From: Candidatus Hydrogenedentota bacterium
GTDB taxonomy: Bacteria > Hydrogenedentota > Hydrogenedentia > Hydrogenedentales > CAITNO01
Length of the DNA: 33,725 nucleotides
Assembly: GCA_012730045.1 (NCBI GenBank)
Contig: JAAYBR010000013.1
Span: forward strand, 1 to 33,725
Reading direction: 5' to 3'
Shown: positions 1 to 33,725 of the stretch, piece by piece
Position numbering within the stretch: position 1 is the stretch's first letter
How the letters are laid out: every line of letters starts with the position of its first letter
The notes under the pieces: model-generated
Told to the model about the DNA's origin: nothing
Databases searched by the model: none
The model's input: the letters and a program-made list of their open reading frames with translations, nothing else
Position numbers and translations under genes: made by a program

Positions 1-1
1 C

Positions 2-1039
2 GCCCCGGCGCCCGCGCCCGCGCCCGCCCCGGCGGAGGCCGCGCCCGCGCCCGCCCCGGCGGAGGCCCCACCAGCCCCCCCGCCCCCGCCTCCGCTGACC
101 GACATCCGGCAGGTGCAGGTGAAGGTCTGGATCAGCGAGGCCAACGAACGGGGCATTCGGGACATTGGCGCCAACCTCAACTTCAAACGCTTTGTCCGCG
201 GCGTCGAGAAGAACGGCTCCGTCGCGGAGGCCCGCACCAACCTGCTGCCCCTGGACCAGTTTGGCACGCTCAACCTGCCGTTTCCGGACCAAAGCCTCTT
301 TCCGCCTCCCCTGCGGTCCGACTTGGACAACAATCTGGCCAACGGGCTCCAGGACCGGCAGGGGGCCGGGCTGTCGTTCAGCATCATTGACACCCCCTAC
401 GGCACCATAGACGGCGCCATCCGCGCCCTGGAGCGCCAGTCGGACGCGGACCTTATCTCCCGCCCGGAACTCCTGGTGGCCAACGGCCAGCCCGCCCTCA
501 TCAAGGCGGGCGGACAGGTTCCGTTCCAGGACGCGAAAATCACGCCCCCTTACGCGCCGCAGCTTCAGGTGCAGTGGCGCGACGTCGGTGTGAACCTTAA
601 CTTCACCCCGGCCATCATGCCGGACAACATGGTGCAGCTCACCCTGACCACCCTCGAAGTCTCGGACGTCAACCGGATCGAAAACTTCCGCGGCGTGGAC
701 CTGCCCGTGTTCTCCACGAGGTCGCAGACCGGCGTCGTCTATGTGCCCGACAGCACAACCCTGGTGATCGGCGGCCTGACCAGCCGGGTGCTCCGCAGCA
801 CGGAGCGCCGCGTGCCCGTGCTCGGCAAGATTCCCCTGCTGGGGATCCCCTTCCGCAGCCGCAAGGCGGACTCCGAAAACCGCAACCTGCTCATCTTCGT
901 GTCCCCCACCGTGGTGGACCTGCGGGCGCCCACGCCCCGCGCCGAGAGCGCGCTTGAGTTCTGGCGGGAGCGGGGCACCGAGTGGCTCAACACGCCCAGG
1001 ATTGAAAGCGAGCGGGATGCGATGCAGGTTGGTCTCTAG
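2..1039 (+). CDS. Secretin C-terminal region, partial at 5' end
   Basis: Outer-membrane secretin of the type II secretion/type IV pilus class, which assembles into a multimeric gated channel. The frame is open from the first bases of the window, so the true start lies upstream; the GTG at 113 is internal. The visible protein begins with an Ala/Pro/Glu-rich linker (about 35 residues) and passes into an N-type segment (QVKVWISEAN). It ends in a secretin beta-domain with the expected motifs VGVNLNFTP, a TTLVIGGL-like segment, the VPVLGKIPLLGIPF signature and the terminal NLLIFVSPTVV strand. These are diagnostic of the family. Which system it serves cannot be told, because the N-terminal domains and neighbouring gsp/pil genes are outside the window and the downstream gene is not a secretion gene. 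Confidence 0.9.
   Translation, partial: APAPAPAPAPAEAAPAPAPAEAPPAPPPPPPLTDIRQVQVKVWISEANERGIRDIGANLNFKRFVRGVEKNGSVAEARTNLLPLDQFGTLNLPFPDQSLFPPPLRSDLDNNLANGLQDRQGAGLSFSIIDTPYGTIDGAIRALERQSDADLISRPELLVANGQPALIKAGGQVPFQDAKITPPYAPQLQVQWRDVGVNLNFTPAIMPDNMVQLTLTTLEVSDVNRIENFRGVDLPVFSTRSQTGVVYVPDSTTLVIGGLTSRVLRSTERRVPVLGKIPLLGIPFRSRKADSENRNLLIFVSPTVVDLRAPTPRAESALEFWRERGTEWLNTPRIESERDAMQVGL
14..67 (+). repeat. Perfect 27-bp tandem duplication in the secretin linker
   Basis: Bases 14-40 and 41-67 are identical and in frame. Each encodes a nine-residue Ala/Pro unit ending in AEA. The duplication lengthens the flexible linker ahead of the secretin domain, and similar A/P repeats precede it up to the window edge. 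Confidence 0.85.
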
Positions 1040-1069
1040 GCCGGGCCGCGCCCGGCAGGGCACGGAATA

Positions 1070-2227
1070 ATGCCGGGAATCATGGAGGATGTCCGCTTCC
1101 TGTCCGAGACCCTTCCCGGCCGGGAAAGCCAGTCGGAGGAGGAGGAGCGCGCCGCCGACTACATCCACGGGCGGCTCTCCTCGGTCACGCCGGATACGGA
1201 AATCGAGCCCTTCTCCTGCGTGGACAACTGGGAGCTGGTGGTCGCCTCGTATCTCGCCGAATTCCTGCTGGTGGCCCTGGCCGCCGTGTGGTGGCCCCTG
1301 CCTGCCGCGCTCTACGGCGGCGCGGTGGCCTTCTCCTTTCTCGCCGAGTGGTCCGGCCGTCCGGTGTTTTCCCGCCTGCTGCCCGCCTACGAGTCCGCCA
1401 ATGTGGTCGCGCGCATGGAGGCGCTGCGGCCCCGGCGTGTCTTCCTGCTCACCGCGCGCTATGACAGCGGCCCGGCCACGCTGCTGACCGCGCCCGGCGC
1501 CGCCGCGGCGCAGCGCGCCCTGCACCGCCTCCTGCTTCTTGCCATGACCGTGGTCATCGCCACCTGCGTGGTGGAGGGCGCGGCGGTTCTCGGCGGCGCC
1601 GAGAATCCGGCCATGCCCTGGTTTCGGTGGGCCGCCGCCGCCGCGCTCGGCATCGGCGCCGTCCTGTACTTCATCGCCGCCGCCTGGGGAGGCGACGCGC
1701 CGGGGGCCAACGGCAACGCGTCCGGCGTCGCCGCGCTGATCCGCGCGGCCGAACTGCTGCGCGAGTCCCCCCTGGACGACTCGGATGTCTGGCTGGCGGC
1801 GACCGGCGCGCACGGCCGGGGCCGCGCGGGAATCCGCGTCCTCCTTGGAGGCGCCGGGGTGGAAAAGCCGCTCACCCATGTCATCAATCTGGAAAGCGTC
1901 GGGCGGGGCACCCTCCGCCACACCGTTGCCGAGGGGATGCCCGTGGCCATGAACTGCGGCGCCCTCCTGCGGGCCGCCGCAGCCAAAGCCGACGAAACCC
2001 TTCCGGTGCCCCCGGTGCGCCTCACCAGCGTCGCGACCGACGCCCACACCTCCCTGGCGGGCGGGTGGAACGCCCTCAGCATTGTCGGGCTGGACGCGGA
2101 CGGCGTGCCCTGCGGCTGGCAGTGGACCGAAGACACGGCGGACCTGGTCGAGGCGGACCAGATCGAGCGGGCCGCCGTGTTTGCCGTCGCCGTCATGCGC
2201 GAGCTGGAGCGGCTGGACCACGACTGA
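1070..2227 (+). CDS. Membrane protein with degenerate M28 (aminopeptidase-like) domain
   Basis: A 385-aa protein related to zinc-dependent M28 peptidases, interrupted by hydrophobic segments at about residues 56-93, 152-175 and 186-205. The M28 frame is recognisable: TARYDS (128-133, normally AHYDS), GANGNASGVA (212-221, normally GANDNASGVA), NLESVG (273-278, normally NLDMVG) and TDAHTSLAGGWNALSI (323-338, resembling the SDH..F..GIPAL region). The first His is Arg130, the bridging Asp is Gly, and the usual Glu-Glu pair reads AH (TGAHGRG, 245-251). Most metal ligands are therefore absent, and peptidase activity is unlikely. I infer a pseudo-enzyme or binding role in the membrane. Two in-frame ATGs exist (1070, 1082); the first is used here. 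It follows the secretin gene by 30 bp and may be cotranscribed. Confidence 0.7.
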   Translation: MPGIMEDVRFLSETLPGRESQSEEEERAADYIHGRLSSVTPDTEIEPFSCVDNWELVVASYLAEFLLVALAAVWWPLPAALYGGAVAFSFLAEWSGRPVFSRLLPAYESANVVARMEALRPRRVFLLTARYDSGPATLLTAPGAAAAQRALHRLLLLAMTVVIATCVVEGAAVLGGAENPAMPWFRWAAAAALGIGAVLYFIAAAWGGDAPGANGNASGVAALIRAAELLRESPLDDSDVWLAATGAHGRGRAGIRVLLGGAGVEKPLTHVINLESVGRGTLRHTVAEGMPVAMNCGALLRAAAAKADETLPVPPVRLTSVATDAHTSLAGGWNALSIVGLDADGVPCGWQWTEDTADLVEADQIERAAVFAVAVMRELERLDHD

Positions 2228-2259
2228 CCCTTCTGGGCGGCCGGGTTTCCGCGGGCAGG

Positions 2260-2289
2260 TTGGGGCGCCGCGGGGGCTTCGGGTATACT
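2260..2289 (+). promoter_or_regulatory. Candidate sigma-70 promoter for the phosphomannomutase gene
   Basis: TTGGGG (2260-2265) and TATACT (2284-2289) are separated by 18 bp and lie about 50 bp before the start codon. The -10 is good and the -35 is weak. TATACT also occurs as the -10 of other promoters in this window. Confidence 0.45.
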
Positions 2290-2339
2290 TTCCGTGCCCA
2301 GGCGTGTTTGGGCGCACACTTCCACAGGAGAACGCCGCC

Positions 2340-3710
2340 ATGCAGATCAACCCCGAGATTTTCCGAGAGTACGACATCCGCGGCATCGCGGGAAAAGACC
2401 TGGACGAGTCCTCGATGGAGACCATCGGAAAGGCATACGTCGCCTACATGCGCGGCAAACGGAAGCACAACTGCGTCGTGCTGGGGCGCGACGGGCGCCT
2501 CACCGGGAAGGCCTACGCCAACGCGCTCATTGACGGCGTCACCTCCTGCGGGATGAACGTCATTGACATCGGCATGGTGCCCACCCCCGTGCTCTATTAC
2601 GCCATGCAGGTGCTCGACGTGGACGGCGGCCTCATGCTCACTGCGAGCCACAACCCGAAGGAATACAACGGGCTCAAGGTCGGCGTCGGCAAGACCACCA
2701 TCTACGGCGGGGAAATCCAGAAGCTCGGCCGCATCGCCGCCGCGGGGAAGTTCCCCAAGGCCCCGGCGAAGCCCGTCACCATCACCCGCCTGGACATGAA
2801 GCCCGCCTACCTCCGCCGCGTCCGCCAGATCATTAAACTCGCGCGGCCCCTCAAGGTGGTGGTGGACGCCGCCAACGGCGTCGGCGGCCTGACCGCCATC
2901 GGCCTGTACCGCTCCCTCGGCTGCGAGGTCATCCCGCTGTTCTGCGAGGTGGACGGCAATTTCCCGAACCACCACGCCGACCCCACCAAGAAGGCCAACC
3001 TGACCGACATCATCAAGGCGGTCAAGAAGCACAAGGCGGACGTCGGCATCGCGTTCGACGGCGATGTGGACCGCCTCGGTGGCTGCGACGAGAAGGGCAA
3101 CATGCTGCCCGGCGACCGCCTGCTCGCGCTTTTCGCCCGCAGCATCCTCGCGGAGAAGCCGGGCGCGACGATCCTCGGCGAGGTCAAGTGCTCGCGCGGC
3201 CTCTACGAGGACATCCGGAAGCACGGCGGCAACGCCGTCATGTGGCGCACGGGCCACTCCCACATCAAGGCGGCCATGAAGACGCTGCACGCCGAACTGG
3301 CCGGCGAGATGAGCGGCCACATCTTCTTCAAGCACCGCTGGTACGGGTTCGACGACGCCGTCTACGCGGGCGCGCGCCTGCTGGAGATCGTCGCCGCGGG
3401 AAAACAGCCCCTGAGCGCGCACCTCGCCACCATTCCCGAGCGTCCCGGCACCCCGGAGATGGAGGTCACCTGCGCGGACGCCAAGAAATTCGAGGTGGTC
3501 CGCCGCGCCACGGAGTATTTCCAGAAGGAGCTGAAGCTCGACGTGGTCACCATAGACGGCGCGCGCATCGAGTTCCCCGACGGCTGGGGCCTTCTGCGCG
3601 CCTCCAACACGGCGCCCAAACTGGTCATGCGCGTGGAGGCCGACACACCGAAACGCGTGAAGGCCATTGAGAAGCTCATCATGGACAAACTGAACGAGCT
3701 GCTTGCCTGA
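2340..3710 (+). CDS. Phosphomannomutase/phosphoglucomutase
   Basis: Cytoplasmic alpha-D-phosphohexomutase interconverting hexose 6-phosphate and 1-phosphate (mannose and/or glucose), supplying nucleotide-sugar precursors for polysaccharide and envelope glycans. At 456 aa it has the usual AlgC/ManB length. The family motifs are present: the phosphoserine loop TASHNP with Ser103, the Mg-binding DGDVDR (240-245), the sugar-recognition loop GEMSGH (322-327) and a C-terminal phosphate-binding RASNTAP. The ATG at 2340 is chosen because AGGAG (2326-2330) lies nine bases upstream and the protein then begins with the family's typical F.EYDIRG segment. The frame stays open upstream, but that extension is not conserved-looking. 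The gene has its own candidate promoter and ends at a strong terminator. Mannose versus glucose preference cannot be read from sequence by eye. Confidence 0.95.
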   Translation: MQINPEIFREYDIRGIAGKDLDESSMETIGKAYVAYMRGKRKHNCVVLGRDGRLTGKAYANALIDGVTSCGMNVIDIGMVPTPVLYYAMQVLDVDGGLMLTASHNPKEYNGLKVGVGKTTIYGGEIQKLGRIAAAGKFPKAPAKPVTITRLDMKPAYLRRVRQIIKLARPLKVVVDAANGVGGLTAIGLYRSLGCEVIPLFCEVDGNFPNHHADPTKKANLTDIIKAVKKHKADVGIAFDGDVDRLGGCDEKGNMLPGDRLLALFARSILAEKPGATILGEVKCSRGLYEDIRKHGGNAVMWRTGHSHIKAAMKTLHAELAGEMSGHIFFKHRWYGFDDAVYAGARLLEIVAAGKQPLSAHLATIPERPGTPEMEVTCADAKKFEVVRRATEYFQKELKLDVVTIDGARIEFPDGWGLLRASNTAPKLVMRVEADTPKRVKAIEKLIMDKLNELLA

Positions 3711-3737
3711 GCGCGGCGCGCCTTCCCAGGACAACAG

Positions 3738-3776
3738 AACCGCCCCTTCCGGATGCCGGAAGGGGCGGTTGTTCTT
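3738..3776. terminator. Bidirectional intrinsic terminator
   Basis: A 15-bp perfect stem (3738-3752 with 3756-3770, AACCGCCCCTTCCGG) has a 3-nt loop and is followed by GTTCTT on the plus strand and by a T-containing stretch on the minus strand. It sits between the convergent phosphomannomutase gene (+) and beta-propeller gene (-) and can serve both. Confidence 0.85.
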
Positions 3777-3789
3777 GCCGTCGTTCAGT

Positions 3790-6627
3790 TCACTGGGGCA
3801 GCAGGGCCAGCCCGCCGTAGCCCAGCGGCGCGTAGACCCCCTCCGCGCTGAAACGCAGCGCGAGGGGGTAGCCGCCGAGGGCGGTCGCCTCCCCCAGTAC
3901 GGGTCCGGCGTCCCCGAGGTCCACCCGGGCGAGGACCGCGCCGCACACGGAGAGATAGGCCCGCGTCCCGCGCACCCCCGTCAACTGCGCGGATCCGTCG
4001 GTCAGCCCCACACTTCCCCCGTCGGCCAGCGCGCCGTCCGCACCGACACGCGCCGCGCCGATGCCGGTCGTTTCGTCCCACGTGAGGAAGAACGCCGCGG
4101 AATCCCCGGCCGCCAGTTCACCCGCCGAGTCAGGAAGCTCCAGGCGCGACAGGTGCGTCACCGCGCCGTCCCCCCCGTCCCAGGCGAGGGTGTTCAGGAT
4201 GCGTCTCCACGACCAGCCCTCACCGTACTGGGTGTCCTCAAACACCCAGGCCCCGGAGGCCGCGTCGTGGAACAGGAAGGTCCCCGGCACGTTCGCCGCG
4301 GGCCCCAGGGTCAGCGTGTCCGGCATCAGGCTGCGCAGGTAATAGGCGCACTGCGGGCGGCCGCCCCGGTCGTCGGGCGCGGCGTAGCACGATGTGATCC
4401 AGAAAGCCCCCGCATCCCCCGCCACGGCGCGGACATCCTCCGCGCCCAGCAGGGGGGTGCCCGCCACGACCCCTGTTTCCGTGTCCAGCACCGCAAGGGC
4501 GGGCAGTGAGACGGGCGAGTCGCCCGGCCCCATGGTCTGCGTGGGGTATCCCACCAGTCCCAGCCACTTCCCTGTCATGACCGCCGCGTCTCCGCCGCCA
4601 TACCCCCCCCAATACCCGTAAACGCGCTTCTCAGCGCCCGCCGCCCCCGGTTCGGACGCGGCCCCCTCCGGCATGCCAACGTCATACAGGGGCATGGGGT
4701 ATCCCCGCCCGCCGCCCCACCAGGGGTTCAGTTCCACCCGCTGCTTCCACACCACCCCCGGCAGCGCGGCGTCCGGCGGGCAGGCCACGCGGAAGACCTC
4801 ATAGAAGCCCTGCCCCCCCGTGTCCTCCCAGTCGTATCCCGTGGCCGTGACGATCATGCCGTCGGCCACAGGGAAGGTCTCCAGAAGGCTGTTCCGCGTC
4901 AGTTCCAACGCCTCGGAGGCCGCAACCCCGTTAACGTTCAACCGCACCGAGACCGCGCCGTCGGAGTATGACTGGAGCACTTCGAGTCCGCGGCCGGGGG
5001 AGAGGGGCTGATAGTCCGCCACATACTCCGCCAAGGGGATCCGCGCGCTGACGGCCGGGGAGGACAGGTCGCCCGTGATGGCCGCCAGCTCCTCGCTGGT
5101 CACGCCGTAGTAGCCGCCGCCGTAGTCAAAGGACCGCAGGACGCCCCCCCGGAGGTCCACATGCCCCAGCAGGCCGAGGCTGTCCGGGGTCCAGGCCACA
5201 AACTGAAGGCGGTCGTAGCCGCCGTTGTCATTCCATCCGCTGAAGGGGACGATCAGCAGGTTGTCGAGCACCGTGAAGGCCTTCACGTCGCCGTAGGCGC
5301 TGGACCAGGACCAGTCGTCCCCGAAGGTTTCCCGCTGGACCAGAAACGGCGCCGCAGGATCGGCGACGTTGAACAGGCTCACGCACACGCGGTTGTGGCC
5401 GTCCGTGTCGTCCACCCCCAGGGCGACCAGCCGGTCGCCGCGCGGCTCGATATGGGTGGACCAGCCCGGCACCTCCAGCGTTCCCGTGACCGCCGGGGCG
5501 GCGGGGTCGGAAAGGTCCAGCACAAACAGCGGGTCTTTGGTCAGATAGGTGACCACATAGGCGCGGGGCCCCTCAAACCGGGTCGCGTAGGCCGTTTCCC
5601 CCACAGCGGCGGAAAGAGTGGTCTGCCCCAGCACGGCCGGGGCGTCGGGGTTCGCGAGGTCCACCGTGGTCACATAGGTCTGCCGGTCCGGCCACCAGGA
5701 GTTGGAGACCACCCGGAGCACGCCGTTCCACGGGTCCATTTTGAACCGGTCCGCGAGATAGCCCGGCACCGAGCAGGTCCCCCGCACGGCCATTCGGCCG
5801 CCGGGATCGCTGATGTCCACGTACTGGATGGTCGTGGTCTGGGTGTCGCCCCAGACCTGCGACGCCACAAACAGCGCGTCCGCCGAGGCCTGGATCAGGT
5901 TTCCGTACCCCTCAAAACGCACCGTTTCCACGGGCCGGAGGTCCGCCGGGTTGGAAATGTCCACGCTGGTCACCCAGGAGGAGCTGGTCTGCTCCTTCAC
6001 GGCCTCCGTGGAAACCACGCCGCCATCCTCCCAGGAATAGGAGAACTCGGCGCACACGGCGTACAGGGCGTTCCCGACCAGGCGGCTGTCAATGAAATCC
6101 CCGGGCAGGGACACGGACCCGAGCACCTGCGGGGCGGCGGGGTCGGCCACGTCCACCGCGACAATGCGGGAACCCATGGCGCAGTGGAGCAGCCCGTCGT
6201 CCCCCCGGGTGACATCCACGGCGTATCCCGTGAGTATCCAGACGCGCCCGCCCTCAAGGTACAGATCGCGGGGATACCCGGAAACGGGGACCGTGGACAG
6301 GACCTGGAACGTGTCCAAGTCCACCACGGCAAGGCCCCGGTACTGGTTCAGGATGTAGAGCAGGCCGCCGTCCCGCCGGATGACATCGGGCTCCACCACC
6401 CCGCGCGGCGTCTCGTTTTCCACATCGCCGCCGCCGACCAGCGTGTCCGTTTCCGCGTACCGCGCGCTCCAGCCGGACCCCGCCGAAAAGAAGGACGGTG
6501 ATTCCGGATTGACGGGCGGGGGAACGGTGGGATCGTCCGGGTTTGCGGGTTTTTTGAACCAGGCAGGGCATCCCGCCAGACATGCCAGCACCAACACCAA
6601 AACCAACGCGACAGCTGTCTTGCGCAT
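3790..6627 (-). CDS. Large beta-propeller (LVIVD-repeat-like) lipoprotein
   Basis: A 945-aa secreted lipoprotein. The start at 6627 gives a classical lipoprotein signal peptide (MRKTA, hydrophobic stretch, lipobox LAGC at about residue 20) and a GGAGAG ribosome site just upstream; an ATG 15 codons earlier lacks these. The mature part contains repeated blades of the form VD(I/V/L)(S/A)(D/N)P..P.V.G, for example VDVADPAAPQVLG, VDISNPADLRPV, VDLANPDAPAVLG and LDLSDPAAPAVTG. This pattern fits LVIVD repeats or the secreted C-terminal beta-propeller family related to WD40. Such folds usually bind partners or scaffold surface complexes, and no catalytic residues can be assigned. The gene is monocistronic, with a TATAAT upstream on its strand and a shared terminator at its 3' end. 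The precise function is unknown. Confidence 0.8.
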   Translation of the reverse strand: MRKTAVALVLVLVLACLAGCPAWFKKPANPDDPTVPPPVNPESPSFFSAGSGWSARYAETDTLVGGGDVENETPRGVVEPDVIRRDGGLLYILNQYRGLAVVDLDTFQVLSTVPVSGYPRDLYLEGGRVWILTGYAVDVTRGDDGLLHCAMGSRIVAVDVADPAAPQVLGSVSLPGDFIDSRLVGNALYAVCAEFSYSWEDGGVVSTEAVKEQTSSSWVTSVDISNPADLRPVETVRFEGYGNLIQASADALFVASQVWGDTQTTTIQYVDISDPGGRMAVRGTCSVPGYLADRFKMDPWNGVLRVVSNSWWPDRQTYVTTVDLANPDAPAVLGQTTLSAAVGETAYATRFEGPRAYVVTYLTKDPLFVLDLSDPAAPAVTGTLEVPGWSTHIEPRGDRLVALGVDDTDGHNRVCVSLFNVADPAAPFLVQRETFGDDWSWSSAYGDVKAFTVLDNLLIVPFSGWNDNGGYDRLQFVAWTPDSLGLLGHVDLRGGVLRSFDYGGGYYGVTSEELAAITGDLSSPAVSARIPLAEYVADYQPLSPGRGLEVLQSYSDGAVSVRLNVNGVAASEALELTRNSLLETFPVADGMIVTATGYDWEDTGGQGFYEVFRVACPPDAALPGVVWKQRVELNPWWGGGRGYPMPLYDVGMPEGAASEPGAAGAEKRVYGYWGGYGGGDAAVMTGKWLGLVGYPTQTMGPGDSPVSLPALAVLDTETGVVAGTPLLGAEDVRAVAGDAGAFWITSCYAAPDDRGGRPQCAYYLRSLMPDTLTLGPAANVPGTFLFHDAASGAWVFEDTQYGEGWSWRRILNTLAWDGGDGAVTHLSRLELPDSAGELAAGDSAAFFLTWDETTGIGAARVGADGALADGGSVGLTDGSAQLTGVRGTRAYLSVCGAVLARVDLGDAGPVLGEATALGGYPLALRFSAEGVYAPLGYGGLALLPQ

Positions 6628-6661
6628 GGCCTTCTCTCCCGAACGGGTCGGTGTTACGCGA

Positions 6662-6691
6662 TTGATGGACACAGTCCACCGCCGTTATTAT
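6662..6691 (+). promoter_or_regulatory. Candidate sigma-70 promoter for the short-chain dehydrogenase
   Basis: TTGATG (6662-6667), an 18-bp spacer and TATTAT (6686-6691) lie about 80 bp before the start codon. The -10 overlaps the divergent TATAAT on the other strand, so the two promoters probably compete for polymerase. Confidence 0.45.
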
Positions 6692-6692
6692 A
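6687..6692 (-). promoter_or_regulatory. Consensus -10 (TATAAT) upstream of the beta-propeller lipoprotein
   Basis: The minus strand reads TATAAT about 60 bp before the lipoprotein start. No convincing -35 lies at 16-18 bp. It overlaps a plus-strand -10 for the divergent dehydrogenase gene. Confidence 0.45.
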
Positions 6693-6772
6693 CACCCGGG
6701 TCCGGAAACTGTTACCGCGTTTCCGCCCTGGATTCCGGCGGGCCGCGGGTCCGCAGAACTGGGAGACATGCC

Positions 6773-7561
6773 ATGAAGACGTCCGGAACCGCCCTCGTCA
6801 CCGGCGCCAGCCGGGGCATCGGCCGGGGTATCGCCCTGGCCCTGGCCGCCAAAGGCTTCAATATCGCCGGGGTGGCCACCCGGCATGTCCCCGGCGACCC
6901 GGAGGACAACCTGGAGACGCTGCGGCGCACGGTCGAGGCCCTGGGGCGGGAATGCCTGCCCGTGGCCGGGGACCTCTCCGACCTGTCCGCCCATCAGGCA
7001 ATGGTGGACGCGGTGGTGGGGCGCTTCGGTGCGGTGGACGTCCTGGTGAGCAACGCTGGGGTCGCGCCGCTGGTCCGGGCGGACCTGCTGGAATGTTCCC
7101 CGGAGAGTTACGACCGCGTCATGGGGATCAACCTGCGCGGCCCCTTCTTTTTCAGCCAGACCGTGGCGAAACGCATGATCGCCCAGGTGGAGGCGGGTCT
7201 GGCCCCACCCCGCATGGTCTTCATCACCAGCATCTCCAGCCGGGCGGCCAGCGCGAACCGTCCGGAATACTGCGTCAGCAAGGCCGGCCTCAGCATGACC
7301 GCCAAGTGCTTCGCCGTCCGCCTCGCCCCCTACGGCATCCCCGTCTTCGACGTGCAGCCCGGCGTGATCGCCACGGACATGACGGCGGGGGTCACGGAGA
7401 AGTATGACCGCCTCATTGGGGAGGGGCTCCTGCTCACGCCCCGCTGGGGCACGCCGGAGGACATTGGCCGCGCGGTGGCGGCCCTGGCGGAGGGTTCGTT
7501 TGACTACGCCACCGGCGCCGTCATCGAGGTCGGCGGCGGCTTTGGGGTTGAGCGCCTGTGA
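6773..7561 (+). CDS. Short-chain dehydrogenase/reductase (FabG-like SDR)
   Basis: A 262-aa NAD(P)-dependent classical SDR, cytoplasmic. It shows the Rossmann glycine motif TGASRGIG (10-17), the structural NAG (94-96), the catalytic Ser153 and the YxxxK pair Tyr166/Lys170. It ends with the family's usual glycine-rich strand (VIEVGGGFGVERL). The length is normal for 3-oxoacyl-ACP reductase-like enzymes, but substrate cannot be predicted and no fatty-acid genes adjoin it, so FabG itself is not claimed. The ATG at 6773 is preceded by GGGAG at 6761-6765; the open frame continues upstream but without SDR-like sequence. The gene converges on the universal stress protein gene with no bases between the two stop codons. 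Confidence 0.9.
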   Translation: MKTSGTALVTGASRGIGRGIALALAAKGFNIAGVATRHVPGDPEDNLETLRRTVEALGRECLPVAGDLSDLSAHQAMVDAVVGRFGAVDVLVSNAGVAPLVRADLLECSPESYDRVMGINLRGPFFFSQTVAKRMIAQVEAGLAPPRMVFITSISSRAASANRPEYCVSKAGLSMTAKCFAVRLAPYGIPVFDVQPGVIATDMTAGVTEKYDRLIGEGLLLTPRWGTPEDIGRAVAALAEGSFDYATGAVIEVGGGFGVERL

Positions 7562-8392
7562 TCAGTGCAGCAGGAGAAGGGGGCAGGGGGCGCTGTGGAG
7601 GACGTAGGCGGTGGTGCTGCCGACGACCAGTTGCCGCAGCTTTGAGTGGCCGAAGGCGCCCATCACGATGACAGCGGCCCCGCTTTCGCCCGCGTAGGCC
7701 GAGATTTCCTCGCCCGCGTCGCCCTGCCGCGCCACGCACACGATTTCCAGCCCTTCCCGGGACTCCAGATAGCCCAGCGCCTCGCCCTGCACGGCCTCCG
7801 CGTCGTTTCGCACCGTGACCAGATGCAGGGCCATGCCCCATTCGCGGGCGACATCCGCCCCGGTGCGCAGCGCCTTGCGCGCGTGGGGGCTGCCGTCGTA
7901 GGCCACCACCACCTTGTCGCCCTCTGGGGCCGCGGCGCCGGTGACGAGAACCGGCGTGGAGGCACGCCGGACCACGGCCTGCGCCGTGGACCCGGCCAGC
8001 CCCTCCAGCCAGGGGCTGTGCTCGCCGCCCCGGCCGAGCACGATCAGGTCGGCGAGCTCGCCGGCCTCCACGATGACCCGCGGCACGATGCCCGTGGCCA
8101 GGGTTGTCTCGCAGGGAACGCCCCGCTCCGCGCACAGCCGCTCCACCTCCTCCAGCGCGCTGAGGCCGTGGACCTCCAGCAGGGAGGAGATGTTGCCGGT
8201 GTAGTTGACATAGGGGGCCGTGCCCAGGGAGGCCGAGATGTCGCGCAGGAAGGGGCCCTCAAGGAGCTTCACGTCCACCACATGCAGCGCCATGATGGAG
8301 GCGCCGTGCTTCTCCGCCAGCGCCAGCGCATAGGTCACGCCCCTGCGGGCCATGTCGCTCCCGTCCGTGGGAACCAGCATCCGCTTGATCAT
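7562..8392 (-). CDS. Universal stress protein with tandem UspA domains
   Basis: A 276-aa cytoplasmic protein made of two UspA domains (about residues 1-150 and 158-276), each starting with a typical beta strand followed by D-G-S (LVPTDGS, VVAYDGS). The second domain carries a canonical ATP-binding G-x2-G-x9-G-S motif (GAFG, nine residues, GS). In the first, the corresponding stretch (GRGG to GS) is one residue longer, so nucleotide binding there is less certain. Tandem Usp proteins are linked to stress survival in many bacteria; the specific role is not visible. AAGGACGG lies about six bases before the start. It follows hisH by 42 bp on the same strand and may be the last gene of that transcription unit. 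Confidence 0.92.
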   Translation of the reverse strand: MIKRMLVPTDGSDMARRGVTYALALAEKHGASIMALHVVDVKLLEGPFLRDISASLGTAPYVNYTGNISSLLEVHGLSALEEVERLCAERGVPCETTLATGIVPRVIVEAGELADLIVLGRGGEHSPWLEGLAGSTAQAVVRRASTPVLVTGAAAPEGDKVVVAYDGSPHARKALRTGADVAREWGMALHLVTVRNDAEAVQGEALGYLESREGLEIVCVARQGDAGEEISAYAGESGAAVIVMGAFGHSKLRQLVVGSTTAYVLHSAPCPLLLLH

Positions 8393-8434
8393 GCGAACCG
8401 TCCTTTGTCGGCGGGGAAACCCATTCCGGCGCCC

Positions 8435-9073
8435 TCAGGCGACGGCTTCCGCCCCCGCCAGCCCGCCAAACGCGCGCAGGATGGCCAGCCCGTCGGTCTG
8501 GCTTTTTTCCGGGTGGAACTGGAGGGCAAACAGGTTGCCCCCGCCCACCATGGCCGCAAACTCGACGCCGTACTCGCAGGTGGCCAGCACGGCCTCCGGA
8601 TCCTCCGGCCGGCCGTAGAAACTGTGCACAAAATAGGCGTGGGGCGTCCCGTCCAGGCCGTCCAGCAGCGGGTTGGCCCGCCCGGGGACGGTCCGCACCT
8701 GGTTCCAGCCCATGTGCGGCACTTTCAGGCCCGTCTCCCGGCTGTCCGGAAAACGCACCACCTGTCCCTTGATGACGCCCAGACCGGGACAGCCCGGGCT
8801 TTCCTCGCTTCCCTCGAAGAGGAGCTGCAGGCCCACACAGATGCCGAGGAAGGGCCGGCCGTCCAGGGCCGCCTCCCGCACCACGTCCACCAGGCCGCGT
8901 TCTTCCAGCCCCCGGTAGCAGTCGCCGAAGGCGCCCACGCCCGGCAGCACCACGGCGGGGGCCTTCCGGACCGTTTCCGGGTCGCTGGTGATGGCGGCGG
9001 CGAACCCGGCGCGCTCAATGCCCTTCTGCGCGCTGCGGAGGTTGCCCATGCCGTAGTCCACGATGCAGATCAT
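8435..9073 (-). CDS. hisH: Imidazole glycerol phosphate synthase, glutaminase subunit
   Basis: HisH supplies ammonia from glutamine to HisF, which forms imidazole glycerol phosphate and AICAR in histidine biosynthesis. The 212-aa protein has normal length and shows the N-terminal IVDYGMGNL, the LPGVGAFGD oxyanion region, the nucleophile Cys79 in GICVGLQLL, and His187/Glu189 in FHPEKS, completing the glutaminase triad. Its ATG overlaps the hisB stop codon (ATGA), which indicates translational coupling. HisF and HisA are not in the window, so the his genes of this genome are at least partly dispersed. Confidence 0.96.
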   Translation of the reverse strand: MICIVDYGMGNLRSAQKGIERAGFAAAITSDPETVRKAPAVVLPGVGAFGDCYRGLEERGLVDVVREAALDGRPFLGICVGLQLLFEGSEESPGCPGLGVIKGQVVRFPDSRETGLKVPHMGWNQVRTVPGRANPLLDGLDGTPHAYFVHSFYGRPEDPEAVLATCEYGVEFAAMVGGGNLFALQFHPEKSQTDGLAILRAFGGLAGAEAVA

Positions 9074-9660
9074 GTCTCAATGCTTCCCTTGGTTGACGGC
9101 ACGCCGGTGACCCGCGGGTCCACCGTCAGCGCCTGCCGCAGCGCCCTGCCCAGGGCCTTGAAAATGGCCTCCACGCAGTGGTGCAGGTTCTTGCCGCGCA
9201 GCAGGCGCACGTGCAGGGTGATGCGGGCCTGCACCGCGAAGGCCCGCAGAAACTCCTCCGCCAGCTCCACGTCGAACTCGCCGAGCCGCGCCGGCGGCAA
9301 GTCGGCGTCGAAGGCCAGAAAAGGCCGGCCGCTGAAGTCCAGCGCGACCTCCGCCAGCGCCTCGTCCATCGGCACCACGGCGTGGCCGTAGCGCGTGAGG
9401 CCCACGGGCGCGCCCACGGCCTCCAGCACCGCCTTGCCCAGGCAGATGCCCACGTCCTCCACCGTGTGGTGGGGGTCAATGTGCAGGTCGCCCTCGGCGG
9501 TCAGTTCCAGGTCCAGCAGCCCGTGCTTCGCCACATGGTCCAGCATGTGGTCAAAAAAGCCCACGCCGGTGTTCACGGCGGCGCGGCCCCCGCCGTCCAG
9601 CGCCACCGACACGGTGATGCGCGTCTCCTTGGTCTCCCGGGAAATCGTAGCCTTCCGCAT
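9070..9660 (-). CDS. hisB: Imidazoleglycerol-phosphate dehydratase
   Basis: HisB dehydrates imidazoleglycerol phosphate to imidazole acetol phosphate in histidine biosynthesis. The 196-aa protein is the monofunctional form, without the fused histidinol phosphatase of enterobacteria. The two manganese-binding repeats are clear: HHTVED (64-69) and HHCVEA (160-165), plus the early FFDHMLDH segment. It starts 26 bp after the metallophosphoesterase gene and overlaps hisH by 4 bp. Confidence 0.96.
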   Translation of the reverse strand: MRKATISRETKETRITVSVALDGGGRAAVNTGVGFFDHMLDHVAKHGLLDLELTAEGDLHIDPHHTVEDVGICLGKAVLEAVGAPVGLTRYGHAVVPMDEALAEVALDFSGRPFLAFDADLPPARLGEFDVELAEEFLRAFAVQARITLHVRLLRGKNLHHCVEAIFKALGRALRQALTVDPRVTGVPSTKGSIET

Positions 9661-9686
9661 GGTCCCTGTCCTTTCCGTGTCCGGGC

Positions 9687-10412
9687 TTACTTGCCGATCA
9701 CCAGACGGTCCGCGAGGAACGAGGGCAGCCGCGCCTCCAGAATGCGCTTCGCCGCCTCCACCACAGGGTACACGACCCGCTCCAGCTTGAAGGTCTTCTT
9801 CTCCGTGTCCAGAACGCCGAAAGAGGCCCGCGGGTCGTCATCCCGCGGCTGGCCCACCGACCCCGGGTTGATGAACAGCGCCTCCTCCGTGTCCACGGGG
9901 AACGCGTTGCCTTCGTTCACCGCGTAGGTGCCGCGCGGGCAGAGGATCACCGGCGTGTGCGTGTGGCCGATGAAGCAGAGCCGGCAGTTCTGCTCGTCCA
10001 GGAACGGCAGATGGGGGATCACGTCCTCCCAGGTGAAGATGTAGGTGTTGTGGTTCTTCGGCGCGCCGTGCACCGCCACGAAATCCCCGAAATTCAGCGC
10101 GTCCGGAAGGTTCTGCAGCCACTCCACCGCGTCGTCGCTGAGCTGGTCCCGCGTCCAGATGGCCGCCGCCAGCGCCACGGGGTTGAAGCCCCACGGCTCC
10201 TCCAGCCCGCACGCCACCGCGTCGTGGTTCCCCAGAATCGCCAGAATGTTCCGCTCGGCGATCAGGTCAATGCACTCGTTCGGCGTGGCGTTGTACCCCA
10301 CCACGTCCCCGAGGCAGACCGTCCGGTCCACACCGATGTCGTCAATCCGCTTGAGAACCGCTTTCAGGGCGTCAATATTCGCGTGAATGTCGGAAATAAT
10401 CGCGTACCGCAA
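9687..10412 (-). CDS. Calcineurin-like metallophosphoesterase (YfcE/MJ0936-type)
   Basis: A 241-aa cytoplasmic binuclear-metal phosphoesterase. The motifs are in order: D8-x-H10 (ISDIH), GD at 35-36 (GDVVGY), GNHD (61-64), H115 in VHGAP and GHTH (149-152). This is the complete metallophosphoesterase set and suggests phosphodiesterase or phosphatase activity of unknown substrate. The only start that begins the protein at the conserved first strand (RYAIISDIH) is a TTG at 10412, with GGAG about eight bases upstream. The frame stays open for 80 more codons upstream, but that part is translated from promoter and repeat sequence. It probably leads a four-gene minus-strand unit with hisB, hisH and the Usp gene. 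Confidence 0.88.
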   Translation of the reverse strand: MRYAIISDIHANIDALKAVLKRIDDIGVDRTVCLGDVVGYNATPNECIDLIAERNILAILGNHDAVACGLEEPWGFNPVALAAAIWTRDQLSDDAVEWLQNLPDALNFGDFVAVHGAPKNHNTYIFTWEDVIPHLPFLDEQNCRLCFIGHTHTPVILCPRGTYAVNEGNAFPVDTEEALFINPGSVGQPRDDDPRASFGVLDTEKKTFKLERVVYPVVEAAKRILEARLPSFLADRLVIGK

Positions 10413-10545
10413 TGCCTGTCTCCGCGCCGGCGTCCCGCCGGGGCGCCCGTTCCCTCGCCCAACCCGCACTGCGGCAACAGTCCCGTCCCTCGGGAGGCCG
10501 CGCCGCCGTCCGCTCCAATACCGGTCACTCCTTGGTCCTGAACCC

Positions 10546-10576
10546 ATGATACCAGCATTTCCCGCGCTGTTTCCAA
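10546..10576 (-). promoter_or_regulatory. Candidate extended -10 promoter for the metallophosphoesterase/his unit
   Basis: On the minus strand, TTGGAA (10571-10576) is followed after 19 bp by TATCAT (10546-10551), preceded by TGG, which gives an extended -10. The spacer is two bases long of optimum. It leaves a leader of roughly 130 nt before the TTG start. Confidence 0.35.
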
Positions 10577-10628
10577 TGCCGGGAATACGCGCACCCAACC
10601 CCATCGTGGGGAATGCCTGTCCCGCCCT

Positions 10629-10705
10629 GTCCATGATGTCCATCAAGTCCATATCGTCCGTTCTTCATTTAAATGGACACCATGGACGGGATGGACATCA
10701 TGGAC
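10629..10705. repeat. Period-9 inverted repeat, copy A (GTCC x4 / GGAC x4)
   Basis: GTCC occurs at 10629, 10638, 10647 and 10656, and GGAC at 10675, 10684, 10693 and 10702, each spaced exactly nine bases. The two 34-nt arms (10629-10662 and 10672-10705) are complementary at 28 of 34 positions around a 9-nt loop, so a long hairpin or cruciform is possible. Confidence 0.85.
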
Positions 10706-10733
10706 GGGCAACGGAGGGAGAGGCATTCTGGCA

Positions 10734-10762
10734 TTGAACAGCCTGAATACAAGTGCTATGCT
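10734..10762 (+). promoter_or_regulatory. Sigma-70 promoter for the small membrane protein
   Basis: TTGAAC (10734-10739), a 17-bp spacer and TATGCT (10757-10762) predict transcription starting near 10769, about 26 nt before the ATG. It lies 28 bp downstream of repeat copy A. Confidence 0.6.
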
Positions 10763-10794
10763 GTGGGCTAGGGTTCAGCCGAAAGGGAGAAGGA

Positions 10795-11187
10795 ATGGCC
10801 GTTCACATGGTGAGAACCTTGTCGGCATGGGCGGGGTTCCATCTGGTGTCCGGGGTGTTCTTCGGTGTCCTGTTTGCCGGAGTTGCCTTTGCCCTGGCGG
10901 GGGAGGATTCGTCCTTTGGTGCCGGATTCGGGATTGCTGTCGGGCCGATGGCCGCCCTGTCCTTCGGCGTGCTGTCCTATTACCCCCTGCGGAAAGTTCT
11001 CACGCCGCGGACCTGCCTCGGGCTGCCGTTCTTTACCTTTCTGGGCGGGGTGGCCGGATTGCTGACCGCGCTTCCCTTCCTCGGGGTGGAGGGCGGGGCA
11101 GGGTTCAGCGCGGCCGGGTGCATGCTCGGGTATTGGGCGGGCGTGGCCGTGCTGGGACTTGAACTGCCACGCCGCCCGAGGGAGTAA
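10795..11187 (+). CDS. Small four-helix membrane protein of unknown function
   Basis: A 130-aa protein with four predicted membrane segments at about residues 13-36, 41-62, 74-96 and 101-123, separated by short polar turns, and a basic C-terminus (RRPRE). I recognise no family. The ATG at 10795 has a strong GGGAGAAGG ribosome site five to six bases upstream and a good promoter; an in-frame ATG at 10753 lies upstream of the predicted transcription start and is rejected. It is followed 109 bp later by the TetR gene, which has its own promoter, so the two need not be related. Confidence 0.75.
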   Translation: MAVHMVRTLSAWAGFHLVSGVFFGVLFAGVAFALAGEDSSFGAGFGIAVGPMAALSFGVLSYYPLRKVLTPRTCLGLPFFTFLGGVAGLLTALPFLGVEGGAGFSAAGCMLGYWAGVAVLGLELPRRPRE

Positions 11188-11229
11188 GATGCCCCGCCTT
11201 CGAGTTTTTCCTGTCTCCGCTTCAAACGC

Positions 11230-11258
11230 TTGACTGAAACAAACATTTGATGTATACT
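11230..11258 (+). promoter_or_regulatory. Near-consensus sigma-70 promoter of the tetR-RND operon, with possible operator
   Basis: TTGACT (11230-11235), a 17-bp spacer and TATACT (11253-11258) form the best sigma-70 promoter in the window. The spacer contains the small dyad CAAACATTTG (11240-11249), a position where a bound TetR protein would block polymerase. The promoter call is firm; the operator is an inference from position and symmetry. Confidence 0.75.
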
Positions 11259-11296
11259 CTGCGCCAACGGTCGAAATGACCATTGGAGCGCGCGAC

Positions 11297-11956
11297 ATGA
11301 ACCCACCCCTGGACGGAACCAAGCTGGCGCTGGTGGAGGCGGCGGGGCCGCTTTTCGCGGAGCATGGGCTGGAGGGGACGAGCATCCGGGCGATCGCGGA
11401 GCGGGCGAAGGCGAACGTGGCGGCGGTGAACTACCATTTCGGGTCGAAGGAAAACCTGTACACGGAGGTGCTGCGCCATGTGGCCACGCGCGCCATGCGC
11501 AGGCCCGTCGCGGAGTACAGGGCCGAGGCCGAATCCACCCGGTCGCGCCGCGAGCTTTCCCGGCTGATGGCCGATTTCATGTCCGACTGGTTCCACTCCT
11601 ACTTCCCCCCCGAGGGGCCGGCGTGGCACGTCCGCCTGATGATGCGGACCCTGCTGGAGGCGTCCCCGTCGCTGCAGCAGATCGTGGACCAGGTGTTCCG
11701 TCCGGACCACAGCGAGCTGGAGGGGCTGCTCCGGGCGGTCTGCCCCGGCATGACGGAGGAGCAGGCGCGGTTTTGCGCGTTCACGCTCTCCGCGCAGATC
11801 ACTTTTTTCATCATGGCCAAGGCGCCGATCCTGCTGTTCCTGCGCATGCGGGACTATGACCCGGCGTTTCTTGATTCGGCGTGCGGCCACGTGACCCGCG
11901 TCGTCTTTGCGATGCTCCGGGAGTACGGCGCCCCCATCACCCTTCCCGCAACCTGA
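11297..11956 (+). CDS. TetR-family transcriptional regulator (CerR-like C-terminal domain)
   Basis: A 219-aa DNA-binding regulator. The N-terminal TetR helix-turn-helix is clear at about residues 10-55 (LFAEHGLEGTSIRAIAERA, then ANVAAVNYHFGSKENLY). The C-terminal all-helical ligand-binding half resembles the CerR/DUF1956 group. The ATG at 11297 is preferred because GGAGCG lies just upstream; the in-frame ATG at 11276 has no ribosome site and would leave almost no leader. It starts an operon with the membrane-fusion protein and RND permease genes, so it most likely represses its own operon and is released by a pump substrate. Confidence 0.92.
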   Translation: MNPPLDGTKLALVEAAGPLFAEHGLEGTSIRAIAERAKANVAAVNYHFGSKENLYTEVLRHVATRAMRRPVAEYRAEAESTRSRRELSRLMADFMSDWFHSYFPPEGPAWHVRLMMRTLLEASPSLQQIVDQVFRPDHSELEGLLRAVCPGMTEEQARFCAFTLSAQITFFIMAKAPILLFLRMRDYDPAFLDSACGHVTRVVFAMLREYGAPITLPAT

Positions 11957-11973
11957 ACGGATTCTCCATACCC

Positions 11974-13173
11974 ATGAAAGTGATTCTCAAAGCTGTTTCA
12001 AATCTTGTGCTGATCGCGGTGCTGGCCGGGGCCGCCTACCTGCTTCTCACCCGGATGGGCGGGAACAAGGAGGAGGAGGCCGCCCCCGCGGCCGAGCGGG
12101 TGGTTCCCGTCTCCGTCACGCCCCTGGAGACGCGCGCTTTCGAGGACCGCGTGGCGGTCCAGGGAAACATTCGCGCCAAGAACTTCGCCATGGTGTCCCC
12201 CGTGATCGGCGGCACCATCGGGGAGATTTTCGTCCGCGAAGGCGACGCCGTGAAGGCGGGCGAGACGGTGCTTTTCACGGTGGATTCGGTGAACCTGCGC
12301 CACGCGCTGGACGTGCGCCGCCAGGACCAGGCGGTGGCGGAGAACGCCCGCAAGCAGGCCGAGGCGCGGGTGGCGCAGGTGCGCGCCGATTTCGAGAAGG
12401 CCGAGGTGGACCTGCGGCGCTACGAGCTGCTCTACGAGGACAACGTGGTGCCCGTGGACGTGCTGGAGATGCAGCAGTCCCGGTACAAGCAGATGAAGGC
12501 CGCGCTGGACATGGCCGCGACCATGGTGCAGCTCAGCCGCGAGCAGGAGGAGCAGGCGGGCATCGCCGTGGAAATCGCCCAGAAGACCCTGGACGACGCG
12601 ACCACAAAATCCCCGATTGACGGCGTGGTCACGGTGAAACTCGCCGAGGTCGGCGAGATGGCCCAGGCCGGCCACCCGGTCGTCCGGGTCGAGGACATGA
12701 CGGTGCTGGAGGCCTCGGCGTACCTGCCGGCGGAGCACTTCGAAAAGGTCCGCGAGAACGAGACCGAGGTGCGCGTGTCGGCCTACGGAAAAGACATGGG
12801 GACCGCCAAAGTCACCTACAAGAGCCCGTCCATCACGCCGAAGCTGCGCGCCTTTGAGATACGCTGCGAACTCGGGCGCCTGCCCGAGGGCATGTCCACC
12901 GGCGGCATCGCCGACCTCGTCGTGGTGTTTGCCCGGCGGGACGGGCTGGCCGCGCCCACGGGCGCCCTCGTGCAGCGCGCCGGCAAGTCCATGCTCTTCA
13001 CCGTGGACGGGGACACGGCCCGCGTCCATGAGGTGGCCGTGGGGCTGGCCAACGGGGGCTGGTCGGAGATTCTGCCGTCGGACAGCCTGGCGCAGGGGAC
13101 GCCGGTGGTCACCATGGGCCAGACGCTTGTCGAGGACGGGGCCAAGGTTCAAGCACAGGATTCCAGCAGCTAA
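11974..13173 (+). CDS. RND efflux periplasmic adaptor (membrane fusion protein)
   Basis: A 399-aa HlyD/AcrA-type adaptor linking the inner-membrane RND permease to an outer-membrane channel. An N-terminal membrane anchor spans about residues 4-26. It is followed by a first lipoyl half (PVIGGTIGEIFVREGDAVKAG), a long coiled-coil hairpin (about residues 115-200, rich in Glu, Arg and Gln), the second lipoyl half (SPIDGVVTVKLAEVGEMAQAG) and beta-barrel and membrane-proximal domains. The ribosome site is weak, and the ATG at 11974 is chosen because it yields the anchor. The start lies 17 bp after the tetR stop, and the stop codon overlaps the permease ATG by one base (TAATG). No outer-membrane TolC-like gene is in the window. 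Confidence 0.94.
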   Translation: MKVILKAVSNLVLIAVLAGAAYLLLTRMGGNKEEEAAPAAERVVPVSVTPLETRAFEDRVAVQGNIRAKNFAMVSPVIGGTIGEIFVREGDAVKAGETVLFTVDSVNLRHALDVRRQDQAVAENARKQAEARVAQVRADFEKAEVDLRRYELLYEDNVVPVDVLEMQQSRYKQMKAALDMAATMVQLSREQEEQAGIAVEIAQKTLDDATTKSPIDGVVTVKLAEVGEMAQAGHPVVRVEDMTVLEASAYLPAEHFEKVRENETEVRVSAYGKDMGTAKVTYKSPSITPKLRAFEIRCELGRLPEGMSTGGIADLVVVFARRDGLAAPTGALVQRAGKSMLFTVDGDTARVHEVAVGLANGGWSEILPSDSLAQGTPVVTMGQTLVEDGAKVQAQDSSS

Positions 13174-16100
13174 TGTTTCTCTCAAACGCGTCCATACGCC
13201 GGCCTGTGGCCATGTCGGCCCTGCTCATTGCGCTGGCCATCCTGGGGTTCAACGCCTACCGCACCATCCGGCTTGAGTTCATGCCCAAGGTGGACTTCCC
13301 CTACGTCACCGTGCTCACGGTGTATCCCGGGGGGAGCCCTTCCGACATCGAGGTGGACATCGCCAAGCGCGTCGAGGACGCCGTGGTCTCCATTGACGGC
13401 GTTAAGCATGTCAACTCCGTGGCCATGGAGAACGTCTGCCAGACCCTCATCGAGTTCCAGATGGGCGTGGATGTGGACGTGGCGGCCAACGATGTGCGGT
13501 CCAAGCTGGACCTGATCCTCGTGGACCTCCCGGAGGGCTGCGAGAAGCCGAAAGTCCTGAAATTTGACATCAACGCCCTGCCCGTCGTGACCCTCGCGCT
13601 TTCGGGCGACGCGCCGGTGGAGGAGCTGTTCGACTTCGCGGACAACCTGCTCCGCGACCGCCTCGCCACGCTGTCCGGCGTGGCCACCGTGGAGCTGGTC
13701 GGCGGCGCGAAACGCGAGGTTCATGTGACCCTCGACCGCGACCGCCTCGCCTCGCGCGGGCTCACCAGCATGAGCGTCGTCGAGGCGGTGCAGAAGGGCG
13801 TCAAGACCGTGCCCTCGGGCCGCATCCGCGAGAAGGGCATGGAGTATTCCGTCAAGTTTGACGCGGAATACGAGGACATGGCCGCCCTGGGCGGGCTCGA
13901 AATCGCCAACGAGAACGGCATCCGCACCTATCTGCGCGACGTGGCCGAGGTGGGGATGACCACCGAGGAGCTCCGCCAGACGGCGGACATTGACGGGAAG
14001 CCGGCCATCATTGTGAAGGTGGTCAAGAAGGCCGACGCGAACGCGGTGGAGGTGGTGAACAATGTGCGCGGCGCCCTTGACCGACTGCGCACGGGGCTGC
14101 CCGGCGGCATGCGCCTGGACTGGGTGGAGGACGACGGCACCTTCATCCAGGCGTCCGTGGACAGCGCCACGTCCAACATTATCCAGGGCGTCCTGCTGAC
14201 CGCGCTCATTCTTTTCCTGTTCCTCTACAACATCCGGTCCACCATCATTGTCGCGATCACGATGCCCCTGACCATCGTCATCGGGCTCTTCTTCATGAAG
14301 GCGGTCGGCTACTCCCTGAACATGCCCACCCTCATGTCCATCGGCCTCTCCGTGGGCATTCTTGTCACCAACTCCATCGTGGTCCTCGAGAGCATCCTCA
14401 CCCGGCTCCAGGAGACCGGCGACCCCGTCAAGGCCTCCCGGCTGGGCGCCGGCGAGGTCGGCATCGCCGTGCTCGCCAGCGCGGGCACCAACGTCGTCGT
14501 GCTGTTCCCCATCATCATCATGAAGTCCATGGTCGGATTCTTCTTCGCCCCCTTTGCCCTGTCCATGGTCATCATGACCGTCGCCTCCCTGTTCATCTCC
14601 TTCACCCTCACCCCCATCCTGTGCGCCAAGCTCCTCAAGCCCGTCCCCGAGGGGGCCGGCGGCCTTCTTGCGCTCATGGACCGCCTGTGGAACGGCGCGC
14701 TGGACGCCGTGACCGAGGGGTTTATCCGGCTGCTCCGGTTCTTCGAGAAGAACCGGCTGGCCGCCCTGGCCTTCATGGCCTTCTGCGTCTTCATGCTCTG
14801 GCACTCCCTGGGGCTTGCCGCCGGGCTGGGATTCACCTTTTTCCCCGACTCCGACCGCGGCAAGGTCTCCGTGAAGCTTGAGTATCCGACCAGCTACGAC
14901 CTGGAAAAGACCACCGCGCGGGTCGGGGAGGTCAAGGAGCGGCTGGCGGGGCTGCCCGGGCTGAAGCACATGGTCACCACCATCGGCAAGGTCGAGGGCG
15001 TGCTCGGCCAGGGCAGCGAGGGCGTCTATCTCGCACAGGTGACCCTGGTGTTTCCGCAGCGGACCGAGCGCGCGGAGACGGGCGACGAGCTGGTGGCGAC
15101 CGCCCGCAGGAGCATGGAGGGGTACGCGGACGCGATCGTCACGGTGTCCACCCCCAGCACCGTCGGCGGGCAGTCCGCCAAGATCGAGGTGGAGATCGCC
15201 GGCGAGGACCTCTCCCTGCTCGACAGCCTGGCCCTCCGGCTGGAAAAGGCCCTCCGCGGCCGGGACGGTTTCGACGACGTGGACACGAGTGTCCGGATTG
15301 GCAAGCCCGAACTGCGCGTGACGCCGAAGCGCGAGGTGCTGTCCGACCTGGGCATGCCGGCCGTGGGTGTGGGCATGGCGCTCCGCGCCAACCTGGAGGG
15401 CCTCACCTCCGCCGTCTACAAGAAGGACGGCCGAAACTATGACATCGTGGTGAAGCTGGCCGAGGAGGAGGGAAAGGAGCAGGTGGGGCAGTTCCTGCTT
15501 CCCGGCCCCCCGGGCAGCCCGCTGCTCCTCTCGACGGTGGGCGCGGTCACCGAGCGCCTGGCGCCGATCCAGATCCTGCGCAAAGACAAGATGCGCATCA
15601 CCAAGGTGTTCGTGAACAACTCGGCGGACAAGCCGCTCGGCGAGGCGGTGGACGACATCAAGGAGCTGTTCGCCACCGAGATACCGCTCCCCGCCGGCTA
15701 CGTGCTGTTCTTTCCGGGGCAGTACGAGGTCATGCAGGAGGGCAACGCCGCCTTCGCCGAGGCGGGCCTCATCGCCATCATCCTCGTCTATCTGACCCTG
15801 GCCGCCATCCTTGAGTCCTTCTTCCGGCCCTTCATCATCCTGCTCACGCTGCCCCTCGGCTTCGTCGGCGTGGTGTGGGCCCTGTGGGCGGCCGGACTCG
15901 CCATCAACATGATGGTCATGCTCGGCATCGTCATGCTCATCGGCATCGTGGTGAACAACGCCATCCTGATCATGGACTCGGTGGAGCAGTACCGGGGGAA
16001 GGGCATGTCCTCCCATGACGCCATGATCACCGCCTGCCGCGACCAGTTCCGGCCCATTGTCATGATCACCGCGGCCGCCATCCTCGGCATGCTGCCCCTG

Positions 16101-16319
16101 GCCATGGACCAGGGCATCGGCTCGGAGCCCCGCGTCCCCCTCGGCGTCGCCTCCGTCGGCGGCATCGCCATCTCCGCCGTCCTCACCCTGCTCGTGATCC
16201 CCATCGTCTACGATTTCTTCACCCGCAGGAAGAAGCACGGCGCCGGCACGGGGCCGGACGTCACTCCGCCCGCGGCGGAACCTGGCCCAGAAGCTCCCGA
16301 ACCTGCGCCGTCGGAATGA
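13173..16319 (+). CDS. RND efflux permease (HAE1/AcrB-like) lacking the usual proton-relay residues
   Basis: A 1048-aa inner-membrane resistance-nodulation-division permease of full family length, with TM1 at about residues 11-31, two large periplasmic domains and two blocks of membrane helices (about 335-545 and 865-1030). HAE1-type features include the N-terminal SIRRPVAMSALLI and FMPKVDFPYVTV segments. In TM4 the position of AcrB Asp407-Asp408 reads Thr399-Asn400 (GILVTNSIVVLES). In TM10 the position of AcrB Lys940 is Asn928 (GIVVNNAILIMDS). Asn at the Lys position is common in some RND branches, but loss of both Asp residues is unusual. The coupling mechanism or function may therefore differ from AcrB. 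The last 59 bp overlap the convergent pseudoprotease gene. Confidence 0.93.
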   Translation: MFLSNASIRRPVAMSALLIALAILGFNAYRTIRLEFMPKVDFPYVTVLTVYPGGSPSDIEVDIAKRVEDAVVSIDGVKHVNSVAMENVCQTLIEFQMGVDVDVAANDVRSKLDLILVDLPEGCEKPKVLKFDINALPVVTLALSGDAPVEELFDFADNLLRDRLATLSGVATVELVGGAKREVHVTLDRDRLASRGLTSMSVVEAVQKGVKTVPSGRIREKGMEYSVKFDAEYEDMAALGGLEIANENGIRTYLRDVAEVGMTTEELRQTADIDGKPAIIVKVVKKADANAVEVVNNVRGALDRLRTGLPGGMRLDWVEDDGTFIQASVDSATSNIIQGVLLTALILFLFLYNIRSTIIVAITMPLTIVIGLFFMKAVGYSLNMPTLMSIGLSVGILVTNSIVVLESILTRLQETGDPVKASRLGAGEVGIAVLASAGTNVVVLFPIIIMKSMVGFFFAPFALSMVIMTVASLFISFTLTPILCAKLLKPVPEGAGGLLALMDRLWNGALDAVTEGFIRLLRFFEKNRLAALAFMAFCVFMLWHSLGLAAGLGFTFFPDSDRGKVSVKLEYPTSYDLEKTTARVGEVKERLAGLPGLKHMVTTIGKVEGVLGQGSEGVYLAQVTLVFPQRTERAETGDELVATARRSMEGYADAIVTVSTPSTVGGQSAKIEVEIAGEDLSLLDSLALRLEKALRGRDGFDDVDTSVRIGKPELRVTPKREVLSDLGMPAVGVGMALRANLEGLTSAVYKKDGRNYDIVVKLAEEEGKEQVGQFLLPGPPGSPLLLSTVGAVTERLAPIQILRKDKMRITKVFVNNSADKPLGEAVDDIKELFATEIPLPAGYVLFFPGQYEVMQEGNAAFAEAGLIAIILVYLTLAAILESFFRPFIILLTLPLGFVGVVWALWAAGLAINMMVMLGIVMLIGIVVNNAILIMDSVEQYRGKGMSSHDAMITACRDQFRPIVMITAAAILGMLPLAMDQGIGSEPRVPLGVASVGGIAISAVLTLLVIPIVYDFFTRRKKHGAGTGPDVTPPAAEPGPEAPEPAPSE

Positions 16320-17031
16320 TCACCACCATGCTGTCCCCGCCGGTGGTGCCGCCCTTCTGCATGCGCAGCGTGCCGACGCCCACCAGCGCGCCGTCCAGCG
16401 TGAACACCGGCGAGCACAGCACGCTGTCCGACCGGTGCGTCCCCATAAAATAGAAGGGCCGGGGCTTCTCGACCAACCCCTCAATGCGCTCGATGAAGGA
16501 TGTGTGCGCCCGCTGGGCCACCGGACCCATCTGCCCCACCACCACCACCGGGTCCAGGATGGCCGGCACGGCGGCCGTCTCCGGATTGACAAAGGGCAGC
16601 GCCTCCGCCGGCTTCTCCACCGGGCGGATAAAGCCCAGGTCCAGGTCCTTGTCCCGCAGCACCAGCTCCGCGTCATGCTCCGAACTGTCCCCGTACACCA
16701 TCTTCAGCGACACCAGCTTGCTCGTCGTGCCGTCCATCTCCTCGCCCATCATCGCCAGGATGGACGTCGGGTCCACCGCCGACAGCGACAGCACCGCCAG
16801 CCCGTCCCCGGCGATCACCACCGCGTTCGCCTCCGCCTCCCGCTCCCGGTCCTGCCCGCCGAAGGAGATGCTGCTGGCGATCTTCACCGTCACCACCGCG
16901 GCCCGGGTGGACTCAAACACAGCGCGCCCCTTCTCCGCGAGCTCGTCCGCCGGGGCCGCCAGGGGGGCCAGACAGACGGCAAACGCGAGAAAAACGAAAA
17001 AAGATACTGTGGAGCGGCGGCTGGGGGACAT
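16261..17031 (-). CDS. Secreted trypsin-like (DegP-fold) pseudoprotease
   Basis: A 256-aa exported protein with a signal peptide (MSPSRR, hydrophobic core, cleavage near PLAAPADE). The body resembles the trypsin-like domain of HtrA proteins: ANAVVIAGDGLAVLS matches the strand usually reading GSGVVID.DG.ILTN, DKDLDLGFIRP matches the catalytic-Asp region, and SVLCSPVFTLDGALVGV matches the GNSGGPLF..DG.VVGI segment. The His position (normally in NAHVV) reads SAV, and the nucleophile Ser aligns with Leu followed by CSPVF. Two of three triad residues are missing, so proteolysis is unlikely. AAGGAG sits five bases before the start at 17031. Its 3' end overlaps the RND permease gene by 59 bp on the opposite strand. 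Family placement is by motif reading only. Confidence 0.65.
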   Translation of the reverse strand: MSPSRRSTVSFFVFLAFAVCLAPLAAPADELAEKGRAVFESTRAAVVTVKIASSISFGGQDREREAEANAVVIAGDGLAVLSLSAVDPTSILAMMGEEMDGTTSKLVSLKMVYGDSSEHDAELVLRDKDLDLGFIRPVEKPAEALPFVNPETAAVPAILDPVVVVGQMGPVAQRAHTSFIERIEGLVEKPRPFYFMGTHRSDSVLCSPVFTLDGALVGVGTLRMQKGGTTGGDSMVVIIPTAQVRELLGQVPPRAE

Positions 17032-17074
17032 GGGGGACTCCTTCTCTGGGTTCCGGCCGATTCCGGACGCGGGT

Positions 17075-17080
17075 ACTATA
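17075..17080 (-). promoter_or_regulatory. Candidate -10 (TATAGT) for the pseudoprotease gene
   Basis: TATAGT on the minus strand lies 44 bp before the ATG, with only a weak TGGAAA-like -35 upstream. Confidence 0.3.
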
Positions 17081-17150
17081 GGAGAACCACAGGGCACTTT
17101 TCCAGCCCCCGGAGGGTGTGTTCCGTTCTACGTGCCTCCGTGCCGTTGCG

Positions 17151-18596
17151 TCAGGAACCGTCCGCGTAGACTTCCAGCTCGGCCACGGCCATCTGGCCGC
17201 CGGGCTGGTTGGGGGCGTCGGGCTTCTCCGAGCACACGCGCACATACCGGGCCTTTTCGGGCGTATCCAGGACGATTTCCAGGGGCTCGCCCTTGTGGTT
17301 TTCCGCGCGGTGGACGGTTTTCCAATGCCGCCCGTCGGCGGACACGCGCACCCCGCAGACCGTCGGGTAGCCGTTCTTCGGGAAGGTCACCCGCACCCGC
17401 CGGACCGCCGCCGTGTCCACCAGGTCCGCCTCATAGGTCCACGCGTACTCGCCCCCGGCCTGGGCGCAGGTCTCCGGGTTGCCGTCCACGCCCAGCCGGG
17501 CGAACTGGGTCTTGCAGCTCGGTCCCAGCGTCCGGGCGCCGTCCAGCGAGAGCAGCCGCGACTGCTTGCGCCACGCGAGGTTGCCCGGCGGCACCGGGGC
17601 CGCGGCCGGCGCCGGCTCGTTCAGGGCCTTCCGGACCGCCTTGAGCAGCTCCACCTGCGACTTGTCCAGCGACCCGTCGCGGAAGAGCGCCACGTCCACG
17701 GACACCACGCCGCCCCGCTCCGTGACCTGGCGGACATACTCCACGAACTCGGGCTTCTTGTAACCCAGTCCCGGCTCGCCCCACCAGGTGCCGCTGAGGA
17801 ACGAGAGGATGTGCCACTGCTCGCCGCCGAGGAAGCGCGATGGGGGAACCTCGTGGAAGAGGTTCTGCTCCCCGCAGGTGTAGTCCTCGTGGGCGCTGTA
17901 CGCGCGCACCAGGGGGTCCACCCCCGGGTTGAACGCGACGATCCGGTCCGGATGCCCCGCCCGCAGCCCCTCCGCCAGCACGGCCAGCCGCTCCTCGTCG
18001 TAGCCCAGCCACTCGTAGCAGCCGTCGGTCCACACCCCCGCCACCTTGTCGCCGTAGCGCTCGCCGTACTCGCGGAAGACATCCGCCCACTTCTTGACAA
18101 AGTCCATGCCCGGCTTCTCGCCGCAGCCGAAGGCGGGGCCCGCCTTCTCGTCGGCCCGGGGGCCGTCGCCCGTGTAGTAGAGCATCAGCCGGATGTTCCG
18201 TTTTTCCAGCGACACCGCCAGGTCCGCGATGAGGTCGCGCGTGGCGCAGGCCTCGCCGGGCTGGTATCCCGAAATCCGGTCAAAGGTGGCGTTCGGCGCG
18301 ATCATGAACCGCGACACCTGCATCACCGTGAAGATGACGTAGCCCGCGCCCGCCTCCGCGGCCGCGCCGGCGAAGCGCTCCGTGTCGAAGTCCCGCACGC
18401 AGGCGTCCCAGTCCGTCTGCTTCCCCAGACTCAGCACGGAATCCGCGTTGTTCTGGATGCCCGCGAGGTAGTGGACGAAGATGCCGAAGCCCGCGTCGCG
18501 GAACCATTCGGTGCGCGCGGCCCTTTCGGGCGAGGGGTCCTGCGCGGCGGCGGGCACGGCGGTCAGAAGAAGAAGCAGGGCGGCGGCACGGCTCAT
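17151..18596 (-). CDS. GH29 alpha-L-fucosidase-like enzyme with C-terminal discoidin domain
   Basis: A 481-aa exported glycosidase. The start at 18596 gives a signal peptide (MSRAAALLLLLTAVPAAAQD) and has GGAGG just upstream. The GH29 barrel spans about residues 27-325: WFRDAGFGIFVHY (31-43) corresponds to the family's W(F).(A)KFG(I/L)F.HW start, and GVWTDGCYEW (187-196) holds the candidate nucleophile Asp191. After a Pro/Ala linker (about 326-338), the remainder is an F5/8-type (CBM32-like) carbohydrate-binding domain (NLAWRKQSR to VAELEVYADGS). Predicted activity is release of terminal alpha-L-fucose from glycans in the periplasm or outside the cell, although GH29-like proteins include other specificities. 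It lies 40 bp after mgtE on the same strand; a GH78 rhamnosidase is 2 kb away. Confidence 0.8.
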   Translation of the reverse strand: MSRAAALLLLLTAVPAAAQDPSPERAARTEWFRDAGFGIFVHYLAGIQNNADSVLSLGKQTDWDACVRDFDTERFAGAAAEAGAGYVIFTVMQVSRFMIAPNATFDRISGYQPGEACATRDLIADLAVSLEKRNIRLMLYYTGDGPRADEKAGPAFGCGEKPGMDFVKKWADVFREYGERYGDKVAGVWTDGCYEWLGYDEERLAVLAEGLRAGHPDRIVAFNPGVDPLVRAYSAHEDYTCGEQNLFHEVPPSRFLGGEQWHILSFLSGTWWGEPGLGYKKPEFVEYVRQVTERGGVVSVDVALFRDGSLDKSQVELLKAVRKALNEPAPAAAPVPPGNLAWRKQSRLLSLDGARTLGPSCKTQFARLGVDGNPETCAQAGGEYAWTYEADLVDTAAVRRVRVTFPKNGYPTVCGVRVSADGRHWKTVHRAENHKGEPLEIVLDTPEKARYVRVCSEKPDAPNQPGGQMAVAELEVYADGS

Positions 18597-18636
18597 GGGA
18601 CGCTCCTCCAGGGCGGTGTTTGCCGGAAGGATACGC

Positions 18637-20013
18637 CTACAGGAGGCCCGTTGCAAGGGCGATGCTCGCGAGGCCGAGCACCAGCATGAACCCGCACATG
18701 TCGGTGATGGTCGTGAGGATCGGCGGCGCGCCCAGGGCCGGGTCAATCTTGAACCGGCTCAGCAGCAGGGGGATCAGGCCGCCCAGCGACACGGCCACAA
18801 TGATGTTCAGGAAGAAGGCCAGCGCGACGACCAGCCCCAGCATGGGCGACCCCCCGCCGAAGACCACCGCCACCACCCCCAGCACCGCGCCCAGGGCCGC
18901 GCCGTTGATGACGCCGACAAAAATCTCCTTCATCCACACATGGAAGAAGTCCTCGGGCTTGATCAGGCCCAGCGTCAGCTCGCGGATGCTCACCGCCACC
19001 GCCTGGTTCCCGTTGCACCCGCTGATGTTCGCGATGATGGGCATGAAGAAGACCAGCAGGAAGACGTTATTGATGGTTTTCTGGTAGGCCAGCACCACGC
19101 TCGCCGCCACCCCGCTCAGGAGCAGGTTGACGAAAAGCCAGGAGAGCCGCCGGCGGGTCCGTTCCCACAGGGGCATGGACCGCAGCTCGTCGCCGCTCAC
19201 GATGCCGCTGAACCGCAGGAAACTGCGGCCCTGCGCCTCGCTCCAGGCCTCCTCCAGGTCCACCCGCCGCACCACGCCCTGCAGCACCCCGTGCTCGTCC
19301 GTCACGGGCAGCGCCCAGAAGGGGTAGCGCTCGAAAATGTCGTCCAGCTCCTGGAGCCCCGTGTCCGTGAACACATACACCGGGTTCGGGATCATCAGGT
19401 CTTTGACGCGCTTCGTGGCCGGCGCCATCAGCGCCTCCCGCAGCGAGAGCACCCCGGCCAGCTTGCCGCTCTCCGAGAGGACGTACGCGTAGGGCAGGCC
19501 CACCTCGTCGCCCGCGTCCGTCTGCTCGCGCACCTCCCGCAGCACCCGGCCCACCTCCGTGTCCCCCGCGTACGAAAGGTACTCCGTCATCATGACGCCG
19601 CCCGCGCTCTCCGGGTCGTGCAGCAGGAGCTCGCGCACGTCCTGCGCCTCCTCCGGGTCCATCCGGCTCAGGATTTCCTCGGCGTCCTCCTCCTCCAGCT
19701 CCCCCACGATGTCCGCGCGCCGGTCGCTCTCCATCGCGTCCAGGATCGGGGCCGCCTCGTGCGCCGGCAGGTCCTCCAGGATGTCCGCGCCCTGCGAGTC
19801 CTCCAGCTCCTCGATGACGTCCGCCGCGTCCTCCGGGTCCAGCATCTGGAAGACCCGCATCCGCTCCTCGTCGTCCAGGCGCGCCAACGCGCGCGCCACG
19901 TCGCTGGAGGGGATGCGGTCAAGGGTTTCCGTCAGGCCGGCGGCGTCATTCCGCACGATGCAGTCGCGGATTTCCTCCCAGGGCGTCTGAATCTTCAGCT
20001 CGGGCTCGGCCAT
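18637..20013 (-). CDS. mgtE: MgtE-type magnesium channel
   Basis: A 458-aa inner-membrane Mg2+ channel/transporter. The domains run in canonical order: a soluble acidic N domain of helical repeats (about residues 20-130, with MLDPEDAADVIEEL), paired CBS domains (about 135-265) that sense cytoplasmic Mg2+, a connecting helix, and five membrane segments (about 290-458). The pore-region segment SGCNGNQAVAV is the counterpart of the GGNAGNQ motif, and PLLLSRFKIDPALGAPPILTTITD matches the MgtE signature near the end. The ATG at 20013 has GGGAGG upstream; the open frame extends 21 codons further without conserved sequence. I looked for an Mg-sensing leader in the 164 bp upstream and saw nothing I could support. 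Confidence 0.95.
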   Translation of the reverse strand: MAEPELKIQTPWEEIRDCIVRNDAAGLTETLDRIPSSDVARALARLDDEERMRVFQMLDPEDAADVIEELEDSQGADILEDLPAHEAAPILDAMESDRRADIVGELEEEDAEEILSRMDPEEAQDVRELLLHDPESAGGVMMTEYLSYAGDTEVGRVLREVREQTDAGDEVGLPYAYVLSESGKLAGVLSLREALMAPATKRVKDLMIPNPVYVFTDTGLQELDDIFERYPFWALPVTDEHGVLQGVVRRVDLEEAWSEAQGRSFLRFSGIVSGDELRSMPLWERTRRRLSWLFVNLLLSGVAASVVLAYQKTINNVFLLVFFMPIIANISGCNGNQAVAVSIRELTLGLIKPEDFFHVWMKEIFVGVINGAALGAVLGVVAVVFGGGSPMLGLVVALAFFLNIIVAVSLGGLIPLLLSRFKIDPALGAPPILTTITDMCGFMLVLGLASIALATGLL

Positions 20014-20177
20014 GACGCGCCTCCCTTTGGAGTGCACCGGCGCGGGAGGATGCCCCCGAAGCCCCCGAAGACGCACAGGGTCCGGCCGCGCCTGCAGCTT
20101 GTTTCAGCGGGACGCCGGACGCCGGAAGGAGATCGGGCCGCGCGCCGCCCCAAAGGCCTGGAAAAAGGGCAAGAAAA

Positions 20178-20254
20178 TGGTGGGCGGCACTGGACTCGAA
20201 CCAGTGGCCTCTGCCGTGTGAAAGCAGCGCTCTAACCAACTGAGCTAGCCGCCC
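20178..20254 (-). tRNA. tRNA-Val (anticodon CAC)
   Basis: The minus strand folds as a full cloverleaf: acceptor GGGCGGC/GCCGCCC, D-arm GCTC/GAGC, anticodon stem CTGCT/GGCAG with loop TTCACAC (anticodon CAC, reading GTG), T-arm ACTGG/CCAGT with TTCGAGT, discriminator A and an encoded CCA. A T-rich tract follows the 3' end. Confidence 0.96.
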
Positions 20255-20376
20255 CAACCGCCGTAATCGTACCACACGCCCCCGGAACCGCGCAACTTCA
20301 CAGACCCGCGCGGAAGGCGCGGGAAGCCCCCGCATTCGCCGGGCGGACCGGCCCGCCGCGCTTCCGCGCCGCACGG

Positions 20377-20463
20377 TGGACGACATGGACGGCATGGACC
20401 CCATGGACGGAAGCGCAGGTTTGTTCCCCTGTCCATCCCGTCCATTCTGTCCATAGAGTCCAT
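20377..20463. repeat. Period-9 inverted repeat, copy B (GGAC x4 / GTCC x4)
   Basis: GGAC occurs at 20378, 20387, 20396 and 20405, and GTCC at 20431, 20440, 20449 and 20458, all spaced nine bases. The arms pair as four short helices of about six bases separated by mostly unpaired triplets around a 19-nt loop. The orientation is the reverse of copy A. It lies between tRNA-Val (-) and the rhamnosidase gene (+). Confidence 0.85.
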
Positions 20464-20549
20464 CTCACCCGCCCCGCTTGCATTGCCCGTCCGGCGCGGA
20501 CCACAATCCTCCCCGGGTTTTTGACAACGCAACCACGGGGATGCACGCC

Positions 20550-23231
20550 ATGCGCGTTGGATCGTTTTTCCTGCTGTTGACGCTGCTGACGGGGGTTTCG
20601 CTTTGCGCCGCCGGGGGGGAGATCCGGCCGGAACGGCTGGAGTGCGAGGGGATGGGGAATCCGGTCGCGGTGGATGAGCCCCATCCGGTGCTGTCGTGGA
20701 GTCTCCCCCCGGAAAGCCAGGGTGCGCATACGGCGTGGCAGGTGCAGGCGGCGTCCTCGCGGGAGGCGCTGCTGCGCGGCGAGGCGGACCTGTGGGATTC
20801 GGGCAGGGTCGGGGGGGCCGAACAGCAGGCGGCCTATGCCGGCGCGATGCCCGCCCCGGCGCAGCAGGTGCACTGGCGCGTGCGCGAATGGGGAACGGAC
20901 ACTTGGAGCGAGCCCGCCGCGTGGGGCGCGGGCCTGCCGCGCGGGGAGGCGTGGCGCGCGAAGTGGATCACCGCGCCCGCCGACGGCTGGGCCTCCTCGA
21001 TGTTCCGCAGGTCCTTCACCGTGCAGGACAAGCCGGTGGCGCGGGCCGTCGCCTTTGTCTGCGGGCTGGGCCAGTTTGAATGCTCCGTGAACGGCGCAAA
21101 GGCGGGGGACCACTTTCTGGATCCCGGCTGGAGCAACTATAGGAAGACCTGCCTCTACGTCCCCTTCGATGTGACCGCGCAACTGCGCCCGGGGGAGAAC
21201 GTTGTCGGCGTGATGCTCGGCAACGGCATGTACAACGTGCCCGGCGGCCGCTACACCAAGTTCAAGGGCACGTTCGGCCCCCAGAAGCTCATCATGCAAC
21301 TGCATGTCCGCTACGCCGACGGCACGGAGGAGGTCGTGGCCACGGACAACTCCTGGCGCGCCGCGGAGAGCCCCATCACCTTCACCTGCATCTACGGCGG
21401 CGAGGACTATGACGCCCGCCGCGAGCGCCCCGGCTGGGACGCCCCCGGCTATGACGACGCCGCGTGGGCGGCGGCGAAGGAGACGGAGGGGCCGGGCGGC
21501 GAACTCCGCCTGTCCGAGGCACCGCCGGTGAAGGTGCTGCGCACCCTGCGCCCCGCGGAAATCCGCGCCACCGCGCCGGGCGAGTACTTCGTCAACCTGG
21601 GCGAGAACCTCTCCGCCGTGCCCTTTTTCACCGTGCGCGGGGCGGCGGGCGCGGCGGTGACCGTGACGGTGGGCGAACTGCCCGACACCCCCTGGGAGGG
21701 CCACTCCTACACCTACACGCTGAAGGGGGAGGGGGACGAGACCTTCCGGCCCCGCTTCACCTATTTCGGCTTCCAGTACCTCTTCCTCAAGGGGGCCGTC
21801 CGTCCGGAGGACGCCGGGGCGGACAACCGCCTGCCCCTGCTGCTGGACGTCGGCGCGGACTTCGTCTCCAGCGCCGCCCCGGAGGCCGGGTCGTTCTGGT
21901 GCGACAACGCGCTCATGAACGAAATCAACGACATGGTGGCCCGCTCCGTGCGCAGCAACCTCCAGAGCGTGCTGACCGACTGCCCCCACCGCGAGAAGCT
22001 CGGCTGGCTGGAGGTGTCCCACCTCATGGGGCCGTCCATCCTCTACCACTACGACGCGGCGGGCCTCTACCGGAAAATCTGCCGCGACACCACGGAGTCG
22101 CAGCTCGACAGCGGCCTGGTGCCCGACATCGCCCCGGAGTACACCCGTTTCAACGGCGGCTTCTTCGAGTCGGCGGAGTGGGGCAGCGCCTGCGTGCAGC
22201 TGCCGTGGCTCCTGTGCCAGTGGGAGGACGACACCCGCACCCTGGACCGCCAGTACGACACCATGGCGAAGTACACCCGCCATCTCGCGTCCACGCGGAA
22301 CGAGAAGGGGCTCGCCAGGGGAGGGCTCGGCGACTGGTATGACTGGACCCCGGAAAAGGGCCACGCGGGCGCCTCGCAGCTCACGCCGGACGAGCTGACC
22401 GCCACGGCTTTCCTCCACGACAACGCGCGCATCCTCGCCGAAACGTCACGCCTACTGGACCGCGCTGCGGACGCGGAGGAGTTCGCCGACCTGGCCGCCA
22501 GGGTGCGGGGGGACTTCCTCGCCGCCTACTACCATCCCGACACGAAAAGCGTCGCCACGGGCAGCCAGTCCTCCCTCGCCGTGGGGCTGTTCTTCGGCCT
22601 CGTGCCGGAGGCCGACCGCGACGCCGTGCTCGCGAACCTCGTGAAGGCCCTGGAGGACATGCAGTTCCGCCCCACCACGGGCGAGGTGTGCTTCCGGTAT
22701 CTCGTGCGCGCGCTGGCCGACGCCGGGCGCTCCGACCTCGTGTGGCGCATTGTCAACCGCACCGACCCGCCGGGCTACGGCTGCATGCTCAAGCAGCACG
22801 GCCTCAAGACCCTTTCCGAGCGGTGGGACAAACCCGGCGAGTCCCTCAACCACTGCATGTTCGGCCACATCCAGGAATGGTTCCAGGCGTATGTGCTCGG
22901 CATCCGCCAGGCCCCGGACAGCCGGGGCTTCGCCCGCCTCCTCATCGCCCCCACCCCTGTCGGCGACCTCGCCGCCGCCAAGGGCCATTTCGACAGCCCG
23001 CGCGGCCGGGTGGCCGTGGAGTGGAGACGGTCGGAGGGGGCGTTCACACTCTCCGCTGCCATTCCCGGAAACACCGCCGCCGAGATTGTGCTTCCGGTGC
23101 CGGACGGCGGTACAATCACCGTGGATGGAGGCGGGACGGAACCGCCCGCGCGGCGCGGCGGGGAGGGGGAGGCGCGCTTGACGGTGGGTTCCGGAAACTG
23201 GGTCTTCACCTGGAAGGCCCCCGGGGCCTGA
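20550..23231 (+). CDS. Exported GH78 alpha-L-rhamnosidase
   Basis: An 893-aa glycosidase predicted to release terminal alpha-L-rhamnose from polysaccharides or glycosides outside the cytoplasm. An N-terminal signal peptide (MRVGSFFLLLTLLTGVSLCAAGG) is followed by the Ig-like rhamnosidase N domain (ERLECEGMGNPVAVDEPHPVLSW), a beta-sandwich domain (WITAP to FKGTFGPQK), a linker sandwich, the (alpha/alpha)6 barrel and a C-terminal beta domain. The barrel carries DCPHREKLGW (477-486), in which Asp477 and Glu482 match catalytic-site positions of GH78 enzymes, and HCMFGHIQEWF, which holds a further candidate acidic residue. ATGs occur at 20541 and 20550; the second is preferred because CGGGGA lies at proper distance. 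It is 60 bp upstream of the MscS-like gene and may be cotranscribed with it. Confidence 0.92.
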   Translation: MRVGSFFLLLTLLTGVSLCAAGGEIRPERLECEGMGNPVAVDEPHPVLSWSLPPESQGAHTAWQVQAASSREALLRGEADLWDSGRVGGAEQQAAYAGAMPAPAQQVHWRVREWGTDTWSEPAAWGAGLPRGEAWRAKWITAPADGWASSMFRRSFTVQDKPVARAVAFVCGLGQFECSVNGAKAGDHFLDPGWSNYRKTCLYVPFDVTAQLRPGENVVGVMLGNGMYNVPGGRYTKFKGTFGPQKLIMQLHVRYADGTEEVVATDNSWRAAESPITFTCIYGGEDYDARRERPGWDAPGYDDAAWAAAKETEGPGGELRLSEAPPVKVLRTLRPAEIRATAPGEYFVNLGENLSAVPFFTVRGAAGAAVTVTVGELPDTPWEGHSYTYTLKGEGDETFRPRFTYFGFQYLFLKGAVRPEDAGADNRLPLLLDVGADFVSSAAPEAGSFWCDNALMNEINDMVARSVRSNLQSVLTDCPHREKLGWLEVSHLMGPSILYHYDAAGLYRKICRDTTESQLDSGLVPDIAPEYTRFNGGFFESAEWGSACVQLPWLLCQWEDDTRTLDRQYDTMAKYTRHLASTRNEKGLARGGLGDWYDWTPEKGHAGASQLTPDELTATAFLHDNARILAETSRLLDRAADAEEFADLAARVRGDFLAAYYHPDTKSVATGSQSSLAVGLFFGLVPEADRDAVLANLVKALEDMQFRPTTGEVCFRYLVRALADAGRSDLVWRIVNRTDPPGYGCMLKQHGLKTLSERWDKPGESLNHCMFGHIQEWFQAYVLGIRQAPDSRGFARLLIAPTPVGDLAAAKGHFDSPRGRVAVEWRRSEGAFTLSAAIPGNTAAEIVLPVPDGGTITVDGGGTEPPARRGGEGEARLTVGSGNWVFTWKAPGA

Positions 23232-23291
23232 CGAGGGCACACAGCGTCCCGGGCACCGCCTGCGGGGCAAGGGACAGAAAAGGAGCGAGTG

Positions 23292-23804
23292 ATGGACGGT
23301 GTCATGGTCATGGTCATGGCGTATCTGCCGAAGGTCGGCCTGGCGATCGCCGTTGCGGCCGCATTCTGGTTCGGCGGCAAAATTGCGGAGGCCGTGATCC
23401 GGCGCGCCGCGGAAAAGGACCCCCAGCGGCGGGACATCCTCCTGCTCCTGGGCCGCTCGGTGGCCGTCGGCCTGTCCGGGTTCGGCGTGGTGTGCGGCCT
23501 GGGCACCCTCGGGGTGGACGTCACCGCCGTCATCGCGGGCCTGGGCCTGACAGGCTTCGCCCTCGGCTTCGCGCTCAAGGACATGCTGTCCAGCGCCCTG
23601 GCGGGGGTGATGCTCCTCCTCAGCCGCCCCTTTGTTTCCGGGGACCGCATCCTGGTGACGGGGTTCGAGGGGGTTGTCCAGGGCGTGGACCTGCGCTACG
23701 TCACCCTGGCGGACGGCGACAAGAAGTACCTGGTCCCCAATTCGGCGGTCGTCGCCAACGCGGTCACGGTGCTGCCCAAGGACGCGCCCGCGGCGCAGGA
23801 GTAG
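23292..23804 (+). CDS. Minimal MscS-like mechanosensitive channel
   Basis: A 170-aa inner-membrane protein. It has membrane segments at about residues 9-27 and 50-70, then the glycine/alanine-rich pore helix (VDVTAVIAGLGLTGFALGFALKD, split here by family knowledge at about 75-97) and the start of the beta domain (SRPFVSGDRILV, VPNSAVVANAV). E. coli MscS is 286 aa. This protein ends right after the beta domain, so the large cytoplasmic alpha/beta vestibule is missing. The stop is clean and no frameshift is apparent downstream, where the patatin gene begins on the other strand after 3 bp. GGAG precedes the ATG at 23292. It probably acts in osmotic protection, but gating may differ. Confidence 0.85.
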   Translation: MDGVMVMVMAYLPKVGLAIAVAAAFWFGGKIAEAVIRRAAEKDPQRRDILLLLGRSVAVGLSGFGVVCGLGTLGVDVTAVIAGLGLTGFALGFALKDMLSSALAGVMLLLSRPFVSGDRILVTGFEGVVQGVDLRYVTLADGDKKYLVPNSAVVANAVTVLPKDAPAAQE

Positions 23805-23807
23805 GCG

Positions 23808-25220
23808 TCACCGGGTTTCCGACAGAAACTCCTGGAACTCCGGGTGCGCGTCGAGGATTGCCCCGGCGGCGCGGCGGAGCGTGTCCACCTGTTCCCGCTT
23901 CAGCTTGAAGGCCGTCGGGATGTCGTTCAGCGATTTCCTCTCCGCCTCGTCGGGCACCCGGTCGAAGTCCACCTCGATGAAATGGTGGTCCACCTCCGGG
24001 CCGGCGAGTTCGGGGAAGTTCGCCGCCACCGCCTCCGCGCCGTAGAGTTCCGTGAGCCGCCGCTTGAAGCGCTGCTGCTCCTCCTGCTGGCGCACATACG
24101 ACCGCATCATGACCAGTTCGGAGTCCGTCAAGTTGGAGAGGGGGGCCGAGGTGGCCACGCCCAGCACCTGGAACAGGCCGAGCACCTTGCCCTTGGGGTC
24201 CAGGGGCGGCTTCTTCTCCCGCTTTGCGTTGACCGTGATCACCACCATCTTCCGCACCGCCGCGTTCCTGAAGTCGGCCCCGAAGTTGTCGCCCGGAAAA
24301 GTGCCGTGGAGGAGCTGGAGCACCGGCAGCAGGCCGAGATTGTCCGACACCCCGCCGTCGCACAGGTAGACCCAGGGCCGGTCCTCCCCGAGGTAGCTCT
24401 CCGCCTGGAGCGCCGCCCGGTGCCGGGGATGCCCGGCGCGCTCCCGCGCCAGCTCGTCGCCGATCCACGCGGGCTTCACAAAACCGTCTCCCTTGGGATA
24501 ATTGCGCAGCGTCACCGGCGTGAGCAGCCCCGGGAACGCTGCCGACGCCGCCACCGCGTGGCCCACGGGGTACGCGCCCAGGTCGGAGTAGAGCAGGTCG
24601 AACTGCCGCTGCGTGAAGTCGAAGCGCGTGCCCAGCTCCGTGTCCGTCGCGTTCAGCACGATGAACGGCCGCTCGTTCCGCGCCTGCAGGTCTGCGAAGG
24701 TCTTTTCCCTGAAGATGCGGCGGCTGAAGTCGTCCGCCAGCATGTCCGTGCGCCCGTAGAAGGGCGACGCCAGTTTCGGCCAGTTCAGCGGCGAAAGCAC
24801 CCGGAGGATCAGGCCGTCCTGGATGCTGTGGTAGAGGACCTTCTCCGGGAAGTCCGCGAAGATCTCGTCGCCGAACAGCCCGTAGTACGCCGCCGGAAGG
24901 CTGCCCCCCGACACCGACGAAATGATGTCCACCTCGTCCAGCAGGCGGCGCTCCTGTCCCTCCCAGACGATTTTTGTGTCGCGCAGTTTCTCCAGCACGC
25001 CGTAGGAGAGGGCTGCGGCCCGCGTGCCCCCGCCCGAAAAGGTCAGCACCACCAGCAGGCTGTCCGAGTTCCCCTTCCCGCACGGCGTGTTCCGGTAACG
25101 GTAGCCGTAGTCCCGGTCAAAACGCGCCAGCGGCTCGTTCCGCAGCGGGATCGTGTTGCACCCCGCCAGAAACAGCAGCGCCCCCGTGAACGCCCACAGC
25201 CTCACCCGTTTGCCCGGCAT
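23808..25220 (-). CDS. Patatin-like phospholipase lipoprotein
   Basis: A 470-aa lipid-anchored acyl hydrolase. The start at 25220 gives a lipoprotein signal (MPGKRVRLWAFTGALLFLAGC, with Cys21 as the lipidated residue; 21 residues described here in parts: basic head, hydrophobic core, LAGC lipobox) and has AGGAGG just upstream. The patatin fold is shown by the oxyanion loop SGGGTR (62-67), the nucleophile Ser104 in SVSGGS and the dyad aspartate Asp288 in DGGVSDNLG. The first position of GxSxG is Ser rather than Gly, a variation seen in patatins. Likely substrates are membrane phospholipids or other acyl esters in the cell envelope. The C-terminal 150 residues are charged and contain no recognised domain. 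It converges on the MscS-like gene. Confidence 0.9.
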   Translation of the reverse strand: MPGKRVRLWAFTGALLFLAGCNTIPLRNEPLARFDRDYGYRYRNTPCGKGNSDSLLVVLTFSGGGTRAAALSYGVLEKLRDTKIVWEGQERRLLDEVDIISSVSGGSLPAAYYGLFGDEIFADFPEKVLYHSIQDGLILRVLSPLNWPKLASPFYGRTDMLADDFSRRIFREKTFADLQARNERPFIVLNATDTELGTRFDFTQRQFDLLYSDLGAYPVGHAVAASAAFPGLLTPVTLRNYPKGDGFVKPAWIGDELARERAGHPRHRAALQAESYLGEDRPWVYLCDGGVSDNLGLLPVLQLLHGTFPGDNFGADFRNAAVRKMVVITVNAKREKKPPLDPKGKVLGLFQVLGVATSAPLSNLTDSELVMMRSYVRQQEEQQRFKRRLTELYGAEAVAANFPELAGPEVDHHFIEVDFDRVPDEAERKSLNDIPTAFKLKREQVDTLRRAAGAILDAHPEFQEFLSETR

Positions 25221-25263
25221 GTCGCCTCCTGTGAAAGTCGCTGAAAACAACGCCCGAACGCCG

Positions 25264-25272
25264 AGTATAGCA
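25264..25272 (-). promoter_or_regulatory. Extended -10 promoter (TGCTATACT) for the patatin gene
   Basis: The minus strand reads TGCTATACT, an extended -10 element, 43 bp before the ATG. No good -35 is present, as expected for extended -10 promoters. Confidence 0.5.
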
Positions 25273-25284
25273 GAGCGGTTTCGG

Positions 25285-25318
25285 TGGACGTGGTGGCCCA
25301 TGTGGACAGGGTGGACAT
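25285..25318. repeat. Period-9 repeat, copy C (single four-unit arm)
   Basis: GGAC at 25286, GGCC (degenerate) at 25295, and GGAC at 25304 and 25313 are spaced nine bases. The complementary GTCC arm found in copies A and B is absent, so this is a half element or decayed copy. Confidence 0.65.
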
Positions 25319-25433
25319 GAAAGGGGAGGAGGGGCCCGGGAAACCCGCTTCAAATGGACACACAAGACCGCAAGGGGTTCCGCCTCAACGCTTCAGCGGG
25401 AAAGGCTTTGATGGGGCGGCGCAACACGGCCCG

Positions 25434-25450
25434 CGGCGCAATTCTTGCAT
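25434..25450 (+). promoter_or_regulatory. Candidate sigma-54 promoter for the histidine kinase/NtrC operon
   Basis: CGGCGCAATTCTTGCAT keeps the invariant GG (25435-25436) and GC (25447-25448) ten bases apart and the TTGCAT half of the sigma-54 consensus; two -24 bases deviate. It would place transcription near 25460, about 75 nt before the GTG start. Because the operon encodes a sigma-54 activator, this would allow autoregulation. Confidence 0.45.
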
Positions 25451-25536
25451 CTGTGCGCCGATCGTGCAACACTAACGGCAAGGGACCGCGTGTCGCTGAA
25501 GACTGTGCGCGGTCCCCATCAGCATTGGGTGGAACC

Positions 25537-26682
25537 GTGACGCAAGCAAATCTCCGAAGAGGCAAGGCCCTCGCGCTGCAGGAGCGCGTCAAGGAGCTGA
25601 CCTGCCTCTTGCGGTTGGCCGAGATTGCGGGAACGCCGGGAATTTCCCTGGACAACGTTCTTAAGCGGATGGTGGCGGCGCTGATACCCGCCTGGCAGTA
25701 TCCGGAGATTGCCTCGGCCAGAATCGTGCTGGATGGCCGCAGTCATGCGGGGCCCCGGTTCCGCGAAGCCCCGCACACCCAGCGCGCGGACGTTGTTGTG
25801 CGGGGGATGAACCGCGGGTTCGTCGAAGTGGTCTATCTTGAGGAGCGGCCGGAATCCGACGAGGGGCCGTTTCTGCGGGAGGAGCGCAGCCTGCTCAACG
25901 CCATCGCCCAGCAGGTGGCGCTCGTGATTGAACGAAAGCAGGCTGAACTGGACAGGGCGTATCTGGAGAACCAGCTTCGTCATGCGGACAGGCTGGCCAC
26001 CATCGGGCTGCTGGCCGCGGGCGTGGCCCACGAACTTAACGAGCCCCTGGGCAACATCCTGGGTTTTGCCCAGCTCGCGGAAAAATGCCCCCAACTCCCC
26101 GCTTCCGCGGAAAACGACCTCAGAAAGATTGAAACCGCGGCGCTTCACGCGCGCGAGGTCATCAGGAAGCTCCTGGTGTTCGCCCGCCAGACGCCCCCGG
26201 AGACCGCCCCCGTTGACATCAACCAACTGGTGCGCGAGGGGCTCTTCCTCATCGAGGCCCGCTGCGCCAAGGCGGGCGTTGCGGTCAACTATCTTCTCGA
26301 CCCCTCCCTGCCCCTGGTGTCCGCCGACCCGGCGCAGATGAACCAGATGCTTGTTAATCTGGCCGTCAACGCGCTGCAGGCGATGCCCGCGGGGGGCCTG
26401 CTTCGGGTGCAGACCGAAACCGCCGGAGACCATGTCTGCCTCAGTGTCGAAGACTCCGGGACCGGAATGGATTCGGAAACGCTTCAACAGGTTTTCGTGC
26501 CGTTCTTCACGACCAAGGATGTGGGGCAGGGCACGGGGCTCGGACTTCCCGTGGTCCACGGAATTGTCCTGTCGCATGCGGGAACCATTCAAATCCACAG
26601 TGAAGTGGGCCGGGGAACCCGGTGTGAGATCCGGCTTCCGGTGAATGCCCCGTTGAAACCCGAAGCCGGGGAGAAGCCCTGA
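25537..26682 (+). CDS. Soluble sensor histidine kinase with GAF-like domain
   Basis: A 381-aa cytoplasmic kinase without membrane segments. A short coiled region and a GAF-like sensor (about residues 10-135, with LTCLLRLAEIAG and AWQYPEIASARIVLDGR) precede a HisKA domain with His165 in GVAHELNEPLGNI. The HATPase domain shows the N-box NLAVNALQAMP, the G1 box EDSGTGMD, the F box FVPFFTTK and G2 GQGTGLGL. The start is set at GTG 25537 because the upstream frame lies before a predicted sigma-54 promoter and is not conserved-looking; an ATG at 25354 is the alternative. The gene is separated by one base from the NtrC-type regulator gene, so the two form a two-component system. The lack of periplasmic domains suggests it senses an internal redox, nitrogen or metabolite signal. 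Confidence 0.88.
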   Translation: MTQANLRRGKALALQERVKELTCLLRLAEIAGTPGISLDNVLKRMVAALIPAWQYPEIASARIVLDGRSHAGPRFREAPHTQRADVVVRGMNRGFVEVVYLEERPESDEGPFLREERSLLNAIAQQVALVIERKQAELDRAYLENQLRHADRLATIGLLAAGVAHELNEPLGNILGFAQLAEKCPQLPASAENDLRKIETAALHAREVIRKLLVFARQTPPETAPVDINQLVREGLFLIEARCAKAGVAVNYLLDPSLPLVSADPAQMNQMLVNLAVNALQAMPAGGLLRVQTETAGDHVCLSVEDSGTGMDSETLQQVFVPFFTTKDVGQGTGLGLPVVHGIVLSHAGTIQIHSEVGRGTRCEIRLPVNAPLKPEAGEKP

Positions 26683-26683
26683 C

Positions 26684-28051
26684 ATGGCCGGGAAGTCCCG
26701 AAAAGAATGCATTCTGGCGGTCGACGACTCCGAGCCCACGCTCGAGGTGGTCCAGAGGAACCTGGCGGCGGAGGGATACCGGGTGCTGACCGCCGGCAGC
26801 GTGGCCATGGCCGCCAAACTGCTTGAAGCGAAAAAAATAGACCTCGTCATCACCGACCTCAAGATGCCCAAAGTCAGCGGCATGGACCTTGTGCGGCATG
26901 TCCGGGAGAACTTCCGGGACACGGAGGTGATCATGATCACCGGATACCCTTCCATAGAGGGTGCGGTCAAGGCGATCAAGTCCGGCGCCGAGGAATACCT
27001 CGCGAAGCCGTTCACCGGCGCCGAACTCCTGTCCGCAGTGCGGTGCGCCCTCGGCAAACTGGATGCCCGGAAACGCGGCGGCGCCTCCGCTCCGCAAACG
27101 CCCATGACGACGCATGGTCTGCTGGGGGAGTCGGAAGCCATCCGAAAGGTGGTGCAGGACATCGCCAAAGCCTCCGCAACTTCCGCAACCGTCTTGATCA
27201 CGGGGGAGAGCGGCACGGGAAAAGAGCTTGTTGCGCGCGCCATACATTACGCCGGAAAACGGTCATCGGCCCCCTTCGTGCCCGTCAACTGCGGCGGAAT
27301 CCCGGACGGGCTGCTCGAAAGCGAGCTTTTCGGCCATGTCAAGGGCGCGTTTACCGGCGCCACGGAATCGCGGGCGGGTTTCTTCCACGCAGCCGACGGG
27401 GGCACGATCTTTCTCGACGAAGTGAGTGAGACAAGCGCGTCCATGCAGGTCAAGCTGCTGCGTGTTCTGGAGAACCGGGAGGTCTGCATGGTGGGGTCAA
27501 GCCGGCCGCGCAAGGTCGACACGCGGGTTCTGGCCGCCACAAACAAGGACCTTGCCGGCCTGGTGAAAAAAGGCACCTTCCGAAAAGACCTGTTCTTTCG
27601 GCTGCATGTGATCACCATTGTCCTCCCCCCCCTGCGGGACCGGGGAGACGATGTCCTTCTCCTCGCCGCCCACTTCGCCAAACGATACGCCGCCGAGCTG
27701 GACCGGCCGCAGCCCCGCTTCTCGGAGAGGGCCGTCGCCATGCTGAGAAACCACGACTGGCCCGGCAACGTGCGGGAACTCGAAAACGTCATCCAGAGAC
27801 TTGTGGTCATGACGGACGGGAGTGTCATTGACGCCCCCGACCTTCCCCCCCTCATGCGCTTCTCGGCCCTCAGAGGAGCCGGGCTTGACCGGACGCTGAT
27901 GGAAGTCGAAACGGAATACGTCGGCGATGTCCTTGCCAGCGTGGGAGGCAACAAGACCCGCGCCGCCGCAATCCTTGGCATTGACCGAAAAACCCTCCGT
28001 GACAAACTCCGCGGTCTTTCGGGCACACAAGAGCAGTCCCCCACCTGCTGA
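26684..28051 (+). CDS. NtrC-family sigma-54-dependent response regulator
   Basis: A 455-aa transcription activator with three domains. The receiver (1-125) has Asp14/Asp15, phosphoacceptor Asp58 in ITDLKMP and Lys108. The AAA+ domain (about 143-375) has Walker A GESGTGK (174-180), the sigma-54-contacting GAFTGA loop (221-226), Walker B GGTIFLDE (239-246) and the WPGNVRELENV segment. A Fis-type helix-turn-helix lies at the end (GGNKTRAAAILGIDRKTLRDKL). The intact GAFTGA means it can activate sigma-54 polymerase. Phosphoryl transfer from the adjacent kinase is expected. A strong sigma-54 promoter lies 190 bp downstream of the stop, ahead of the FeS-flavoprotein operon, which is the obvious target. 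Confidence 0.95.
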   Translation: MAGKSRKECILAVDDSEPTLEVVQRNLAAEGYRVLTAGSVAMAAKLLEAKKIDLVITDLKMPKVSGMDLVRHVRENFRDTEVIMITGYPSIEGAVKAIKSGAEEYLAKPFTGAELLSAVRCALGKLDARKRGGASAPQTPMTTHGLLGESEAIRKVVQDIAKASATSATVLITGESGTGKELVARAIHYAGKRSSAPFVPVNCGGIPDGLLESELFGHVKGAFTGATESRAGFFHAADGGTIFLDEVSETSASMQVKLLRVLENREVCMVGSSRPRKVDTRVLAATNKDLAGLVKKGTFRKDLFFRLHVITIVLPPLRDRGDDVLLLAAHFAKRYAAELDRPQPRFSERAVAMLRNHDWPGNVRELENVIQRLVVMTDGSVIDAPDLPPLMRFSALRGAGLDRTLMEVETEYVGDVLASVGGNKTRAAAILGIDRKTLRDKLRGLSGTQEQSPTC

Positions 28052-28111
28052 CCGCGCTCAGCGCGCCTCTCTCCGGAACAACTCCCGGCCTCTTCGGGGG
28101 GACGGGCATGA

Positions 28112-28130
28112 CCGGGGAAAAATTCCCCGG
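28112..28130. promoter_or_regulatory. Perfect palindrome, candidate enhancer (UAS) for the NtrC-type regulator
   Basis: CCGGGGAAAAATTCCCCGG is a perfect 8-bp dyad with a 3-bp centre, centred about 125 bp upstream of the sigma-54 promoter, which is the usual enhancer distance. TCCCCGG recurs 18 bp further on at 28142. It could instead be an RNA hairpin at the end of the regulator operon. Confidence 0.45.
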
Positions 28131-28135
28131 CGGGT

Positions 28136-28164
28136 AAAAGCTCCCCGGTATGGGGAGGCCTTTT
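28136..28164 (+). terminator. Probable intrinsic terminator of the kinase/regulator operon
   Basis: AAAAGCTCCCC, loop GGTAT, GGGGAGGCCTTTT: the outer A and T tracts extend a CTCCCC/GGGGAG stem with one internal bulge, and the 3' side ends in TTTT. It lies 85 bp after the regulator stop. The same bases might also contribute to an activator site. Confidence 0.5.
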
Positions 28165-28242
28165 CAGCGCTGCCCTTTGGACAATGCGCCCCAAAAACGG
28201 ACAAAAGGGTTCATCCGTCCATGGTCCGCCGCCGCCGCCCTC

Positions 28243-28260
28243 TTGGCATGGCAGTTGCTT
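28243..28260 (+). promoter_or_regulatory. Sigma-54 (-24/-12) promoter of the FeS-flavoprotein operon
   Basis: TTGGCATGGCAGTTGCTT closely fits the consensus TTGGCACN5TTGCT, with the invariant GG (28245-28246) and GC (28257-28258) ten bases apart. Transcription would start near 28270, about 29 nt before the first gene. The adjacent upstream operon encodes a sigma-54 activator. Confidence 0.85.
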
Positions 28261-28298
28261 ACCCCCAAACACGGTCAGGCCTCAAGGGAGATGCTGCC

Positions 28299-28568
28299 AT
28301 GGGTACCAGAGAAGCTGAAGCGCTGTGCGTCACGTGCAAGTGGGCGGCGGGATGCACCATCCCGGTAGATTCCATCGAGCCGGTTCTCTCCTGTGGGGCC
28401 TTCACCGAGCTTGCGGTGTCCGGTCATAAGAACCGCGCGGAGACCGGCGACTCCAACCGTCAGGATCCCAGCCGGGTGGACGGACTCTGCGGGGACTGCG
28501 GATGCCGGGAATCCTGCGTGTTCCGCCTGCGCGAAGGGGGGACATGGCACTGCGAGGAATACTGCTGA
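28299..28568 (+). CDS. Small ten-cysteine protein with duplicated C-x2-C-x5-C-x11/12-C module
   Basis: An 89-aa soluble protein with ten cysteines (10, 13, 19, 32, 64, 67, 69, 73, 85, 89). Residues 9-34 and 63-87 align as two copies of one module, LC-x2-C-x5-C followed after 11 or 12 residues by C, joined by a polar linker (33-62). The second copy adds Cys69 and ends WHCEEYC. Such an arrangement suits binding of two metal ions or FeS clusters. I do not recognise a named family. The ATG at 28299 has AAGGGAG eight bases upstream and follows the sigma-54 promoter; the stop is 41 bp before the NuoE-like gene. Position as first gene of a redox operon suggests a maturation, electron-carrier or regulatory role, which is inference. 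Confidence 0.8.
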   Translation: MGTREAEALCVTCKWAAGCTIPVDSIEPVLSCGAFTELAVSGHKNRAETGDSNRQDPSRVDGLCGDCGCRESCVFRLREGGTWHCEEYC

Positions 28569-28609
28569 GAGGCGCGTCAGGCATGCCGTGCCCGGCGAAA
28601 GGAGAACAC

Positions 28610-29125
28610 ATGCGGGCCCAGATAGATGAGCGCGAAATCCTGTCCATAATCGGCAGGCACAACGCCGAATGCGGCGGATTGATCGCCATGCTGGAAGAAA
28701 TCCAGGCCGTGCATGGATATCTGCCGGAAGAGGCGCTCAGGCTGGTTGCCCGCGCCGGAGGGCGTTCTCTTGCCGATGTGTACGGCGTGGCGACCTTCTA
28801 CCGCTCGTTCAGCCTGAAGCCCCGCGGCCGGCACTACATCTGCGCCTGCATGGGGACCGCATGCCATGTCCGCTGCGCGCCCATGGTTGTGGAGGAACTG
28901 GAGCGGCAACTGGGAATCCAGTCCGGGGAAACCACTGAGGACGGCGAGTTCACCCTGGAAACGGTGAACTGTCTCGGGGCCTGTGCCCTTGGCCCCATTG
29001 TGGTGGTGGACGGGACTTACCATTCAAAGGTGGACGCGGCCGGTGTCAGAAGAATTCTGAAGAAGATACGTGTCGAACCGAAGCCGTCGAGTTCAGAGCC
29101 GAAGGTGACCGTTCAGAGCCTGTAA
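28610..29125 (+). CDS. NuoE/HndA-like [2Fe-2S] subunit
   Basis: A 171-aa thioredoxin-fold ferredoxin subunit of the complex I 24-kDa family, as found in NADH dehydrogenases and NAD(P)-linked hydrogenases. The helical N-terminus (LIAMLEEIQAVHGYLPEEALRLVA) and VYGVATFYRSF segment are typical. Cluster ligands are Cys80 and Cys85 (CMGTAC) and Cys121 and Cys125 (CLGAC). The start at 28610 has AAAGGAG six to seven bases upstream. It is separated by 3 bp from the NuoF-like gene, with which it should form the NAD(H)-binding module. Confidence 0.93.
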   Translation: MRAQIDEREILSIIGRHNAECGGLIAMLEEIQAVHGYLPEEALRLVARAGGRSLADVYGVATFYRSFSLKPRGRHYICACMGTACHVRCAPMVVEELERQLGIQSGETTEDGEFTLETVNCLGACALGPIVVVDGTYHSKVDAAGVRRILKKIRVEPKPSSSEPKVTVQSL

Positions 29126-29128
29126 AGG

Positions 29129-30988
29129 ATGCGCCCACAGATGCGACTGAGTCCCCAAAACGCCCTAAATCAATTGAAGACGGAACTCCAGAGCGCCGCA
29201 AATGGCGATGGCCGGACGCTGGTGATTCCGGCAGGCACCTGCGGCCGGGCCAGCGGCGCCGACGAGCTGGTCCGCAGGACGAAAGAAAGGATTCTCCAAG
29301 GCGGTCTTGCGGGCGAAATCCAGGTGCGCGTCACCGGCTGCCACGGTTTCTGCGAAATGGAACCGTCGGTTCTTGTGGAGCCGGAAGGCGTCTTCTATCC
29401 CAAAGTGAAGCCGGGCGACGCCGAACGCCTGGTCGAGGCGGCGGCTCAGGGGACCATCCTGGAAGACCTGGTGTGGGCGGACCCTGTCACCGGGGTGAAA
29501 GAGCCCTTTCAAAGGGAGATCCCCTTCTTTAAGAAGCAGACGCGCACGATTCTCTCCCGGAATGAGCTGGTCGACCCGGAAGACCTGGCGTCTTACATCA
29601 GAAGCGGCGGGTACTCCGCCCTGCTCAAGGTGCTGGAACGGGGCGACCCCGCATGGGTTGTCCAGGAAGTCAAATCCTCGGGACTGCGGGGGCGGGGCGG
29701 GGCCGGATTTCCCACCGGCCTCAAGTGGGAAATGCTGTCGAAACAGCCGGCCACGCCGGACAAGTTCCTCGTGTGCAACGCGGACGAGGGCGACCCGGGC
29801 GCGTACATGGACCGCAGCATACTTGAGGGAAACCCGCACAGCATACTCGAGGGCATGCTGATTGGCGCCTATGCGACGGGCGCCACCAGGGGCATCCTTT
29901 ATGTCCGCAACGAGTATCCCCTGGCCATAAAGCATGTGCGTCTGGCGCTGCAGCAGGCGCGCGGCCTGGGCCTTCTTGGGGAGGGCATTCTGGGGACGGA
30001 CTTCCGCTTTGACATCCAGGTGGTCCAGGGCGCCGGCGCGTTCGTGTGCGGCGAGGAGACCGCGCTCATCCGGTCCATTGAGGGGCGCATGGGCGAACCG
30101 CAGCAGCGGCCCCCGTTCCCCATCCAGCGCGGCATCAACGGCAAACCGACGAGCATCAACAACGTTGAGACGTGGGCAAACATCCCCGTTGTCGTCGGGG
30201 GGGGCGCGGAGCGCTTCGCCCAAACCGGCACCGGCGGCAGCTCCGGCACAAAGATTTTCAGCCTCGTCGGAAAGATCCGGAACACGGGCCTCGTCGAGGT
30301 TCCCATGGGCATCACCATAAGGGAGATCGTCCATGACATTGGCGGCGGTCCCGTCGGCAGGGCGGACTTCAAGGCAGTGCAGACCGGCGGGCCCTCCGGC
30401 GGGTGCATTCCCGCCTCGCGCTTCGACCTCCCCATTGACTACGACAGCCTGGCCAAGGCCGGCTCCATCATGGGGTCCGGCGGAATGATCGTCATGGACG
30501 GCAACACCTGTGTCGTTGATGTGGCCAAGTACTTCATGGGCTTCCTGAAGGACGAGTCCTGCGGGAAGTGCTTCACCTGCCGCAAGGGAACCCAGCGGAT
30601 GCATGAGATTCTCGACGGCATCACGAGCGGCAACGGAACCCGCGAACAGCTGGACCTGCTGGAGGAGCTTGCCCTCACCGTCAAGGACACGACCATGTGC
30701 GGCCTGGGGCAGACCGCCGCAAACCCGGTCCTTTCGACACTGCGCTATTTCCGCGACGAGTACCTGGAGCACATAGACGGGCACCGCTGCCCCGCCGGCG
30801 TGTGCAAGCCGCTGATCTCCTACTCAATCAACGAGAACTGTTCGGGCTGCATGGCATGCGGCAAAAACTGCCCGACGCAGGCCATTTCCGGGGAGAGGAA
30901 CAAGCGCCAGGTCATTGACCCGGACAAGTGCATCAAGTGCGGATCGTGCAGGAGTGTGTGCAAGCACGACGCGGTGGAGGTCGCCTAG
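29129..30988 (+). CDS. NuoF/HydB-like NAD(H)-binding flavoprotein with extra FeS domains
   Basis: A 619-aa soluble subunit. Domains in order: an N-terminal thioredoxin-like ferredoxin domain (about 28-115; Cys38, Cys71, Cys75 visible); the FMN/NADH-binding NuoF core, with GLRGRGGAGFPTGLKW (185-200) and CNADEGDPGAYMDR (216-229); an SLBB region; the C-terminal [4Fe-4S] site (Cys478, 481, 484 and 524); and a two-cluster ferredoxin domain (Cys571/574/577/581 and 601/604/607/611). Cys554 and Cys559 precede it. This architecture is that of HndC/HydB subunits of NAD(P)-linked, including electron-bifurcating, hydrogenases, rather than of respiratory NuoF, which lacks the terminal extensions. The ATG at 29129 is used; ATG 29141 is an alternative. 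Partner genes lie on both sides with minimal spacing. Confidence 0.93.
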   Translation: MRPQMRLSPQNALNQLKTELQSAANGDGRTLVIPAGTCGRASGADELVRRTKERILQGGLAGEIQVRVTGCHGFCEMEPSVLVEPEGVFYPKVKPGDAERLVEAAAQGTILEDLVWADPVTGVKEPFQREIPFFKKQTRTILSRNELVDPEDLASYIRSGGYSALLKVLERGDPAWVVQEVKSSGLRGRGGAGFPTGLKWEMLSKQPATPDKFLVCNADEGDPGAYMDRSILEGNPHSILEGMLIGAYATGATRGILYVRNEYPLAIKHVRLALQQARGLGLLGEGILGTDFRFDIQVVQGAGAFVCGEETALIRSIEGRMGEPQQRPPFPIQRGINGKPTSINNVETWANIPVVVGGGAERFAQTGTGGSSGTKIFSLVGKIRNTGLVEVPMGITIREIVHDIGGGPVGRADFKAVQTGGPSGGCIPASRFDLPIDYDSLAKAGSIMGSGGMIVMDGNTCVVDVAKYFMGFLKDESCGKCFTCRKGTQRMHEILDGITSGNGTREQLDLLEELALTVKDTTMCGLGQTAANPVLSTLRYFRDEYLEHIDGHRCPAGVCKPLISYSINENCSGCMACGKNCPTQAISGERNKRQVIDPDKCIKCGSCRSVCKHDAVEVA

Positions 30989-30992
30989 CATC

Positions 30993-31679
30993 ATGAATGG
31001 AACGGTCAACATCACCATCAACGGCCTTGCCGTTCGGGTTGAGCGGGGCATCACCGTTCTTGAGGCCGCCCGGTTCATCGGGTTCCCCATCCCCACCCTT
31101 TGCCACATGGACGGGCTGTCTCCGTACGGGGCGTGCCGCCTCTGCGTCGTTGAGATCGGAGAGGGGGCGCGCGCGAAGCTGGTCAGTTCCTGCACCTATC
31201 CGGTGGAGGAGGGGCTTCTTGTCCGCACGGCTTCCAGGCGGGTGCTCCGGGCCCGCAGGATGATTCTGGAACTGCTGCTGGCATCCTGCCCGCAGTCCAA
31301 GGTGATCCAGGACCTCGCCGCGGCCCATGGCGTCCGGCAGCAGCGGTTCCTCCAGGAACATGACGACTGCATCCTGTGCGGGCTGTGCGTGCGCATGTGC
31401 GAGGAGCAGATGATGGCGAAGGCCATCGGATTCCGGCACAGGGGGGAAAAGCGGAGCATCGGCACGCCGTTTGACGTCCACTCGGAGGAATGCCGGCTCT
31501 GCGGCGGCTGCATGTACGTGTGCCCGGCCTGCCAGCTCCGCTGCACCTACAACGCCCCCGAAAAGGCTGTCTGTGGCGGGTGTCAGAACCTGACGCCGCC
31601 GTGCGTTGAAAAAGACCCCTTTGACGACATGATGTGTTACATGGACCCCTGTGTCGCCTGTGAAAAACCCAAGAATTGA
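30993..31679 (+). CDS. Short NuoG/HydA-N-terminal-like FeS protein with cysteine-rich tail
   Basis: A 228-aa soluble electron-transfer subunit with 21 cysteines. The N-terminal plant-type [2Fe-2S] domain has Cys37, 48, 51 and 67. A two-[4Fe-4S] ferredoxin domain follows, with Cys126/129/132/136 and Cys167/170/173/177. The tail (180-228) adds eight more cysteines (180, 184, 194, 197, 204, 215, 220, 223), enough for one or two further clusters or a metal site. NuoG and HydA continue here into a molybdopterin-like or H-cluster domain; this protein ends instead. It probably carries electrons between the NuoEF-like module and the FMN-barrel protein encoded next. The start at 30993 is 4 bp after the previous stop, with GGAGG 13 bases upstream. 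Confidence 0.88.
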   Translation: MNGTVNITINGLAVRVERGITVLEAARFIGFPIPTLCHMDGLSPYGACRLCVVEIGEGARAKLVSSCTYPVEEGLLVRTASRRVLRARRMILELLLASCPQSKVIQDLAAAHGVRQQRFLQEHDDCILCGLCVRMCEEQMMAKAIGFRHRGEKRSIGTPFDVHSEECRLCGGCMYVCPACQLRCTYNAPEKAVCGGCQNLTPPCVEKDPFDDMMCYMDPCVACEKPKN

Positions 31680-31702
31680 CGGACTGAAAGGATTCCAAGA
31701 CG

Positions 31703-33289
31703 ATGGAGAGCACATTTTCGAAAGTGAACGCTTCGGCGGCCACACTGACCAAGAACCGCACGGTGGACTCCGTGGTGCCGGCCTCGGGGCTCTGCGCGAC
31801 CTGCGTGGACGGATGCATCGGCATGTGCGAGGTCGGAAAGTCCGCGTATCGGGGGCACGAGGTCCTCTATCCCCAGCCCTTCGGCGTCATCACCACCGCC
31901 GGAGAGAAGACGTATCCCGTGGACTATTCGCATTTCAACATCATGGGCACCGCGGTCGGGGCGCACGGCATTGATGCGGACAGCGACAAGGCCATCTTTC
32001 CCGCCGTGAACCTGGAAGTCCGCTTCGGCCATGACAACGGGATCAAATACCGCTACCCGTGGCACATCCCCGGAATAGGCTCCACCGACATCGCCAAGAA
32101 CAACTGGGAGGGCCTGGCCATCGGCTCGGCGCTTGCCGGCACCGGCCTGACCATCGGGGAGAACGTGGTCGGAATGGACGAGGAGGCCGTGATCAAGGAC
32201 GGCCGCATCGTGGACACCGCGGATCTCAAGCGCCGTGTGAGGCTCTACAAGGACCATCAGCGGGACGGCTACGGCGCCATCATTGTGCAGGCAAACGTCG
32301 AGGACAGCCGCCTGGGCGTGCTCGAGTACGCCATCGAAAAACTCGGCGTGCGGTGCGTGGAGCTCAAATGGGGGCAGGGCGCCAAGGACATCGGCGGCGA
32401 GGTGAAAATCAGCAGCCTCAAGAAGGCGCGGCTGCTGCACGAACGCGGCTATGTCGTTCTTCCCAATCCCACCGATCCCGACGTCATCAGGGCATTCGAG
32501 CACGGGTCCTTCAATGCGTTCGAGCGCCATTCCCGGGTCGGCATGGTCGACGAGGAATCGTTCGCCCTGCGCATCGAGGGCCTGCGCCGCGCCGGCGCCA
32601 GGTACGTGTTCCTCAAGACCGGCGCCTACCGCCCGGCGGACCTGGCGCGCGCGGTCAAATACGCGTCCAAGTACAAGCTCGACCTGCTGACCGTGGACGG
32701 GGCGGGCGGCGGCACCGGCATGAGCCCATGGCACATGATGAACGAATGGGGCGTCCCCCCCGTGCATCTGCATTCGCTGCTGTACCAGTACGCGGAGACT
32801 CTCGCGGCGCGCGGTGAGCACCTGCCCGCCATGGCCGTGGCCGGCGGATTCTCCTTCGAAGACCACATCTTCAAGGGGCTTGCAATGGGCGCGCCCTTCG
32901 TCAAGATCGTTGGCATGGCCCGCGCCCCCATCGCCGCCGCCATGGTCGGCAAGACCATCGGGCGCACCATCGACTCCAACAACGTGCCGGTCTACATCTC
33001 AAGATTCGGCAACCGCAAGGATGACATTTTCGTGACGGCCGTCGAACTGCGCCGCGAATTGAGCGGCATTGACTTCGACACCATCCCCACGGGCGCCCTG
33101 GGCCTGTACACCTACTACGAGCGGCTCGCCCAGGGACTGCGCCAGTTCATGGCGGGAAGCCGGAAATTCTCCATGGCGCACCTGTCGCGCAATGACATCG
33201 CGGCCCTGACCCGTGAGGCCGCGGAGATATCGCGCATTCGCCACATCATGGACGTGGACCAGGAGGAGGTGGCCTCCATCCTCGGATAA
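31703..33289 (+). CDS. Stand-alone glutamate-synthase-type FMN barrel protein with N-terminal four-Cys motif
   Basis: A 528-aa soluble flavoprotein corresponding to the FMN-binding (alpha/beta)8 domain of glutamate synthase. Family hallmarks are DGAGGGTGMSPWHMMNEWGVPP-type FMN/phosphate segment in the middle (starting DGAGGGTG) and AVAGGFSFEDHIFKGLAMGA later. Neither the N-terminal glutaminase domain nor the GXGXG domain of GltB is present here or nearby, and the barrel lacks the usual C-terminal [3Fe-4S] cysteine motif. Instead Cys31, 34, 38 and 42 (CATCVDGCIGMC) could hold a [4Fe-4S] cluster. Genes for NuoE-, NuoF- and NuoG-like partners directly precede it (23-bp gap). I infer that it is the catalytic end of a multi-subunit NAD(H)-linked complex. 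Glutamate formation is possible but unproven, and another substrate is equally possible. Confidence 0.85.
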   Translation: MESTFSKVNASAATLTKNRTVDSVVPASGLCATCVDGCIGMCEVGKSAYRGHEVLYPQPFGVITTAGEKTYPVDYSHFNIMGTAVGAHGIDADSDKAIFPAVNLEVRFGHDNGIKYRYPWHIPGIGSTDIAKNNWEGLAIGSALAGTGLTIGENVVGMDEEAVIKDGRIVDTADLKRRVRLYKDHQRDGYGAIIVQANVEDSRLGVLEYAIEKLGVRCVELKWGQGAKDIGGEVKISSLKKARLLHERGYVVLPNPTDPDVIRAFEHGSFNAFERHSRVGMVDEESFALRIEGLRRAGARYVFLKTGAYRPADLARAVKYASKYKLDLLTVDGAGGGTGMSPWHMMNEWGVPPVHLHSLLYQYAETLAARGEHLPAMAVAGGFSFEDHIFKGLAMGAPFVKIVGMARAPIAAAMVGKTIGRTIDSNNVPVYISRFGNRKDDIFVTAVELRRELSGIDFDTIPTGALGLYTYYERLAQGLRQFMAGSRKFSMAHLSRNDIAALTREAAEISRIRHIMDVDQEEVASILG

Positions 33290-33295
33290 GAACAC

Positions 33296-33319
33296 GGCCT
33301 GCCCGGTATTCCGCAGGCC
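33296..33319 (+). terminator. Possible terminator hairpin of the FeS-flavoprotein operon
   Basis: GGCCTGC (33296-33302) and GCAGGCC (33313-33319) form a perfect 7-bp stem with a 10-nt loop, seven bases after the last stop codon. No U-tract follows, so intrinsic termination is uncertain. Confidence 0.3.
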
Positions 33320-33534
33320 CGCAAGGGCAGGGCCCCCGCCGCGCCGTCGAAGCGGCTCCCGGGCGCGCTGCTCCGTGCCATGGCGCAACCGTGCAGGGTG
33401 CGTCGGCGGACCGGGTCGTTCTTCCATTGGACAGAGCCGCCCCCTCCCGTCAAGGCCCTGTGCGGAACACCAGAGAAGGCCGTCAAGGCCCAAATCTGCC
33501 GTGCGGATGCCCCGTCCCGAACCCCGGCGGAAAC

Positions 33535-33567
33535 GCGTCCCCACGCTTCATTAAAGCGTCGGGACGC
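33535..33567. repeat. Imperfect 14-bp inverted repeat
   Basis: Arms 33535-33548 and 33554-33567 (GCGTCC.CACGCTT type) are complementary at 13 of 14 positions around a 5-nt loop. No U-tract follows on the plus strand. The role is unknown; a terminator for the minus-strand tRNA transcript or a structural element are both possible. Confidence 0.55.
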
Positions 33568-33613
33568 GGAGGAATGACGCCGCGGAGGATGCGGCACGGG
33601 AAAAAGAAAAAGG

Positions 33614-33702
33614 TGGCGGAGAGGCAGGGATTCGAACCCTGGTTACGGTTACCCGTAAAACGGCTTTCGAGGCCGCCGCCTTCAACACTCGGCCACCTCT
33701 CC
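33614..33702 (-). tRNA. tRNA-Ser (anticodon CGA)
   Basis: The minus strand gives a type II tRNA: acceptor GGAGAGG/CCTCTCC, D-arm with GGCCGAG, anticodon stem CGGC/GCCG with loop CTCGAAA (anticodon CGA, reading TCG), a long variable arm containing ACGG/CCGT, T-arm CAGGG/CCCTG with TTCGAAT, discriminator G and encoded CCA. A CTTTTTCTTTTT tract follows, probably the terminator. Confidence 0.96.
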
Positions 33703-33725
33703 GCGCTTTGTGGGGACGCGCATTC

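What the first reader, a model, noticed from the sequence alone, without database searches (positions are those of the whole stretch)
10629..10705. Period-9 inverted repeat copy A: four GTCC then four GGAC units
Exact nine-base spacing over eight units, 28/34 complementary arms and a position just upstream of a promoter are too regular for chance. The unit ATGGACnnn also yields a Met-Asp-x reading frame, which may cause spurious gene calls. It may be a mobile hairpin element or a protein-binding site.
Basis: seen in the sequence. Interest (0 to 1): 0.6.

Follow-up and report, generated by a model that had tools for sequence, protein, structure and literature searches.

The report
Nine-base hairpin arrays with partner protein
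The window holds two copies of a hairpin made of 9-base repeats that is scattered between genes across this genome and many bacterial phyla, and whose repeat sequence matches a specific small protein gene carrying the same repeats, which suggests a so far undescribed family of mobile or protein-recognised DNA elements.

Summary
The repeat is real and exact: four GTCCAYNNN units, a short loop, four RTGGACNNN units at 10629-10705; a second copy lies at 20376-20463. The RTGGAC x4 array occurs 200 times in the genome (Hydrogenedentota by inference), 0 in the reversed control, mostly between genes, arms always inverted. The same paired array occurs in MAGs of at least ten phyla. Searching array neighbourhoods found the partner: a four-helix-bundle protein with a 'four helix bundle suffix' domain (NCBIfam TIGR04258; S23/23S-rRNA-IVP and Avd-like fold). 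Its genes carry period-9 arrays upstream, downstream or in frame inside them (21 of 30 genes picked without reference to arrays; 0 of 30 Y1-transposase control loci). Paralogues carry different units (RTGGAC, GTCGGAC, ATAGGAC, GATCSGAC...), and the unit follows the protein tree. Genomes with dispersed GTCGGAC or ATAGGAC arrays have the gene in 21 of 22 cases. Between sister species, TGGAC hardly changes (1-3%), flanks 12%, the NNN triplets 34-43%. Best reading: a cross-phylum family of hairpin elements recognised, and probably spread or maintained, by a cognate four-helix-bundle protein. It is neither REP/RAYT nor a ribosomal IVS. How it moves, and how the triplets vary so fast, is not shown.

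The parts
10629..10661 (-). left arm: units GTCCATGAT GTCCATCAA GTCCATATC GTCCGT (RTGGAC units on the minus strand)
   Evidence: read directly; pattern matches
10662..10672 (.). loop between the arms
   Evidence: largely unpaired in the predicted hairpin
10673..10705 (+). right arm: ATGGACACC ATGGACGGG ATGGACATC ATGGAC
10626..10708 (.). whole hairpin, predicted RNA fold of 10612-10722 -63.1 kcal/mol, z -7.3
   Evidence: in sister species G001 only a decayed left arm remains here
20376..20408 (+). second copy, left arm: GTGGACGAC ATGGACGGC ATGGACCCC ATGGAC
   Evidence: orthologous array present in G001
20431..20463 (-). second copy, right arm: GTCCATCCC GTCCATTCT GTCCATAGA GTCCAT
   Evidence: hairpin z -4.1
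9687..10412 (-). flanking gene: calcineurin-like phosphoesterase (context only)
   Evidence: Pfam PF12850; start by codon scoring
10753..11187 (+). flanking ORF, no Pfam match (context only; start uncertain)

Best explanation
The finding is one member of a dispersed family of intergenic hairpin elements built from two inverted arrays of a 9-nt unit (conserved RTGGAC + free triplet). The family belongs to genes for a four-helix-bundle protein with a suffix domain (TIGR04258), which are embedded in such arrays and whose clades each use their own unit sequence. Most likely mechanism: the protein, an S23/Avd-like four-helix bundle, recognises the hexamer once per 9 nt on the folded hairpin (RNA or single-stranded DNA), and the gene with its arrays is the autonomous form while gene-less array pairs such as this one are non-autonomous copies spread and kept in register by it with host enzymes. 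Shown: the arrays, their intergenic placement, inverted order, link to the gene, unit/protein co-evolution, hexamer conservation and triplet hypervariability. Inferred: binding, mobilisation in trans, the intermediate, any effect on neighbouring genes.
For: Physical link: 16 of 119 array stretches from many phyla hold this gene at or near the array, named by TIGR04258/TIGR02436. Genes found by family alone carry period-9 arrays within 500 bp in 21 of 30 loci; 0 of 30 Y1_Tnp control loci do. Unit follows protein clade: RTGGAC one clade 95/94, GATCSGAC 100/99, all labels 12 changes vs 23.9 shuffled, 0 of 200. Co-occurrence in 68 genomes of the phylum: 38 both, 3 gene only, 11 array only, 16 neither, p 4e-6; ATAGGAC arrays 10/10 and GTCGGAC 11/12 genomes have the gene. 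Own genome holds dispersed GTCGGAC and GATCSGAC arrays as well as paralogues of those types. Period 9 is special: 94 arrays vs 6-14 for periods 7, 8, 10-12. Neighbouring arms inverted 25, direct 0 in own genome. 58 of 67 arms outside genes although 85% of DNA is coding. Two ~150-bp copies 99% alike at different sites. RTGGAC gene clade spans eight phyla. Orthologous arrays: TGGAC 0.8-3.4% different, flanks 12%, NNN 41-43%, 34% after choosing the best register.
Against: No empty site with clean insertion was seen; nearly all arrays have unrelated loops and flanks, so recent whole-element copying is rare. 11 genomes have arrays but no gene found (fragmented assemblies, lost gene or other partner). 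The protein has no known catalytic domain, so something else must do the chemistry. Y1_Tnp counts also correlate with arrays, so genome size may contribute to the co-occurrence. The tree included 14 genes that had been selected through RTGGAC arrays, though two unselected ones fall in the same clade.
Confidence: 0.6

Rival explanations
1. Host regulatory system: the arrays are fixed binding sites (DNA or RNA) through which the four-helix-bundle protein regulates neighbouring genes; the elements are not selfish.
For: Hexamers stay conserved at orthologous sites while flanks drift, as for functional sites; arrays are over-represented in divergent gaps (19 of 49 arms vs 140 of 662 gaps).
Against: Arrays also sit in convergent gaps next to stop codons; the genes themselves are embedded in arrays, occur in several paralogues with different units and move between phyla; in G001 the window copy is decayed.
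Confidence: 0.2
2. REP-like elements mobilised by a Y1 (RAYT) transposase.
For: Dispersed intergenic hairpins; Y1_Tnp genes are common in these genomes and their number correlates with arrays.
Against: 0 of 30 Y1 loci carry period-9 arrays, own Y1 loci have none, some genomes with arrays have no Y1 (G055, G025).
Confidence: 0.05
3. Ordinary minisatellites made by replication slippage and folded into hairpins by chance.
For: Some genomes hold long homogeneous arrays (L303, G036), and whole-unit gains and losses are seen.
Against: In this genome neighbouring units have nearly unrelated triplets (identity 0.11 vs 0.067 random); arms are always inverted; hexamers are conserved across phyla and match a protein clade.
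Confidence: 0.05
4. Arrays are transcription terminators or RNA-stability hairpins selected for structure.
For: Strong predicted hairpins; some lie 7-44 nt after convergent stop codons.
Against: Many lie in divergent gaps; pairing of triplets is hardly above shuffled; structure alone would not conserve RTGGAC.
Confidence: 0.08

Closest known systems
23S rRNA intervening sequences (IVS) with S23 protein ORF (PF05635/TIGR02436), e.g. Coxiella burnetii (PMC4990558)
   Same: Selfish-looking hairpin element with an ORF for a related four-helix-bundle protein; complementary ends form a stem; sporadic distribution by horizontal transfer; Coxiella IVS has short tandem repeats (heptamers) upstream of the ORF that vary in number between strains.
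   Different: Here the elements are intergenic and in tens to hundreds of copies per genome, most without the ORF; stems are period-9 arrays with a conserved hexamer; the protein has an extra suffix domain.
REP/BIME sequences with RAYT (Y1) transposases
   Same: Dispersed intergenic palindromic repeats, a cognate gene embedded in the same repeats, repeat type following the protein clade (REP/RAYT side from general knowledge).
   Different: No Y1 protein at the loci; unit is 9 nt and tandem; partner is a four-helix bundle without known catalytic domain.
Diversity-generating retroelements (Avd accessory protein)
   Same: Avd is a four-helix bundle related to PF05635 (PMC10053308); defined positions are hypervariable beside conserved ones.
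   Different: No reverse transcriptase among the neighbouring genes examined and no template/variable repeat pair recognised; the A of TGGAC is not mutated.

Membership tests
TIGR04258 four helix bundle suffix protein (partner gene) | suffix domain over curated cut-off (40 bits) with four-helix core | tested here: met
   five array-linked proteins 56-79 bits for TIGR04258 and 27-33 for TIGR02436 (cut-off 24)
S23 / 23S rRNA IVP fold (partner protein) | four-helix bundle fold of PF05635 | tested here: met
   AlphaFold model pLDDT 87.9; best PDB matches 2GSC and 2RLD, prob 1.00, TM by target 0.81/0.61, E 0.0095/0.18; Pfam PF05635 just under cut-off
Ribosomal IVS | located in a 23S rRNA gene | tested here: not met
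   window copies are intergenic between protein or tRNA genes; Rfam finds only tRNAs in the window
REP/RAYT | cognate Y1 (HUH) transposase flanked by the repeats | tested here: not met
   0 of 30 Y1 loci with period-9 arrays; own Y1 loci none
DGR | reverse transcriptase with template and variable repeats | tested here: inconclusive
   no RT among ten neighbouring genes; genomes not searched for RTs
Mobile element | same element at unrelated sites and empty orthologous sites | tested here: inconclusive
   two ~150-bp copies 99% alike at different sites; no clean empty site found
Known RNA family (Rfam 15) | match above gathering score | tested here: not met

The most novel reading that the evidence does not exclude
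An array-writing system: a four-helix-bundle (Avd-like) protein with an unknown polymerase adds or rewrites 9-nt units in which the hexamer is fixed and the triplet is drawn almost at random, so that arrays are made or renewed in place rather than copied. One process would then explain hexamers more conserved, and triplets far more variable, than the flanks, the lack of shared loops, and unit gains without neighbour copying.
Probability: 0.12. Interest if true: 0.95.

Novelty: categorically new. Interest (0 to 1): 0.8.

Why it matters
It gives a function-sized lead for a protein family known only by its domain name (TIGR04258), and by extension for the large S23/IVP four-helix-bundle group whose role is unknown. 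It defines a repeat 'code' that varies with the protein clade and so makes recognition directly testable. It also exposes an odd evolutionary pattern, hyper-conserved hexamers interleaved with hyper-variable triplets. If the elements move, they are a widespread bacterial mobile element without a known transposase. The literature check was limited to open-access PMC full text, so an earlier description elsewhere cannot be excluded.

Tried and rejected
Y1/RAYT as partner: rejected by loci and discordant genomes. Rfam family: none. Stem covariation: not above shuffles to a useful degree in this genome. Terminator role: contexts do not fit. Helical (10-11 bp) periodicity of loop lengths: a peak near 21 nt but non-independent copies in one MAG, so not relied on. 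Literal repeat and family name in papers: no hits. A first gene-calling run took antisense frames and was discarded (redone). Phage or plasmid carriage: one viral contig and one Prevotella record only. PDB sequence search with the profile: no meaningful match.

Full report
Observation. The repeat at 10629-10705 is exactly as described: four GTCC then four GGAC at a strict 9-base step, arms 81% complementary. The conserved part of the unit is six bases, RTGGAC, followed by three free bases. A second array pair in the window at 20376-20463 has the opposite order, GGAC units first. Shuffles of the window give none. In the genome the four-unit array occurs 96+104 times against none for the reversed pattern.

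Anatomy in the genome. In about 1.7 Mb of the genome, arrays of period 9 are 94 against 6-14 for neighbouring periods. Of 67 arms with four or more units, 58 lie outside called genes although 85% of the DNA is coding; they occur in divergent, convergent and tandem gaps. Where two arms neighbour each other they are inverted 25 times and direct never, usually four units per arm with 10-45 nt between. The transcripts would fold into strong hairpins (z -7.3 and -4.1), yet the triplets pair between arms hardly better than shuffled in this genome. So the sequence RTGGAC, not only the stem, is what is conserved.

Spread. That the window's organism is a Hydrogenedentota member is inferred from its relatives: contigs of named Hydrogenedentota records match contigs of the unnamed relatives in length and position (for example L172 and L109, 134376 bases). 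Within its family and order the array count runs from 0 to 372 per genome.

The partner gene. All-against-all comparison of proteins in the array stretches gave one family in 16 loci of many phyla, lying at or near the array. It is a four-helix-bundle protein with the suffix domain TIGR04258, below the Pfam cut-off for 23S_rRNA_IVP, and its predicted structure best matches S23-family structures 2GSC and 2RLD. A paper on DGRs notes that this Pfam family resembles the DGR accessory protein Avd (PMC10053308). Arrays flank the gene and also lie inside it in frame, between the four-helix core and the suffix, encoding G-x-x and S-I-x repeats. Neighbouring genes are otherwise unrelated. The window's own genome has four such genes; the RTGGAC-type one is cut by a contig end (C81:185).

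Specificity. Genes fetched by the family model alone carry period-9 arrays in 21 of 30 loci, against none of 30 control loci, but with different units: RTGGAC, GTCGGAC, ATAGGAC, GTGGGAC, GATCSGAC. On the protein tree the unit label needs 12 changes against 23.9 in shuffles (0 of 200 as low); the RTGGAC genes form one supported clade across eight phyla. This led to a prediction tested afterwards: genomes with dispersed GTCGGAC or ATAGGAC arrays should have the gene; 21 of 22 do. Two gene-bearing genomes that had lacked RTGGAC arrays (G022, G039) proved to have GTCGGAC arrays at their gene. Overall association in the phylum: p 4e-6, with the caveat that Y1 genes also correlate, probably through genome size.

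Evolution. Twelve orthologous arrays of the window's genome and a sister species were compared. Flanks differ by 12%, the NNN triplets by 41-43% and TGGAC by 0.8% (G001 as reference) to 3.4% (G000 as reference). With the best register for each arm the triplets still differ by 34%. Whole units are also gained or lost. Plain drift with selection on the hexamer explains the hexamer but not the speed of the triplets. At the window's own copy the sister species keeps only a decayed left arm, so single copies are dispensable. One ~150-bp copy pair, 99% identical at unrelated sites, shows recent duplication.

Mechanism. Most likely the protein reads the hexamer once per 9 nt on the folded hairpin, and gene-bearing elements maintain and spread gene-less pairs in trans, like REP with RAYT in logic but with an IVS/Avd-type protein. 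Binding, chemistry and intermediate are inferred. The period of nine would also keep the reading frame when arrays lie inside the gene; this is inference.

Known systems. Ribosomal IVS elements share the protein type, the hairpin and, in Coxiella, short tandem repeats upstream of the ORF (PMC4990558), but are confined to 23S genes. REP/RAYT fails on the partner. DGR is open but unsupported. No paper found describes these arrays or this family's role.

Noticed in passing
L407:1638-1759, L408:398-430 and 700-731, L409:1554-1587: Period-7 arrays (TTCCGCG / GGGAAAC type) lie close to period-9 arrays in three genomes; Coxiella IVS also has heptamers, so a sister system with period 7 is possible.
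   Followed up: partly
L188:282-3545 and L245:588-1925: Two of the four-helix-bundle genes lie in or beside type I restriction-modification genes (hsdR, hsdS).
   Followed up: no
L420:4600-4760 (Prevotella nigrescens NZ_CP082843.1): Downstream of an annotated 'four helix bundle suffix' gene there are by-eye degenerate 9-base CCTAG units in inverted order; the scan did not call them.
   Followed up: partly
window 9687-10652 (-): The longest ORF of the phosphoesterase gene starts at an ATG inside the array; automatic gene callers may extend it by 80 codons.
   Followed up: yes
G000 contigs C50, C53, C72, C85 (ends): Four contigs end in the same 126-bp array, so the family breaks short-read assemblies and copy numbers in MAGs are likely underestimates.
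   Followed up: yes
L074:8325-8470: A further period-9 type (TGGGANNTA / TTCCCAT) is dispersed in the genome without a matching paralogue in the held sequence.
   Followed up: no
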